Below are positions 1-39,656 of a DNA stretch of 39,656 nt, piece by piece. Made by a program: the position numbers and the translations under genes. Source of the DNA: a virus; the IMG/VR virus record IMGVR_UViG_3300042470_000865, positions 1-39,656 of that record. One strand, written 5' to 3'. Numbering within the stretch: position 1 is the stretch's first letter; the number at the start of each line of letters is the position of its first letter. The notes under the pieces are model-generated. The model was not told the DNA's origin, did not search any database, and saw nothing but the letters and a program-made list of their open reading frames with translations.

Positions 1-377
1 ATGACTATCTGGCACAAATCAATTGCCATCCCTGGGCGCCACCGTTCACTGACACTGGATACAACCTTCAGCGCACTCTGCCAGGAGAGCATTTTGATTG
101 GCATTCCGATTTTCACGTCAATACTCTGAATCAAACTGTCCGTGCCTTCACTTTTATCTGGTACCTTAACGATGTGCCGAGCCCTGACGGTTACACCGAG
201 TTTTGCAATGGTGTAAAAGTTACACCGAAACAAGGTCGTCTTTTATTTTTTCCAGCAGATTTTGCGAATATGCACAGAGGAGTGTCCCCAAGCTCACCCA
301 AATATATTATTACAGGGTGGATTTATCAGCGTTTAGACCCTAGTTGGTCTCTACCAACCTATCAGCCACAGCAATGA
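1..377 (+). CDS. 2OG-Fe(II) oxygenase, 5'-truncated
   Basis: The reading frame is open from base 3 to the stop at 375-377, so the start lies outside the window. The visible 124 residues are the C-terminal half of a 2-oxoglutarate/Fe(II)-dependent dioxygenase of the prolyl-4-hydroxylase type. An H-x-D iron motif sits in FDWHSD, and a distal His (MHRG) follows an FFPADF strand. It closely resembles the next gene (GYN.Q, DWH.D, TEF, G..V.PK.GR), so the two are a tandem duplication. The stop overlaps the next start as ATGA. The substrate is unknown; phage enzymes of this class may hydroxylate proteins or modify nucleic acids. Confidence 0.85.
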   Translation, partial: DYLAQINCHPWAPPFTDTGYNLQRTLPGEHFDWHSDFHVNTLNQTVRAFTFIWYLNDVPSPDGYTEFCNGVKVTPKQGRLLFFPADFANMHRGVSPSSPKYIITGWIYQRLDPSWSLPTYQPQQ

Positions 378-958
378 CTAAAATCAAGAACGATCCATTT
401 ATCTGGGTCAAAGACGATGCAGTTCCCCAAGAACTATGTCAACGTCTCATCACAAAGTTTGATCAATCTCCGAACGCTCGACCTGGCATTACAGCAGTCG
501 GTTACGAGAACATTAAACAATCGTTAGATCTATATTTGACTAATGAATCTGAGTTTGCAGAAGAAAACACAGATATCTTCAACCTCATTGGCCCTCTATT
601 GGTGGAGTACCGTACTCAACTCCCGTTTGTACCTTGGAATGGTGGGGTAGGCGACACGGGTTACAATATCCAAATGACTCGCCCAGGTCAGTTCTATGAT
701 TGGCACGATGACCATTTATCGTCGGTTCAACCTCCCTTGGTCCGCACGGTGACTTTTATTTTGTATCTCAATACAGTAAATAAAGGGGGACACACAGAGT
801 TTTGGACAGGGAAGAAAGTCAAGCCCAAAGAAGGAAGGGCGCTTTTATTTCCCGCTGAGTTCACCTATAGGCATCGAGGTTGCACCCCAAAATCGAATAA
901 TAAATACATTTGCACGGGATGGTTTCATGAACCTTTACCGCTGCCTGCAAACAGCTAA
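374..958 (+). CDS. 2OG-Fe(II) oxygenase (tandem copy)
   Basis: A 194-residue dioxygenase of the prolyl-4-hydroxylase-like fold. Iron ligands H111 and D113 (YDWHDD) and H167 (YRHRG) are visible, and K177 is placed to bind 2-oxoglutarate. The ATG at 374 is chosen because it forms an ATGA overlap with the preceding stop; an in-frame upstream start at 344 would give a 33-base overlap. It is a paralogue of the preceding gene. The substrate cannot be read from sequence. Confidence 0.88.
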   Translation: MTKIKNDPFIWVKDDAVPQELCQRLITKFDQSPNARPGITAVGYENIKQSLDLYLTNESEFAEENTDIFNLIGPLLVEYRTQLPFVPWNGGVGDTGYNIQMTRPGQFYDWHDDHLSSVQPPLVRTVTFILYLNTVNKGGHTEFWTGKKVKPKEGRALLFPAEFTYRHRGCTPKSNNKYICTGWFHEPLPLPANS

Positions 959-982
959 ACTAAACTGTATTTACTCAGAACA

Positions 983-1171
983 ATGAACACCACTGGGCGT
1001 TATTACTTGACGTATGACCCTCGACCAGAGTACGCCACGGAATACATCGAACCCGACATCCGCATGTCGATCGATAGCGAAGCCAACCTCGAGCAAATGT
1101 GCTCGTTCTTCGACTCGTTTCTAAAGGCTGCAGGATACCTTTACGACGGTGAAGTCAAGGTAACGCAATGA
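983..1171 (+). CDS. hypothetical protein, 62 aa
   Basis: A small protein with no motif I recognise. It is acidic and Tyr-rich near the start (RYYLTYDPRPEYATEYIEPD) and has a short helical segment around residues 33-50. It is credible because its TGA overlaps the thyX start as ATGA at 1168-1171. The spacing suggests translational coupling to thyX. Confidence 0.6.
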   Translation: MNTTGRYYLTYDPRPEYATEYIEPDIRMSIDSEANLEQMCSFFDSFLKAAGYLYDGEVKVTQ

Positions 1172-1947
1172 AAAACACCAACCCCTGGTTTGAAGAAGGC
1201 TCCAGCAAAGCCCGCATGGTCTGGGTAACTCCTGACGCCGAAGAGCATATTGCTTACATTGCCCGCGTCAGCAATCCCAAGAACCAAGCAAACGAAAAGT
1301 TCGAAGGATTGCTCAAGTACTGCATCAAGCACGGTCACGTTTCGGTATTTGAACAGGCGGCAATGTGCGTTGAGGTTATTACTCCTCTGGCAATAGCGAC
1401 GCAAATGCTTCGCCACCGTTCGTTCTGTTTCCAACAGTTTTCGATGCGGTACGCCTCAAACGAAGAACTCAAAGATTTGCTGGGTGAATACGGTTCGCTT
1501 TACTACATGCCCGAAGAGGCACGAGTTCAGGATCATCGGAACCGCCAAAATAGCATCTTCGCTGACGACGCTCAGCTCGACGATGCGATGCAAAATACCA
1601 TGCTTTCCGCATACAACATCTCCGACCTGTGTTACAATGACCTCCTCGAACGTGGCATCGCGAAAGAAATCGCCCGCTTCGTTCTGCCTCAGGGCGGATA
1701 CACTCGTATGTATGTCACTGGTAGTGTTCGTAGCTGGATGCATTACCTCCATGTCCGTGATGAGGAAGGAGTTGTGCAGTGGGAGCACGTCGAACTTGCT
1801 CGTGCAATCAAGCCAATCTTCGCCACGCAGTTTCCAACGGTGAACTCTGCTTATTTCCATAAAGAGCGCCCTGCGCTCGAGGTTGAGAATGAAGAGCTCC
1901 GTGCTGAGATCGAAGTGCTTAAAGCGCGGATAAAAGGACGGCTGTGA
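1168..1947 (+). CDS. thyX: flavin-dependent thymidylate synthase ThyX
   Basis: ThyX methylates dUMP to dTMP with methylenetetrahydrofolate and FAD. The signature RHR-x7-S is present at residues 82-92, followed by the conserved M-R-Y. The C-terminal half holds the family's R-x-x-LP segment and the RSW.HYL helix. At 259 residues it is somewhat longer than many ThyX proteins because of a charged helical tail after residue 235 (EVENEELRAEIEVLKARIK). It lies in an overlapping run with oxygenase genes and supplies dTMP for phage DNA synthesis. Confidence 0.96.
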   Translation: MKNTNPWFEEGSSKARMVWVTPDAEEHIAYIARVSNPKNQANEKFEGLLKYCIKHGHVSVFEQAAMCVEVITPLAIATQMLRHRSFCFQQFSMRYASNEELKDLLGEYGSLYYMPEEARVQDHRNRQNSIFADDAQLDDAMQNTMLSAYNISDLCYNDLLERGIAKEIARFVLPQGGYTRMYVTGSVRSWMHYLHVRDEEGVVQWEHVELARAIKPIFATQFPTVNSAYFHKERPALEVENEELRAEIEVLKARIKGRL

Positions 1948-2567
1948 TGGATCGCTTGCCTGTTTTTGAGCAATGGCTCTACCGGTTTCAGGCACCTGAG
2001 TCCGTTCTTTCTTTGGCTCAAGAAGTTGCTCTGATGGTCCCCTACAGAGTGAACGACAAGAACCTAACCTCCGACGACTTTTCTTCTCGACACTTACCGC
2101 AGATGGTTCCCGTGAGGAACTGGATCGACGAGTGCCTCAATGAAGTCTCGAAAGATTTGATATTCGAGTGTGACGAAGTTAAGTCAACGATTGAGTGGTT
2201 CAACCGTTCTGAAAAGGGAATGTGGCATCCAGCCCACACCCACCATAACTCTTTCTTGAGCGGAATCTTTTACCTGACTCCCTCGGATGCTCAGACTTGG
2301 TTCAGCGTACCTAGTGTTTTCGGTCCCGACTACACATTGCTGAATCTTATTCACCCAAGCAAACATTTCATTTATTACAAACACCCGACTACAGTCGGTG
2401 ACCTTCTGATCTTCCCTTCGGGAATGCTTCACAGCGTTAACGAGCATACTTTTGATCAACCTCGCTATACTATGGCTTTCAATGCATTCCCTTCGGGATT
2501 TATTGGTAGCCAATCCGATAGTGTCTATCGGAAGTTCATGAACATTACAGTCAACCAGGAGAAATGA
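1947..2567 (+). CDS. 2OG-Fe(II) oxygenase, 2OG-FeII_Oxy_5-like
   Basis: A 206-residue protein resembling the phage and cyanobacterial 2OG-FeII_Oxy_5/TIGR02466 family. The core is HPAHTHHNSFLSGIFYL (residues 94-110), which supplies iron ligands around H97/H99. The distal H162 lies in FPSGMLHSV, and R173 is a likely 2-oxoglutarate contact. ATG 1947 is preferred over GTG 1944 because it forms a TGATG junction with the thyX stop. It is the third such enzyme in the first 2.6 kb; the substrate is unknown. Confidence 0.82.
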   Translation: MDRLPVFEQWLYRFQAPESVLSLAQEVALMVPYRVNDKNLTSDDFSSRHLPQMVPVRNWIDECLNEVSKDLIFECDEVKSTIEWFNRSEKGMWHPAHTHHNSFLSGIFYLTPSDAQTWFSVPSVFGPDYTLLNLIHPSKHFIYYKHPTTVGDLLIFPSGMLHSVNEHTFDQPRYTMAFNAFPSGFIGSQSDSVYRKFMNITVNQEK

Positions 2568-2788
2568 CTTCTACGCTCACCAAGCAAATGTGCCACGCCT
2601 ACTGGCATATTCTTGAGGATTACCCCACCAAAGACGGCGAGTATGTTGTCGTTTTTGAAACCGAAGACGGCTCCTTCGGTTATCCCGATGTGTGGGAGTT
2701 TACAGCTCGCGAAGGATGGCAACCGCTTCTCGGATTGAACCACGAAGACCAGCCAACACACTGGTGCAACCTACCAATGCCTAAATGA
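2564..2788 (+). CDS. DUF551-like small protein
   Basis: A 74-residue protein with the layout of the DUF551 family: an N-terminal W-x-I-x-x-x-P-x-x-D-G-x-Y segment (WHILEDYPTKDGEY), a middle strand region, and a C-terminal THW-x-x-LP ending (THWCNLPMPK). DUF551 proteins are common in phages and have no established function. It has ATGA overlaps with both neighbours. Confidence 0.65.
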   Translation: MTSTLTKQMCHAYWHILEDYPTKDGEYVVVFETEDGSFGYPDVWEFTAREGWQPLLGLNHEDQPTHWCNLPMPK

Positions 2789-3747
2789 ACAGACCAAAAC
2801 TTGAACATACTATCGTCCTTGAGAGAAATCCAGCTCCGCTGGTCGTCTGGGATTTTAATGTCTCCGTCTTCCACGTTCTCAACTGGTATCAGAAAATCTC
2901 AGGATCGTTCAAGCAAGAAGTTGAGGAGAAGTTAATCAGGGGAGCTTTCGCGTTACATATCAATCGCGGTCCAGATATGCTCCCTCGGCATTCCTACCGA
3001 ATGCTGTTTGTTGCTGATAAACGTTTTCCAGACACTCACAACTACTGGCGTAACAACGTCATGCAAACTTCTCCCGTAGTTAAACAAGCATGGCTAGACC
3101 ATGCAGAGCGGGAAGGAGTAGATTATGAATCTTTAAAGAAAGACTACAAAGGTACTCGAGGAGACAAATCTGAAGAGTTCTGGCTTTGCTACAACATATG
3201 CCGAGACTACGCAACCACCTATTTTCCATTTTTTGAAGCTGAAGGCTATGAAGCGGATGATTTTGCTGGGGCTGTTTATCGGCTCAGCCGCGATTCTGAC
3301 GAAGAATCGATCGTTCGAAAAAGACAAATCTTCCTTGCGACGTTGGATCGAGACTGGTCGCAGTGCGTTGACGAAGCGCATAAAGTCTATTTCGCAAACA
3401 CTCGCTACCCGTTTGCCAACGAAAAAATCCAAGAACGACTCGTGGGAAATCTGGGAGTGATTGAGCACACAGCTCATAAAATGGGTTACGACATCACTCA
3501 CCCTGCTCAACTTTCTGAGCATAAAGTTTTGCACAGCGACATGGGAGATAACCTGCCTAAAGGTACACCTATCGAGTTATTCGATCTTTGCGAGCCCCAC
3601 ACTGAGTATAACATTGATAAAGAACCAGTTTGTCAAGAGTTGGCAGAGTGTTGTAATGATCCGAAAGTCAATGACCGGCCAGATCATTTCGAGCAGACTT
3701 TGCGACAGTTTGCCAAGATTTGTCTCGAAGCACCAGTAGTTTTATGA
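2785..3747 (+). CDS. FEN/PIN-like 5'-3' exonuclease
   Basis: A 320-residue nuclease with the FEN/PIN metal-binding layout: D23 in VVWDFN, YKGTR at 121-125, GYEADD at 154-159, TLDRDW at 186-191 and SDMGDN at 251-256, the last followed by a Pro-Lys-Gly turn like the GDxxDNxPG helix-hairpin of the family. Such enzymes remove RNA primers and 5' flaps, the role of T4 RNase H, or degrade DNA 5' to 3'. The C-terminal 60 residues are acidic and unrecognised. ATGA overlap with the preceding gene. Confidence 0.8.
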   Translation: MNRPKLEHTIVLERNPAPLVVWDFNVSVFHVLNWYQKISGSFKQEVEEKLIRGAFALHINRGPDMLPRHSYRMLFVADKRFPDTHNYWRNNVMQTSPVVKQAWLDHAEREGVDYESLKKDYKGTRGDKSEEFWLCYNICRDYATTYFPFFEAEGYEADDFAGAVYRLSRDSDEESIVRKRQIFLATLDRDWSQCVDEAHKVYFANTRYPFANEKIQERLVGNLGVIEHTAHKMGYDITHPAQLSEHKVLHSDMGDNLPKGTPIELFDLCEPHTEYNIDKEPVCQELAECCNDPKVNDRPDHFEQTLRQFAKICLEAPVVL

Positions 3748-3754
3748 GGTAAGC

Positions 3755-3763
3755 GGGTAAAAC
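3755..3763 (+). promoter_or_regulatory. GGGTAAAAC box (copy 1)
   Basis: GGGTAAAAC lies 23 nt before ATG 3787. It sits in an imperfect inverted repeat, TAAG-C-GG / CC-A-CTTA with GTAAAA as loop. No TTTAC box lies at the usual distance upstream. Either a -10-like promoter element or an RNA hairpin. Confidence 0.45.
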
Positions 3764-3786
3764 CACTTAGATTGAAAGGCAATGGA

Positions 3787-4446
3787 ATGGCAGATACTGC
3801 CTACACCGCAAAATATCTGGGGATCGCTCGTATGCTTTGGGAAGCGAGCGAGGGCGATCCTTCAGCCATTCCTGCTGACTACTGTGAATACTTAAATCAC
3901 GAATACATTGACGGTGATATTTCTCTCGTTTCCCTTCTAAATAAGTTTGATTACACGGAAGAGTTAGAAGACTTTGAGATTGAGGAAGCGATCGAAGCTC
4001 TGGGCAAAGTTAATCCGGACGATTGGCCAAACATTGAAGAGATTGAAGGAGTATCTCTTGAAGAGTTACTCAAGGTGTATGAAAAAGACGCATCCGAGTT
4101 TGATTTTGTCGAAGATAATCTGAGCACCGCTGAGAAAGTTGAAAAAGTTCTGATTGAAGTTATCTCGAGTGTGTTTGGAGACAAGGTGTCAACCATTCGC
4201 AGCGAAAAAGGATATTTTGCTAATCCCAAGAATAACTTCCTGCAAGAAGACGATGGTACATTTGCAGGAACATTCGAGTATGATGGAAATAAATATCTGT
4301 TTGAAGTGGCGCCCGTAGAAAACGGATGGATTTGCACTTACCGGATGCACTGGGACTCAGCGGATAAACTACCGCAGAAGCACGATGAAGATGATAAAGA
4401 CAAAAATGACTATGAACGAAAAGTTCGACATAGGGGGTGGAAGTAA
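3787..4446 (+). CDS. acidic hypothetical protein, paralogue of 33455-34111
   Basis: A 219-residue strongly acidic protein. ATG 3787 is used with an AAAGG site upstream; an in-frame TTG at 3772 is less likely. It shares an architecture with the protein at 33455-34111: an N-terminal helical segment (LWEASEGDPSAIP / LWENTGGDVSAFP), an acidic linker, a VISSVFGDKVS / VISSVYLDGVT segment, and a C-terminal F.G.F.Y...K..F strand block. No catalytic motif is visible. It sits just ahead of the tail genes. Confidence 0.7.
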   Translation: MADTAYTAKYLGIARMLWEASEGDPSAIPADYCEYLNHEYIDGDISLVSLLNKFDYTEELEDFEIEEAIEALGKVNPDDWPNIEEIEGVSLEELLKVYEKDASEFDFVEDNLSTAEKVEKVLIEVISSVFGDKVSTIRSEKGYFANPKNNFLQEDDGTFAGTFEYDGNKYLFEVAPVENGWICTYRMHWDSADKLPQKHDEDDKDKNDYERKVRHRGWK

Positions 4447-5213
4447 TGGCGTTCGAAGGCGGGAAGATTAATGTTCTAGGGATAACACCCTCGTTCCTGA
4501 CAGCTCTGGGTACGCAAACTTCCCAAACAGGAGTAACACAAGGGCTCGGGCAAATCTGGCAAGGGTCGGGACAGTCGTTCGCTGGTTCCGCAGGCCAGGC
4601 ATTGGCAGGAAACTTAGCAGGATCTGCAGTTAACATTGCTCTGAATGGGTTGCTAGGCACGCAAGTTGTAGGTCCCCAGGGCTTGAAACTGGATTCGGGG
4701 GCCAACTTTTTGGCATCCACAATCACACCTTATGTAACTTCGCAAGTCGCAGCAGGTATTAACCAAAGCATCCAGCAATCGCTGCAATCGGCTGGTCCAT
4801 TCGGCCCTTTCCTCTCCGATTTATCGTCGACTGTCCTTGACCAGCTTCAAACAGGTATCGCGGGCAACATCCTCGGAGCTACTGGTCAGGCTACTAACTA
4901 TAAAATGTTCCCTGGCGGAGGAGGAGAAGGAGCAGCAGATTACGGTGGTGTAGCATACACATTAACCGACGTTGTGTTTGCGCTCGTGCCAGCGAACCGT
5001 GGTCCTCAGCAGTTTGGGTTAGACCAGGCTACTAACTTCCCCAAATCGGCAACCAAACTGCCGTCCAACACTTACACCTCAATGCCATTGTTGGCGGGTA
5101 ATCAAACGGCTAACACGCTGAAAAAAGCGTCAATGAATAATCAATTAAGTCAAAAAGCTTTCTCTCCGCAAACAACTAATATCGCGTTTGGTGGATCCTC
5201 TATCTTAAAGTAA
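4446..5213 (+). CDS. probable virion/tail structural protein
   Basis: A 255-residue protein rich in Gly, Ala, Gln, Ser and Thr, with repeated low-charge amphipathic segments (GSGQSFAGSAGQALAGNLAG), typical of phage tail and baseplate parts. It starts at ATG 4446 in a TAATG overlap with the preceding stop and ends in a TAATG overlap with the next structural gene. No family is recognised; the role is inferred from composition and from its place before the GpU-like protein and tape measure. Confidence 0.6.
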   Translation: MAFEGGKINVLGITPSFLTALGTQTSQTGVTQGLGQIWQGSGQSFAGSAGQALAGNLAGSAVNIALNGLLGTQVVGPQGLKLDSGANFLASTITPYVTSQVAAGINQSIQQSLQSAGPFGPFLSDLSSTVLDQLQTGIAGNILGATGQATNYKMFPGGGGEGAADYGGVAYTLTDVVFALVPANRGPQQFGLDQATNFPKSATKLPSNTYTSMPLLAGNQTANTLKKASMNNQLSQKAFSPQTTNIAFGGSSILK

Positions 5214-6034
5214 TGACAGACTATTCTAAGGCTTTTTCACCTTCGTTTAATACGAATACTTTTACCACCAAGACGATTCCTGGTGTAGATTATAAGTCAG
5301 CAAGTAAGCTTAATCTGTCGAATATTAACTTCGATAAACTTAGCTCTATAGGTTTTAATCCGATTGCGTTTGATCCCTCGGTAGATCTGTTGGATGTTGG
5401 GTGGTCTTTTATCACCGCTCCAGAGGATATCTCTTGGGATGTCTCAAACCAAGCCAACCGCGTAGACATTTTTGGCACTAACAGCCCCCCTGTTGTGGCA
5501 GGATCTCGCGGTATGCGAGACCTTACGCTTGGTAACTCTCTTGTTGAAGGTTTCGTTCGGGGCGTCAACGTCGAAGGCAAGATTGCTGCTCTTGAGAAAT
5601 TGATGAACTATAAACTGAATCAAAAAGATGGATTCGTCGGCGTTCCCGTTTACCAAGTAACAGCCAATGACAAAGTTTATGGAAATGGATATTTTATTAT
5701 CAAGGACATCAAGATCAGAGAGTCAATGCGCGACATTCGCGGTAATGCGACTCGAGCGCACGTTGACGTTTCGTTAATGGAAGTTCCGGCTTATCAAGTT
5801 AACTCCGGAAGAGACTTGGCAAGCCAGCCTGCTGCAGCAGCAAAAGCATTGGCGTTACCTCAGACAGGTGGCACTACATCAGCGTCAACATCGCCAGTTA
5901 GTGGTGCCAAGTCAGGCACTCTCGGGGCTGGTCAAAGTGGACCGCCAGCAGGTCCCACGTCTGCTACACCTGGGAAAGAAACTCCTGTCAAACCCTTGAA
6001 TCTCAATGTCCCTCAACGCATTGTAAACCCCTGA
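5213..6034 (+). CDS. tail protein, GpU-like
   Basis: A 273-residue protein. Residues about 60-195 resemble P2 GpU-like tail proteins: W-S-F, then I-S-W-D-V-S-N, then a G.GYFIIKDIKIRESMRDIRG..TRAHVDVSL.E block matching the 'strand, new-axis helix, strand' ending of that family. The C-terminal 70 residues are a Pro/Gly/Ser/Thr-rich linker. Its position directly before the tape measure supports a tail-completion or baseplate-proximal role. Confidence 0.6.
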   Translation: MTDYSKAFSPSFNTNTFTTKTIPGVDYKSASKLNLSNINFDKLSSIGFNPIAFDPSVDLLDVGWSFITAPEDISWDVSNQANRVDIFGTNSPPVVAGSRGMRDLTLGNSLVEGFVRGVNVEGKIAALEKLMNYKLNQKDGFVGVPVYQVTANDKVYGNGYFIIKDIKIRESMRDIRGNATRAHVDVSLMEVPAYQVNSGRDLASQPAAAAKALALPQTGGTTSASTSPVSGAKSGTLGAGQSGPPAGPTSATPGKETPVKPLNLNVPQRIVNP

Positions 6035-6045
6035 TACCCTGATAC

Positions 6046-6054
6046 GGGTAAAAC
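6046..6054 (+). promoter_or_regulatory. GGGTAAAAC box (copy 2)
   Basis: GGGTAAAAC is followed by CC, giving a GGG-TAAAA-CCC inverted repeat. It lies 20 nt before the tape-measure ATG and has no TTTAC partner upstream. Confidence 0.5.
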
Positions 6055-6074
6055 CCAATAACTAAGGAAAGGGA

Positions 6075-9000
6075 ATGGCGGATCCGAGGGTCTTTACACT
6101 TATCGGTAATTTTACCGACAATATTACTCCAGCTCTTGCGAAGATTAACAAGAGCCTGGAGCAGGTAAAGACTAATCTCGAGTCTGTTTCCAAAGTCACC
6201 AAACCTCTGAAGTCAGATTTTAAAGAACTCGCGGATTATAGTAAAAACTTTTCTTCTTCTTTGCGTTCACAAGCATCCGACATGCGGGATGCGACAGCAG
6301 CAATGAAGGCGTTCCGTTCCGAAATGGGGCGGATGAATCGGGCATATAAAGCAGGAGGAACCAGAGCTATACAGCAAGCGGGGAGAGCAGTTGCGCCCCC
6401 TCCACCTCCCTCTCCACCTCGTATTCCCTCGACTCTTGCCCCTCGCAGCAGAAAAGTAGGTGGGGGCGGTGTTGCTGCGGCTGTTGGGGGAGGAGTTGCT
6501 GGTTTTGAACTTGGCAACATGATCACGGACTCTATTGTCCGAGGATTCCAACTCGGTGTCAATATTATGGTGACACCTTTTCGTTATGCTTCCAATGCAT
6601 TCGGGGAACGAATTCGAGATGAGCTGAGCGATATTCAATCTGCGGGCGGTCTGTTTGCCACGGATCGGCGCTATCAGTTGAACATGTTTAAAAACTTCAA
6701 TGAGGCAAGACGCACGCAAGAGTTACTCAATGCTCGGTTGGCAAAGTCTGCTGCTGAACTGCCTGGAGAAACCGCACAATATGTCCGCGAAGCGAAACGC
6801 ATTACCGACACGATGATCGGTGCGATGGGCAAAAGCCAAGAAGCTTTCGTCAAGTTTGCTGAGACCCTGGGTGCTAAACAAGGTGATCGCACAGACGCGC
6901 TCGCCACAGTTATTCAGAAGTTCACTGAAAAAGCAGTTCTCTTAGGTCAGCAACCTGGTGGAGGAGGGACTCGCTCGATTTACGGTGTCCCACAACTTCT
7001 GGAAATGATGGTGAACATGCCGCAGCTAAACCTGCGAGCCATGTCTTACCGTTACGCCTCGTTGCGTGACAATCCGTTGCTGGCCAACGCTTTACAACAG
7101 GGCGAAGCTACTCTGAATGCAACCGCTGCAGGAACCGCCGAACGTCTCGCAGCGATCATGAAGATTCTTGACGAGGCGCTTCCCAACGAGGTAGTATCCT
7201 CCATGAGAAACTCCATGGATGGTATTATTCAAACCATTAAATCGGCAATCATTGACCCGGAGACCGGTATTTTCGGTCTGGGTCGTAAAATGATGGACGT
7301 GGTTGTCCCTCGCGTAGACTCTTTAGGCCGTTATCTCGATAAAGCAGGCAACGTTGTTGACGATATCTCAAAAGCAGAAACAGAAACCGCTTCTTTATAT
7401 TCGCTTCTGCGTGAATCTATTGCTGGCTTCATTGTTCCTCTACAAGGTCTTATCAATATTCTTCCGCAAATCTATGATCCTCTGAAAGCCATTGGCCTTG
7501 ACCTGGTCGAGTTTAGAAATACAGCGCAAAGATTCCTGGCAACATTTAACGGTTTTACAAAAACATTTGAAAATATGGGAGGAGAGCTGAAGAAAACTGC
7601 TTCAGCTAGAGGAGGTCTTTTAACGATCGCGAATCTTCTGCAGAATCTCGGGAAGATTGATACGCCTCAGTTCCAGAAATATTCAAAAATGCTTCAAGAT
7701 CCTAAAGCTAACTTAGGGGCTATTGCAAAAAATCTCTTCTCGGAGTTGTTTGACTCCAAATTTATGGAGATGATTGGTAAAGTCATAGGAAATATCATCG
7801 GTGGTACTCTGAAAATGGTCGGAGACTTAATGGCAGGCGTCACCGACATGACCAATGCAGGACCTTTTGCCAAGGGGTTAAAACAAGGGTTTGACGAAGC
7901 GCAAGGTGCGCAAGGTATTGGAAATATATTTAAATCGCTATTCAGAGTTATTGGAAATGCTTTAATAACTTTGTTTAAATCGGCTCCTTTTGAGATGTCG
8001 ATTTTAACTGCATTGACAGTCGGAATGCCATTGATTACCGGAGCAATTGCAGCCGGGATCACAGCTTTATTTGAACGTGCTGCATTAGGTGGTTTTGGGG
8101 CTGGTGGTGGCGCTGGTGGCAAAAGCGGCGTAAAAACTTTATTATCTTCACAGGCACGCAATGCATCCAAAGCCGGGATGATGTTGCCGGGTGTCAAGGG
8201 AGCGGCGGCCCTGGCTACCAAAGGCAAAATGGCCGGAATCGGAGTAGCTGCAGCAGCGATCGTTAAACTAGCTACTGTCTCTCCCAAGCTGATGAAAGTG
8301 GGAGAGAGCGTAACCAAGCTCGCCAAAGCTGCCCCAGGATTGAACATACTGTTTGCCGGTGCTGATTTTGCTTTCGGTAAAATGGCCGGGGAAAGCACTG
8401 CCGAAGCTGCTGGTGGCGCTGCAGGTGGGCTCGCCGGAGGGTTAATTGGAGCAGCTATAGGAACCGCCATATTACCTGGGGTAGGTACCGCTATCGGAAG
8501 CGTTCTTGGCACGTTTTTAGGAGACTGGATAGGAACTAACCTGGCAGGCGTTATAAAGAAGTTTTTAACCGACCCGTCAGGAAGTTTAAAGGCCGCAATC
8601 GATCAAGCTACAACAGGGTTAAAACAAAGCGAAACAAACATTAAAGAGTGGTTCTGGAGCCTGCCGCAAAAGTTTGGTCAGTGGTCAGTAGAACTTGAAA
8701 ACAAGTCACAAGATGACTCAGCGAGACTTAAATTCTCATTAGACCAGCTTCAGTACAAGTTTAGTAAGTGGATAGGTGGATGGGGAGCCAATGTCACCAA
8801 GGATCTTCAGACTAAACTCCAAAACTTCAACACTCGGGTTCAAAACTTATTTAAAAACGGCATTAACTGGAATAGTATGGCCGACTCTCTGTCTAATGCA
8901 GTGATTGGCTGGTTGACCAGTGTTAAGAACAAAGTTATGGGTTGGGTTAGTGGAGCGCAGTGGATACAAGATCAAATAAACAAAGGAAAGTTAGGCGCCA

Positions 9001-9929
9001 AAAAATCCAACACTGAAACCTGGGGACAAATGCGATATGATGGTAAACCAAAATCATCTATACCGCTTAATGCTGCAATTGCCTCAGAAATGAGAAACAA
9101 GCCCTCGGGCTCCGATCTTGTTATTGCCAATAGCAGCGAAATGGTGATTCCTGCTGCTGGTGGTTATGGCGTTTCTGACTTGATGGAAACCCTCCGCTCA
9201 GGATTCAACGCCCTGGTAACTGTGTACTTGCAGGCACAACAGAAACAAGATCAAACCCTCAAATCCATTAATCAAACTCTCATAACTAACCAGCAACAGA
9301 CCAACTCTCGTCTAAGCAAGCTCGAAACCAAGTTTACAACTCCTGGCTTAGGTGGATTAGGCGGAGCATCTATCGGCGGGGGAGTAGACGCATTTACCGG
9401 AATCGCTCAGCGCTATGGTTTACAAATGACCAGTGGTTACCGTCCTGGAGACCCAGGTTACCACGGCGCTAACCGTGCTCGCGATTTCTCTAACGGTACT
9501 GGTCCGACTCCGCAAATGATGCAGTTTGCCCAGTTCCTGGCTTCCACTTACGGTTCAAGTCTGAAAGAACTTATTTACACCCCTCTCGGCTACAGTATCA
9601 AAAACGGGCAGAAAGTTCCTCCGTACGCAACTGCTGGTCATTATAACCATGTCCACGTTGCTTATGCCACCGGCTACGGAATGCCGTTTACGACGGCAAT
9701 GGAGGCTATGCGCTTCGAACGCGCAATGACTCCTGGATCCGTTAAAGTGGGATCTGTAACCGGGAACTCAGCCGAGGGATTTGGAAATGGCGGTACCACT
9801 ATTAACGGCGGTATCAACGTTACTGTCAACGGCAGCGGAGTCAACGACGCCGACGAACTGGCCTCGATCGTCGCCCTCAAGATCGGTGACGCAGTGGCCC
9901 AAGCACGGGCAGCTAGCGTATTCGTCTAA
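6075..9929 (+). CDS. tail tape-measure protein with M15-like peptidase domain
   Basis: A 1,284-residue protein, the longest in the window. Residues 1-100 are a charged helical, coiled-coil-prone start. Long helical and repeat segments follow. Hydrophobic Gly/Ala-rich stretches at about 638-672 and 775-830 could cross or disturb the host membrane during DNA entry. Residues about 1105-1200 look like an M15 D,D-peptidase: HxxNxAxD at about 1130-1137 (HGANRARD, close to HxxGxAxD) and NHVHV at about 1191, the zinc-binding pair of that fold. This suggests a peptidoglycan-cutting domain that acts as the tail penetrates the wall. An AAGGAAAGGG site precedes ATG 6075. Confidence 0.85.
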   Translation: MADPRVFTLIGNFTDNITPALAKINKSLEQVKTNLESVSKVTKPLKSDFKELADYSKNFSSSLRSQASDMRDATAAMKAFRSEMGRMNRAYKAGGTRAIQQAGRAVAPPPPPSPPRIPSTLAPRSRKVGGGGVAAAVGGGVAGFELGNMITDSIVRGFQLGVNIMVTPFRYASNAFGERIRDELSDIQSAGGLFATDRRYQLNMFKNFNEARRTQELLNARLAKSAAELPGETAQYVREAKRITDTMIGAMGKSQEAFVKFAETLGAKQGDRTDALATVIQKFTEKAVLLGQQPGGGGTRSIYGVPQLLEMMVNMPQLNLRAMSYRYASLRDNPLLANALQQGEATLNATAAGTAERLAAIMKILDEALPNEVVSSMRNSMDGIIQTIKSAIIDPETGIFGLGRKMMDVVVPRVDSLGRYLDKAGNVVDDISKAETETASLYSLLRESIAGFIVPLQGLINILPQIYDPLKAIGLDLVEFRNTAQRFLATFNGFTKTFENMGGELKKTASARGGLLTIANLLQNLGKIDTPQFQKYSKMLQDPKANLGAIAKNLFSELFDSKFMEMIGKVIGNIIGGTLKMVGDLMAGVTDMTNAGPFAKGLKQGFDEAQGAQGIGNIFKSLFRVIGNALITLFKSAPFEMSILTALTVGMPLITGAIAAGITALFERAALGGFGAGGGAGGKSGVKTLLSSQARNASKAGMMLPGVKGAAALATKGKMAGIGVAAAAIVKLATVSPKLMKVGESVTKLAKAAPGLNILFAGADFAFGKMAGESTAEAAGGAAGGLAGGLIGAAIGTAILPGVGTAIGSVLGTFLGDWIGTNLAGVIKKFLTDPSGSLKAAIDQATTGLKQSETNIKEWFWSLPQKFGQWSVELENKSQDDSARLKFSLDQLQYKFSKWIGGWGANVTKDLQTKLQNFNTRVQNLFKNGINWNSMADSLSNAVIGWLTSVKNKVMGWVSGAQWIQDQINKGKLGAKKSNTETWGQMRYDGKPKSSIPLNAAIASEMRNKPSGSDLVIANSSEMVIPAAGGYGVSDLMETLRSGFNALVTVYLQAQQKQDQTLKSINQTLITNQQQTNSRLSKLETKFTTPGLGGLGGASIGGGVDAFTGIAQRYGLQMTSGYRPGDPGYHGANRARDFSNGTGPTPQMMQFAQFLASTYGSSLKELIYTPLGYSIKNGQKVPPYATAGHYNHVHVAYATGYGMPFTTAMEAMRFERAMTPGSVKVGSVTGNSAEGFGNGGTTINGGINVTVNGSGVNDADELASIVALKIGDAVAQARAASVFV

Positions 9930-9948
9930 TACTGCATAGGAGAAAACC

Positions 9949-11274
9949 ATGGCTGGAAACTTAATCATACCACGGATGCGAGTAACGTGGGGAGATATAA
10001 ATCTCTCTGCGTACAACGGATCAGGACCATTTCCTGTGGGATCTCCCCTAGTGTATGATGTTGAGGTTCAACTGCAATCTCAAACGCAATCACCAACCGG
10101 ATCTATGAAGTGGGATCCCACTGGTCCAGGTTTTGCTGTTTACGAGCAGTTTATTTCTAGCGAGAAATATCTAACCAGTCGAATCTTTGTTGATGTTCTT
10201 TACTTTGGTGGGAAGAAACTTCGACTAGCATTCGTTTGGGCAGGGCAGTCTATAAACTATGGCAACGACATGTCTGTAACAGTCATGCTTAAGACAGAGC
10301 TCGATGGTCTCATCAATGCTAATATTCGAAACGTTGCACAAGCTTATGATGAAAAGAAAGGTGGATCTGGAATCGACTCGATCAATAAAGGTATCCAGCA
10401 ATATAAAATCTCTAATCAAAACATTGTACGGTACAACACAAAAGCAAAACAAGACTTAGAAAAAATGAAGATCCTGACCAACTACGCGCAGGATCAAACA
10501 TTCGGAGCATTCGTATCAAACACTGTTCAACAAAATGGCAACCTGGCATTCGCCAACAATATCGAAGAGCCAAATGTCTCGATATATACTCCATTTTCGT
10601 GGGATAAAGATGGCGAAGTCTTAAACGCAGCCACAAGTATTGGAGTTGATCAAGGTCCCAAACCAGAAAACCGATACGGGTACATTGTCGGTCCGTCGAT
10701 TATTACCACACTAACTCGAAAATCCGAGTGGCAACCTCCCCAGCAAACAACGCAGAACACTCCAAATACTCAAATACGCGCTCGCGACCCCAAGACAGGA
10801 CAGTATATTAAAGGAACACCAGCAACTGTAAAGCAACAGGAAGAAACCGCAAAGCCGTCTTCTTCTCCTCTCGGAACGGCAAATGCCCGCCCCAACCCTG
10901 GGGTGCAAAATAAAGATAATCCTGACGGTCCGACAAAACAGAACATCCTTCAGCAAGAGGGCACAGCCGAAATGAGTTTTTCAACTTATTTATGTCCTGT
11001 TCTTGTAGGTATCAAACCGCTTGACATCGTTTACATCCCTAGTCTCAAGGGAGATTATATGGAGGACTGGATTGTTGACACCGTTAGCTACGATCAATCC
11101 GATGGCAATACAGCATTGAGCGTTTCGGCAAAACGTTCCTTAGGATTAGGCACCCCTATGAACCCTGCCTCTGCTAAAAAGTTTCTAGACTTCGCCAAAC
11201 AAAATAATCTTGTCGGTCCCAATGCAACTCTCGCAGCCTGGGAGAAATACGCTTGGAGTTTACCGGGGCGCTGA
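9949..11274 (+). CDS. probable baseplate hub/late-control D-like protein
   Basis: A 441-residue protein following the tape measure. The N-terminal half has beta-rich segments (RMRVTWGDINLS, LVYDVEVQLQSQ). Residues about 255-325 are a Gln/Thr/Pro-rich linker. The C-terminal part (IKPLDIVYIPS, YMEDWIVDTVSYD, LSVSAKR) resembles the ending of XkdQ/gpD-type hub proteins, where a 'G/L-D-x-V' strand is followed by a V..V.Y strand. Gene order (GpU-like, tape measure, this gene) is consistent. An alternative is a generic tail structural protein. An AGGAG site precedes ATG 9949. Confidence 0.55.
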   Translation: MAGNLIIPRMRVTWGDINLSAYNGSGPFPVGSPLVYDVEVQLQSQTQSPTGSMKWDPTGPGFAVYEQFISSEKYLTSRIFVDVLYFGGKKLRLAFVWAGQSINYGNDMSVTVMLKTELDGLINANIRNVAQAYDEKKGGSGIDSINKGIQQYKISNQNIVRYNTKAKQDLEKMKILTNYAQDQTFGAFVSNTVQQNGNLAFANNIEEPNVSIYTPFSWDKDGEVLNAATSIGVDQGPKPENRYGYIVGPSIITTLTRKSEWQPPQQTTQNTPNTQIRARDPKTGQYIKGTPATVKQQEETAKPSSSPLGTANARPNPGVQNKDNPDGPTKQNILQQEGTAEMSFSTYLCPVLVGIKPLDIVYIPSLKGDYMEDWIVDTVSYDQSDGNTALSVSAKRSLGLGTPMNPASAKKFLDFAKQNNLVGPNATLAAWEKYAWSLPGR

Positions 11275-11285
11275 CCGGGTATAAT
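11259..11285 (+). promoter_or_regulatory. promoter, TTTACC-15-TATAAT
   Basis: TTTACC at 11259-11264, inside the end of the preceding gene, and TATAAT at 11280-11285 are 15 bp apart. It points to the gene at 11353. Confidence 0.7.
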
Positions 11286-11291
11286 AACGGT

Positions 11292-11330
11292 GTTGAGTAC
11301 CTCGGAATAGACCGAGGAGTCGTGCTCAAC
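11292..11330 (+). promoter_or_regulatory. 5'-leader stem-loop
   Basis: GTTGAG (11292-11297) pairs with CTCAAC (11325-11330), and CCTCGG (11300-11305) with CCGAGG (11312-11317). The hairpin starts about 7 bases after the -10 box, so it would be the 5' end of the mRNA for the 11353 gene. It may stabilise that mRNA. Confidence 0.6.
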
Positions 11331-11352
11331 TTTCCGTAACTTTACAAGTCTA

Positions 11353-12327
11353 ATGGCTACTGCAACTTACAAAATCTCTCCCGCTCTGGACGATCGTAAT
11401 CGTGCCCGGCTCGAGAGCAAAACCTACACTCGCGCTTACACTGATATTCCGAACCGCGCTCTCCCTGAGAGCTACCAAAAGGGTCTCGGTGCTATCTTCT
11501 CTGCACTGACAGGCGAAGAGTTTAGCGGCGACGGCTCAACCTTTACGGTTCGTGCTGATGCTAACGGCGTGTTCAAGCGCCTCTATTCCCCGACCGTGTT
11601 CTCTACTGAAGAGAAAGGTCTCGTTATTCGTTGGGGCGATCGCGATATCCCCCTGCAAATGAGCCCCGGCAAAATGACTGTCGCCGGTGCCCCCAAAGGA
11701 ACCAAGTTTGCTTTCAAAGAAGAGCAGATTGGTAAATACACTGAGCCTGTGCTGAATGTGTCGGTAACTGCCGATGGCACTCTGTACAGCCTGCCGATTC
11801 CGATTCGTTCCGCTGACTACGAGGATAAGGTCTCTGCCGATCTCCTCGACCTGCTTCTTGACGAGAATCCTGAAGCCATTGCCGAAAAAGTGCAAGTGGC
11901 TAGCGATCTGTCGAAGCGTGGTGAGTCCTCCGGCTCTGGCGAGCGGATGCAGGGTCCCTTTGTGAAAGTGGCCAACCTGCCGATCGGTGATTACACTGTT
12001 ACCACCTACCGCGTTAAAGAAGGCGGTCAGTATGGTACCGACTACTTCCTGCAAGTGAAGGTTGATGAGCCTTTTACTGCTCCTGTTCGCACTCAAGTTG
12101 ATGGCGAATGGCTGGATGTAGAGACCGAGGTGATGGATTGGGCTATCGTAAAACCCAACAACTCCCTCAAGAAAACCTTGGCTGCCGAGCCTGTGATTGA
12201 TCGCGAGAATCCCGCTACTTTGCGAGTTATCGAGCACGGCGAGTACAACGGTTTCCCAACCGCCAAAGTGGCACTGAAGTGTCAGGCGTTCGCTGAAGAT
12301 CCTGAGAGTTTCGCTCTCGACTTCTGA
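11353..12327 (+). CDS. conserved-type hypothetical protein, 324 aa
   Basis: A 324-residue protein with no recognised domain. It has its own promoter, a stable leader hairpin and a regular codon pattern, suggesting strong expression. The middle segment FVKVANLPIGDYTVTTYRV, then G.DYFLQVKV, could form an OB-like barrel. Its position before a helicase-like ATPase makes a single-strand DNA-binding role conceivable, but no gp32-type signature is visible. Confidence 0.75.
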   Translation: MATATYKISPALDDRNRARLESKTYTRAYTDIPNRALPESYQKGLGAIFSALTGEEFSGDGSTFTVRADANGVFKRLYSPTVFSTEEKGLVIRWGDRDIPLQMSPGKMTVAGAPKGTKFAFKEEQIGKYTEPVLNVSVTADGTLYSLPIPIRSADYEDKVSADLLDLLLDENPEAIAEKVQVASDLSKRGESSGSGERMQGPFVKVANLPIGDYTVTTYRVKEGGQYGTDYFLQVKVDEPFTAPVRTQVDGEWLDVETEVMDWAIVKPNNSLKKTLAAEPVIDRENPATLRVIEHGEYNGFPTAKVALKCQAFAEDPESFALDF

Positions 12328-12348
12328 TTTAGTTTAGTCGGCAATGAA

Positions 12349-12374
12349 GGGCTGGGGATTACCCTGGCCCTTTT
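12349..12374 (+). terminator. terminator overlapping a promoter
   Basis: GGGC (12349-12352) pairs with GCCC (12367-12370), and GGG (12355-12357) with CCC (12362-12364), with a TG/TG mismatch and an ATTA loop. TTTT follows. The -35 box of the next promoter lies inside this hairpin. Confidence 0.6.
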
Positions 12375-12384
12375 CTGCTATAAT
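12358..12384 (+). promoter_or_regulatory. promoter, ATTACC-15-TGC-TATAAT
   Basis: ATTACC at 12358-12363 and TATAAT at 12379-12384 are 15 bp apart, with an extended -10 (TGC before TATAAT). It serves the ATPase gene starting at 12413. Confidence 0.65.
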
Positions 12385-12412
12385 ACAACGGAAACAACTA
12401 TCCAAACTATTT

Positions 12413-14389
12413 ATGGCCGATCCATTTTCAGGGACTGTCGGAACCACGAAGCAAGAGGTCGACATCCTGGGAAAAGCTAACGAGCGTAAGAAGGCACGGA
12501 CCTTCGGCTCTTCGAAAAAAGAAAAGGAAGACAGTAAAGCTCCGATTCGAGTAAGTGAGCTTTATAACACTGGCATTGAACTCTTAAAGTCAAGAGGATT
12601 CACCGTCGAGCTTGAAGAAGGCGGCGATCATATGAATCACAGGATTCTGACTCCGCAAGCTCCCCCTGAGATCAAAGGCATCACATATCACAATACTTTC
12701 AAACCGCTTCAGGATATCTCAACGGATCAGCATTTCAGAGACATTGAGTCTGTATTTTTGTCCTGCGGGGATGAAAATGTAAAGGAGTTCTGGGCACCTT
12801 TGTATCGTCCGAAAGGCGGAGATAGCGATCTGCTGAGTTTTACTGAGCGATTGCTGAAGATGAAAAAGATTAACCAAGCGAAAAATATACACCAAGTTCT
12901 TAACTATGGACACACCTTTGACCCAGCTGGCCGCTGGGGTGGCGAGATTGTTCTTAACCCTCGCATCTGGGTTCCTGACCGGGATTGGTTTGACCCTGCG
13001 TTGCGGGAAGTTACTTTTGGCGATATTTTCACAATCTTCCCTGAAGCCGAGCAAGAAATGCTCCGACTCATTCTTGGCCGAGTTGGAGTTGGTAGAGCGA
13101 ATCATCTCCCTCCCGGACGAACAGAACCGGTTGACCACACCGCCCGGATGGCCGGAGTCATTGTGGGCAAAGACGCCGGTCTCGGGAAATCAACCCTCTT
13201 CAATGGCCTTACCGCAGCCCTCCAACGCTGTGGCTTCGTCACCCATACTTTCAAGTCAACCGAAGACCGATTCGGGCTCAAAGCAGCCGCCCTCAGCGAC
13301 GTCGCCTACAAAGACGACACGAGCCTCGCGTCGCTCAAAAAGTTCCTTGCAGCCGAAGAAACCAAAATCCTGATTACCAATGGCCTCTTCCAAGTTGAAG
13401 AAAAGTTCCAGAATGCTGAGCAGATATGGCCGAAAACTGTCATCCTTGTTAACTCCAACGATTGGAACAGCAAGTTTGCCTACGACCTTGACCCAGGAAT
13501 CATCGACCGAATCAAGATCATATCAACCTATCGGGAATACGAGGTTGCTAAGAACCGTGAGTGTTTGGAGGGAAGTGTGTCAGAAGGGTCTCCTGATCTT
13601 CGTCCACGCGCACACATCCCGTATCTGGCAAACAAGCTCGGCGTCAGTCAAGAGGCGCTCTATCTTTGGTGCCTGCGTCTTGCGACGGACCGATTCTGGC
13701 ACATTATTACGGACACTCGTGACCCATCAATTAATCGCCTCCAGGTCGAGGTCCGGTACTGGACGACGCGCCAGCGCATCCGCTTCAAGGCTGATGTTAC
13801 ACAGGCGCTTGTCAACGGTATGGCATTCGCATGGATGTTGCGGACGGGCGACACGGAGATCCCTGAGCTCACGCCGGAGATGCTTCAGGAATGCTTAGAC
13901 CATTTCTATTTTGTTGGTGTGGATCCCTCGGGTCTGCAACTCATGAATAAAATGAAAAGGCAGTGGGAGATTGCTGGGAGACCATCTACTCACTACTATC
14001 AAGGTTTCAGAGAGATTCGTTGGGAGTCGATTAAAAAAGCAGTTACATATTTTGAGCAGTTCGGACGCAATCCTGGCAACAACACTGCGGCAGAAACAAT
14101 CAAGGACATCATGGAAAAACTCGTAATGCGAGATGGATTTAAGATTGGCGGTTCCGCAAACTATGTAATCGAAAACTGGGAAAACATGCGTCATGCTAGC
14201 GAGGAGTTGAAGCTGGAAGGAACTGAACTTACAAAAGGGCTTGACCAAGAAGACTTGGATCGATTGCTGAATGTAAACACTCGTTGTTCAGACAAGTGGA
14301 TTGAGAATAAACATTATTCTCCCGATCGCGCCGAAAAGTTCCGGGCAGCTGCACGTGAAAAACTCTATAACGCAACTAAAGGGGTATAA
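12413..14389 (+). CDS. P-loop ATPase, putative D5/SF3-like replicative helicase
   Basis: A 658-residue protein. The Walker A motif GKDAGLGKS is at 252-260. It is followed by a candidate Walker B/sensor region (LSDVAYKDD; KILITNG; VILVNSND), an order seen in D5-type SF3 helicases of viruses. The 200-residue N-terminal part is unassigned and could be a degenerate primase or regulatory domain. ATG 12413 is chosen because the promoter -10 box at 12379-12384 lies inside the longer frame that starts at 12344. It probably acts in phage DNA replication. Confidence 0.65.
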   Translation: MADPFSGTVGTTKQEVDILGKANERKKARTFGSSKKEKEDSKAPIRVSELYNTGIELLKSRGFTVELEEGGDHMNHRILTPQAPPEIKGITYHNTFKPLQDISTDQHFRDIESVFLSCGDENVKEFWAPLYRPKGGDSDLLSFTERLLKMKKINQAKNIHQVLNYGHTFDPAGRWGGEIVLNPRIWVPDRDWFDPALREVTFGDIFTIFPEAEQEMLRLILGRVGVGRANHLPPGRTEPVDHTARMAGVIVGKDAGLGKSTLFNGLTAALQRCGFVTHTFKSTEDRFGLKAAALSDVAYKDDTSLASLKKFLAAEETKILITNGLFQVEEKFQNAEQIWPKTVILVNSNDWNSKFAYDLDPGIIDRIKIISTYREYEVAKNRECLEGSVSEGSPDLRPRAHIPYLANKLGVSQEALYLWCLRLATDRFWHIITDTRDPSINRLQVEVRYWTTRQRIRFKADVTQALVNGMAFAWMLRTGDTEIPELTPEMLQECLDHFYFVGVDPSGLQLMNKMKRQWEIAGRPSTHYYQGFREIRWESIKKAVTYFEQFGRNPGNNTAAETIKDIMEKLVMRDGFKIGGSANYVIENWENMRHASEELKLEGTELTKGLDQEDLDRLLNVNTRCSDKWIENKHYSPDRAEKFRAAAREKLYNATKGV

Positions 14390-14391
14390 CT

Positions 14392-14772
14392 ATGGTGCCG
14401 ACTACTACCCCCGACGAAACTGTGGACGCATTCTCATACGAGTGCCAGAAACAGTCCCGTCTCAAAGAACAACTTGAATCTGAAGGATTCCAGTGCATTG
14501 ACGATCCTGCAGGTCTATACGACAAGATCGGAACAGTTCAAGAGATCGAGACTCTCTGCCAACTCTACACACCACGCTTACTGTGCAAACTATACGCCAA
14601 GGGCACCGAAGATCTTGAGCATTCGTTCTACCTTTGTCCCCTTTGGCAAATCATTAAGTTTAACTATATCATCCCTCAACCTGGGGAATACTTCACTGCT
14701 AAATATGTGGTCGGTATTCGCCGCGTGGGTGAGAATGCCTTTGTTCCCAGTTTGCGTTTGCCCCTGACTTAG
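14392..14772 (+). CDS. hypothetical protein, 126 aa
   Basis: An acidic N-terminus and a C-terminal block with strand character (FYLCPLWQIIKFNYIIPQPGEYF, YVVGIRRVG). No motif recognised. It starts 2 bases after the ATPase stop, so it is probably in the same operon. Confidence 0.6.
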   Translation: MVPTTTPDETVDAFSYECQKQSRLKEQLESEGFQCIDDPAGLYDKIGTVQEIETLCQLYTPRLLCKLYAKGTEDLEHSFYLCPLWQIIKFNYIIPQPGEYFTAKYVVGIRRVGENAFVPSLRLPLT

Positions 14773-14773
14773 T

Positions 14774-15241
14774 ATGGAAGACCTCTTCAGCAGTGGTACG
14801 CAAGATGCGGCAACCCCGATTAACTCGGCTGGCGTGCCAACTCAACCCTACAGTAACGCTTCTGGAGACTTCGATCTTAAGAACAAATACGGTAGCCGTA
14901 AAGTTAAATCTCGCAAAGACTTAGACCAACCTAAAGATGGCGAAGAGCCGATGCGAGATAACACTCTGCCTCAGTATAAGGAAGGACCATTATATACAGG
15001 CGGAAACGAAAAAGACGATTCCACCAAAAGATATTTCGGGGATTTTTCGATTGAAGCAAAGCGAAATGTAATGGACTTGTTACAAACGCATCCGATGTAT
15101 GCCAAGAAAGGCAACGTCAATATGGGTCGCGTGGAGAACAACACTCGAGAGGTTATGCCTCACGATCAAACCAAGATTGTCGAGAATGGTGGATATTTGG
15201 TACGAGAAGATCTACCGCAAGCATCTCAACGAAAATACTAA
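14774..15241 (+). CDS. hypothetical hydrophilic protein, 155 aa
   Basis: Low-complexity, highly charged and likely disordered over residues 1-90 (KNKYGSRKVKSRKDLDQPKDGEEP). A short conserved-looking C-terminal part follows (DFSIEAKRNVMDLLQTHP). No function can be assigned. It begins one base after the preceding stop. Confidence 0.6.
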   Translation: MEDLFSSGTQDAATPINSAGVPTQPYSNASGDFDLKNKYGSRKVKSRKDLDQPKDGEEPMRDNTLPQYKEGPLYTGGNEKDDSTKRYFGDFSIEAKRNVMDLLQTHPMYAKKGNVNMGRVENNTREVMPHDQTKIVENGGYLVREDLPQASQRKY

Positions 15242-15242
15242 G

Positions 15243-15755
15243 ATGGCCCCCAAAATCACTGACCCAAACACCTTCTTAATCAATATCGTTTCTCGCAAAG
15301 GCAAGAGCGATCTTTATGGCGTCTATCTCACAGGCGTTAACATTCTGGCAGATGCTTCTGAGGATTACGGTTATCCTGTTCCTCAAGAAAGTGTCGAGAG
15401 AGAAGTAGAAAATCTACTGCTGCGCGAAGGCACCGACTGGAATCATCTCCTCGTCGAAACTCGTCGCAACCAGGACGAAGTGGTTCATCCAATCTCATTT
15501 ATTCGTGGGCGTGAACCGAACACCGTGTACTTCATCAGCGAAGGTCACGAAATGTCCGCAATGGTTTTCATTCCAACGCTTGTGGTGGCAGAGTTCGTAT
15601 TAGAAGTTACCTTCTTCCAACATTTATTGCGAGAGGTAGCCTCTTTCGCGGGTAAAACCCCTACCAGCATACGTTTTACCATTGGCGCTGTGTCAATGGA
15701 ATGGGACGAGCTCGTTGAGCGTGGCTGCGCCCGCGAAGTCGATATCGGCTTCTGA
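15243..15755 (+). CDS. possible ThyA-fold (thymidylate synthase/dCMP hydroxymethylase-like) protein
   Basis: A 170-residue protein. Residues 124-155 (FFQHLLREVASFAG, then TPTSIRFTIGAVSMEWDEL) follow the ThyA pattern in which helix H..AQ.tGL.pGE is followed by the strand H.lGd.HiY.nH. No catalytic PCH cysteine motif or folate-site C-terminus is visible. It could be a catalytically dead relative that binds nucleotides, or the similarity may be spurious. It sits next to mazG and the dCMP deaminase, a pyrimidine-nucleotide context. Confidence 0.6.
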   Translation: MAPKITDPNTFLINIVSRKGKSDLYGVYLTGVNILADASEDYGYPVPQESVEREVENLLLREGTDWNHLLVETRRNQDEVVHPISFIRGREPNTVYFISEGHEMSAMVFIPTLVVAEFVLEVTFFQHLLREVASFAGKTPTSIRFTIGAVSMEWDELVERGCAREVDIGF

Positions 15756-15756
15756 G

Positions 15757-15783
15757 TTTACGGGCTTTTGCCCGTGCTATGCT
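15757..15783 (+). promoter_or_regulatory. promoter with hairpin spacer, TTTACG-15-TATGCT
   Basis: TTTACG at 15757-15762 and extended TGC-TATGCT (-10 at 15778-15783). The spacer contains a perfect hairpin, ACGGGC-TTTT-GCCCGT (15760-15775), and GTTTAC (15756-15761) is mirrored by GTAAAC (15784-15789). It drives mazG. Confidence 0.7.
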
Positions 15784-15804
15784 GTAAACGACTCATCAAT
15801 CCAC

Positions 15805-16134
15805 ATGGACTTAAACCAGTACCAGACTTCGGCGCTCCAGACAGCGATTTACCCGAACAAGGGTGCTAACTTCCCTTACCCGGCTCTTGGCCTGGCGGGT
15901 GAAGCTGGCGAAGTGGCTGACAAACTTAAAAAAGTCATCCGCGATAATGACGGTGTTCTCACTGATCCTGTTCGGGATGCAGTCGCCAAAGAACTCGGCG
16001 ACGTTATGTGGTACCTCGCCGTTCTTGCCTACGAGCTTGATTACGACTTGAATACCATTGCTCAAAACAATCTCGATAAACTCGCATCGCGTCAAGAGCG
16101 TGGTGTGCTTTCCGGCTCCGGTGACAATCGATGA
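15805..16134 (+). CDS. mazG: MazG nucleotide pyrophosphohydrolase
   Basis: A 109-residue MazG-fold protein. The metal-binding pattern E-x-x-E near K-K and the later E-x-x-D are seen as GLAGEAGEVADKLKK and KELGDVMWYLA. MazG enzymes hydrolyse nucleoside triphosphates to monophosphates; in cyanophages the protein is usually linked to nucleotide recycling or alarmone control. The start is the first ATG after its promoter. The stop overlaps the next start as ATGA. Confidence 0.92.
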   Translation: MDLNQYQTSALQTAIYPNKGANFPYPALGLAGEAGEVADKLKKVIRDNDGVLTDPVRDAVAKELGDVMWYLAVLAYELDYDLNTIAQNNLDKLASRQERGVLSGSGDNR

Positions 16135-16409
16135 AAGCGTCCGAGTGCACGTTCGACAAAATGATGATCGTAGCTGCAGCCGCTCCTATGCTGGCTGAGG
16201 CTGCTTCTTACATTCAAGTCGAGTATGGGCTTGAAGAACTACAGGCATGCTGGGACGGTTTCGTCCACACCTCGGATTATTACAACCAAGAGTTCAAATC
16301 TCGTAAACAAATCTGCGCTGAGTTCACCTATGCACTCACAGAATACATTCACTATCTGGGAGAATCCTCACATCTCCAAGTGGGATCGAAGATTCCTTCG
16401 GATAGCTGA
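16131..16409 (+). CDS. hypothetical helical protein, 92 aa
   Basis: A mostly helical small protein (FDKMMIVAAAAPMLAEAASYI; ICAEFTYALTEYIHYLG) coupled to mazG by ATGA. Its last 80 bases overlap the start of the deaminase gene in another frame. No family recognised. Confidence 0.55.
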   Translation: MKASECTFDKMMIVAAAAPMLAEAASYIQVEYGLEELQACWDGFVHTSDYYNQEFKSRKQICAEFTYALTEYIHYLGESSHLQVGSKIPSDS

Positions 16410-16959
16410 GGAAGTTCGCCTCTGGAGTAAAGACCCAGGCACCAAGGTCGGGTGCGTTCTGGTGAACGAACGCCGTATCCTTTCAACAGGATACAACGGA
16501 TTCCCTCACACAATCTCCGACGACCTAGAACGTTATATTGATAGGGAGTACAAGCTCAGCGTTACAGTACACGCTGAGAAAAACGCCATCCTCAATGCAG
16601 CGAAAAACGGTACAAAGGTCGAAGGATCTACCCTGTACGTTACATTTCCACCGTGTTCGCAGTGTGCTTCTGCGATCATTCAAGCGGGTGTTGCAAAAGT
16701 AGTTTGCCCGGACCCGGACTCTGCTCCGGAACGCTGGCGAAACAACTTTATTGCCGCAAACAATCTATTTTACGAGGCGGGCGTCAAAGTTCTTTATTAC
16801 TCGGACTCTGACTTATGTCTAACCGAAACTGCCCCGTGTGCGGAGCCCATTGGGTTGACGGACAACTCTACTGGTCAACAGGAAAACCTGGCACCGACGA
16901 GGACCTCAATGCGCTCGTCTGCCGAAGATTGGCTCCCGAGAAGGCTAGCCGATGCGTGA
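16330..16959 (+). CDS. dCMP deaminase
   Basis: A zinc-dependent deaminase that makes dUMP for ThyX. HAE at 81-83 holds the zinc His and catalytic Glu, and PCSQC at 108-112 supplies the two Cys ligands; the N-terminal core W...FL.IA..V..WS.DP.T.VGCV matches phage dCMP deaminases. ATG 16330 fits the known N-terminus. Family members normally end soon after the VLYY strand (residue 157). Here 47 residues follow that have no expected fold and overlap a zinc-finger gene in another frame, so a frameshift or read-through is possible. Confidence 0.88.
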   Translation: MHSQNTFTIWENPHISKWDRRFLRIAEEVRLWSKDPGTKVGCVLVNERRILSTGYNGFPHTISDDLERYIDREYKLSVTVHAEKNAILNAAKNGTKVEGSTLYVTFPPCSQCASAIIQAGVAKVVCPDPDSAPERWRNNFIAANNLFYEAGVKVLYYSDSDLCLTETAPCAEPIGLTDNSTGQQENLAPTRTSMRSSAEDWLPRRLADA

Positions 16960-17045
16960 ATCCCAGCAAGGGAGCAGAGGGAGGCATAGGCTGGGAGGAG
17001 AGATTAAAAATGACTGAAGCAGCTTTGACGGAGTTCGAGCTTTGA
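16815..17045 (+). CDS. small zinc-ribbon-like protein
   Basis: A 76-residue protein beginning MSNRNCPVCGAHWVDG with a later Cys in ALVC and another in RCVNP, suggesting a zinc ribbon. It starts near the natural end of the deaminase domain and overlaps the deaminase frame by 145 bases. The Cys pattern favours it being a real gene. Function unknown. Confidence 0.5.
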   Translation: MSNRNCPVCGAHWVDGQLYWSTGKPGTDEDLNALVCRRLAPEKASRCVNPSKGAEGGIGWEERLKMTEAALTEFEL

Positions 17046-17081
17046 GTCGGTTAACCGTACCTCGAGTTCGGTTTTCCGACC

Positions 17082-17110
17082 TTTACTCAGTGGTAAAAAT
17101 CATGTATAAT
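17082..17110 (+). promoter_or_regulatory. promoter, TTTACT-17-TATAAT
   Basis: TTTACT at 17082-17087 and TATAAT at 17105-17110 are separated by 17 bp, a near-consensus bacterial promoter just before the sigma-factor gene. An AAGGGAG site follows at 17113-17119. Confidence 0.78.
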
Positions 17111-17130
17111 TAAGGGAGTTGAATCGAGTT

Positions 17131-17721
17131 ATGTCCAACCAAAACACTCTCCAAGCAGCCGTCAAAGGCGATTCCAGGTCTATCACGGCCATCGTAGAAC
17201 AATATACTCCTCTCGTTCACAAAATCGTGAACAAATATGCTTGGATGTCTCCAGCCCACAGCCGCGAAGATCTAGTTCAAGAAGGACTGATGGGAGTTGT
17301 ACGAGCGATCGAAACATTTGACCTTGAGCGTGGTACTCGGTTTATGACTTGGGTTTATCCCCAAGTTCGCGGTGCGGTACAAGGCATTGCTCGCAAAGAC
17401 AATCGATTGCCAAAGTATCCTCTGTCGCTTGAGCAAAGCGATTGGGCCAAAAATCTAGAAGATCCCGAACAGTTCGAAGTAAAAGACGAATACGCATCGA
17501 GCTTGGTTCGCGACATTATTGTAGCGGGGTGCGGCTCGGTGAATAGTAAACGGGCACAGATCGTATGCGATCGCTATGGGTTGCTGGGACGTCCTGCTCT
17601 CCGACAAGGTGAGGTGGCTCGAAAACACGGTATGACCAAGCAAGCCATCAACTCTCACATCGCGCGGTTCTCGAAAATCATCCGTGAAAAACATCCCGAG
17701 CTGGAGGCTCTGATCAAGTGA
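17131..17721 (+). CDS. RNA polymerase sigma factor (sigma-70 family)
   Basis: A 196-residue sigma factor. Region 2 spans residues 18-92: IVEQYTPLVHKIVNKYA, EDLVQEGLMGVVRAIETFD, then TRFMTWVYPQVRGAVQGIARKDNR, the region 2.3/2.4 helix that opens and reads the -10 box. A C-terminal helix-turn-helix at about 165-192 (EVARKHGMTKQAINSHIARF) corresponds to region 4. Region 1 and most of region 3 are absent. It may be the late-gene specificity factor, functionally like T4 gp55 although not obviously similar in sequence. ATG 17131 is used; a TTG at 17119 lies upstream in frame. Confidence 0.9.
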   Translation: MSNQNTLQAAVKGDSRSITAIVEQYTPLVHKIVNKYAWMSPAHSREDLVQEGLMGVVRAIETFDLERGTRFMTWVYPQVRGAVQGIARKDNRLPKYPLSLEQSDWAKNLEDPEQFEVKDEYASSLVRDIIVAGCGSVNSKRAQIVCDRYGLLGRPALRQGEVARKHGMTKQAINSHIARFSKIIREKHPELEALIK

Positions 17722-18062
17722 TGCAGGGTAAAACCGTTATTGTCACTAAAGTTTTCGATGAAGACTGCGATATCTGCAAGCACATGAGCAAGCATGATCG
17801 AGCAACTTTCGAAAGTTTCGACGAAATCTCATACCAAGAAGTCAAACTCGACGACGTTATTAACCACCAGAACAACTTAACCAAAGTTCGAATCTACCAG
17901 GTTCTTGAACGTCATGCGGTCAACCCTGATTATACAATTGACCTTCCGGTGTATGTAATGCTCTCGAAACAGGGACAATATAAAGGTCACGTCGTCGGGG
18001 CTGCCACAATCGTTGAACTTCGTGACAAAATCAAAGAGTGTATCGAGGACACCCCTGAATAA
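17721..18062 (+). CDS. thioredoxin/glutaredoxin-like protein
   Basis: A 113-residue protein with a thioredoxin-fold layout: strand, then redox pair C16-D-I-C19 at the start of helix 1, then the cis-proline strand DLPVYVML at about residue 76. It probably reduces ribonucleotide reductase or the peroxiredoxin encoded nearby. It starts in a TGATG overlap with the sigma gene, so the two are cotranscribed. Confidence 0.75.
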   Translation: MQGKTVIVTKVFDEDCDICKHMSKHDRATFESFDEISYQEVKLDDVINHQNNLTKVRIYQVLERHAVNPDYTIDLPVYVMLSKQGQYKGHVVGAATIVELRDKIKECIEDTPE

Positions 18063-18078
18063 TCGGAGGATTTATGAG

Positions 18079-18405
18079 TTGGGACATCACGTTTTAGTCA
18101 GCCTTTATGGCATCTCATTCCGTTTGCTGGATGATCTTGCAGGGATACGCGAGGCATTCGAAAAAGCCGTTGAAGTGTGCGGAGCCACAGTCCTTAATCG
18201 CTTCTCCCACCAGTTCCATCCTCAAGGGGTTACCATCGTGTATGCCCTGGCGGAGTCTCATATCTCGATTCACACCTTTCCTGAAGAGGGTTGCTGTGCG
18301 ATAGATGTGTATACCTGTGGAGACATGAACTCCAAAAAAGGTATGCAAGTCCTAATCGATTACTTCAACCCCATTGAAGTTTCTATGCAGGAGATCAACC
18401 GATGA
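18079..18405 (+). CDS. speD: S-adenosylmethionine decarboxylase SpeD (TTG start)
   Basis: A 108-residue prokaryotic AdoMet decarboxylase proenzyme used in polyamine synthesis. The self-cleavage site E59-S60 lies in LAESHISIHTFPE; H65 and C80 (DVYTCG) are the usual active-site residues, and GHHVLVSLYG is the family N-terminus. The obvious ATG at 18074 is out of frame and meets a stop after 7 codons. TTG 18079, 8 bases after GGAGGA, restores the expected N-terminus. Either TTG is the real start or a single-base indel separates ATG 18074 from the frame. Confidence 0.88.
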   Translation: MGHHVLVSLYGISFRLLDDLAGIREAFEKAVEVCGATVLNRFSHQFHPQGVTIVYALAESHISIHTFPEEGCCAIDVYTCGDMNSKKGMQVLIDYFNPIEVSMQEINR

Positions 18406-18533
18406 AAACGAAAAAACTGATAAAAGACGCTCTGAAACACCCCGAACGTTGGAGTTGGGCAGAGCTAGTATTCTTTCGTAAGTGGCTTGAAAATCGTAAA
18501 GCGAAAAAAGCAGAAAAGCATAAACAAAAATAG
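18402..18533 (+). CDS. small basic protein, 43 aa
   Basis: Begins ATG 18402, overlapping the speD stop as ATGA, and ends at 18533. The sequence (MKTKKLIKDALKHPERWSWA, ELVFFRKWLE, then a Lys-rich tail) is amphipathic and strongly basic. No family known to me. Confidence 0.6.
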   Translation: MKTKKLIKDALKHPERWSWAELVFFRKWLENRKAKKAEKHKQK

Positions 18534-18560
18534 TTTACGAATCTTTACGTTTACTATACT
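18534..18560 (+). promoter_or_regulatory. promoter of the hli operon, TTTACG-15-TATACT
   Basis: TTTACG at 18534-18539 and TATACT at 18555-18560. A second GTTTAC at 18549-18554 directly abuts the -10 box. Confidence 0.68.
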
Positions 18561-18583
18561 ATTGCCGTCTACCGGTTATACTA

Positions 18584-18778
18584 ATGACGGTCACTACGAA
18601 CGAGTTAGGTCAACAAAATATGTGGGCAAAAGAGCCCACCATGTATTACGAAAACTACGGAATGCTCACTCCGAACCAAGTTAAAGAACGCACCAACGGT
18701 CGCTGGGCCATGATGGGAATCATCGCTGGCGCTCTGTCTTACGCTCTCACTGGCAAACTTTTCTTCGGAGTATTCTGA
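18584..18778 (+). CDS. hli: high-light-inducible protein (Hli) 1
   Basis: A 64-residue thylakoid protein with one membrane helix and the chlorophyll-binding motif NGRWAMMG, ending in TGKLFFGVF. Hli proteins bind pigments and protect photosystem II under light stress; cyanophage copies are thought to preserve host photosynthesis during infection. ATG 18584 is used; ATG 18620 is an alternative that would shorten the N-terminus by 12 residues. Confidence 0.93.
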   Translation: MTVTTNELGQQNMWAKEPTMYYENYGMLTPNQVKERTNGRWAMMGIIAGALSYALTGKLFFGVF

Positions 18779-18891
18779 TGGGCTTCAACGATAACAACGA
18801 AAAGCTGAACGGGCGTTTAGCAATGATGGGTATTGTCGCTGCCATTGGCGCGTACCTCACCACTGGTCAAATCATTCCTGGAGTTTGGTGA
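18778..18891 (+). CDS. hli: high-light-inducible protein (Hli) 2, 37 aa
   Basis: A minimal Hli protein that starts in a TGATG overlap with the first. It contains the complete motif KLNGRLAMMG and the ending TTGQIIPGVW, which matches the usual Hli C-terminus more closely than copy 1. At 37 residues it is little more than the membrane helix. Confidence 0.9.
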   Translation: MGFNDNNEKLNGRLAMMGIVAAIGAYLTTGQIIPGVW

Positions 18892-18980
18892 CTGAGCCGG
18901 TACACAGTATTACCGTATTCATGGTTATTCTGTTAGCCGGAACAGCCTACATTATCTATCGCGTTTTGACCTATGACTGA
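18888..18980 (+). CDS. membrane microprotein, 30 aa (GTG start)
   Basis: GTG 18888 overlaps the Hli 2 stop as GTGA. The predicted peptide has one membrane helix (residues 7-25: SITVFMVILLAGTAYIIYR). Its size and form resemble single-helix photosystem subunits, but I could not match it to any named Psb or Pet protein. Confidence 0.5.
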   Translation: MTEPVHSITVFMVILLAGTAYIIYRVLTYD

Positions 18981-19059
18981 GATCATTTTTACAGTGACTT
19001 CTGTCGCTTTTTTCGTGCTTCTTGCACACTCTGTAAATCAACTTGCTGAAACTTACTGA
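18973..19059 (+). CDS. membrane microprotein, 28 aa
   Basis: ATG 18973 overlaps the preceding frame by 8 bases. The peptide MTEIIFTVTSVAFFVLLAHS, then VNQLAETY, is one hydrophobic helix with a polar tail. It lies one base before the peroxiredoxin ATG. Unassigned; possibly a photosystem-associated single-helix peptide. Confidence 0.5.
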   Translation: MTEIIFTVTSVAFFVLLAHSVNQLAETY

Positions 19060-19060
19060 C

Positions 19061-19570
19061 ATGCACATCGTTCCCTCTGTTACTTTCAAGTTCCGCCGCG
19101 ATGGCGAGTTCGTGGATGTTACAACGGATGACCTCTTCAAAGGCAAACGAGTCGTCCTCTTCTCGTTGCCTGGCGCTTTCACTCCCACCTGCTCAACATT
19201 TCAACTTCCCGGATTCGAGCTGGACTACCAAAAGTTCAAGGAAGCAGGAATCGACGAGATCTATTGTGTCTCTGTCAACGACGGTTTCGTAATGAACGCC
19301 TGGGCCAAAGATCAAAACATTGTAAATGTGAAAATGATCCCCGACGGTAACGCCGAGTTCACTCGTCTGATGGGCATGGAAGTTACCAAGCTCAACCTCG
19401 GTTTCGGTTTCCGCTCCTGGCGCTACGCTGCTGTTATTGATGACGGCAAGGTTGAGTGGATGGTTGAAGAACCAGGTCGATGCAACGATTGCACCGAAGA
19501 CCCTTACGTAAACACTACTCCTGAGAAGGTCTTAGAATATGTCACTAACAATGTGGTGGCCCTCGCTTGA
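19061..19570 (+). CDS. peroxiredoxin (Prx5 type)
   Basis: A 169-residue thiol peroxidase that detoxifies peroxides. The peroxidatic Cys is C44 in PGAFTPTCS, and the GM.VTKLNLGFGFRSWRYA segment is typical of the Prx5/AhpE group. Two further Cys (CNDC) sit near the C-terminus. It lies in the Hli operon, consistent with defence against photo-oxidative stress. ATG 19061 is used; an in-frame TTG at 19043 is unlikely. Confidence 0.93.
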   Translation: MHIVPSVTFKFRRDGEFVDVTTDDLFKGKRVVLFSLPGAFTPTCSTFQLPGFELDYQKFKEAGIDEIYCVSVNDGFVMNAWAKDQNIVNVKMIPDGNAEFTRLMGMEVTKLNLGFGFRSWRYAAVIDDGKVEWMVEEPGRCNDCTEDPYVNTTPEKVLEYVTNNVVALA

Positions 19571-19805
19571 GGCATTTGACGATCTAACCGTTGAGGATGC
19601 CGAGAACGGGTTTACTCTCTCGGCTCCTGACGATACTGAATGCGGTGAGTGGTTGGCATTCTGGAACCAGGATGAAGCTCATCACATGGTGTTCGAAAAA
19701 GAGTTCACCGAAGTTATTAAACACTACGCAAACCAAACCCTAGAGCAACATGGCCAAACTGAAGCAATCTCTGACGAACAAGATTGTAATCGAACCGAAG
19801 CCTAA
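19539..19805 (+). CDS. hypothetical acidic protein, 88 aa
   Basis: Overlaps the peroxiredoxin end by 32 bases, or 20 bases if ATG 19551 is used. Acidic with a helical second half (WLAFWNQDEAHHMVFEKEFTEVIKHYANQTL). Its last 56 bases overlap the next basic protein. No function assigned. Confidence 0.55.
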   Translation: MSLTMWWPSLEAFDDLTVEDAENGFTLSAPDDTECGEWLAFWNQDEAHHMVFEKEFTEVIKHYANQTLEQHGQTEAISDEQDCNRTEA

Positions 19806-19896
19806 GAAAACGGCTCAGGGACGTTCACGGAACACGAACCTAGCCGCCACCCCAACTCGCGCAAAACGTCGCCGTTATCGCGGTCAAGGTAAATGA
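19750..19896 (+). CDS. small highly basic protein, 48 aa
   Basis: ATG 19750 opens a 48-residue frame with an Arg/Lys-rich end (TRAKRRRYRGQGK). The start nests in the end of the preceding gene, and its stop overlaps the next start as ATGA. Its charge suggests nucleic-acid or ribosome binding; this is inference. Confidence 0.6.
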   Translation: MAKLKQSLTNKIVIEPKPKKTAQGRSRNTNLAATPTRAKRRRYRGQGK

Positions 19897-20132
19897 TCCT
19901 GCAGCTCAACCCACCCCTACCGCTCATTACATCCAAGGGTAAAGGTTGGGCACACTTACTCATAGACTACTCGCAGGAGCACGATCTTCTGTGGGTGGTC
20001 TTTTTGAATCAGAGCGGGGAGTGTTGGACCTTCCCGAACTCCGAGATTCGCATCGACACTAACCTCTCTCTTAAACGCTATGACCTTTCTAGCAGTAGCC
20101 CTGGGCTCCCTGATCGGATCGTTCCTGGGTAA
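19893..20132 (+). CDS. hypothetical protein, 79 aa
   Basis: A beta-rich small protein (PLPLITSKGKGWAHLLIDYS; DLLWVVFLNQSGECWTFPNSEIR) resembling short proteins in other cyanophages that carry a GECWT-x-x-N-x-E-x-R ending. Function unknown. ATGA overlap at 19893. Confidence 0.65.
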   Translation: MILQLNPPLPLITSKGKGWAHLLIDYSQEHDLLWVVFLNQSGECWTFPNSEIRIDTNLSLKRYDLSSSSPGLPDRIVPG

Positions 20133-20280
20133 TGTGTCGGTATTTCTCGTTATTGGCACCATGGCAAAAAAGGTCGAGAAAAAACAACTCGAAGAACTGC
20201 AAAAAATGCAGCAAGGTTACCTTGACCTGGTGCAACGAGAGAAAATCCGCATGGAAAAATATGCAAAAATGGAGTCCTGA
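20080..20280 (+). CDS. membrane protein with coiled-coil tail, 66 aa
   Basis: Residues 4-26 form a membrane helix (LAVALGSLIGSFLGNVSVFLVIG), followed by a charged coiled coil (KKVEKKQLEELQKMQQGYLD). It overlaps the preceding gene by 53 bases. Unknown role; a spanin or membrane-adaptor function is only a guess. Confidence 0.6.
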   Translation: MTFLAVALGSLIGSFLGNVSVFLVIGTMAKKVEKKQLEELQKMQQGYLDLVQREKIRMEKYAKMES

Positions 20281-20281
20281 G

Positions 20282-20309
20282 TTTACTTAGGGCTCTTTTC
20301 GAGTATACT
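20282..20309 (+). promoter_or_regulatory. promoter, TTTACT-16-TATACT
   Basis: TTTACT at 20282-20287 and TATACT at 20304-20309. AGTTTACT and AGTATACT form an imperfect inverted repeat around the spacer. It starts the RNR operon. Confidence 0.7.
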
Positions 20310-20330
20310 GTTTTTATCTGTTCAAACTAC

Positions 20331-20927
20331 ATGAACATCTTCGCTGTAAACAACGACCCTCGCCTCGCCGCTTGCGACCTGCCCGACAAACTGATCGTAA
20401 AGATGCCTACAGAGTCGCTTCAACTGCTGACTCCGTGGGCGTTTAATGTCCATGGCGTTTACACCAAAAAACCTGACGGGACCACTTACGGTATCAAAGG
20501 ATTCGCTCATCATCCTTGTGCAAAATGGCTCTACGAAAGTCCCTCAAATGTTTGGTGGTTGCTATACCATGCGATTTCTATGACCGAGGAGTACACTCGA
20601 CGCTACAACAAACAGCATGGAGTCTTTCACGGTCTTGATCAACTCAGTCATTTAATCTTAGGTCAACACAAAGACTACAACTGGCACGAGCATACCGAGT
20701 TCGTTCAGGCAATGCCCGAAGAGTTCAAAGTTCCCGGCGATCCCGTCCAAGCGTATCGCAACTACATCAACGGATATAAAGGATACGCGGAGTGGCGTTA
20801 CAGCAACAAGCCCGACTGGTGGGATGAAACAAAGCACGAACCCGTGCGTAACCAATATCTCGCTGAGCGAGAAGCCAAACGTATGAAACGCAGAAATGAG
20901 CATTCGAGAGTACCGTCAACCGTATAA
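20331..20927 (+). CDS. conserved phage protein of the 'MNIF..D.DP' family
   Basis: A 198-residue protein with the pattern of a phage/bacterial family: MNIFxxxxDPxxAAxxxxDKxxVKMxxESxQLL, then HHPCAKW..ES..N..WLL, then EEYTRRYNK.H, then EFKVPGDPVQAYRNY, then KPDWW. Members are often annotated as pyrimidine-dimer DNA glycosylase, although I see no clear similarity to T4 endonuclease V, so that function is uncertain. It is first in the RNR operon and overlaps nrdB by 32 bases. Confidence 0.7.
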   Translation: MNIFAVNNDPRLAACDLPDKLIVKMPTESLQLLTPWAFNVHGVYTKKPDGTTYGIKGFAHHPCAKWLYESPSNVWWLLYHAISMTEEYTRRYNKQHGVFHGLDQLSHLILGQHKDYNWHEHTEFVQAMPEEFKVPGDPVQAYRNYINGYKGYAEWRYSNKPDWWDETKHEPVRNQYLAEREAKRMKRRNEHSRVPSTV

Positions 20928-21870
20928 AATCAACGGGGAGTTTGAGTTCCCTCAGTTTTTTGAAGCCTATCAAAAAGCATTATCGTCAGTCTGGCGCCCG
21001 CAAGAAGTTTCTTTCGAGAGCGACATTCGTGATTGGCAAACCTCGTCTCAAGACGAACGCGAGATTATCGGAGGTATTTTACGAGGGTTCACACAGCTTG
21101 AGTGTCACGTCAGCGACTACTGGGCGAACATTCCAAACTGGTTTCCAAAGCACGAAGTTGCTGCGGTAGCGAGAGCGTTCTCTTTGTCGGAAGTCGTTCA
21201 CGCTGAAGCGTACAATCTGCTTTCGGACACACTCGGTCTCGATGAGTTTGAGGCATTTCTTGGTGACCCCGTTGCTCAACAAAAGATCAACTATTTCCTC
21301 GAAGATAAAGACATTAAAGAGTCACTTGCTGTGTTTAGTGGCGCTGGAGAGGGGGTTAGCTTATTTAGCTCATTTGCTGTTCTTCTCTCGCTTAACCTTA
21401 CAGGGCGGTTCAAGGGCATCGCTCAAATCATTTCCTGGTCAGCGCTCGATGAACAGCAACACTCCGACACCGGAATCAAACTTTTTCAAGAACTGACAGC
21501 AGAAGATCCCCTTACACTCGAGGAAACTCGTAATATCGTTCAAGGGTTCGACGCAGTTATTGAGAATGAGTTTGCGTTCTTGGAAAAAATCTTCGAGGGT
21601 CGTACCCTGAGCACCATCCAGAAAGGTGATGTTCGAGAATACATTCTCTATCGGGCTAACGACCGATTGGCGCGTCTGGGTGTGCAAAAGGTGTTTAAAT
21701 ATGACGAACCCTCTGCAAACCGTATTAAAGATTGGTTCCACCCTCTTATGGCAGGAGCCACCAGTACCGACTTCTTCGCTCAGTCGAAAGATGGCGGAAA
21801 CTACATTAGCAAACCAACCCAGGATTTCATGGGTGTTAATCTGAAAACCCTCGACCTTGTCCTCGCATGA
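20896..21870 (+). CDS. nrdB: ribonucleotide reductase class I beta subunit NrdB
   Basis: A 324-residue radical-generating subunit. Di-iron ligands are E69 (LECH), E99 and H102 (EVVH), E152 (GEGVS), and E186 and H189 (DEQQH). Tyrosyl-radical residue Y106 sits four after H102, as Y122 does after H118 in E. coli NrdB. The first ligand is Glu rather than the Asp of E. coli. With NrdA it makes deoxynucleotides. It overlaps nrdA by ATGA at 21867, so the two are translationally coupled. Confidence 0.95.
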   Translation: MSIREYRQPYKINGEFEFPQFFEAYQKALSSVWRPQEVSFESDIRDWQTSSQDEREIIGGILRGFTQLECHVSDYWANIPNWFPKHEVAAVARAFSLSEVVHAEAYNLLSDTLGLDEFEAFLGDPVAQQKINYFLEDKDIKESLAVFSGAGEGVSLFSSFAVLLSLNLTGRFKGIAQIISWSALDEQQHSDTGIKLFQELTAEDPLTLEETRNIVQGFDAVIENEFAFLEKIFEGRTLSTIQKGDVREYILYRANDRLARLGVQKVFKYDEPSANRIKDWFHPLMAGATSTDFFAQSKDGGNYISKPTQDFMGVNLKTLDLVLA

Positions 21871-23771
21871 TGATCGCTCCCGAATGGCTCTCCGAGGAGG
21901 GCATGCATACATTATCAGCAGGTTACCTGCTTCCGGGGGAAACTCCACGAGCGATGTTCGAACGGGTGGCAAAGGCAGCAGCAACAATCAATGAAGACCC
22001 TACACTCTTTGACGATCTCTTTACTTGCCTTTGGAATGGGTGGCTTGGCCTCGCTTCTCCCGTTGCTGCTAACTTCGGGACTTCACGGGCACTTCCGATC
22101 TCTTGCTATAGTGTTCACCTTAGTGATAGTGTCAGCAGTATTTATTCGCACCTTAAGGAGGTAGCTCAACTGAGCAAAAATGGAGGCGGTGTTGGCGTTT
22201 ATTTTGGTGATGTTCGTCCTGCCGGTGCTCCGATTAGCGGCGGTGGGAAGTCGACCGGCGTTGTACCCTGGGCGCAACAATATGACTTGTGCGCAAGGGT
22301 CGTCTCGCAAGGTGGAGTACGTCGCGGATCGTTCGCAATCTATCTACCAATCGACCACCCCGATGTCCCAGAGTTGCTACGCGCTAAAGATCATAGTAAA
22401 GGCGATCCTCGAAAATTTGTCGACTCGAACGTTGCGTTGACAATCACTGACGAGTGGGTCGAGTCAATGATTGCTGGGGACACCCACAAGCAAGAACTTT
22501 TCAGCGAAGTCCTTAAAACTCGCATGATCTCCGGATCCCCTTACCTTGTCTTCATCGACAACGCAAACCGTCAAAACCCTGAGTGTTACACCGAACGTGG
22601 ACTGTCTGTAAAAACCTCAAACCTCTGTTCAGAAATCTTCCTGCATACCGATGAGCATCATACGTTCGTCTGCGTCCTTAGCAGCCTCAATCTTAGTCGG
22701 TACGACGAGTTTAGTGGTTGGAAATCTTCTACTTCTGGACGTACAGTCCCCGAACTCGCGATTCATCTCCTGGATGCAGTCGTTTCAGAGTTCATTCGTA
22801 AAGCAAAAGACAAAGTTGGACTCGGTCGTTCCGTCCGCTTTGCCGAAAAATCTCGTGCCCTAGGTCTCGGGACCATGGGTCTGCACACTCTGTATCAGAA
22901 ACGTGGACTCCCCTTCAGCTCGCCTGGCGCTCGCGAACTCAACCTCGAAGCGCATCGTTGGATTCGAGAGCAATCCGAAATTGCCTCACGAGAACTGGCC
23001 ACCAAGTTCGGGGAACCAGAATGGTGTTTAGGAAGCGGTATGCGTCACACTCACCTTCTCGCTGTTGCTCCTACTCGGACAAACAGTGTTATCAGTGGAG
23101 CGTTTAGCCAAGGCATTGAGCCGATTGACTCCAACTACTTCGTAGCCAAACAAGCTAAGGGTACCTATGTTCGAAAAAATCCAGTTCTTGAGAAACTTCT
23201 CTGCGACCGAGGGGTTGGACCCGAGATTTGGGAAGAGATCCTGAAATCAAAAGGCAGCGTTCAAGATCTGAACTGCTTGTCTGATGAAGAAAAAGAAGTC
23301 TTTAAAACAGCCCGTGAAATCGATCAGTTCGAGTTGGTCAAACAAGCGGCTGATCGCCAAAAGTTTATCTGCCAAGGACAATCGCTAAACTTATTTGTAG
23401 ATCCTGAATCTGATCCGGCGTATATTATGCGCCTGCATCTTTCCGCCTGGAAAATGGGTCTCAAGTCTTTGTATTATCTGAAGTCTTCTTCTCTGCTTAC
23501 TCAAAAGAAAGTAGTCCCAGCCCTTATTGTCACAAGAGCAGAATGCCCTTGGTGTGAAAAACTTAAAGAGTTGCTCCGCACCGAAGGAATCCACTATCAA
23601 GAGATTAGTAAAAAAGAAGCAGAAGAGAAAGGATACTGGAATCCTGAGTGGAAAACAGTTCCTCAGATGTGGCTTTACAAGAAACACATCGGCGGATACA
23701 CCGACTATGTTAATCTAAAATCTCAACCTACAGAACAAACGTATGCCGACTGTCTCTCCTGCGAAGCCTAA
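21867..23771 (+). CDS. nrdA: ribonucleotide reductase alpha subunit NrdA with internal glutaredoxin domain
   Basis: A 634-residue catalytic subunit. Active-site residues are C80 (PISC), N252, C254 and E256 (SNLCSE), and C269; the radical-path tyrosines are Y536-Y537. There is no N-terminal ATP cone, so dATP overall-activity control is probably lost. Residues about 548-615 form a glutaredoxin-like domain with CPWC (560-563), TVP (597-599) and GGYTD. It is inserted before the usual C-terminal swinging Cys pair (C629, C632 in ADCLSCEA). The enzyme may therefore carry its own reductant. Confidence 0.95.
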   Translation: MMIAPEWLSEEGMHTLSAGYLLPGETPRAMFERVAKAAATINEDPTLFDDLFTCLWNGWLGLASPVAANFGTSRALPISCYSVHLSDSVSSIYSHLKEVAQLSKNGGGVGVYFGDVRPAGAPISGGGKSTGVVPWAQQYDLCARVVSQGGVRRGSFAIYLPIDHPDVPELLRAKDHSKGDPRKFVDSNVALTITDEWVESMIAGDTHKQELFSEVLKTRMISGSPYLVFIDNANRQNPECYTERGLSVKTSNLCSEIFLHTDEHHTFVCVLSSLNLSRYDEFSGWKSSTSGRTVPELAIHLLDAVVSEFIRKAKDKVGLGRSVRFAEKSRALGLGTMGLHTLYQKRGLPFSSPGARELNLEAHRWIREQSEIASRELATKFGEPEWCLGSGMRHTHLLAVAPTRTNSVISGAFSQGIEPIDSNYFVAKQAKGTYVRKNPVLEKLLCDRGVGPEIWEEILKSKGSVQDLNCLSDEEKEVFKTAREIDQFELVKQAADRQKFICQGQSLNLFVDPESDPAYIMRLHLSAWKMGLKSLYYLKSSSLLTQKKVVPALIVTRAECPWCEKLKELLRTEGIHYQEISKKEAEEKGYWNPEWKTVPQMWLYKKHIGGYTDYVNLKSQPTEQTYADCLSCEA

Positions 23772-23772
23772 A

Positions 23773-24471
23773 ATGACACGCCGTCGTCATAAAAAGTATC
23801 CCGGTTTAACTCCTGAGCAACAAGCTTTAGTAGAAGAGCACAAATGGATTTCAGGTAGATTGGCCTATGGTGCAAAATGTCTGACGGGAGGGCACACGGG
23901 ATCTTTAACGCGGGAAGATTTAGAGTCCATCGCAAACTTTGCTCTTTGTGTCGCAGCTACGCGATACAAGCCAGAAATGAGTGTGAAGTACAGCACCTAC
24001 GCCTGGAATACCGCGAGGGGTTATATCCAACATGCCCTTCGCGACTATTCTCGAATGGTGCGAACTCCGCGTTGGATCGCAAACTATAAAAACCAAGTTT
24101 CAGAGTTGGCTGCCGAAGGAAAAAGTTACAAAGAGATAGCCGACATTTTAGGATTAGACGAGTCTAAAGTCCTTAACTGCGAAATGTCCGGAAATAACTA
24201 CCACGTTTCTTACGACAGTTCTCCCGATGATTGGGTAACTCCTGAGTTTGTTTATGATTTTGAGGAGCACAAGGCCACGTTACTGTCTCCTGAACTTATC
24301 GCACAAATCCGTTTACTAAGTGAAGCGGAAATGTCTATGCTGATCAAGTACATTGAAGGCTCGCCTGTGAGTGCGGAAGAGCATGAATGGGCTGCAGAAA
24401 AGTTTTTTGAACTTCAAGGAATCGCACATGGAATGGCCGGACAAGTTTCAGATGAGCCCTTTTCCGATTGA
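23773..24471 (+). CDS. second sigma-70-like factor
   Basis: A 232-residue protein. Residues 18-92 match sigma region 2: LVEEHKWISGRLAYGAKCL, EDLESIANFALCVAATRYKP, YSTYAWNTARGYIQHALRDY. MVRTPRW follows at the place where region 3 usually begins with 'vRiPr', and then a helix-turn-helix at 112-135 (GKSYKEIADILGLDESKV). The C-terminal 90 residues are acidic and unassigned. A start at 23743 is possible but overlaps nrdA by 29 bases. Together with the 17131 gene, the phage has two sigma-type proteins. Confidence 0.78.
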   Translation: MTRRRHKKYPGLTPEQQALVEEHKWISGRLAYGAKCLTGGHTGSLTREDLESIANFALCVAATRYKPEMSVKYSTYAWNTARGYIQHALRDYSRMVRTPRWIANYKNQVSELAAEGKSYKEIADILGLDESKVLNCEMSGNNYHVSYDSSPDDWVTPEFVYDFEEHKATLLSPELIAQIRLLSEAEMSMLIKYIEGSPVSAEEHEWAAEKFFELQGIAHGMAGQVSDEPFSD

Positions 24472-24634
24472 AAAAGAGTTTCGAGTTTTATCTATTCGAC
24501 GCCGTTTGAGTGAACTATCTCGTGAAGAGCTTGAAGAGTTTCTGACGGAAGCTCTTTCGATTATGACAAAACTTGCCCATCAAGTCACTGAACTGCGAGA
24601 TTACGTTGAAAAGTTAGAGGGTAAAAGCGAATAG
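24428..24634 (+). CDS. NblA-like (Ycf18) phycobilisome degradation protein candidate
   Basis: A 68-residue helical protein. From residue 9 the pattern SPFPIEKEFRVLSIRRRLSE, then LSREELEEFLTEALSIMTKL, follows the NblA family layout: 'LtlEqEFklRs.e.qv..lSrEql.e.L.el...lm'. NblA is a short helix-hairpin adaptor that directs phycobilisomes to Clp proteolysis, and several cyanophages carry it. The frame ends with a charged helix (ELRDYVEKLEGKSE), unlike the short NblA tail, so another helical family remains possible. ATG 24428 is chosen; upstream ATG 24371 overlaps the sigma gene by 101 bases. Confidence 0.5.
   Translation: MEWPDKFQMSPFPIEKEFRVLSIRRRLSELSREELEEFLTEALSIMTKLAHQVTELRDYVEKLEGKSE
24619..24627 (+). 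promoter_or_regulatory. GGGTAAAAG box (copy 3)
   Basis: GGGTAAAAG lies 21 nt before ATG 24649, inside the end of the NblA-like gene. Confidence 0.4.
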
Positions 24635-24648
24635 TTATAGGAGAAACC

Positions 24649-24825
24649 ATGTCTCTCGCCGCTTTACTGGCTTTCTTAGAAGCCAACGGAACCTGGATCT
24701 TAGCTCTGTGGGTTGCTTTCGAGCAATACATTGCCGCTAACGATAAACTGAAGGCCAACTCTACTCTTCAGCTGATCATCAACCTGGGCAAAAACATTTT
24801 CGGCAAGTTCGCTAAGAAAAGCTGA
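24649..24825 (+). CDS. small membrane protein, 58 aa
   Basis: ATG 24649 follows an AGGAG site. Residues 2-29 are hydrophobic (SLAALLAFL, GTWILALWVAFEQYIAA). A helical basic tail ends in KNIFGKFAKKS. Size and layout would allow a holin-like or membrane-anchor role, unproven. The stop overlaps the next start as TGATG. Confidence 0.65.
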   Translation: MSLAALLAFLEANGTWILALWVAFEQYIAANDKLKANSTLQLIINLGKNIFGKFAKKS

Positions 24826-25094
24826 TGCCTGTTCATAAGGGTCCTGATTGCGTCGGCGAGGAAATGGCTCGCTTCAAGAGAGGCGAGCTGCATTCTGGCA
24901 AAAGTGGGAAGGTCGTTACCAATCCGAAACAAGCGCAAGCCATCGCCCTCTCTGCTTGCGGTCAAAGTAAGTACGCAGAATCCCTTAAAAGCATGGGATA
25001 CTCTGAGGAGGTTGCCGAGCAAGTGGCAGAAATGCTCTATGCTGAGGGACTCGCCTCTGCCGCAAAACCGAAAAAGATTTTGGCAAACGGATGA
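24825..25094 (+). CDS. DUF6496-like protein
   Basis: An 89-residue protein whose core FKRGELHSGKSGKVVTNPKQ, then AQAIALSACG, matches the DUF6496 pattern 'FK.G.L.SGS..G..V.s.kQAiAIAlsEA'. That family is common in phages and bacteria and is of unknown function. The C-terminal helix (YSEEVAEQVAEMLYAEG) resembles the N-termini of the next two proteins. Confidence 0.75.
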   Translation: MPVHKGPDCVGEEMARFKRGELHSGKSGKVVTNPKQAQAIALSACGQSKYAESLKSMGYSEEVAEQVAEMLYAEGLASAAKPKKILANG

Positions 25095-25408
25095 ATATTG
25101 CAGGGTTCTCACCTGAATCGTTGGCGAGTGTAGAGCAGCTTCTCTACGGGGAGATCGACTGGAAAAAACAGTTTGAAACTGGCAAAGGTCCCGGACCAGA
25201 GAACCCTGAAAACTATCATACCGGACTTTCCAAAAAGAAAGGGCGCGGCCAGTTGCTGATTTCAAGTACTGGTGTCAAAGGAAACTTAGGTAAACTCAAA
25301 GTTAACAGCGACTCCGAAATGCTTTCCCCCGTGGCTTATCCAAAAGGTCCCGGCAACCCTCAAGGTGGGTCAAGCAAAGAAGTGTATGGCATGAGGGCTT
25401 TAGGATAA
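25091..25408 (+). CDS. hypothetical protein, 105 aa, MNI-GFS family
   Basis: Begins MNIAGFSPESLASVEQLLYG, almost the same as the next protein (MNIPGFSKEALLSVNQLLYA). The rest is Gly/Lys/Pro-rich and likely disordered. ATGA overlap with the preceding gene. Function unknown. Confidence 0.6.
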   Translation: MNIAGFSPESLASVEQLLYGEIDWKKQFETGKGPGPENPENYHTGLSKKKGRGQLLISSTGVKGNLGKLKVNSDSEMLSPVAYPKGPGNPQGGSSKEVYGMRALG

Positions 25409-25716
25409 TGAATATCCCAGGGTTTTCAAAAGAGGCGTTACTCAGTGTCAATCAGTTACTTTACGCCGAGCATCAACATAACCCTTACGAGGGCCAGTGC
25501 AAACAGAAAGAACTGCGAGAGAAAAACAAAAGGCCACGTACTCCCGCTCAAGAGCAGGCTGACAGGCAACGAGCACAATCTGCAACCGGCAAAGACGTGG
25601 TCCCCTCAGGAATCCGCTCCGAAGCAGCTAAAAGAGCGGCAGAAACGCGAAAACGTTGCAAAGGTTCTACAGCACCCAAACCTCCACAAGCACCTCAGTC
25701 TCCAGGGGTAAAATAG
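25408..25716 (+). CDS. hypothetical protein, 102 aa, MNI-GFS family
   Basis: Shares its N-terminal 20 residues with the preceding protein, then has an EGQCKQK segment like the YGTKGQCKQGK segment of the 27821 protein, then a basic disordered tail (AAKRAAETRKRCKG). It starts in a TAATG overlap. Function unknown. Confidence 0.6.
   Translation: MNIPGFSKEALLSVNQLLYAEHQHNPYEGQCKQKELREKNKRPRTPAQEQADRQRAQSATGKDVVPSGIRSEAAKRAAETRKRCKGSTAPKPPQAPQSPGVK
25706..25714 (+). promoter_or_regulatory. GGGTAAAAT box (copy 4)
   Basis: GGGTAAAAT lies 21 nt before ATG 25736 and overlaps the last codons of the preceding gene. Confidence 0.45.
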
Positions 25717-25735
25717 TCAAAACACCTTAAACACC

Positions 25736-26128
25736 ATGGCCAACGTATCCACAAAGAGTTTGATTCTGTCTCAACCCAAAGCAAATCAAACTGAAACCAT
25801 TGCCGCTCCAACCCTCCCATACACGAGCGCAACTACCGAAACCTCGACTCAAACAAAAGTGGAAATCCCGGGGGTTGATCCCTCCACTGTCAATGTTGAT
25901 TTCGAAGGCGGAGCTATTTTTATCCAATGTGAACGGGGTGTGCTGACAATCCCTGTTGACCCTACTATTGACGTTGTCAAGATTAAAGCCGATATTCTCT
26001 GGGGAATGCTGACAGTGGATGTACCGCTGCCCAAACCTCCTGTTTCCCGCAGCATCAAGGTGAGCGTAAGCGACACTCTGAAACACGCTTCATCCAAAAA
26101 TCAATCAAAGTTTACCGACGAGGACTGA
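25736..26128 (+). CDS. Hsp20/alpha-crystallin-like protein 1 (divergent)
   Basis: A 130-residue protein. Residues about 35-110 look like an alpha-crystallin domain: V-EIPGVDPSTVNVDFEGG-IFIQCERG, then a hydrophobic strand run and a final GMLTVDVPLPKPP in place of 'GvL.v.iPk'. The N-terminal 35 residues are Ser/Thr/Pro-rich and disordered. It is a holdase-type chaperone by family. It is paired with a more typical copy 64 bases downstream. Confidence 0.75.
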   Translation: MANVSTKSLILSQPKANQTETIAAPTLPYTSATTETSTQTKVEIPGVDPSTVNVDFEGGAIFIQCERGVLTIPVDPTIDVVKIKADILWGMLTVDVPLPKPPVSRSIKVSVSDTLKHASSKNQSKFTDED

Positions 26129-26137
26129 GGGTATAAT
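26111..26137 (+). promoter_or_regulatory. promoter, TTTACC-15-TATAAT
   Basis: TTTACC at 26111-26116, in the end of the first hsp20, and TATAAT at 26132-26137. It drives the second hsp20. Confidence 0.7.
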
Positions 26138-26169
26138 GGGTGTGAGGCAAATGCCTCATCTCACCCTTT
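26138..26169 (+). promoter_or_regulatory. strong leader hairpin of hsp20-2
   Basis: GGGTG (26138-26142) pairs with CACCC (26162-26166), and TGAGGC (26143-26148) with GCCTCA (26153-26158). TTTA follows. It starts immediately after the -10 box, so most or all of it should be in the leader. It could also act as a terminator for hsp20-1. Confidence 0.6.
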
Positions 26170-26191
26170 ACTCTTTTGAGTCCTGAGAACC

Positions 26192-26548
26192 ATGACTAAC
26201 CTTGTTCGCAACCCCCTGTTCAACGAGTTTGATCAGCTGTTTAACCAGCTCGCTCAAGTCCAGGCTCCAGTCTCGCGCAACACGGCATTGAACTATCGCA
26301 TTCTTAGCGAGGACAACGCTGCAGTCGCAGAGATTGAGGTCCCTGGTGTTGAGCCCACCGATGTGAAAGTTCGCATCGAAGGTCGCTCACTCTCTGTTGA
26401 AACTCCTCGCGGTAACGCCTACGTTACGATCGGTCAGCGCCTCTCCGCTGACGATGCTACTGCTTCTCTGAAGCACGGTCTGCTGACCATTCGCATCCCG
26501 ACTCGTGCGGCACGCTTAGTAGAAGTAAAAGTCTCAGAGGAAGCATGA
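26192..26548 (+). CDS. hsp20: small heat-shock protein Hsp20
   Basis: A 118-residue alpha-crystallin-domain chaperone. It contains AEIEVPGVEPTDVKVRIEGR, then LSVE, and the consensus ending ASLKHGLLTIRIP, 'A.l.nGvL.i.iP'. Small heat-shock proteins occur across cyanomyoviruses, where they may help capsid assembly or protect photosystem proteins. An ATGA overlap links it to the next gene. Confidence 0.93.
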   Translation: MTNLVRNPLFNEFDQLFNQLAQVQAPVSRNTALNYRILSEDNAAVAEIEVPGVEPTDVKVRIEGRSLSVETPRGNAYVTIGQRLSADDATASLKHGLLTIRIPTRAARLVEVKVSEEA

Positions 26549-26769
26549 ACTTTGACAATGTCGTAAATAACCTGTCTCGATCGGTAGACCCTGGTGCTGT
26601 CCTTCAGCAAGAACTTGAAGAGGCGATCTCACCAATCACAGGTAGAGTTGATCGTCTTGAGAAAAAGATTGATATGCTTATTCTATTGATGAGGAGCATT
26701 GACGATAACCTCAAGAAGCTTCAACCGCTTTACGACGTGTTGGTCAAGCTACCGTTCTTCAAAAAATAA
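26545..26769 (+). CDS. coiled-coil protein, 74 aa
   Basis: A short protein with a heptad-like helix (GRVDRLEKKIDMLILLMRSI) and a helical C-terminus. Translationally coupled to hsp20. No family recognised. Confidence 0.6.
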   Translation: MNFDNVVNNLSRSVDPGAVLQQELEEAISPITGRVDRLEKKIDMLILLMRSIDDNLKKLQPLYDVLVKLPFFKK

Positions 26770-26776
26770 CTCGCGG

Positions 26777-26799
26777 GGGACCTTTGGGTCCCTCTTTTA
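26777..26799 (+). terminator. intrinsic terminator after the hsp20 operon
   Basis: GGGACC (26777-26782), loop TTTG, GGTCCC (26787-26792), then TCTTTTA. The next ATG lies only 10 bases past the stem. Confidence 0.8.
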
Positions 26800-26801
26800 T
26801 T

Positions 26802-27314
26802 ATGATTGGACCAAAGAAAAAGCCACAGGATTTCGGTTTCAAGCAGGGTGATTACCACCTGATTGTCAACGACATCACGGAGAAAGTCAAGGCGTATGAG
26901 TTCGGAGGGAAGCTCCTGTGGGAATTACCGTGCCTTGCTCGCGGTCAAGGAAGCGACTATGAGTTCAAACTCCGGAACACTGACACGCCGCCGGGTTTAT
27001 ACAAGATCGGAGCTGTCTACTATGATTACGATCGCGTAGGTGCAAAACCAGCGTACAACCGTGACCTGATGGCTTTCGGTTGGTACAGCTTTGATCTCGA
27101 GGAGTTAGAAGGTCAGGAAGCAAAGTACGGTCGCGCTGGCATTATGATTCACGGTGGCGGTTCCGCTTGCGGTTGGCCTGGCGCATGGGCGGCTCGTCAA
27201 CCTCTGTATCCGACACACGGTTGCGTCCGGATGCACAATCAAGATTTGCGGGCGGCATTGTTACCCCTGACTCAAAAAGGCACCGTCTTCGTGTCAGTTT
27301 ACCAGGAAGGTTGA
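26802..27314 (+). CDS. YkuD-type L,D-transpeptidase
   Basis: A 170-residue protein with the complete YkuD catalytic signature: GIMIHGG (H117), then H139-G-C141-V-R143 in PTHGCVRM. L,D-transpeptidases crosslink or remodel peptidoglycan using the Cys as nucleophile. No signal peptide is visible, so it may act after lysis, be exported otherwise, or be virion-borne. There is no clear ribosome site between the terminator stem and ATG 26802. An in-frame TTG at 26784 lies in the terminator and is unlikely. Confidence 0.88.
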   Translation: MIGPKKKPQDFGFKQGDYHLIVNDITEKVKAYEFGGKLLWELPCLARGQGSDYEFKLRNTDTPPGLYKIGAVYYDYDRVGAKPAYNRDLMAFGWYSFDLEELEGQEAKYGRAGIMIHGGGSACGWPGAWAARQPLYPTHGCVRMHNQDLRAALLPLTQKGTVFVSVYQEG

Positions 27315-27324
27315 AAGGTATAAT
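27298..27324 (+). promoter_or_regulatory. promoter of a noncoding stretch, TTTACC-15-TATAAT
   Basis: TTTACC at 27298-27303, in the end of the transpeptidase gene, and TATAAT at 27319-27324. It faces 190 bases without a convincing gene. Confidence 0.7.
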
Positions 27325-27330
27325 ACTTGT

Positions 27331-27440
27331 GCATGGACAAGTCAGGTGCCGCGAGGTCTGGCCCGTTAAGTCGGTGGTGTCCTTAAGCGAAAGGAAGTAT
27401 GCCAGGTAGCAACGGGTAACCGGTGTCTGGCACCCTTTCT
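27331..27440 (+). ncRNA. candidate structured RNA
   Basis: No protein is credible here. Starting at the predicted transcript start, nested pairings are visible: GGTGCC (27345-27350) with GGCACC (27429-27434), CCCGTT (27362-27367) with AACGGG (27411-27416), and TCCTT (27380-27384) with AAGGA (27391-27395). A competing fold pairs GCCAG (27401-27405) with CTGGC (27427-27431) around CGG-GTAA-CCG, followed by ACCCTTTCTT, which looks like a terminator. Two exclusive folds suggest a switch or attenuator, or a small RNA. Not matched to a known family. Confidence 0.5.
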
Positions 27441-27481
27441 TATTACGATACACCGTATTCGTAGTCTGATGAGCTGCGGTA

Positions 27482-27503
27482 AAGGGTAACAATAAATACC
27501 CTT
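27482..27503 (+). terminator. hairpin before the 27516 gene
   Basis: AAGGGTA (27482-27488) pairs perfectly with TACCCTT (27497-27503) and is followed by CGCTTTTT. A second hairpin, TACGATAC/GTAT-t-CGTA, lies at 27444-27463. Terminator or leader element. Confidence 0.5.
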
Positions 27504-27515
27504 CGCTTTTTAAAA

Positions 27516-27788
27516 GTGAATAATCAGTTTCGGTCTGACAACCCGAAACCACAAGCAAATCAAGATATATACAACCGTAGAACGTGGAATACTCCACTTC
27601 GGGAACCTTGGAATCCTGTTATTAAACACTGCCTCAACGCAATCGACTATCATATTGACCTTTACATAAAAACTGGCCACCCTTGGCATTTGGACCAAGC
27701 CGAGCTTCTGCGTATTTACGTTCACAGGTTAAAGACCTGGATCATTGAGCAAGAACGGTTACATCACACAATGGAAGACGCAGACTAG
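27516..27788 (+). CDS. conserved-type hypothetical protein, 90 aa (GTG start)
   Basis: A basic, Trp/His-rich protein (WNTPLREPWNPVIKHCLNAI, DYHIDLYIKTGHPWHLDQAE, LLRIYVHRLKTWI). The length and absence of internal stops argue for a real gene. No ATG is available before the last few codons, so GTG 27516 is assumed. Function unknown. Confidence 0.6.
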   Translation: MNNQFRSDNPKPQANQDIYNRRTWNTPLREPWNPVIKHCLNAIDYHIDLYIKTGHPWHLDQAELLRIYVHRLKTWIIEQERLHHTMEDAD

Positions 27789-27797
27789 GGGTAAAAC
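27789..27797 (+). promoter_or_regulatory. GGGTAAAAC box (copy 5)
   Basis: GGGTAAAAC within a perfect hairpin, ACTAGG-GGTAAAA-CCTAGT, 23 nt before ATG 27821. Confidence 0.5.
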
Positions 27798-27820
27798 CTA
27801 GTACGGAATCTGATGCTCTC

Positions 27821-28210
27821 ATGGGATATTTCTCAGAGGATGCCCTCAAAAAGTTCAACTCAATGTGTGCCGATGGTGTAAACTTCTCGGAAGGCGAGAC
27901 GTATGACTTCGCTCGTTGTATTATGCCAGACGGAGAGATCTACGGAACCAAAGGACAATGCAAGCAAGGCAAACCAATCGCTGACGAAAAAGAAGAAGGA
28001 GATAAGAAAGTTGACAGCCGCATGGCCAAACTGAAGAAGTCCTTTATCAAGAAAATGGGACGCGAAATGACTCCCGCTGAACTGAAGAAAGCAGCTAACA
28101 TGCTTGCATCCATTGGCGTTCCGATTCCTGCTGGGGAATCCGCCGAGAGCATGTTGCAAAAACTGCTGCCCAAGGGAGCGAAAGTTCACACACCCGTCCG
28201 CCAAGCCTGA
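27821..28210 (+). CDS. hypothetical protein with 'YDFxRCxxPDG' segment
   Basis: A 129-residue protein. Residues 26-47 hold ETYDFARCIMPDGEIYGTKG, then QCKQGKPI, a segment found at the N-terminus of many uncharacterised marine phage proteins. A Lys-rich helix (RMAKLKKSFIKKMGREMTPA) and a Gly/Pro-rich end follow. The role of the segment is not known to me. Confidence 0.65.
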   Translation: MGYFSEDALKKFNSMCADGVNFSEGETYDFARCIMPDGEIYGTKGQCKQGKPIADEKEEGDKKVDSRMAKLKKSFIKKMGREMTPAELKKAANMLASIGVPIPAGESAESMLQKLLPKGAKVHTPVRQA

Positions 28211-28228
28211 ATCAAATCTCACGAAAAG

Positions 28229-28256
28229 TTTACGAATCTAAATAAAAGGGTAAACT
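28229..28256 (+). promoter_or_regulatory. psbA promoter, TTTACG-16-TAAACT with CTAAATA
   Basis: TTTACG at 28229-28234 and TAAACT at 28251-28256; GTTTAC and GTAAAC form an inverted repeat. CTAAATA (28238-28244), a motif reported as a cyanomyovirus late promoter core, lies in the spacer. psbA may thus have both early-type and late-type promoters. Confidence 0.55.
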
Positions 28257-28265
28257 AATCATGTA

Positions 28266-28304
28266 GGCGGACTACCGCCGAGTACTTACTTCACACTCGT
28301 ACTC
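28266..28304 (+). promoter_or_regulatory. psbA 5'-leader double hairpin
   Basis: GGCGG (28266-28270) pairs with CCGCC (28275-28279), and directly after it GAGTAC (28280-28285) pairs with GTACTC (28299-28304). The position before phage psbA recalls the PhotoRC RNA motifs, which I could not test. Confidence 0.55.
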
Positions 28305-28321
28305 ACCATGACCTTTTAACA

Positions 28322-29404
28322 ATGACCGCTTCAACTCTTTCCCGCCGCTCAAGTAATTCGGTTTGGGATAACTACCTCGGTTGGGTAACTTCTACTGACA
28401 ACCGTCTTTACGTGGGACACTTCGGTGTCTTGATGATTCCGACGCTGCTTGCCGCTACTATTTGCTTCATCGTTGCTTTCATCGCTGCTCCTCCTGTCGA
28501 TATTGATGGTATTCGCGAGCCTGTTGCTGGCTCCCTGATGTACGGAAACAATATTATTTCCGGCGCCGTCATTCCTTCTTCCAATGCTATTGGCCTCCAC
28601 TTCTATCCGATCTGGGAAGCCGCTTCACTCGACGAATGGCTCTATAATGGTGGACCTTTCCAACTTGTTGTTTTCCACTTTCTCATCGGCATTTATGCTT
28701 ATATGGGACGGGAATGGGAGCTTAGCTATCGCCTCGGCATGCGTCCTTGGATTTGTGTTGCTTACTCTGCTCCGGTAGCTGCTGCTTCGGCTGTGTTCCT
28801 TGTGTACCCCTTCGGTCAAGGTTCTTTCTCTGATGCGATGCCCCTGGGTATCTCTGGCACCTTCAACTACATGCTGGTGTTCCAGGCTGAGCACAACATT
28901 CTGATGCACCCCTTCCATATGCTGGGTGTTGCTGGTGTGTTTGGTGGTTCTCTGTTCTCCGCCATGCACGGTTCTCTGGTAACCTCTTCGCTGGTTCGTG
29001 AGACAACTGAGAATGAATCTCAGAATTACGGATATAAATTTGGCCAAGAGGAAGAGACCTACAACATCGTGGCTGCCCACGGTTACTTCGGTCGCCTGAT
29101 CTTCCAATATGCATCCTTTAACAATTCTCGTAGTCTGCACTTCTTCCTGGCTGCTTGGCCGGTTGTTGGGATTTGGTTTACGGCGCTTGGTGTCTCGACT
29201 ATGGCCTTCAACCTGAACGGCTTTAACTTCAACCAATCAATCATGGATAGCCAAGGTCGCGTCCTGAATACTTGGGCTGACGTTCTGAACCGTGCTGGTC
29301 TGGGTATGGAAGTAATGCACGAGCGCAACGCTCACAACTTCCCTCTCGATCTCGCTACTGCCGAGAACACTCCTGTGGCTCTGACTGCTCCCGTCATCGG
29401 TTGA
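28322..29404 (+). CDS. psbA: photosystem II D1 protein
   Basis: A 360-residue D1 reaction-centre protein. Numbering is one higher than usual D1. The phage carries E131 (MGREWELS), the Glu130 type typical of high-light D1. Tyr-Z is in LVYPFGQG, the P680 ligand region is [14 protein letters not shown], the manganese-cluster end is [14 protein letters not shown], and the processing tail ends [11 protein letters not shown]. An unusual His replaces the common Trp32 in YVGWFG (here YVGHFG). It replaces damaged host D1 during infection. No intron is present. Confidence 0.99.
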
Positions 29405-29505
29405 TGGATAGTCACAGTCTCCTGCCCCTGGCTTACTCAGCTGGGGGCTTTTTGCTCGGTATAGCTACCGTTCTATTACCACTTCTGGTTGTTGTGTTAC
29501 TATGA
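29404..29505 (+). CDS. membrane microprotein between psbA and psbD, 33 aa
   Basis: ATG 29404 overlaps the psbA stop (TGATG) and its own stop overlaps the psbD start (ATGA), a tight coupling. The peptide [20 protein letters not shown], then [13 protein letters not shown], is one membrane helix. It resembles single-helix photosystem subunits in size but matches none I can name. It also spans the terminator-like hairpin after psbA. Confidence 0.55.
29424..29453 (+). terminator. psbA terminator/attenuator
   Basis: GCCCC (29424-29428) pairs with GGGGC (29444-29448), then TTTTT. It lies inside the 33-residue microprotein frame, so it would reduce psbD relative to psbA. Confidence 0.65.
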
Positions 29506-30557
29506 CTGCTTCAACACTATCTATCCCAAGGAGGGGCTGGTTTGATGGACTCGACGATTGGCTTAAGAGAGATCGTTTCGTTTTTGTTGGCTGGTCTGGA
29601 CTTCTTCTTTTTCCCACAGCTTATCTTGCTCTTGGTGGTTGGCTTACTGGGACAACTTTCGTTACGAGTTGGTACACTCATGGCCTTGCATCCTCCTATC
29701 TTGAGGGTGCAAACTTTCTTACTGCGGCAGTTAGTACTCCAGCAGATGCTATGGGTCATTCTCTTCTTCTGCTCTGGGGTCCTGAGGCTCAAGGAGATTT
29801 CGTCCGCTGGTGCCAACTTGGGGGACTCTGGCCTTTTGTGGCGCTCCACGGATCTTTCGCTCTGATTGGTTTCATGCTTCGCCAGTTTGAGATTGCCCGA
29901 CTGGTAGGTATTCGTCCTTATAATGCGATTGCGTTTTCGGGACCGATTGCCGTCTTCGTGTCGGTCTTCCTGATGTACCCGCTGGGTCAATCCTCGTGGT
30001 TCTTTGCCCCGTCATTTGGCGTAGCCGCAATCTTCCGTTTCCTGCTGTTCCTGCAGGGCTTCCATAACTGGACCCTGAACCCGTTCCACATGATGGGTGT
30101 GGCCGGCATCCTCGGCGGTGCCCTGCTCTGTGCAATTCACGGCGCTACGGTCGAAAACACACTATTTGAAGACAGTGATCAAGCAAACACTTTCAAGGCA
30201 TTTGAGCCGACTCAGGAAGAAGAGACCTATTCGATGGTTACTGCCAATCGGTTCTGGTCGCAAATCTTTGGCATTGCGTTTAGCAATAAGCGTTGGCTGC
30301 ATTTCTTTATGTTGTTTGTTCCTGTCATGGGTCTCTGGACTAGCTCTATTGGTATTATTGGGCTGGCTCTGAACCTGCGTGCCTACGACTTTGTCTCTCA
30401 GGAGATTAGAGCGGCAGAAGACCCGGAGTTTGAAACGTTCTATACAAAGAACATCCTCCTTAATGAGGGACTTCGCGCTTGGCTGGCCCCGGTAGATCAA
30501 CCTCACGAAAACTTCATCTTCCCTGAAGAGGTTCTTCCGCGAGGTAATGCGCTGTGA
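29502..30557 (+). CDS. psbD: photosystem II D2 protein
   Basis: A 351-residue D2 reaction-centre protein, partner of D1. The conserved N-terminus ([20 protein letters not shown]), the [19 protein letters not shown] chlorophyll-ligand helix, the [20 protein letters not shown] loop and the C-terminal [20 protein letters not shown] are all present. Coupled to the upstream microprotein by ATGA. Confidence 0.99.
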
Positions 30558-30691
30558 ACCCCTTCTATATTGCTGCCACTTTTCTTGCCGTTGTTCTCGT
30601 AATCGGGATGCTTCAAGACGACGTGGACGATGACAACGATGGTCCTGGGGGAGGTATACTCCAACCGGTATACGCTCCCACTCCTTCCTGA
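30554..30691 (+). CDS. membrane microprotein after psbD, 45 aa (GTG start)
   Basis: GTG 30554 overlaps the psbD stop as GTGA. Residues 2-19 are a membrane helix ([18 protein letters not shown]). Residues 21-28 are very acidic (QDDVDDDN), then a Gly/Pro-rich tail. It is the second membrane microprotein in the psbA-psbD operon. Unassigned. Confidence 0.5.
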
Positions 30692-30692
30692 G

Positions 30693-30719
30693 TTTACTTT
30701 CACCACCCCTGGCTATGCT
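30693..30719 (+). promoter_or_regulatory. promoter, TTTACT-15-TATGCT
   Basis: TTTACT at 30693-30698 and TATGCT at 30714-30719. The -10 box lies in the loop of the terminator at 30702-30734. Confidence 0.55.
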
Positions 30720-30734
30720 GAGGGTGGTATTTTT
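30702..30734 (+). terminator. psbD operon terminator
   Basis: ACCACCC (30702-30708) pairs with GGGTGGT (30722-30728), followed by ATTTTTA. The loop holds the -10 of the next promoter. Confidence 0.75.
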
Positions 30735-30740
30735 ATATTC

Positions 30741-31373
30741 ATGGCAACATACAACGTTTGGGTCGGTGGCGAACATTCTTGGAATCGGTCCTATCTTGCT
30801 GAGATTGGGTACTATCCACTTAGCGAAGGGCAGGTTACTCGTTGGATTACCGACGACCTGGACCTTGAGACTCTGTCTGAACGTCTGCATCGCGATGACG
30901 AAGAACCTGACGGTGATGATGATTTCCCTCATCGTTACGAAGTTGAAAACGGTTGTCTTGGGTACGGTGCATTTACCGATCAGACGTTCGGTGTAGCAAA
31001 AGAAGTTGAAGGAGAAGAAGACGAGATTATTTGGTCGGGGTCTTATGAAGAACTAAGGAACCTTGGAGACATGGAGAATATGGTTCCCTTGCGCTGCATC
31101 AACCGAGACGAAGTAGGTACCAAGGAAGGAGAAGAGATTGGTGTAGCCTACTGCCACACTTACAAAGGTGGCTGGACTATTCCGGTTGAGCTTCCGGACA
31201 ACGAGCCTTTTGACATTCGCAAACTCGTTTTCTGCGTGACCGAGGCTGAAGGTTTAGGCGAAATCGTAACCAGTATTGAGTACAACGGTGAGGATTACTT
31301 CGAAGACGGTTGCAGTGACGGTAAAGGCTGCGAGTGGTACCTCGTACAAGATGGCGATTTCGAAATGATTTAG
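30741..31373 (+). CDS. acidic hypothetical protein, 210 aa
   Basis: A strongly acidic protein with beta-rich segments (TYNVWVGGEHSW, AEIGYYPLSEGQV, CEWYLVQDGDF). It has Asp/Glu-rich runs (RDDEEPDGDDDFP) and several Cys in the second half. No family recognised. ATG 30741 is the first usable start after the promoter. Confidence 0.7.
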   Translation: MATYNVWVGGEHSWNRSYLAEIGYYPLSEGQVTRWITDDLDLETLSERLHRDDEEPDGDDDFPHRYEVENGCLGYGAFTDQTFGVAKEVEGEEDEIIWSGSYEELRNLGDMENMVPLRCINRDEVGTKEGEEIGVAYCHTYKGGWTIPVELPDNEPFDIRKLVFCVTEAEGLGEIVTSIEYNGEDYFEDGCSDGKGCEWYLVQDGDFEMI

Positions 31374-31390
31374 AGGGTAATAATAACTAC

Positions 31391-31440
31391 CGTTCAGCTC
31401 AACTTTTGAGCCGGAAGTAGGCTAACGCCGAAGGAACGCA
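31391..31440 (+). promoter_or_regulatory. glutamine riboswitch (glnA/Downstream-peptide class)
   Basis: The aptamer signature is intact: CGTTCA, a GCTC/GAGC hairpin with loop AACTTTT, CGGAAGTAGGC, and GCCGAAGGAACGC; CGTTC pairs with GAACG to close the element. This matches the cyanobacterial glnA and Downstream-peptide RNA motifs, which sense glutamine. It is followed by a 43-residue YRG-repeat peptide, as expected of the Downstream-peptide class. It probably ties that peptide to host nitrogen status. Confidence 0.88.
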
Positions 31441-31464
31441 TTGCAAACTCAATTGGAGATGGCA

Positions 31465-31596
31465 ATGTCAATCGCTACTTATCGTGGTGTCCGTTATGAC
31501 ACCGATGTTCGCAAAATTGCACCTACTGAAAAGCATGTTGTCACGGAAACCTACCGTGGCGCTAAGCATATCGAGGTCGTGGAGGTGCGGAAATGA
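31465..31596 (+). CDS. DUF4278-like downstream peptide, 43 aa
   Basis: Sits 24 bases after the riboswitch. It has two YRG units: ATYRGVRYD and ETYRGAKHIE. This 'YRG' pattern is that of DUF4278, the peptide usually found behind Downstream-peptide riboswitches. ATG 31465 is preferred because GGAG lies 6 bases upstream; ATG 31459 is too close to it. Small peptides under glutamine riboswitches in cyanobacteria inhibit glutamine synthetase in some cases; whether this one does is unknown. Confidence 0.8.
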   Translation: MSIATYRGVRYDTDVRKIAPTEKHVVTETYRGAKHIEVVEVRK

Positions 31597-31691
31597 AACC
31601 CGCATTCTTAACATGGTTGTTTGCTAAAATGAAAGCAAACGCTCGTATTGAAAAACAATACACTTCGAACAAACCTTCGGGTATTGTTTGA
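31593..31691 (+). CDS. small basic peptide, 32 aa
   Basis: ATG 31593 overlaps the riboswitch-controlled peptide as ATGA and ends at 31691, just before a strong terminator. The sequence MKPAFLTWLFAKMKANARIE, then KQYTSNKPSGIV, is amphipathic and basic. It should be controlled by the same riboswitch. Confidence 0.55.
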   Translation: MKPAFLTWLFAKMKANARIEKQYTSNKPSGIV

Positions 31692-31696
31692 ACCAC

Positions 31697-31720
31697 AAGG
31701 AGGGAAACCTCCTTTTTTTT
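31697..31720 (+). terminator. strong intrinsic terminator
   Basis: AAGGAGG (31697-31703), loop GAAA, CCTCCTT (31708-31714), overlapping a run of eight T. It ends the riboswitch operon. Confidence 0.92.
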
Positions 31721-31733
31721 ATTCTTTACAGTT

Positions 31734-33149
31734 ATGGATTATCAGAGCCCCAATGAGTTTCGGCATAAGAGTACTGACTCTCTATACGCTCATTACAGCT
31801 CTATCGACGAGTATGATTGTAATAAGTTTCCAAACCTTTCTCTGACAACTCCTCAACACTTTAAGTTGCAGTCTGGAGAATCACTCTACATTCCCAAGGG
31901 TTGGTGGCACTGGGTCAAGACAACCAAACGAACGTTTGCGATAAACTACTGGTTTGATAACGAGTTTGCCCTTGACCCATTCACCTTCAACCACACGGTT
32001 GAGTGCAATATCGAGTTACTTCACGGTAAAAAAGTAGCGATCTGGAACTCCGGTGCAGGAGTCAGCATCGAAGAGCAAATGTATATGAGTAACTTCGAGG
32101 ATTTCTACTACTCTGACCTTAACGACAGATACTTAATTACTTTGAAAAACTATCCTCCCGGACACTCAAACTCCGCCGTCAAAGAAACAATATCTGAGTA
32201 TGTTCGTTTTCCAAGTCACCAAGAAATAAAAACAAAAAATGAGTTTGACTTTAACGTCTGGATCTCCAGTAATAGTCACGACACCGGGCTACACTATGAT
32301 GATGAGGACGGAATCTTGACAGTTATTAACGGGGAGAAAGAAATCATTCTTTTTCCTCCCTCTGACTCGCAGTATCTGTATCCCTACGAAGTTTCCTACG
32401 AGTGGCGGAACGTTCAAGCGTATGATTTTCGTTACAATACCGGTCTAAAGATCCGCCCCATTGACGGCATAAGCTGCGCCGAGTTGCTTTACGAAACGTG
32501 CAACGGAGACAAGAGAGTTTTAAGTAATATAAGCAAACTGTACGAGAGATACAAGCATAACCCATGCCTGGTATGGGGGTTCAAAAAACGCGGAGAAGAC
32601 TATCGGTGGGAGTTCTACAACGGTACTCTGAATGATAGTCTCAGAATAACTTCCTGGGACATTTATCCTGATCAGGCAGAGCTTTCCAATCAAGAGCATT
32701 ATTACTACAAATTGGGGGATCAACACCAAGTAGGATTACCTTTCTGGGGTTACGGTAAGTACAGAGAGGGCGATGTTTTGTTGGAGGAAAGTAAAATCTT
32801 TGTTATTGACAGCTATGGCTCTTTTACGGGGAACTATGACGGGTACATGATTGAGCTTGGCTATGGGTCGATAAAAGATCGATTTAAAGATTTAATCCTG
32901 AATAAATACACATGCTACGATATTTGCATTCACAACAAAAAGCCTGGGGAGATATTCGTTCAGTATCTTGGACTTACTAACGAAGAGTTTGTAGAGTTTT
33001 TAACTGTAAACGACTACCCTTCTCACTTAATCAACTTTGTCGCTAATCAAACGAAGGCTGGAACGTATAATCTCAATAACGAGATTACCATTGTCTATAG
33101 CACGGAGACACAAGAAGTTATCCGAAGCGGTTTTTATGGTAACCTGTGA
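31734..33149 (+). CDS. JmjC/cupin-like protein with out-of-order halves
   Basis: A 471-residue protein. Residues 44-73 look like the second half of a JmjC/cupin_8 domain (LQSGESLYIPKGWWHWV, AINYWF), with the distal His at H59. Residues 172-210 look like the first half (FDFNVWISSNSHDTGLHYDD, then KEIILFPPSD), with the H187-x-D189 iron pair. The usual order is reversed, so either a first domain has lost its N-terminus or one domain is permuted. Residues 220-471 are unassigned. Cupin_8 enzymes hydroxylate proteins or small molecules. There is no clear promoter between the terminator and ATG 31734. Confidence 0.6.
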   Translation: MDYQSPNEFRHKSTDSLYAHYSSIDEYDCNKFPNLSLTTPQHFKLQSGESLYIPKGWWHWVKTTKRTFAINYWFDNEFALDPFTFNHTVECNIELLHGKKVAIWNSGAGVSIEEQMYMSNFEDFYYSDLNDRYLITLKNYPPGHSNSAVKETISEYVRFPSHQEIKTKNEFDFNVWISSNSHDTGLHYDDEDGILTVINGEKEIILFPPSDSQYLYPYEVSYEWRNVQAYDFRYNTGLKIRPIDGISCAELLYETCNGDKRVLSNISKLYERYKHNPCLVWGFKKRGEDYRWEFYNGTLNDSLRITSWDIYPDQAELSNQEHYYYKLGDQHQVGLPFWGYGKYREGDVLLEESKIFVIDSYGSFTGNYDGYMIELGYGSIKDRFKDLILNKYTCYDICIHNKKPGEIFVQYLGLTNEEFVEFLTVNDYPSHLINFVANQTKAGTYNLNNEITIVYSTETQEVIRSGFYGNL

Positions 33150-33151
33150 TC

Positions 33152-33160
33152 GGGTAAAAT
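33152..33160 (+). promoter_or_regulatory. GGGTAAAAT box (copy 6)
   Basis: GGGTAAAAT lies 21 nt before ATG 33182, with only a weak TTTATG upstream. Confidence 0.45.
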
Positions 33161-33181
33161 CCAATACATTACAATGAACGC

Positions 33182-33403
33182 ATGAAGGTCCTGAAAGAAG
33201 ACGTGGATCTGGCGTCTTTGCAACCTCGCAATCTCACTAACGATTGCAAACTCGTTCGACGGGCAACAGGCGAGATTGATCTCGTTCGATGCTATAAAAG
33301 TGTCTCAATCTTTGACCATTATTGGGATCGCGGGATTAGGATAGTAAAAATCTGGCATGCGGGCGGAACTCGCAACCCAAAGTTTCAAGAACCTGAGATT
33401 TAG
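33182..33403 (+). CDS. hypothetical protein, 73 aa
   Basis: A compact basic protein (LQPRNLTNDCKLVRRATGEI, DLVRCYKSVSIFDHYWDRGI, RIVKIWHAGGTRNPKFQEPE). The well-ordered alternation of polar and hydrophobic residues suggests a folded domain. No family name known to me. Confidence 0.65.
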   Translation: MKVLKEDVDLASLQPRNLTNDCKLVRRATGEIDLVRCYKSVSIFDHYWDRGIRIVKIWHAGGTRNPKFQEPEI

Positions 33404-33405
33404 TT

Positions 33406-33433
33406 TACGAAACTCTGATAGAGGGTATAATAG
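33406..33433 (+). promoter_or_regulatory. promoter, TTTACG-16-TATAAT
   Basis: TTTACG at 33406-33411 and TATAAT at 33428-33433, the latter within GGGTATAAT. CTCT/AGAG forms a small hairpin in the spacer. ATG 33455 lies 21 nt after the -10 box. Confidence 0.72.
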
Positions 33434-33454
33434 CGGGTAGCATAGGGAAATCCC

Positions 33455-34111
33455 ATGACCTTCGACCGCAATCCGAAATACGGTAAGGATCAATCCTTTT
33501 CGGAAGGCGCTCGTCGCGTAACCGACTTGCTGTGGGAAAACACAGGAGGAGATGTATCGGCTTTCCCCAAGTCCTATCTCGAAAACTTGCGCTATGAGTT
33601 TTCCGACGGTCAAGTTTCGATGCTGGAACTGATTGATCGTGTAGATCTTGGACCTGACGCAACTTACGAAGATTATTGTGAAGTTGTCGATGCTCTTTTA
33701 GCCGTAGACCCTAACCAATGGCCAAACCCAGAGTCCGTCATCTCGGTCCCTGCTGGTCATCTGCAGTATGAGATTGAACCCGAACTCGACTTCAGCGAGT
33801 TTGATTTTGCCGAGGAAGAAGAGGAAGAAGAGATAGAAGAGGAAGAGGTTGTAGTTCAACAACCTTCTGACATGAGTGAAAAAATGGAGTTATTCCTGAA
33901 GAAAGTCATTTCTTCGGTATACTTGGACGGTGTGACAGCAGTAACCGACCCAGAAGGCAATCCACCAAACGAAGCTAACAACTATTTGCTTTCCGAAGAT
34001 GGCAAACAGTTTATGGGAGTTTTCTACGATTCTCCTCCTAACGATCAAGCTAAAAAGTTCCCATTTGTAATCTCGGAGAAATCCGACGGAAACTGGATGA
34101 TCAAATACTAG
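33455..34111 (+). CDS. acidic hypothetical protein, paralogue of 3787-4446
   Basis: A 218-residue protein with the layout of the 3787 gene product: LLWENTGGDVSAFPKSYLENLRYEF, an acidic central run of Glu (EEEEEEEIEEEEVV), then FLKKVISSVY and a final F.G.FYD....K.FPFVIS strand block. It has its own promoter. Function unknown. Confidence 0.72.
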   Translation: MTFDRNPKYGKDQSFSEGARRVTDLLWENTGGDVSAFPKSYLENLRYEFSDGQVSMLELIDRVDLGPDATYEDYCEVVDALLAVDPNQWPNPESVISVPAGHLQYEIEPELDFSEFDFAEEEEEEEIEEEEVVVQQPSDMSEKMELFLKKVISSVYLDGVTAVTDPEGNPPNEANNYLLSEDGKQFMGVFYDSPPNDQAKKFPFVISEKSDGNWMIKY

Positions 34112-34113
34112 CC

Positions 34114-34281
34114 ATGGAAGATACGGATACCAACTACGATATGTCGACCTCCTGCGAAGGCAGCGAGGATCTCAACGGAAAGGACGCTTCGTATCGCAAC
34201 GCCAATATGATTTCTGCCCCCCGCACAATCTTAAAGCGTCGGATTAGAGGAGCCCTGGTGCCTTTGAGGAGCATGGAATGA
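34114..34281 (+). CDS. hypothetical protein, 55 aa
   Basis: ATG 34114 lies two bases after the previous stop region. The acidic start (MEDTDTNYDMSTSCEGSEDL) and basic end (KRRIRGALVPLRS) are likely disordered. The stop overlaps the next start as ATGA, which supports it. Confidence 0.5.
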   Translation: MEDTDTNYDMSTSCEGSEDLNGKDASYRNANMISAPRTILKRRIRGALVPLRSME

Positions 34282-34532
34282 AGCACTTAATCCGTAGCTT
34301 TCAGTCTCACGTTGGTGAGCGCGGTTGCCATTTTTATGACAATGAGAACTGCAACTTTTTAACATGGAGAGAAGTATTTCAGTTTATGGATGCTCTTCCC
34401 TCGGAAAAAGGCACGTCGTTTATGGATCGCTTAACCGAAACTCTGGCAAACTATAACCCCGACAATGAGTTTCTCGCTGTACAGCAGAACGGAGATTCAG
34501 TGTCAGTAGAACTATATTCTCAATCACGATGA
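34278..34532 (+). CDS. hypothetical protein, 84 aa
   Basis: Contains an N-terminal H-V-G-x-R-G-C-H segment and a helical middle (LTWREVFQFMDAL). No family recognised. ATGA coupling to the preceding gene. Confidence 0.55.
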   Translation: MKHLIRSFQSHVGERGCHFYDNENCNFLTWREVFQFMDALPSEKGTSFMDRLTETLANYNPDNEFLAVQQNGDSVSVELYSQSR

Positions 34533-34536
34533 GGTG

Positions 34537-34719
34537 ATGGACGAAACAGAATACCTTAAATCGCAGTTTCGATGCCCGATTTGCGGTGCGCTGATTGGTT
34601 GTAAAAACATAACAGATAACGTCGAATGTAGTATCGAAGAGTTTCATAATCATGTGAAACAATGTAGGGACGAAAGCAGGGTAAAACCTGGAAGGATTCG
34701 GTACGAAAATGAGGACTGA
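34537..34719 (+). CDS. small zinc-finger protein, 60 aa
   Basis: CPIC at residues 13-16, then H-N-H-V-K-Q-C after a 20-residue loop, gives a C2-H-C type zinc finger, likely DNA- or RNA-binding. ATG 34537 follows a GAGG site; GTG 34534 is also in frame. Confidence 0.65.
   Translation: MDETEYLKSQFRCPICGALIGCKNITDNVECSIEEFHNHVKQCRDESRVKPGRIRYENED
34679..34687 (+). promoter_or_regulatory. GGGTAAAAC box (copy 7)
   Basis: GGGTAAAAC in a CAGG-GTAAAA-CCTG hairpin, 21 nt before ATG 34709. Confidence 0.5.
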
Positions 34720-35044
34720 TTGTTTCTCAGACGAAGCCATGCTTGCCGCTTATCAACTAGCGGCAGAGAAAGCTAGCAGCGATTTCGAAAGTTTCGCTGA
34801 GCAGAGTCGAGTATTTGACTTTGCTGTAAGTGCTTTGGGAGCAGGGCTGTCTATGGACGTGGAATGTGACACTGGTCTTCCCGTATCAACTCCTGCAGAA
34901 AAGCGAGAGAAACTGTTTCAAAATAAGTTAAAAGCGTCTCAGCAAAAAGCCAATAAGATCGCAGATAAACAGCGACGTGTTCAAGAAGCACTCGCTAAGA
35001 AAATGACCCGCAAACTTCGCAAAGAACAGCGAGCAAAATCATGA
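34709..35044 (+). CDS. hypothetical protein, 111 aa
   Basis: The N-terminal half is helical (DEAMLAAYQLAAEKASSDFE), the C-terminal half a Lys/Arg/Gln-rich helix (KADKQRR-like: ANKIADKQRRVQEALAKKMT). It overlaps the zinc-finger gene by 11 bases and dps by ATGA. Function unknown. Confidence 0.6.
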   Translation: MRTDCFSDEAMLAAYQLAAEKASSDFESFAEQSRVFDFAVSALGAGLSMDVECDTGLPVSTPAEKREKLFQNKLKASQQKANKIADKQRRVQEALAKKMTRKLRKEQRAKS

Positions 35045-35475
35045 ACGAAGAGTTTTCCGTCCTCTCAAGCAAAATCGTCAAGTATCTGAACGACGCTACT
35101 ATTGTCGCTCGCTTGTCACATTGGAACGTTCGCGGGAGCAACTTTTACGAAGCTCACTTGATGTTTGAACGAATCTATAACGATCTGGCCGACCAGATGG
35201 ATTCCCTCGTCGAGCAACTCCGTGCCTGCGGGTTTAATCCTGATTTCGACCTGTTCAAGGGTCCTGGGATCTCAATGGAGTATTACGATTGCCATTCAAC
35301 AGCTGAGCTGACTCTAGATTACGTGATGGCTCTGGATGGTACCATTGCCTTGTTCTACGCATTCTGCGAGAAAAACAAGCAAGACCCCCGTCTTGTTGCT
35401 GTCGGTAATCAGATGCAAGCGATGTCATCTGTGGTTCTCGGTGACATGTATCTTCTTCAGTCCTACTTAGCCTGA
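35041..35475 (+). CDS. dps: Dps-like ferritin protein
   Basis: A 144-residue Dps family protein. The inter-subunit ferroxidase ligands are visible: H27 (SHWNVRG), H39 (EAHL), and D54 and E58 (QMDSLVEQL). Dps cages oxidise and store iron and protect DNA from peroxide. The usual DNA-binding Lys tail is absent, so peroxide and iron handling is the likelier job. It fits the Hli-peroxiredoxin stress theme. Confidence 0.85.
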   Translation: MNEEFSVLSSKIVKYLNDATIVARLSHWNVRGSNFYEAHLMFERIYNDLADQMDSLVEQLRACGFNPDFDLFKGPGISMEYYDCHSTAELTLDYVMALDGTIALFYAFCEKNKQDPRLVAVGNQMQAMSSVVLGDMYLLQSYLA

Positions 35476-35476
35476 G

Positions 35477-35503
35477 TTTACTTGAAAGGTGCTGGGCTAT
35501 AGT
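35477..35503 (+). promoter_or_regulatory. promoter in inverted repeat, TTTACT-15-TATAGT
   Basis: TTTACT at 35477-35482 and TATAGT at 35498-35503. CTGAG-T-TTACT and AGTAA-G-CTCAG form an 11-base inverted repeat with one mismatch that includes both boxes. Confidence 0.6.
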
Positions 35504-35525
35504 AAGCTCAGTGTTCGATCGAGCA

Positions 35526-35687
35526 ATGTTCCTAGTTGTAAATGCCGAAGGTAAATACTGGGACGGTTTCGGTTGGAGTTTGCAAGGAAAAGAGTTTCTC
35601 TCGATCCCTGCTGCTACCCGATCTCTTTACGAGGAGGGTGAAGACCTAGACAACGCTCAGATTTTACCGAAAGAAGAGGCAGTATGA
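35526..35687 (+). CDS. hypothetical protein, 53 aa
   Basis: MFLVVNAEGKYWDGFGWSLQ, then GKEFLSIPAATRSLYEEGED, a compact small protein of a type seen in other cyanophages. It has its own promoter and is coupled to the next gene by ATGA. Function unknown. Confidence 0.65.
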   Translation: MFLVVNAEGKYWDGFGWSLQGKEFLSIPAATRSLYEEGEDLDNAQILPKEEAV

Positions 35688-35875
35688 TTCCACCTCGCAT
35701 GGTACCGCCAGGAGTTCTTCAGCTCTATGAGGTAGAGGGAGACACCAAAACTCTTATTCAAGAACTTCCTACTTCACTAAAAAACAGAGAGAAAATCAAT
35801 CAAATGCGTAACGACATTTTGATGGTTCATCCTAAGAAAACAATCGTTATTACAGAAAACAATGCCTGGAACTGA
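35684..35875 (+). CDS. hypothetical protein, 63 aa
   Basis: Contains a short beta-rich start (PGVLQLYEVEG) and a helix (KNREKINQMRNDI). It overlaps the AbrB-like gene by 14 bases. Function unknown. Confidence 0.55.
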   Translation: MIPPRMVPPGVLQLYEVEGDTKTLIQELPTSLKNREKINQMRNDILMVHPKKTIVITENNAWN

Positions 35876-36065
35876 CTCTCCTCATTTTATTACTCACTGT
35901 GAAGAAGACGAAGATGGAAACCTTGTTCTCAACTTTCCGGAAGAACTTTTGGATGCAATGGGCTGGGGTGAAGGAACGACTCTCGACATCGATGTCATCG
36001 GAGACCGGATCGTGCTGCGAGAAGTTCGACAAACAGGTTCTGAAGAAGCTGGCGTTCCTGGCTGA
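35862..36065 (+). CDS. AbrB/SpoVT-like transcription regulator
   Basis: A 67-residue protein. Residues 19-53 match the AbrB/SpoVT swapped-hairpin DNA-binding fold: NLVLNFPEELLDAMGWGEGT, then TLDIDVIGDRIVLREV. Such dimers bind AT-rich promoter DNA, so it may regulate phage or host genes. Antitoxins also use this fold, but no toxin gene is adjacent. Confidence 0.82.
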   Translation: MPGTDSPHFITHCEEDEDGNLVLNFPEELLDAMGWGEGTTLDIDVIGDRIVLREVRQTGSEEAGVPG

Positions 36066-36135
36066 AGAGAACCGCCGTTTGAAAGAAGAGATTCGTATAC
36101 GCGATCTGCAAGATAATCCGAGCCATGACGTTTGA
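35992..36135 (+). CDS. possible coiled-coil peptide, 47 aa
   Basis: An overlapping frame that ends at 36135 with a clear coiled coil (VLKKLAFLAEENRRLKEEIR). It covers the 59-base gap between the AbrB-like gene and the next one. The start is uncertain; ATG 35992 would overlap the AbrB-like gene by 74 bases. Confidence 0.4.
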   Translation: MSSETGSCCEKFDKQVLKKLAFLAEENRRLKEEIRIRDLQDNPSHDV

Positions 36136-36394
36136 TTTGATTGTCGGGTCCGGTAACAAATATATGACAACCATTCGTCTTGACAATCGAAACACTACTA
36201 CTCAAGTATGGTGGTGCGAGGGCAAGCAAGAGTGGCACTGGTGCCTTGTGTGGGAAGACGGAGGTCCGTGGGGTACACACATGCACAATGGGACTGCTCC
36301 AACAAAAGAGCAAGCCAGAGCCGATATTACCAAAACAATGATTTGGATCGAAGATAAATGGCCGACGCTTGAATACTTTGAGAACAACTGGTAA
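36125..36394 (+). CDS. hypothetical protein, 89 aa
   Basis: A Trp/His-rich protein (VWWCEGKQEWHWCLVWEDGG, PWGTHMHNGTAPTKEQARAD), possibly a compact beta domain followed by a helix. It ends in a TAATG overlap with the next oxygenase. No family recognised. Confidence 0.6.
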   Translation: MTFDLIVGSGNKYMTTIRLDNRNTTTQVWWCEGKQEWHWCLVWEDGGPWGTHMHNGTAPTKEQARADITKTMIWIEDKWPTLEYFENNW

Positions 36395-36894
36395 TGAAAA
36401 TCTACAACAACGTTCTAACCGACGAAACGATTCAAAAAATTCGAAACGAAACCAATCAAACTCGGGGTGACTGTGTATGGCGCTCAAGTGTTTTGTCCTG
36501 GGTTGGTGAGATTCAACGAGGTATCTTGGCTTCAGTTGCTTGTAAAGATATAAGCCCAGAGCTGGCGGAATCCATTGAGAGACAAGTCAAGCATTTGCTC
36601 CCCCCGCATGATGAGCTTTATCAGCAGATTTACGTGTGGCCGAGGGCATCTGGGATCTCTGCTCATAACGACGGAAATAAAAAGTTTGGGGCAACTATCT
36701 ATCTCAACCATGATTGGGAACTTGATTTTGGCGGATTGTTCGTTTGGAAAGATAAAGAAACCGAAGAACTAAAAGTGAGAATGCCTGAGTATAACTCGAT
36801 GGTTTTGAATGATGACGAAGAACTTCATCTGGTAACTCCGGTTGCTTTCAACTGCATGGCACTGCGTCACACGGTGCAAATATGGGGACTGTAA
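36394..36894 (+). CDS. 2OG-Fe(II) oxygenase, prolyl-4-hydroxylase-like
   Basis: A 166-residue dioxygenase. The iron triad is H91, D93 (ISAHNDG) and H145 (EELHLV), and R158 is placed to bind 2-oxoglutarate. LNHDWELDFGGLFVW is the usual strand and turn before the distal His. It belongs to the phage 2OG set in this window but is a separate subfamily from the left-end tandem copies. The substrate is unknown. Confidence 0.85.
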   Translation: MKIYNNVLTDETIQKIRNETNQTRGDCVWRSSVLSWVGEIQRGILASVACKDISPELAESIERQVKHLLPPHDELYQQIYVWPRASGISAHNDGNKKFGATIYLNHDWELDFGGLFVWKDKETEELKVRMPEYNSMVLNDDEELHLVTPVAFNCMALRHTVQIWGL

Positions 36895-36928
36895 CTTTTT
36901 CGCCCTTGTCAATACACTTGATCGTCTG

Positions 36929-37642
36929 ATGGACCTAGACTCTTTCTATTCTGAAAACGAAATTAAAGCCTGGGAAACCGTTCTAGGCCAAAAGATGCAC
37001 TACCATTATGGTGTAAAAAGCGATAAGAATGACGTTTTCGATCAAGCAATCATTGATCTACTAGAGTTTATACAACCAGGATCTAAAATCTTAGACTGTG
37101 GATGCGGATGGGGTGGACCTGCAAAGTTAATCAAACGCGAACTGAATTGTGATATTACGGGGATCACCATCTCTAAAGCCCAGGCGGATTACATCAAGGA
37201 CTTTCCTGTTTTATGCGAAAACTTAGAGTTTTACACTCCTGACACCAACTATGATGTGGCCTTGTTCGTAGAAAGTTTCACTCACGTGGTAAATACTGCT
37301 GATATGCTGAAACGTTTCAGCCCTTATGTGGAGTCTATTATCGTCAAGGACTTTGTTTCTGAAACTCATCAAAGTCTCCCTAACTGGGGAATGACGATTC
37401 GGTCGAAAAAAGTTTTTATTGATGAACTTGAGTCAGCAGGATACGAAGTGAAAACCTACTATGAGGTTAATGACTTTATTGCACCGACAATTGAGTTCTG
37501 GAAAAATAACTTAAAAAAGTTAAACCCAGAAGAAATCACGGGACACTTAATGTTATTGAACGAGCTTTGCCAATGGCTCGAAAATATTAATGAGAGAGAT
37601 CTTGACATAAGCGAGTGTGTTATTCACGCTCAACGCAGGTGA
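36929..37642 (+). CDS. class I SAM-dependent methyltransferase
   Basis: A 237-residue methyltransferase with motif I ILDCGCGWGGPAKLI, which binds S-adenosylmethionine, and GITISKAQADYI, resembling the cyclopropane-fatty-acid-synthase/mycolic-type group. A later HVVN-x-A-x-M-L helix and FVSETHQSLPNWG segment fit the fold. It could modify a small molecule, lipid or nucleotide; the target cannot be read. ATG 36929 is preferred to ATG 36842, which overlaps the oxygenase. Confidence 0.8.
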   Translation: MDLDSFYSENEIKAWETVLGQKMHYHYGVKSDKNDVFDQAIIDLLEFIQPGSKILDCGCGWGGPAKLIKRELNCDITGITISKAQADYIKDFPVLCENLEFYTPDTNYDVALFVESFTHVVNTADMLKRFSPYVESIIVKDFVSETHQSLPNWGMTIRSKKVFIDELESAGYEVKTYYEVNDFIAPTIEFWKNNLKKLNPEEITGHLMLLNELCQWLENINERDLDISECVIHAQRR

Positions 37643-37652
37643 AGACGGTTTC

Positions 37653-37670
37653 CCGTACCCTGAGGTACGG
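37653..37670 (+). terminator. hairpin before the tRNA cluster
   Basis: CCGTACC (37653-37659), loop CTGA, GGTACGG (37664-37670). There is no T run, so termination is probable but not certain. Confidence 0.55.
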
Positions 37671-37679
37671 TCTCCACGC

Positions 37680-37708
37680 TTTACTTCGTCTCCGAGAAAG
37701 ACTATAAT
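37680..37708 (+). promoter_or_regulatory. tRNA cluster promoter, TTTACT-17-TATAAT
   Basis: TTTACT at 37680-37685 and TATAAT at 37703-37708, spaced 17 bp, 16 bases before the first tRNA. Confidence 0.75.
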
Positions 37709-37724
37709 GTAAGGGTGGTTGAAA

Positions 37725-37796
37725 CGGGATGTAGCGCAGCGGTAGCGCGTCTGCTTTGGGAGCAGAATGTCGCAGGTTCGATCCCTGCCATCCCGA
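37725..37796 (+). tRNA. tRNA-Pro (UGG)
   Basis: Acceptor CGGGATG/CATCCCG, D stem GCGC/GCGC, anticodon stem TCTGC/GCAGA with loop TTTGGGA giving anticodon TGG, and T arm with TTCGATC. CCA is not encoded. Confidence 0.95.
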
Positions 37797-37797
37797 T

Positions 37798-37849
37798 TGC
37801 CTAGTTCTGGGGTCCTCCGTTGGTAGAGGGTTGCCCTTCCTAGGCACCT
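37798..37849 (+). pseudogene. tRNA-like remnant (tRNA-Gly type)
   Basis: A D stem CCTC/GAGG around CGTTGGTA and an anticodon-like arm TTGCC-CTTCCTA-GGCA (anticodon TCC, Gly) are visible. The sequence then runs straight into tRNA-Tyr; no T arm or 3' acceptor strand remains. Confidence 0.45.
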
Positions 37850-37931
37850 GGGAAGATTTCCGAGTGGTTAAAGGAATCTGACTGTAAATCAGACGGCTCT
37901 GCCTTCACAAGTTCGAATCTTGTTCTTCCCA
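37850..37931 (+). tRNA. tRNA-Tyr (GUA)
   Basis: Acceptor GGGAAGA/TCTTCCC, anticodon stem TCTGA/TCAGA with loop CTGTAAA giving GTA, and a long variable arm. CCA is not encoded. Confidence 0.95.
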
Positions 37932-37933
37932 TT

Positions 37934-38005
37934 GCCGCCATAGCACAGTGGTAGTGCGCACCCTTGGTAAGGGTGAGGTCCCGAGTTCAAGTCTCGGTGG
38001 TGGCT
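37934..38005 (+). tRNA. tRNA-Thr (GGU)
   Basis: Acceptor GCCGCCA/TGGTGGC with one G-U pair, anticodon stem CACCC/GGGTG with loop TTGGTAA giving GGT, T arm CCGAG/CTCGG. CCA is not encoded. Confidence 0.95.
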
Positions 38006-38165
38006 TTGGTGCGCGTTAGGCAGATAGCCTAGAAGGCGACCAAAGAGGGTGCAACAAGGAACGTTGCATTAAACGAAGGATCCCCTAAGCTGCATCGTAG
38101 AAATAGCGAAACTTGCTTCAGCATAAGTCGCCCAGTCGCTAAACGTAGGCAGACATCCTCGCCCT
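38006..38165 (+). ncRNA. structured spacer RNA between tRNAs
   Basis: No tRNA or protein is found in this spacer. Stems include TTTGGT (38005-38010) with ACCAAA, an inner TAGGC/GCCTA hairpin, TGCAAC/GTTGCA with a 7-base loop, and TAGCGA paired to TCGCTA around an ACTTGC/GC-AAGT hairpin. It would be cotranscribed with the tRNAs. T4 phage also has stable RNAs of unknown role in its tRNA cluster. Confidence 0.4.
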
Positions 38166-38169
38166 GCTT

Positions 38170-38259
38170 GGAAGAGTGGCCGAGTGGTTGAAGGCGCAAC
38201 ATTGGAAATGTTGTTAAGGAGCAATCTTTACAGAGGTTCGAATCCTCTCTCTTCCGCCA
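38170..38259 (+). tRNA. tRNA-Ser (GGA)
   Basis: Acceptor GGAAGAG/CTCTTCC, anticodon stem CAACA/TGTTG with loop TTGGAAA giving GGA, long variable arm. Discriminator G is followed by an encoded CCA at 38257-38259. Confidence 0.95.
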
Positions 38260-38331
38260 CGTCGATTGGCGCAGCGGTAGCGCAACACCTTGACATGGTG
38301 GAGGTCACTGGTTCAAATCCAGTATCGACGA
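38260..38331 (+). tRNA. tRNA-Val (GAC)
   Basis: Starts directly after the CCA of tRNA-Ser. Acceptor CGTCGAT/ATCGACG, anticodon stem ACACC/GGTGG with loop TTGACAT giving GAC, T arm CTGG/CCAG. Confidence 0.93.
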
Positions 38332-38519
38332 TTGCCCTTCGGGGCAACAATCTCGTTCGGACATGGGTTCGATTCCCATTGGCTCCATACTCGGGGCCAC
38401 CAGGCTTTCGACGGGCGAGAGGGTTAGTTTGCAACTGCGAACAACATTGTATCTTTCCGCAGGACTCTGGTCAGCGCCGCTGCCTAGACTCTGAGCGTCA
38501 CGGGGAGGGCAACCTCCCC
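38332..38519 (+). ncRNA. ssrA: circularly permuted two-piece tmRNA
   Basis: tmRNA frees stalled ribosomes and tags their peptides. The acceptor piece comes first: T arm ATGGG-TTCGATT-CCCAT (38363-38379) and 3' acceptor TGGCTCC-A (38380-38387). A 5-base spacer follows, then the 5' acceptor GGGGCCA (38393-38399). The seven pairs include G3-U70, the alanine identity pair. TTTCGACGGG is the conserved 5' segment. CGGGCGAGA (38412-38420) pairs with TCTCGTTCG (38351-38359), joining both pieces as helix P2. The tag frame starts at GCG 38437 and reads ANNIVSFRRTLVSAAA, stop TAG 38485. Cyanobacterial tags also begin ANNIV, and cyanobacterial tmRNA can also be two-piece and permuted. A 5'-end hairpin TTGCCC-TTCG-GGGCAA opens the region. 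Confidence 0.9.
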
Positions 38520-38524
38520 TTTCT
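38502..38524 (+). terminator. tRNA-tmRNA operon terminator
   Basis: GGGGAGG (38502-38508), loop GCAA, CCTCCCC (38513-38519), then TTTCT. The stem may also be the end of the tmRNA coding piece. Confidence 0.75.
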
Positions 38525-38527
38525 GAC

Positions 38528-38884
38528 ATGCAAACATTACTGTTGCTTTCACTTTTAGGTTGGCCGATTCATGGACCCGTTACGCAAGACCCTTCAGTCA
38601 ATCATCCTGCAGTTGACATCGCTTGTACTGTGGGTCAGCCTGTTCGTGCTACTCACGCGGGCAGATTACGCAGCGGACGCACAACGACTCTTGGGAATGT
38701 AGCTACCGTTGAAGGATTGCGCTGGAGCAGCTTTTACGCGCATCTTGACACTGTGACTGCAGATAGGGATGTTAAAGCGGGGGAAGTTATCGGAACGTGC
38801 GGAAACACAGGCACCCTGACAACCGGTCCTCATTTGCATTACTCGGTAAAAACGGTTTACAATCCCAAAGAAAACCTATACTAA
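38528..38884 (+). CDS. M23 (LytM) metalloendopeptidase, secreted
   Basis: A 118-residue peptidoglycan endopeptidase. Zinc ligands are H26 and D30 (HPAVD) and the H-L-H motif (GPHLHY) at 102-104; H72 in YAHLD is the usual catalytic His. The first 12 residues are hydrophobic (MQTLLLLSLLGW), a possible signal or anchor segment. It is little more than the catalytic core, shorter than most M23 proteins. No clear ribosome site is seen. It lies just after the tmRNA terminator. Confidence 0.88.
   Translation: MQTLLLLSLLGWPIHGPVTQDPSVNHPAVDIACTVGQPVRATHAGRLRSGRTTTLGNVATVEGLRWSSFYAHLDTVTADRDVKAGEVIGTCGNTGTLTTGPHLHYSVKTVYNPKENLY
38856..38882 (+). promoter_or_regulatory. promoter, TTTACA-15-TATACT
   Basis: TTTACA at 38856-38861 and TATACT at 38877-38882, inside the end of the M23 gene. 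The predicted transcript start (about 38889) coincides with the base of the structured RNA that follows. Confidence 0.7.
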
Positions 38885-38887
38885 ACT

Positions 38888-39020
38888 GCCACCTTTTACC
38901 AGACGGTTTTATGAGAACCGCCTTGCAACACACGGCAAGGGGTGGCTCGGGTCCTGATATTGTGACCTTAAATCTTTTGTGCCGAGACAACTGCCCCTGA
39001 GACGGGGAACTTCTCCTTTT
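38888..39020 (+). ncRNA. candidate three-way-junction RNA
   Basis: GCCACC (38888-38893) pairs with GGTGGC (38941-38946). Inside are CGGTT-TTATGAG-AACCG and, directly adjoining, CCTTGC-AACACACG-GCAAGG, giving a compact three-way junction. A CTCGG/CCGAG stem follows, then GGGGA-ACT-TCTCC-TTTT (39004-39020), which looks like a terminator. It is either a small RNA or a regulatory leader for the lysozyme gene. No known family matched. Confidence 0.55.
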
Positions 39021-39051
39021 GTCAATCGGATGTTGATTTCTATTTTTATTC

Positions 39052-39656
39052 GTGCTCAATCCTTTTACTCTTGCAGCCGTTTCGTTTCTGACTGCTGCGA
39101 CCCCTGTGTTCTCATCGAGTACTCAGGACCTTTTCGCAAAGTATGGCCAACCTACAGCGCCTCCTCCATTTGCAATCATCAAAGAGTTTGATACAGTTGC
39201 AATCAAGGAGGTAGAGAAACCGAAACGACTCATCTGTAAAAGCTGTAATGACAACGAGAACAGCACTCTTGCCTTCTTGCAAGACAAGGGGATTACAGAT
39301 AAGAACGCTCTTGCCACAATCATGGGGAACATTCGTCAAGAATCAACTTTTTTCCCCAACATTTGCGAAGGCGGAGCGAGAACCAGCTATGGCGGATGTG
39401 GAGGTGGCTACGGTCTCATTCAATGGACCTCCAGCAATCGTTACTATGGGCTGGGAGACCATGCCCGTCGCCTCGGCTCAAGCCCTTCCACGCTCGGAGT
39501 TCAGCTGAGCTACATGCTTACTGAAACTCAGTGGAAGCGAATCGAAGACCGGATGAAAACACCCGGTAAATCTATCGACCGCTACATGGATTACGCTTAT
39601 TCGTGGATCGGTTGGGGTCATCATGGTGCCCGTACTTCTTACGCTTACGATTACGC
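39052..39656 (+). CDS. secreted lysozyme-like protein, 3'-truncated (GTG start)
   Basis: The frame runs off the window's end. Residues 4-22 form a signal or membrane segment (PFTLAAVSFLTAATPVFSS). From about residue 85 the sequence resembles the phage tail lysozyme family: ATIMGNIRQESTFFP with E97 as the likely catalytic Glu, then GYGLIQWTS, and GWGHHGARTSYAY. Such enzymes cut peptidoglycan. A TGA closes the frame at 39034, so GTG 39052 is the only plausible start, with no good ribosome site. Either a secreted endolysin or a virion-associated enzyme. Confidence 0.75.
   Translation, partial: MLNPFTLAAVSFLTAATPVFSSSTQDLFAKYGQPTAPPPFAIIKEFDTVAIKEVEKPKRLICKSCNDNENSTLAFLQDKGITDKNALATIMGNIRQESTFFPNICEGGARTSYGGCGGGYGLIQWTSSNRYYGLGDHARRLGSSPSTLGVQLSYMLTETQWKRIEDRMKTPGKSIDRYMDYAYSWIGWGHHGARTSYAYDY

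Follow-up and report, generated by a model that had tools for sequence, protein, structure and literature searches.

A compact two-piece tmRNA gene of cyanobacterial type in a cyanophage tRNA array, with a likely resume-codon hairpin in place of the pseudoknot 1 region

Circularly permuted tmRNAs have already been reported from phages, cyanophages included (PMC9004378). The portions of that study considered here name Melnitz, Pelagibacter phage Mosig, Prochlorococcus phage AG-345-P14 and other marine phages, count 53 two-piece tmRNA structures in isolate genomes, present a phylogeny with cyanophages and describe a permuted tmRNA together with a glutamine riboswitch in AG-345-P14; none of these portions mentions a compact form that lacks pseudoknot 1. 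Phage sequences in the tmRNA database number 79 (PMC11915505), and the shortest tag-coding tmRNA in a 2005 survey of 274 sequences had 250 bases (PMC1168896). The locus described here resembles the marine-phage tmRNAs, as far as these portions describe them, in being phage-encoded and in two pieces, and differs from that of Melnitz, which is of alphaproteobacterial type (PMC9004378). It also shares with mycobacteriophage DS6A the presence of a reduced phage tmRNA derivative, but the DS6A RNA lacks the tag part (PMC4131195), whereas the present gene retains the tag with its stop codon and the frame signals. In a partial collection of the literature, we found no report of a compact class devoid of the pseudoknot 1 region.

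The stretch analysed, hereafter the window, is the 39,656-base IMG/VR record IMGVR_UViG_3300042470_000865. It encodes psbA and psbD (D1 and D2; Pfam Photo_RC), its DNA primase shares 56.6% identity with the counterpart in Synechococcus phage S-CBWM1 (MG450654), the nearest isolate in the phage collection, and further matches to this phage comprise ribonucleotide reductase, sigma factors, tape measure and psbA. The window is therefore a cyanophage fragment. Sequence comparison confirmed 38332-38519 (+ strand) as a circularly permuted, two-piece tmRNA gene of cyanobacterial type, closing a tRNA array directly after tRNA-Val and followed downstream by an M23 endopeptidase gene (Table 1). An earlier note on this DNA had proposed a phage-encoded permuted tmRNA, a proposal supported by the photosystem genes of this virus record and its likeness to S-CBWM1. 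T arm, 3' acceptor, 5-nt spacer, 5' acceptor and tag were all found where the note had placed them, as were the 7-pair acceptor with its G3-U pair, the 9-pair P2 and the tag frame, which ends in a TAG stop. Overlooked at that time was the strong reduction of the molecule, from which the normal pseudoknot 1 region is missing.

Table 1. Predicted features of the tmRNA gene and its surroundings (window coordinates)
Feature	Position	Strand	Evidence or remark
Sigma-70-like promoter TTTACT-17-TATAAT, ahead of tRNA array	37680..37708	+	Consensus scan, 10/12 matches
tRNA array (5 tRNAs)	37725..38331	+	ARAGORN and Rfam
tRNA-Pro(TGG)	37725-37796	+	ARAGORN, Rfam
tRNA-Tyr(GTA)	37849-37932	+	ARAGORN, Rfam
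tRNA-Thr(GGT)	37934-38005	+	ARAGORN, Rfam
tRNA-Ser(GGA)	38170-38259	+	ARAGORN, Rfam
tRNA-Val(GAC)	38260-38331	+	ARAGORN, Rfam
5'-piece hairpin TTGCCC-TTCG-GGGCAA, 5' end, right after tRNA-Val	38332..38347	+	Sequence
P2 3' strand, on 5' piece	38351..38359	+	9 pairs with 38412-38420; covaries in relatives
T arm ATGGG-TTCGATT-CCCAT	38363..38379	+	3/5 pairs change on both sides in relatives
3' acceptor strand TGGCTCC (38380-38386) and discriminator A38387	38380..38387	+	Sequence, Rfam alignment
Intervening TACTC between pieces, presumably removed	38388..38392	+	Sequence
5' acceptor strand GGGGCCA, G3-U pair	38393..38399	+	7-pair acceptor
D-arm region, ends in conserved TTTCGAC	38400..38411	+	Rfam alignment; invariant in relatives
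P2 5' strand	38412..38420	+	Pairs with 38351-38359
GGGTT	38421..38425	+	Invariant in all compact members
Hairpin GTTTGC-AACT-GCGAAC in pseudoknot 1 place	38427..38442	+	-6.6 kcal/mol
Tag frame ANNIVSFRRTLVSAAA and stop TAG	38437..38487	+	Frame conserved in relatives
P5-like helix around tag end, stop codon in 3' strand	38458..38497	+	Minimum-energy fold
Terminal hairpin GGGGAGG-GCAA-CCTCCCC, then TTTCT	38502..38519	+	Sequence, Rfam alignment, fold
Small M23 endopeptidase (PF01551)	38528-38884	+	Starts 9 bases past tmRNA terminal hairpin

The 3' half of the tRNA-like domain precedes the 5' half with an intervening sequence between them, a reduced D arm is present and the anticodon arm is absent, as in permuted tmRNAs; likewise, tag frame, resume codon, adenosine at -4 and stop codon are all there. 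No pseudoknot 1 separates P2 from the tag; the short stretch at this place is predicted to fold as a hairpin. The predicted pieces have 56 and 127 bases, about 183 mature bases in total, and CCA is not encoded. C38412, the last base of TTTCGAC, is the first base of P2, which may be extended by pairing of the GTT of GGGTT with AAC 38346-38348, an extension that is incomplete in the related locus L052. The terminal hairpin, not listed by the terminator scan, is either the 3' end of the 3' piece or a terminator. The promoter in Table 1 is the sole + strand match of the consensus scan within 37600-38900 and might conceivably drive a common tRNA-tmRNA transcript.

Several other elements of the window are worth recording. 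A conserved and unannotated RNA-like element occurs in or near cyanophage tRNA arrays, in the window at 38039-38158 (+), in the viral contig L015 at 8754-8700 (-), and in S-CREM1 (OP535465, 10043-10101) and DSL-LC03 (OR003938, 167936-167991). Its consensus reads GGGURCAACnAGGAACGUUGYAUUAAAYgAAGrGUCCC..CAUCGUAGA..UCGUAGGyrGAUAC, its stems UGCAAC/GUUGCA and UACAAC/GUUGUA covary, and an Rfam search up to E 5 gave no match, making it a candidate for a new structured RNA family. A glutamine riboswitch (RF01739, 61 bits) lies at 31389-31442 (+), separated from the tmRNA by 7 kb and preceding a gene for a cupin-like protein (31734-33149); in phage Melnitz, a glutamine riboswitch is linked to the tmRNA. 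A search for related loci with the downstream M23 protein returned zero relatives, and in locus L032, which also has a compact tmRNA, the corresponding slot is occupied by an RlpA-like protein, recognised by eye.

The cyanobacterial permuted tmRNA family (Rfam RF01851) has the same order of T arm and 3' acceptor, spacer, 5' acceptor, D arm, P2 and tag, and likewise a 5' hairpin (with which 38332..38347 aligns), an ANNIV-type tag and a terminal hairpin. It differs in P2, about 17 pairs long against 9 in the window, and in the stretch from P2 to the tag, which in the window is short and without the pseudoknot 1 region. The RF01851 model, with 203 window bases matched to its 288 positions, had its best match at this locus, a full-model hit of 66.0 bits against a curated gathering cut-off of 70, and tmRNA_permuted (RF04321) gave 43.8 bits against 47, a cut-off surpassed by the relatives L032, L052 and L055. 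The earlier note would have abandoned the gene on a covariance score below threshold and, taken literally, this is what was obtained, although the RF01851 hit had E-values of 1.1e-17 (local stretch) and 2.9e-19 (whole record) and a gathering cut-off is a detection convention, not a biological feature. ARAGORN, the other program suggested there, reported no tmRNA at the locus by default or with -ps; at an 85% threshold it returned the correct ANNIVSFRRTLVSAAA tag with a wrong 5' end (37840). Rfam at curated cut-offs listed tRNAs and the glutamine riboswitch only and no tmRNA. These misses at default settings can be attributed to the small mRNA-like domain. A leave-one-out covariance model built from four relatives, window excluded, scored the window at 96.3 bits (E 1.9e-20). 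Together with the covariation described below, this independent model overrules the below-threshold Rfam score.

Covariation was evaluated for the acceptor, T stem and P2 (24 pairs) in five compact sequences. Pairing was kept in 99.2% of the cells and 8 of the 24 pairs changed on both sides, against 43-51% paired and 0-1 two-sided changes in controls with the partner strand slid by 1-3 bases. Two-sided changes affected three of the seven acceptor pairs, G3-U being invariant, and P2 covaried at two pairs. RNAalifold, run on the four relatives without the window, predicted P2, T stem, acceptor and the stop-codon helix (equivalent to 38458..38497) unprompted.

These relatives were recovered with a DNA pattern for permuted tmRNA, which matched 30 viral contigs, mostly with cyanobacterial-type tags, and with further patterns that added 17 loci of closer spacing. 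Among the viral pattern loci, the distance from TTTCGACGG to the resume codon fell into three groups of 22-23, 39-48 and 61-69 bases. The shortest-spacing group, identical across three different search patterns, consisted of the window and four distinct loci, L032, L051, L052 and L055 (L054, of the same sequence as L051, was counted once). Two further matches, L053 and L059, were rejected as compact tmRNAs, being chance matches. The compact members have in common TTTCGACGGGC..GAGGGTT and AATC..GTTCGGAC. All five keep GAGGGTT, the A at -4 and an xNNIV tag with its stop, all five lie in or beside tRNA arrays, and many third-position changes are found in their tags. The 5'-piece hairpin has an equal position and another sequence in L051 and L055, and the intervening spacer measures 5, 6, 55 or 64 nt across the group, the kind of variation to be expected in a segment destined for removal.

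The loci of the compact relatives have proteins in common with S-CBWM1. This phage carries at 23899-24177 an unannotated, full-length permuted tmRNA of cyanobacterial type (123 bits to RF01851). It belongs to the lineage of the window and its tmRNA likewise lies beside a tRNA array, but is of ordinary length, with tag ANKIVAFHRQAVSCA and a long spacer before the tag, and the compact model gives it a score of only 35 bits. More generally, ordinary-length cyanophage tmRNAs reached 35-53 bits with that model (best 53.4). Within the phage isolate collection, no match at the tmRNA itself was found for the compact forms of the window, L051 and L055. Among species-genome contigs, a narrow short-spacing pattern gave a single match, inside a Bacteroidetes protein gene, and no compact form with this tag. 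The closest relatives found for the window tmRNA are other phage copies and give no sign of direct capture from a host, the origin that the earlier note had inferred; the compact sub-class probably is a reduction within a phage lineage. DNA matches to cyanophage permuted tmRNA were also observed in S-SSM7 (GU071098, 21006-21136), S-CAM1 (KU686192, 182394-182455) and S-CAM3 (KU686199, 183049-183106), where the annotation gives a hypothetical protein or nothing; these sites are probably unannotated tmRNAs.

Pseudoknot 1 is usual in tmRNA, if not strictly universal. In the window, the gap between D arm and tag is about 22 nt and the stretch from P2 to the tag has no room for it. At this place, all five distinct compact members can fold a hairpin with the resume codon in its 3' strand: GUUUGC-AACU-GCGAAC in the window (resume codon GCG, 38437-38439) and GUUUGC-AAUC-GCGAAC in L052, UGGU-AUAAAC-GCCA in L032, UGAGA-AUAAA-UCUCA in L051 and UGAGA-ACAAA-UCUCA in L055, that is, three independent stems of 4-6 bp. 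Shuffling of the upstream bases gave P values of 0.001-0.03 per member (0.002 for the window), and a combined Fisher P of 1e-5 for three unrelated stems at one place. By hand count, the first three stem pairs from the resume codon change on both sides between lineages. The corresponding stretch of ordinary-length cyanophage forms yielded 0 to -2.0 kcal/mol, the hairpin being absent save in L008 and L045, where a weak version occurs together with the shortest spacing of that group. In these two (L008 8463-8685, -; L045 5720-5886, -; spacing 39-40 nt), a CAC-GATAA-GTG hairpin reaches the resume codon; they are possible intermediates towards the compact form. L051 (5048-5203, -) and L055 (1154-1366, +) have CTC (Leu) as resume codon with a matching GAG upstream, the other compact members GCN (Ala); the resume codons of the 274-sequence survey specify alanine, glycine, aspartate, arginine, serine and glutamate (PMC1168896).

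The adenosine at -4 (A38433 in the window) is invariant in the five members and lies in the hairpin loop. In E. coli tmRNA, an adenosine four bases upstream sets the frame, and a helix that covers the resume codon is the proposed hindrance in one mutant (PMC2481249). Replacement of E. coli pseudoknot 1 by a hairpin or a single strand causes no loss of tagging (PMC4236655), and the compact reduction is therefore compatible with function. Additionally, the tmRNA of Oenococcus oeni also lacks pseudoknot 1 (PMC1168896), so that its loss does not exclude membership among tmRNAs.

When consecutive pairs were counted, hairpin P values were 0.07-0.32 per sequence, not significant singly, and the hairpin is therefore likely but not proven. 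The same count can be read in favor of a functional tmRNA in which the hairpin is accidental and a short single-stranded linker stands in place of pseudoknot 1; the activity of a single-stranded replacement in E. coli (PMC4236655) would agree with this, and RNAalifold omits the hairpin on a MAFFT alignment, in which the stems do not line up. An accidental origin nevertheless has to account for three unrelated stems in one and the same position, each holding the resume codon even where GCN gave way to CTC with its matching GAG, for the combined Fisher P, and for fuller forms without the hairpin; we regard it as rather unlikely. We propose, with belief and doubt about evenly balanced, that a miniature two-piece tmRNA specialised for infection arose in tailed cyanophages belonging to the S-CBWM1 lineage, with a resume-codon hairpin under pairing selection in place of pseudoknot 1. 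If true, the stem pairing kept despite the change from GCN to CTC means that selection keeps base pairing and not codon identity.

As for activity, the window in all likelihood encodes a functional permuted tmRNA that would perform trans-translation during infection in dependence on host SmpB. The sequence contains all the parts for alanine charging, entry into stalled ribosomes, frame setting, tagging and termination; processing, charging, tagging, a benefit to the phage and what the hairpin does are inferred. Host tRNA-processing enzymes would probably cut the RNA transcribed from the tRNA array, the 5-base spacer being removed and the two pieces held together by acceptor stem and P2. After CCA addition, alanyl-tRNA synthetase would charge the molecule through its G3-U pair. 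No smpB was noticed in the scanned part of the window's protein list, the record being a fragment, so the phage RNA would rely on host SmpB, which with EF-Tu would deliver it to ribosomes arrested on broken messages. The hairpin would have to open before the resume codon is read; the ribosome, positioned by the conserved -4 adenosine, would then switch to the tag and add (A)ANNIVSFRRTLVSAAA. Like host tags, the phage tag terminates in hydrophobic residues and alanine, and would mark the product for host Clp-type proteolysis as the ribosome is freed. Most likely, the phage carries tmRNA and tRNAs to sustain translation while host mRNA is destroyed.

An inhibitory role appears improbable. The tRNA-like part could act as a decoy titrating SmpB or EF-Tu and thus blocking host tmRNA, a mode of action already proposed for DS6A, the tag being vestigial; the molecule is indeed a reduced one whose size approaches that of its tRNA-like core, and DS6A has little beyond the tRNA-like domain, a similar RNA being inhibitory to tmRNA (PMC4131195). 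A decoy, however, needs neither tag frame, stop, -4 adenosine nor stop helix, all of which are kept in five members, and conservation of tag and stop thus disfavors a pure decoy of the DS6A type. That the gene is a functionless decaying or captured remnant, left by imprecise excision or as an attachment-site copy, is scarcely credible and was rejected on covariation, for although tmRNA genes are common integration sites (PMC11915505), this one is complete, compensatory changes keep all its helices, and it lies, as do its relatives, in a tRNA array.

Our comparisons thus point to a new, compact tmRNA sub-class in which a hairpin replaces the pseudoknot 1 region, and suggest that a natural tag-coding tmRNA can be reduced to about 183 bases, as compared with 250 for the shortest in the 2005 survey (PMC1168896). 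The loss affects pseudoknot 1, which is replaceable in E. coli, so the laboratory experiment appears to have a natural counterpart. Since the class falls under the defaults of ARAGORN and Rfam, and the S-CBWM1 copy is unannotated, phage tmRNAs are probably undercounted. The host of S-CBWM1 is cultured, so the use by a phage of its own trans-translation RNA is directly testable. If the proposed specialisation is true, these cyanophages would possess a naturally minimised trans-translation RNA adapted to infection.
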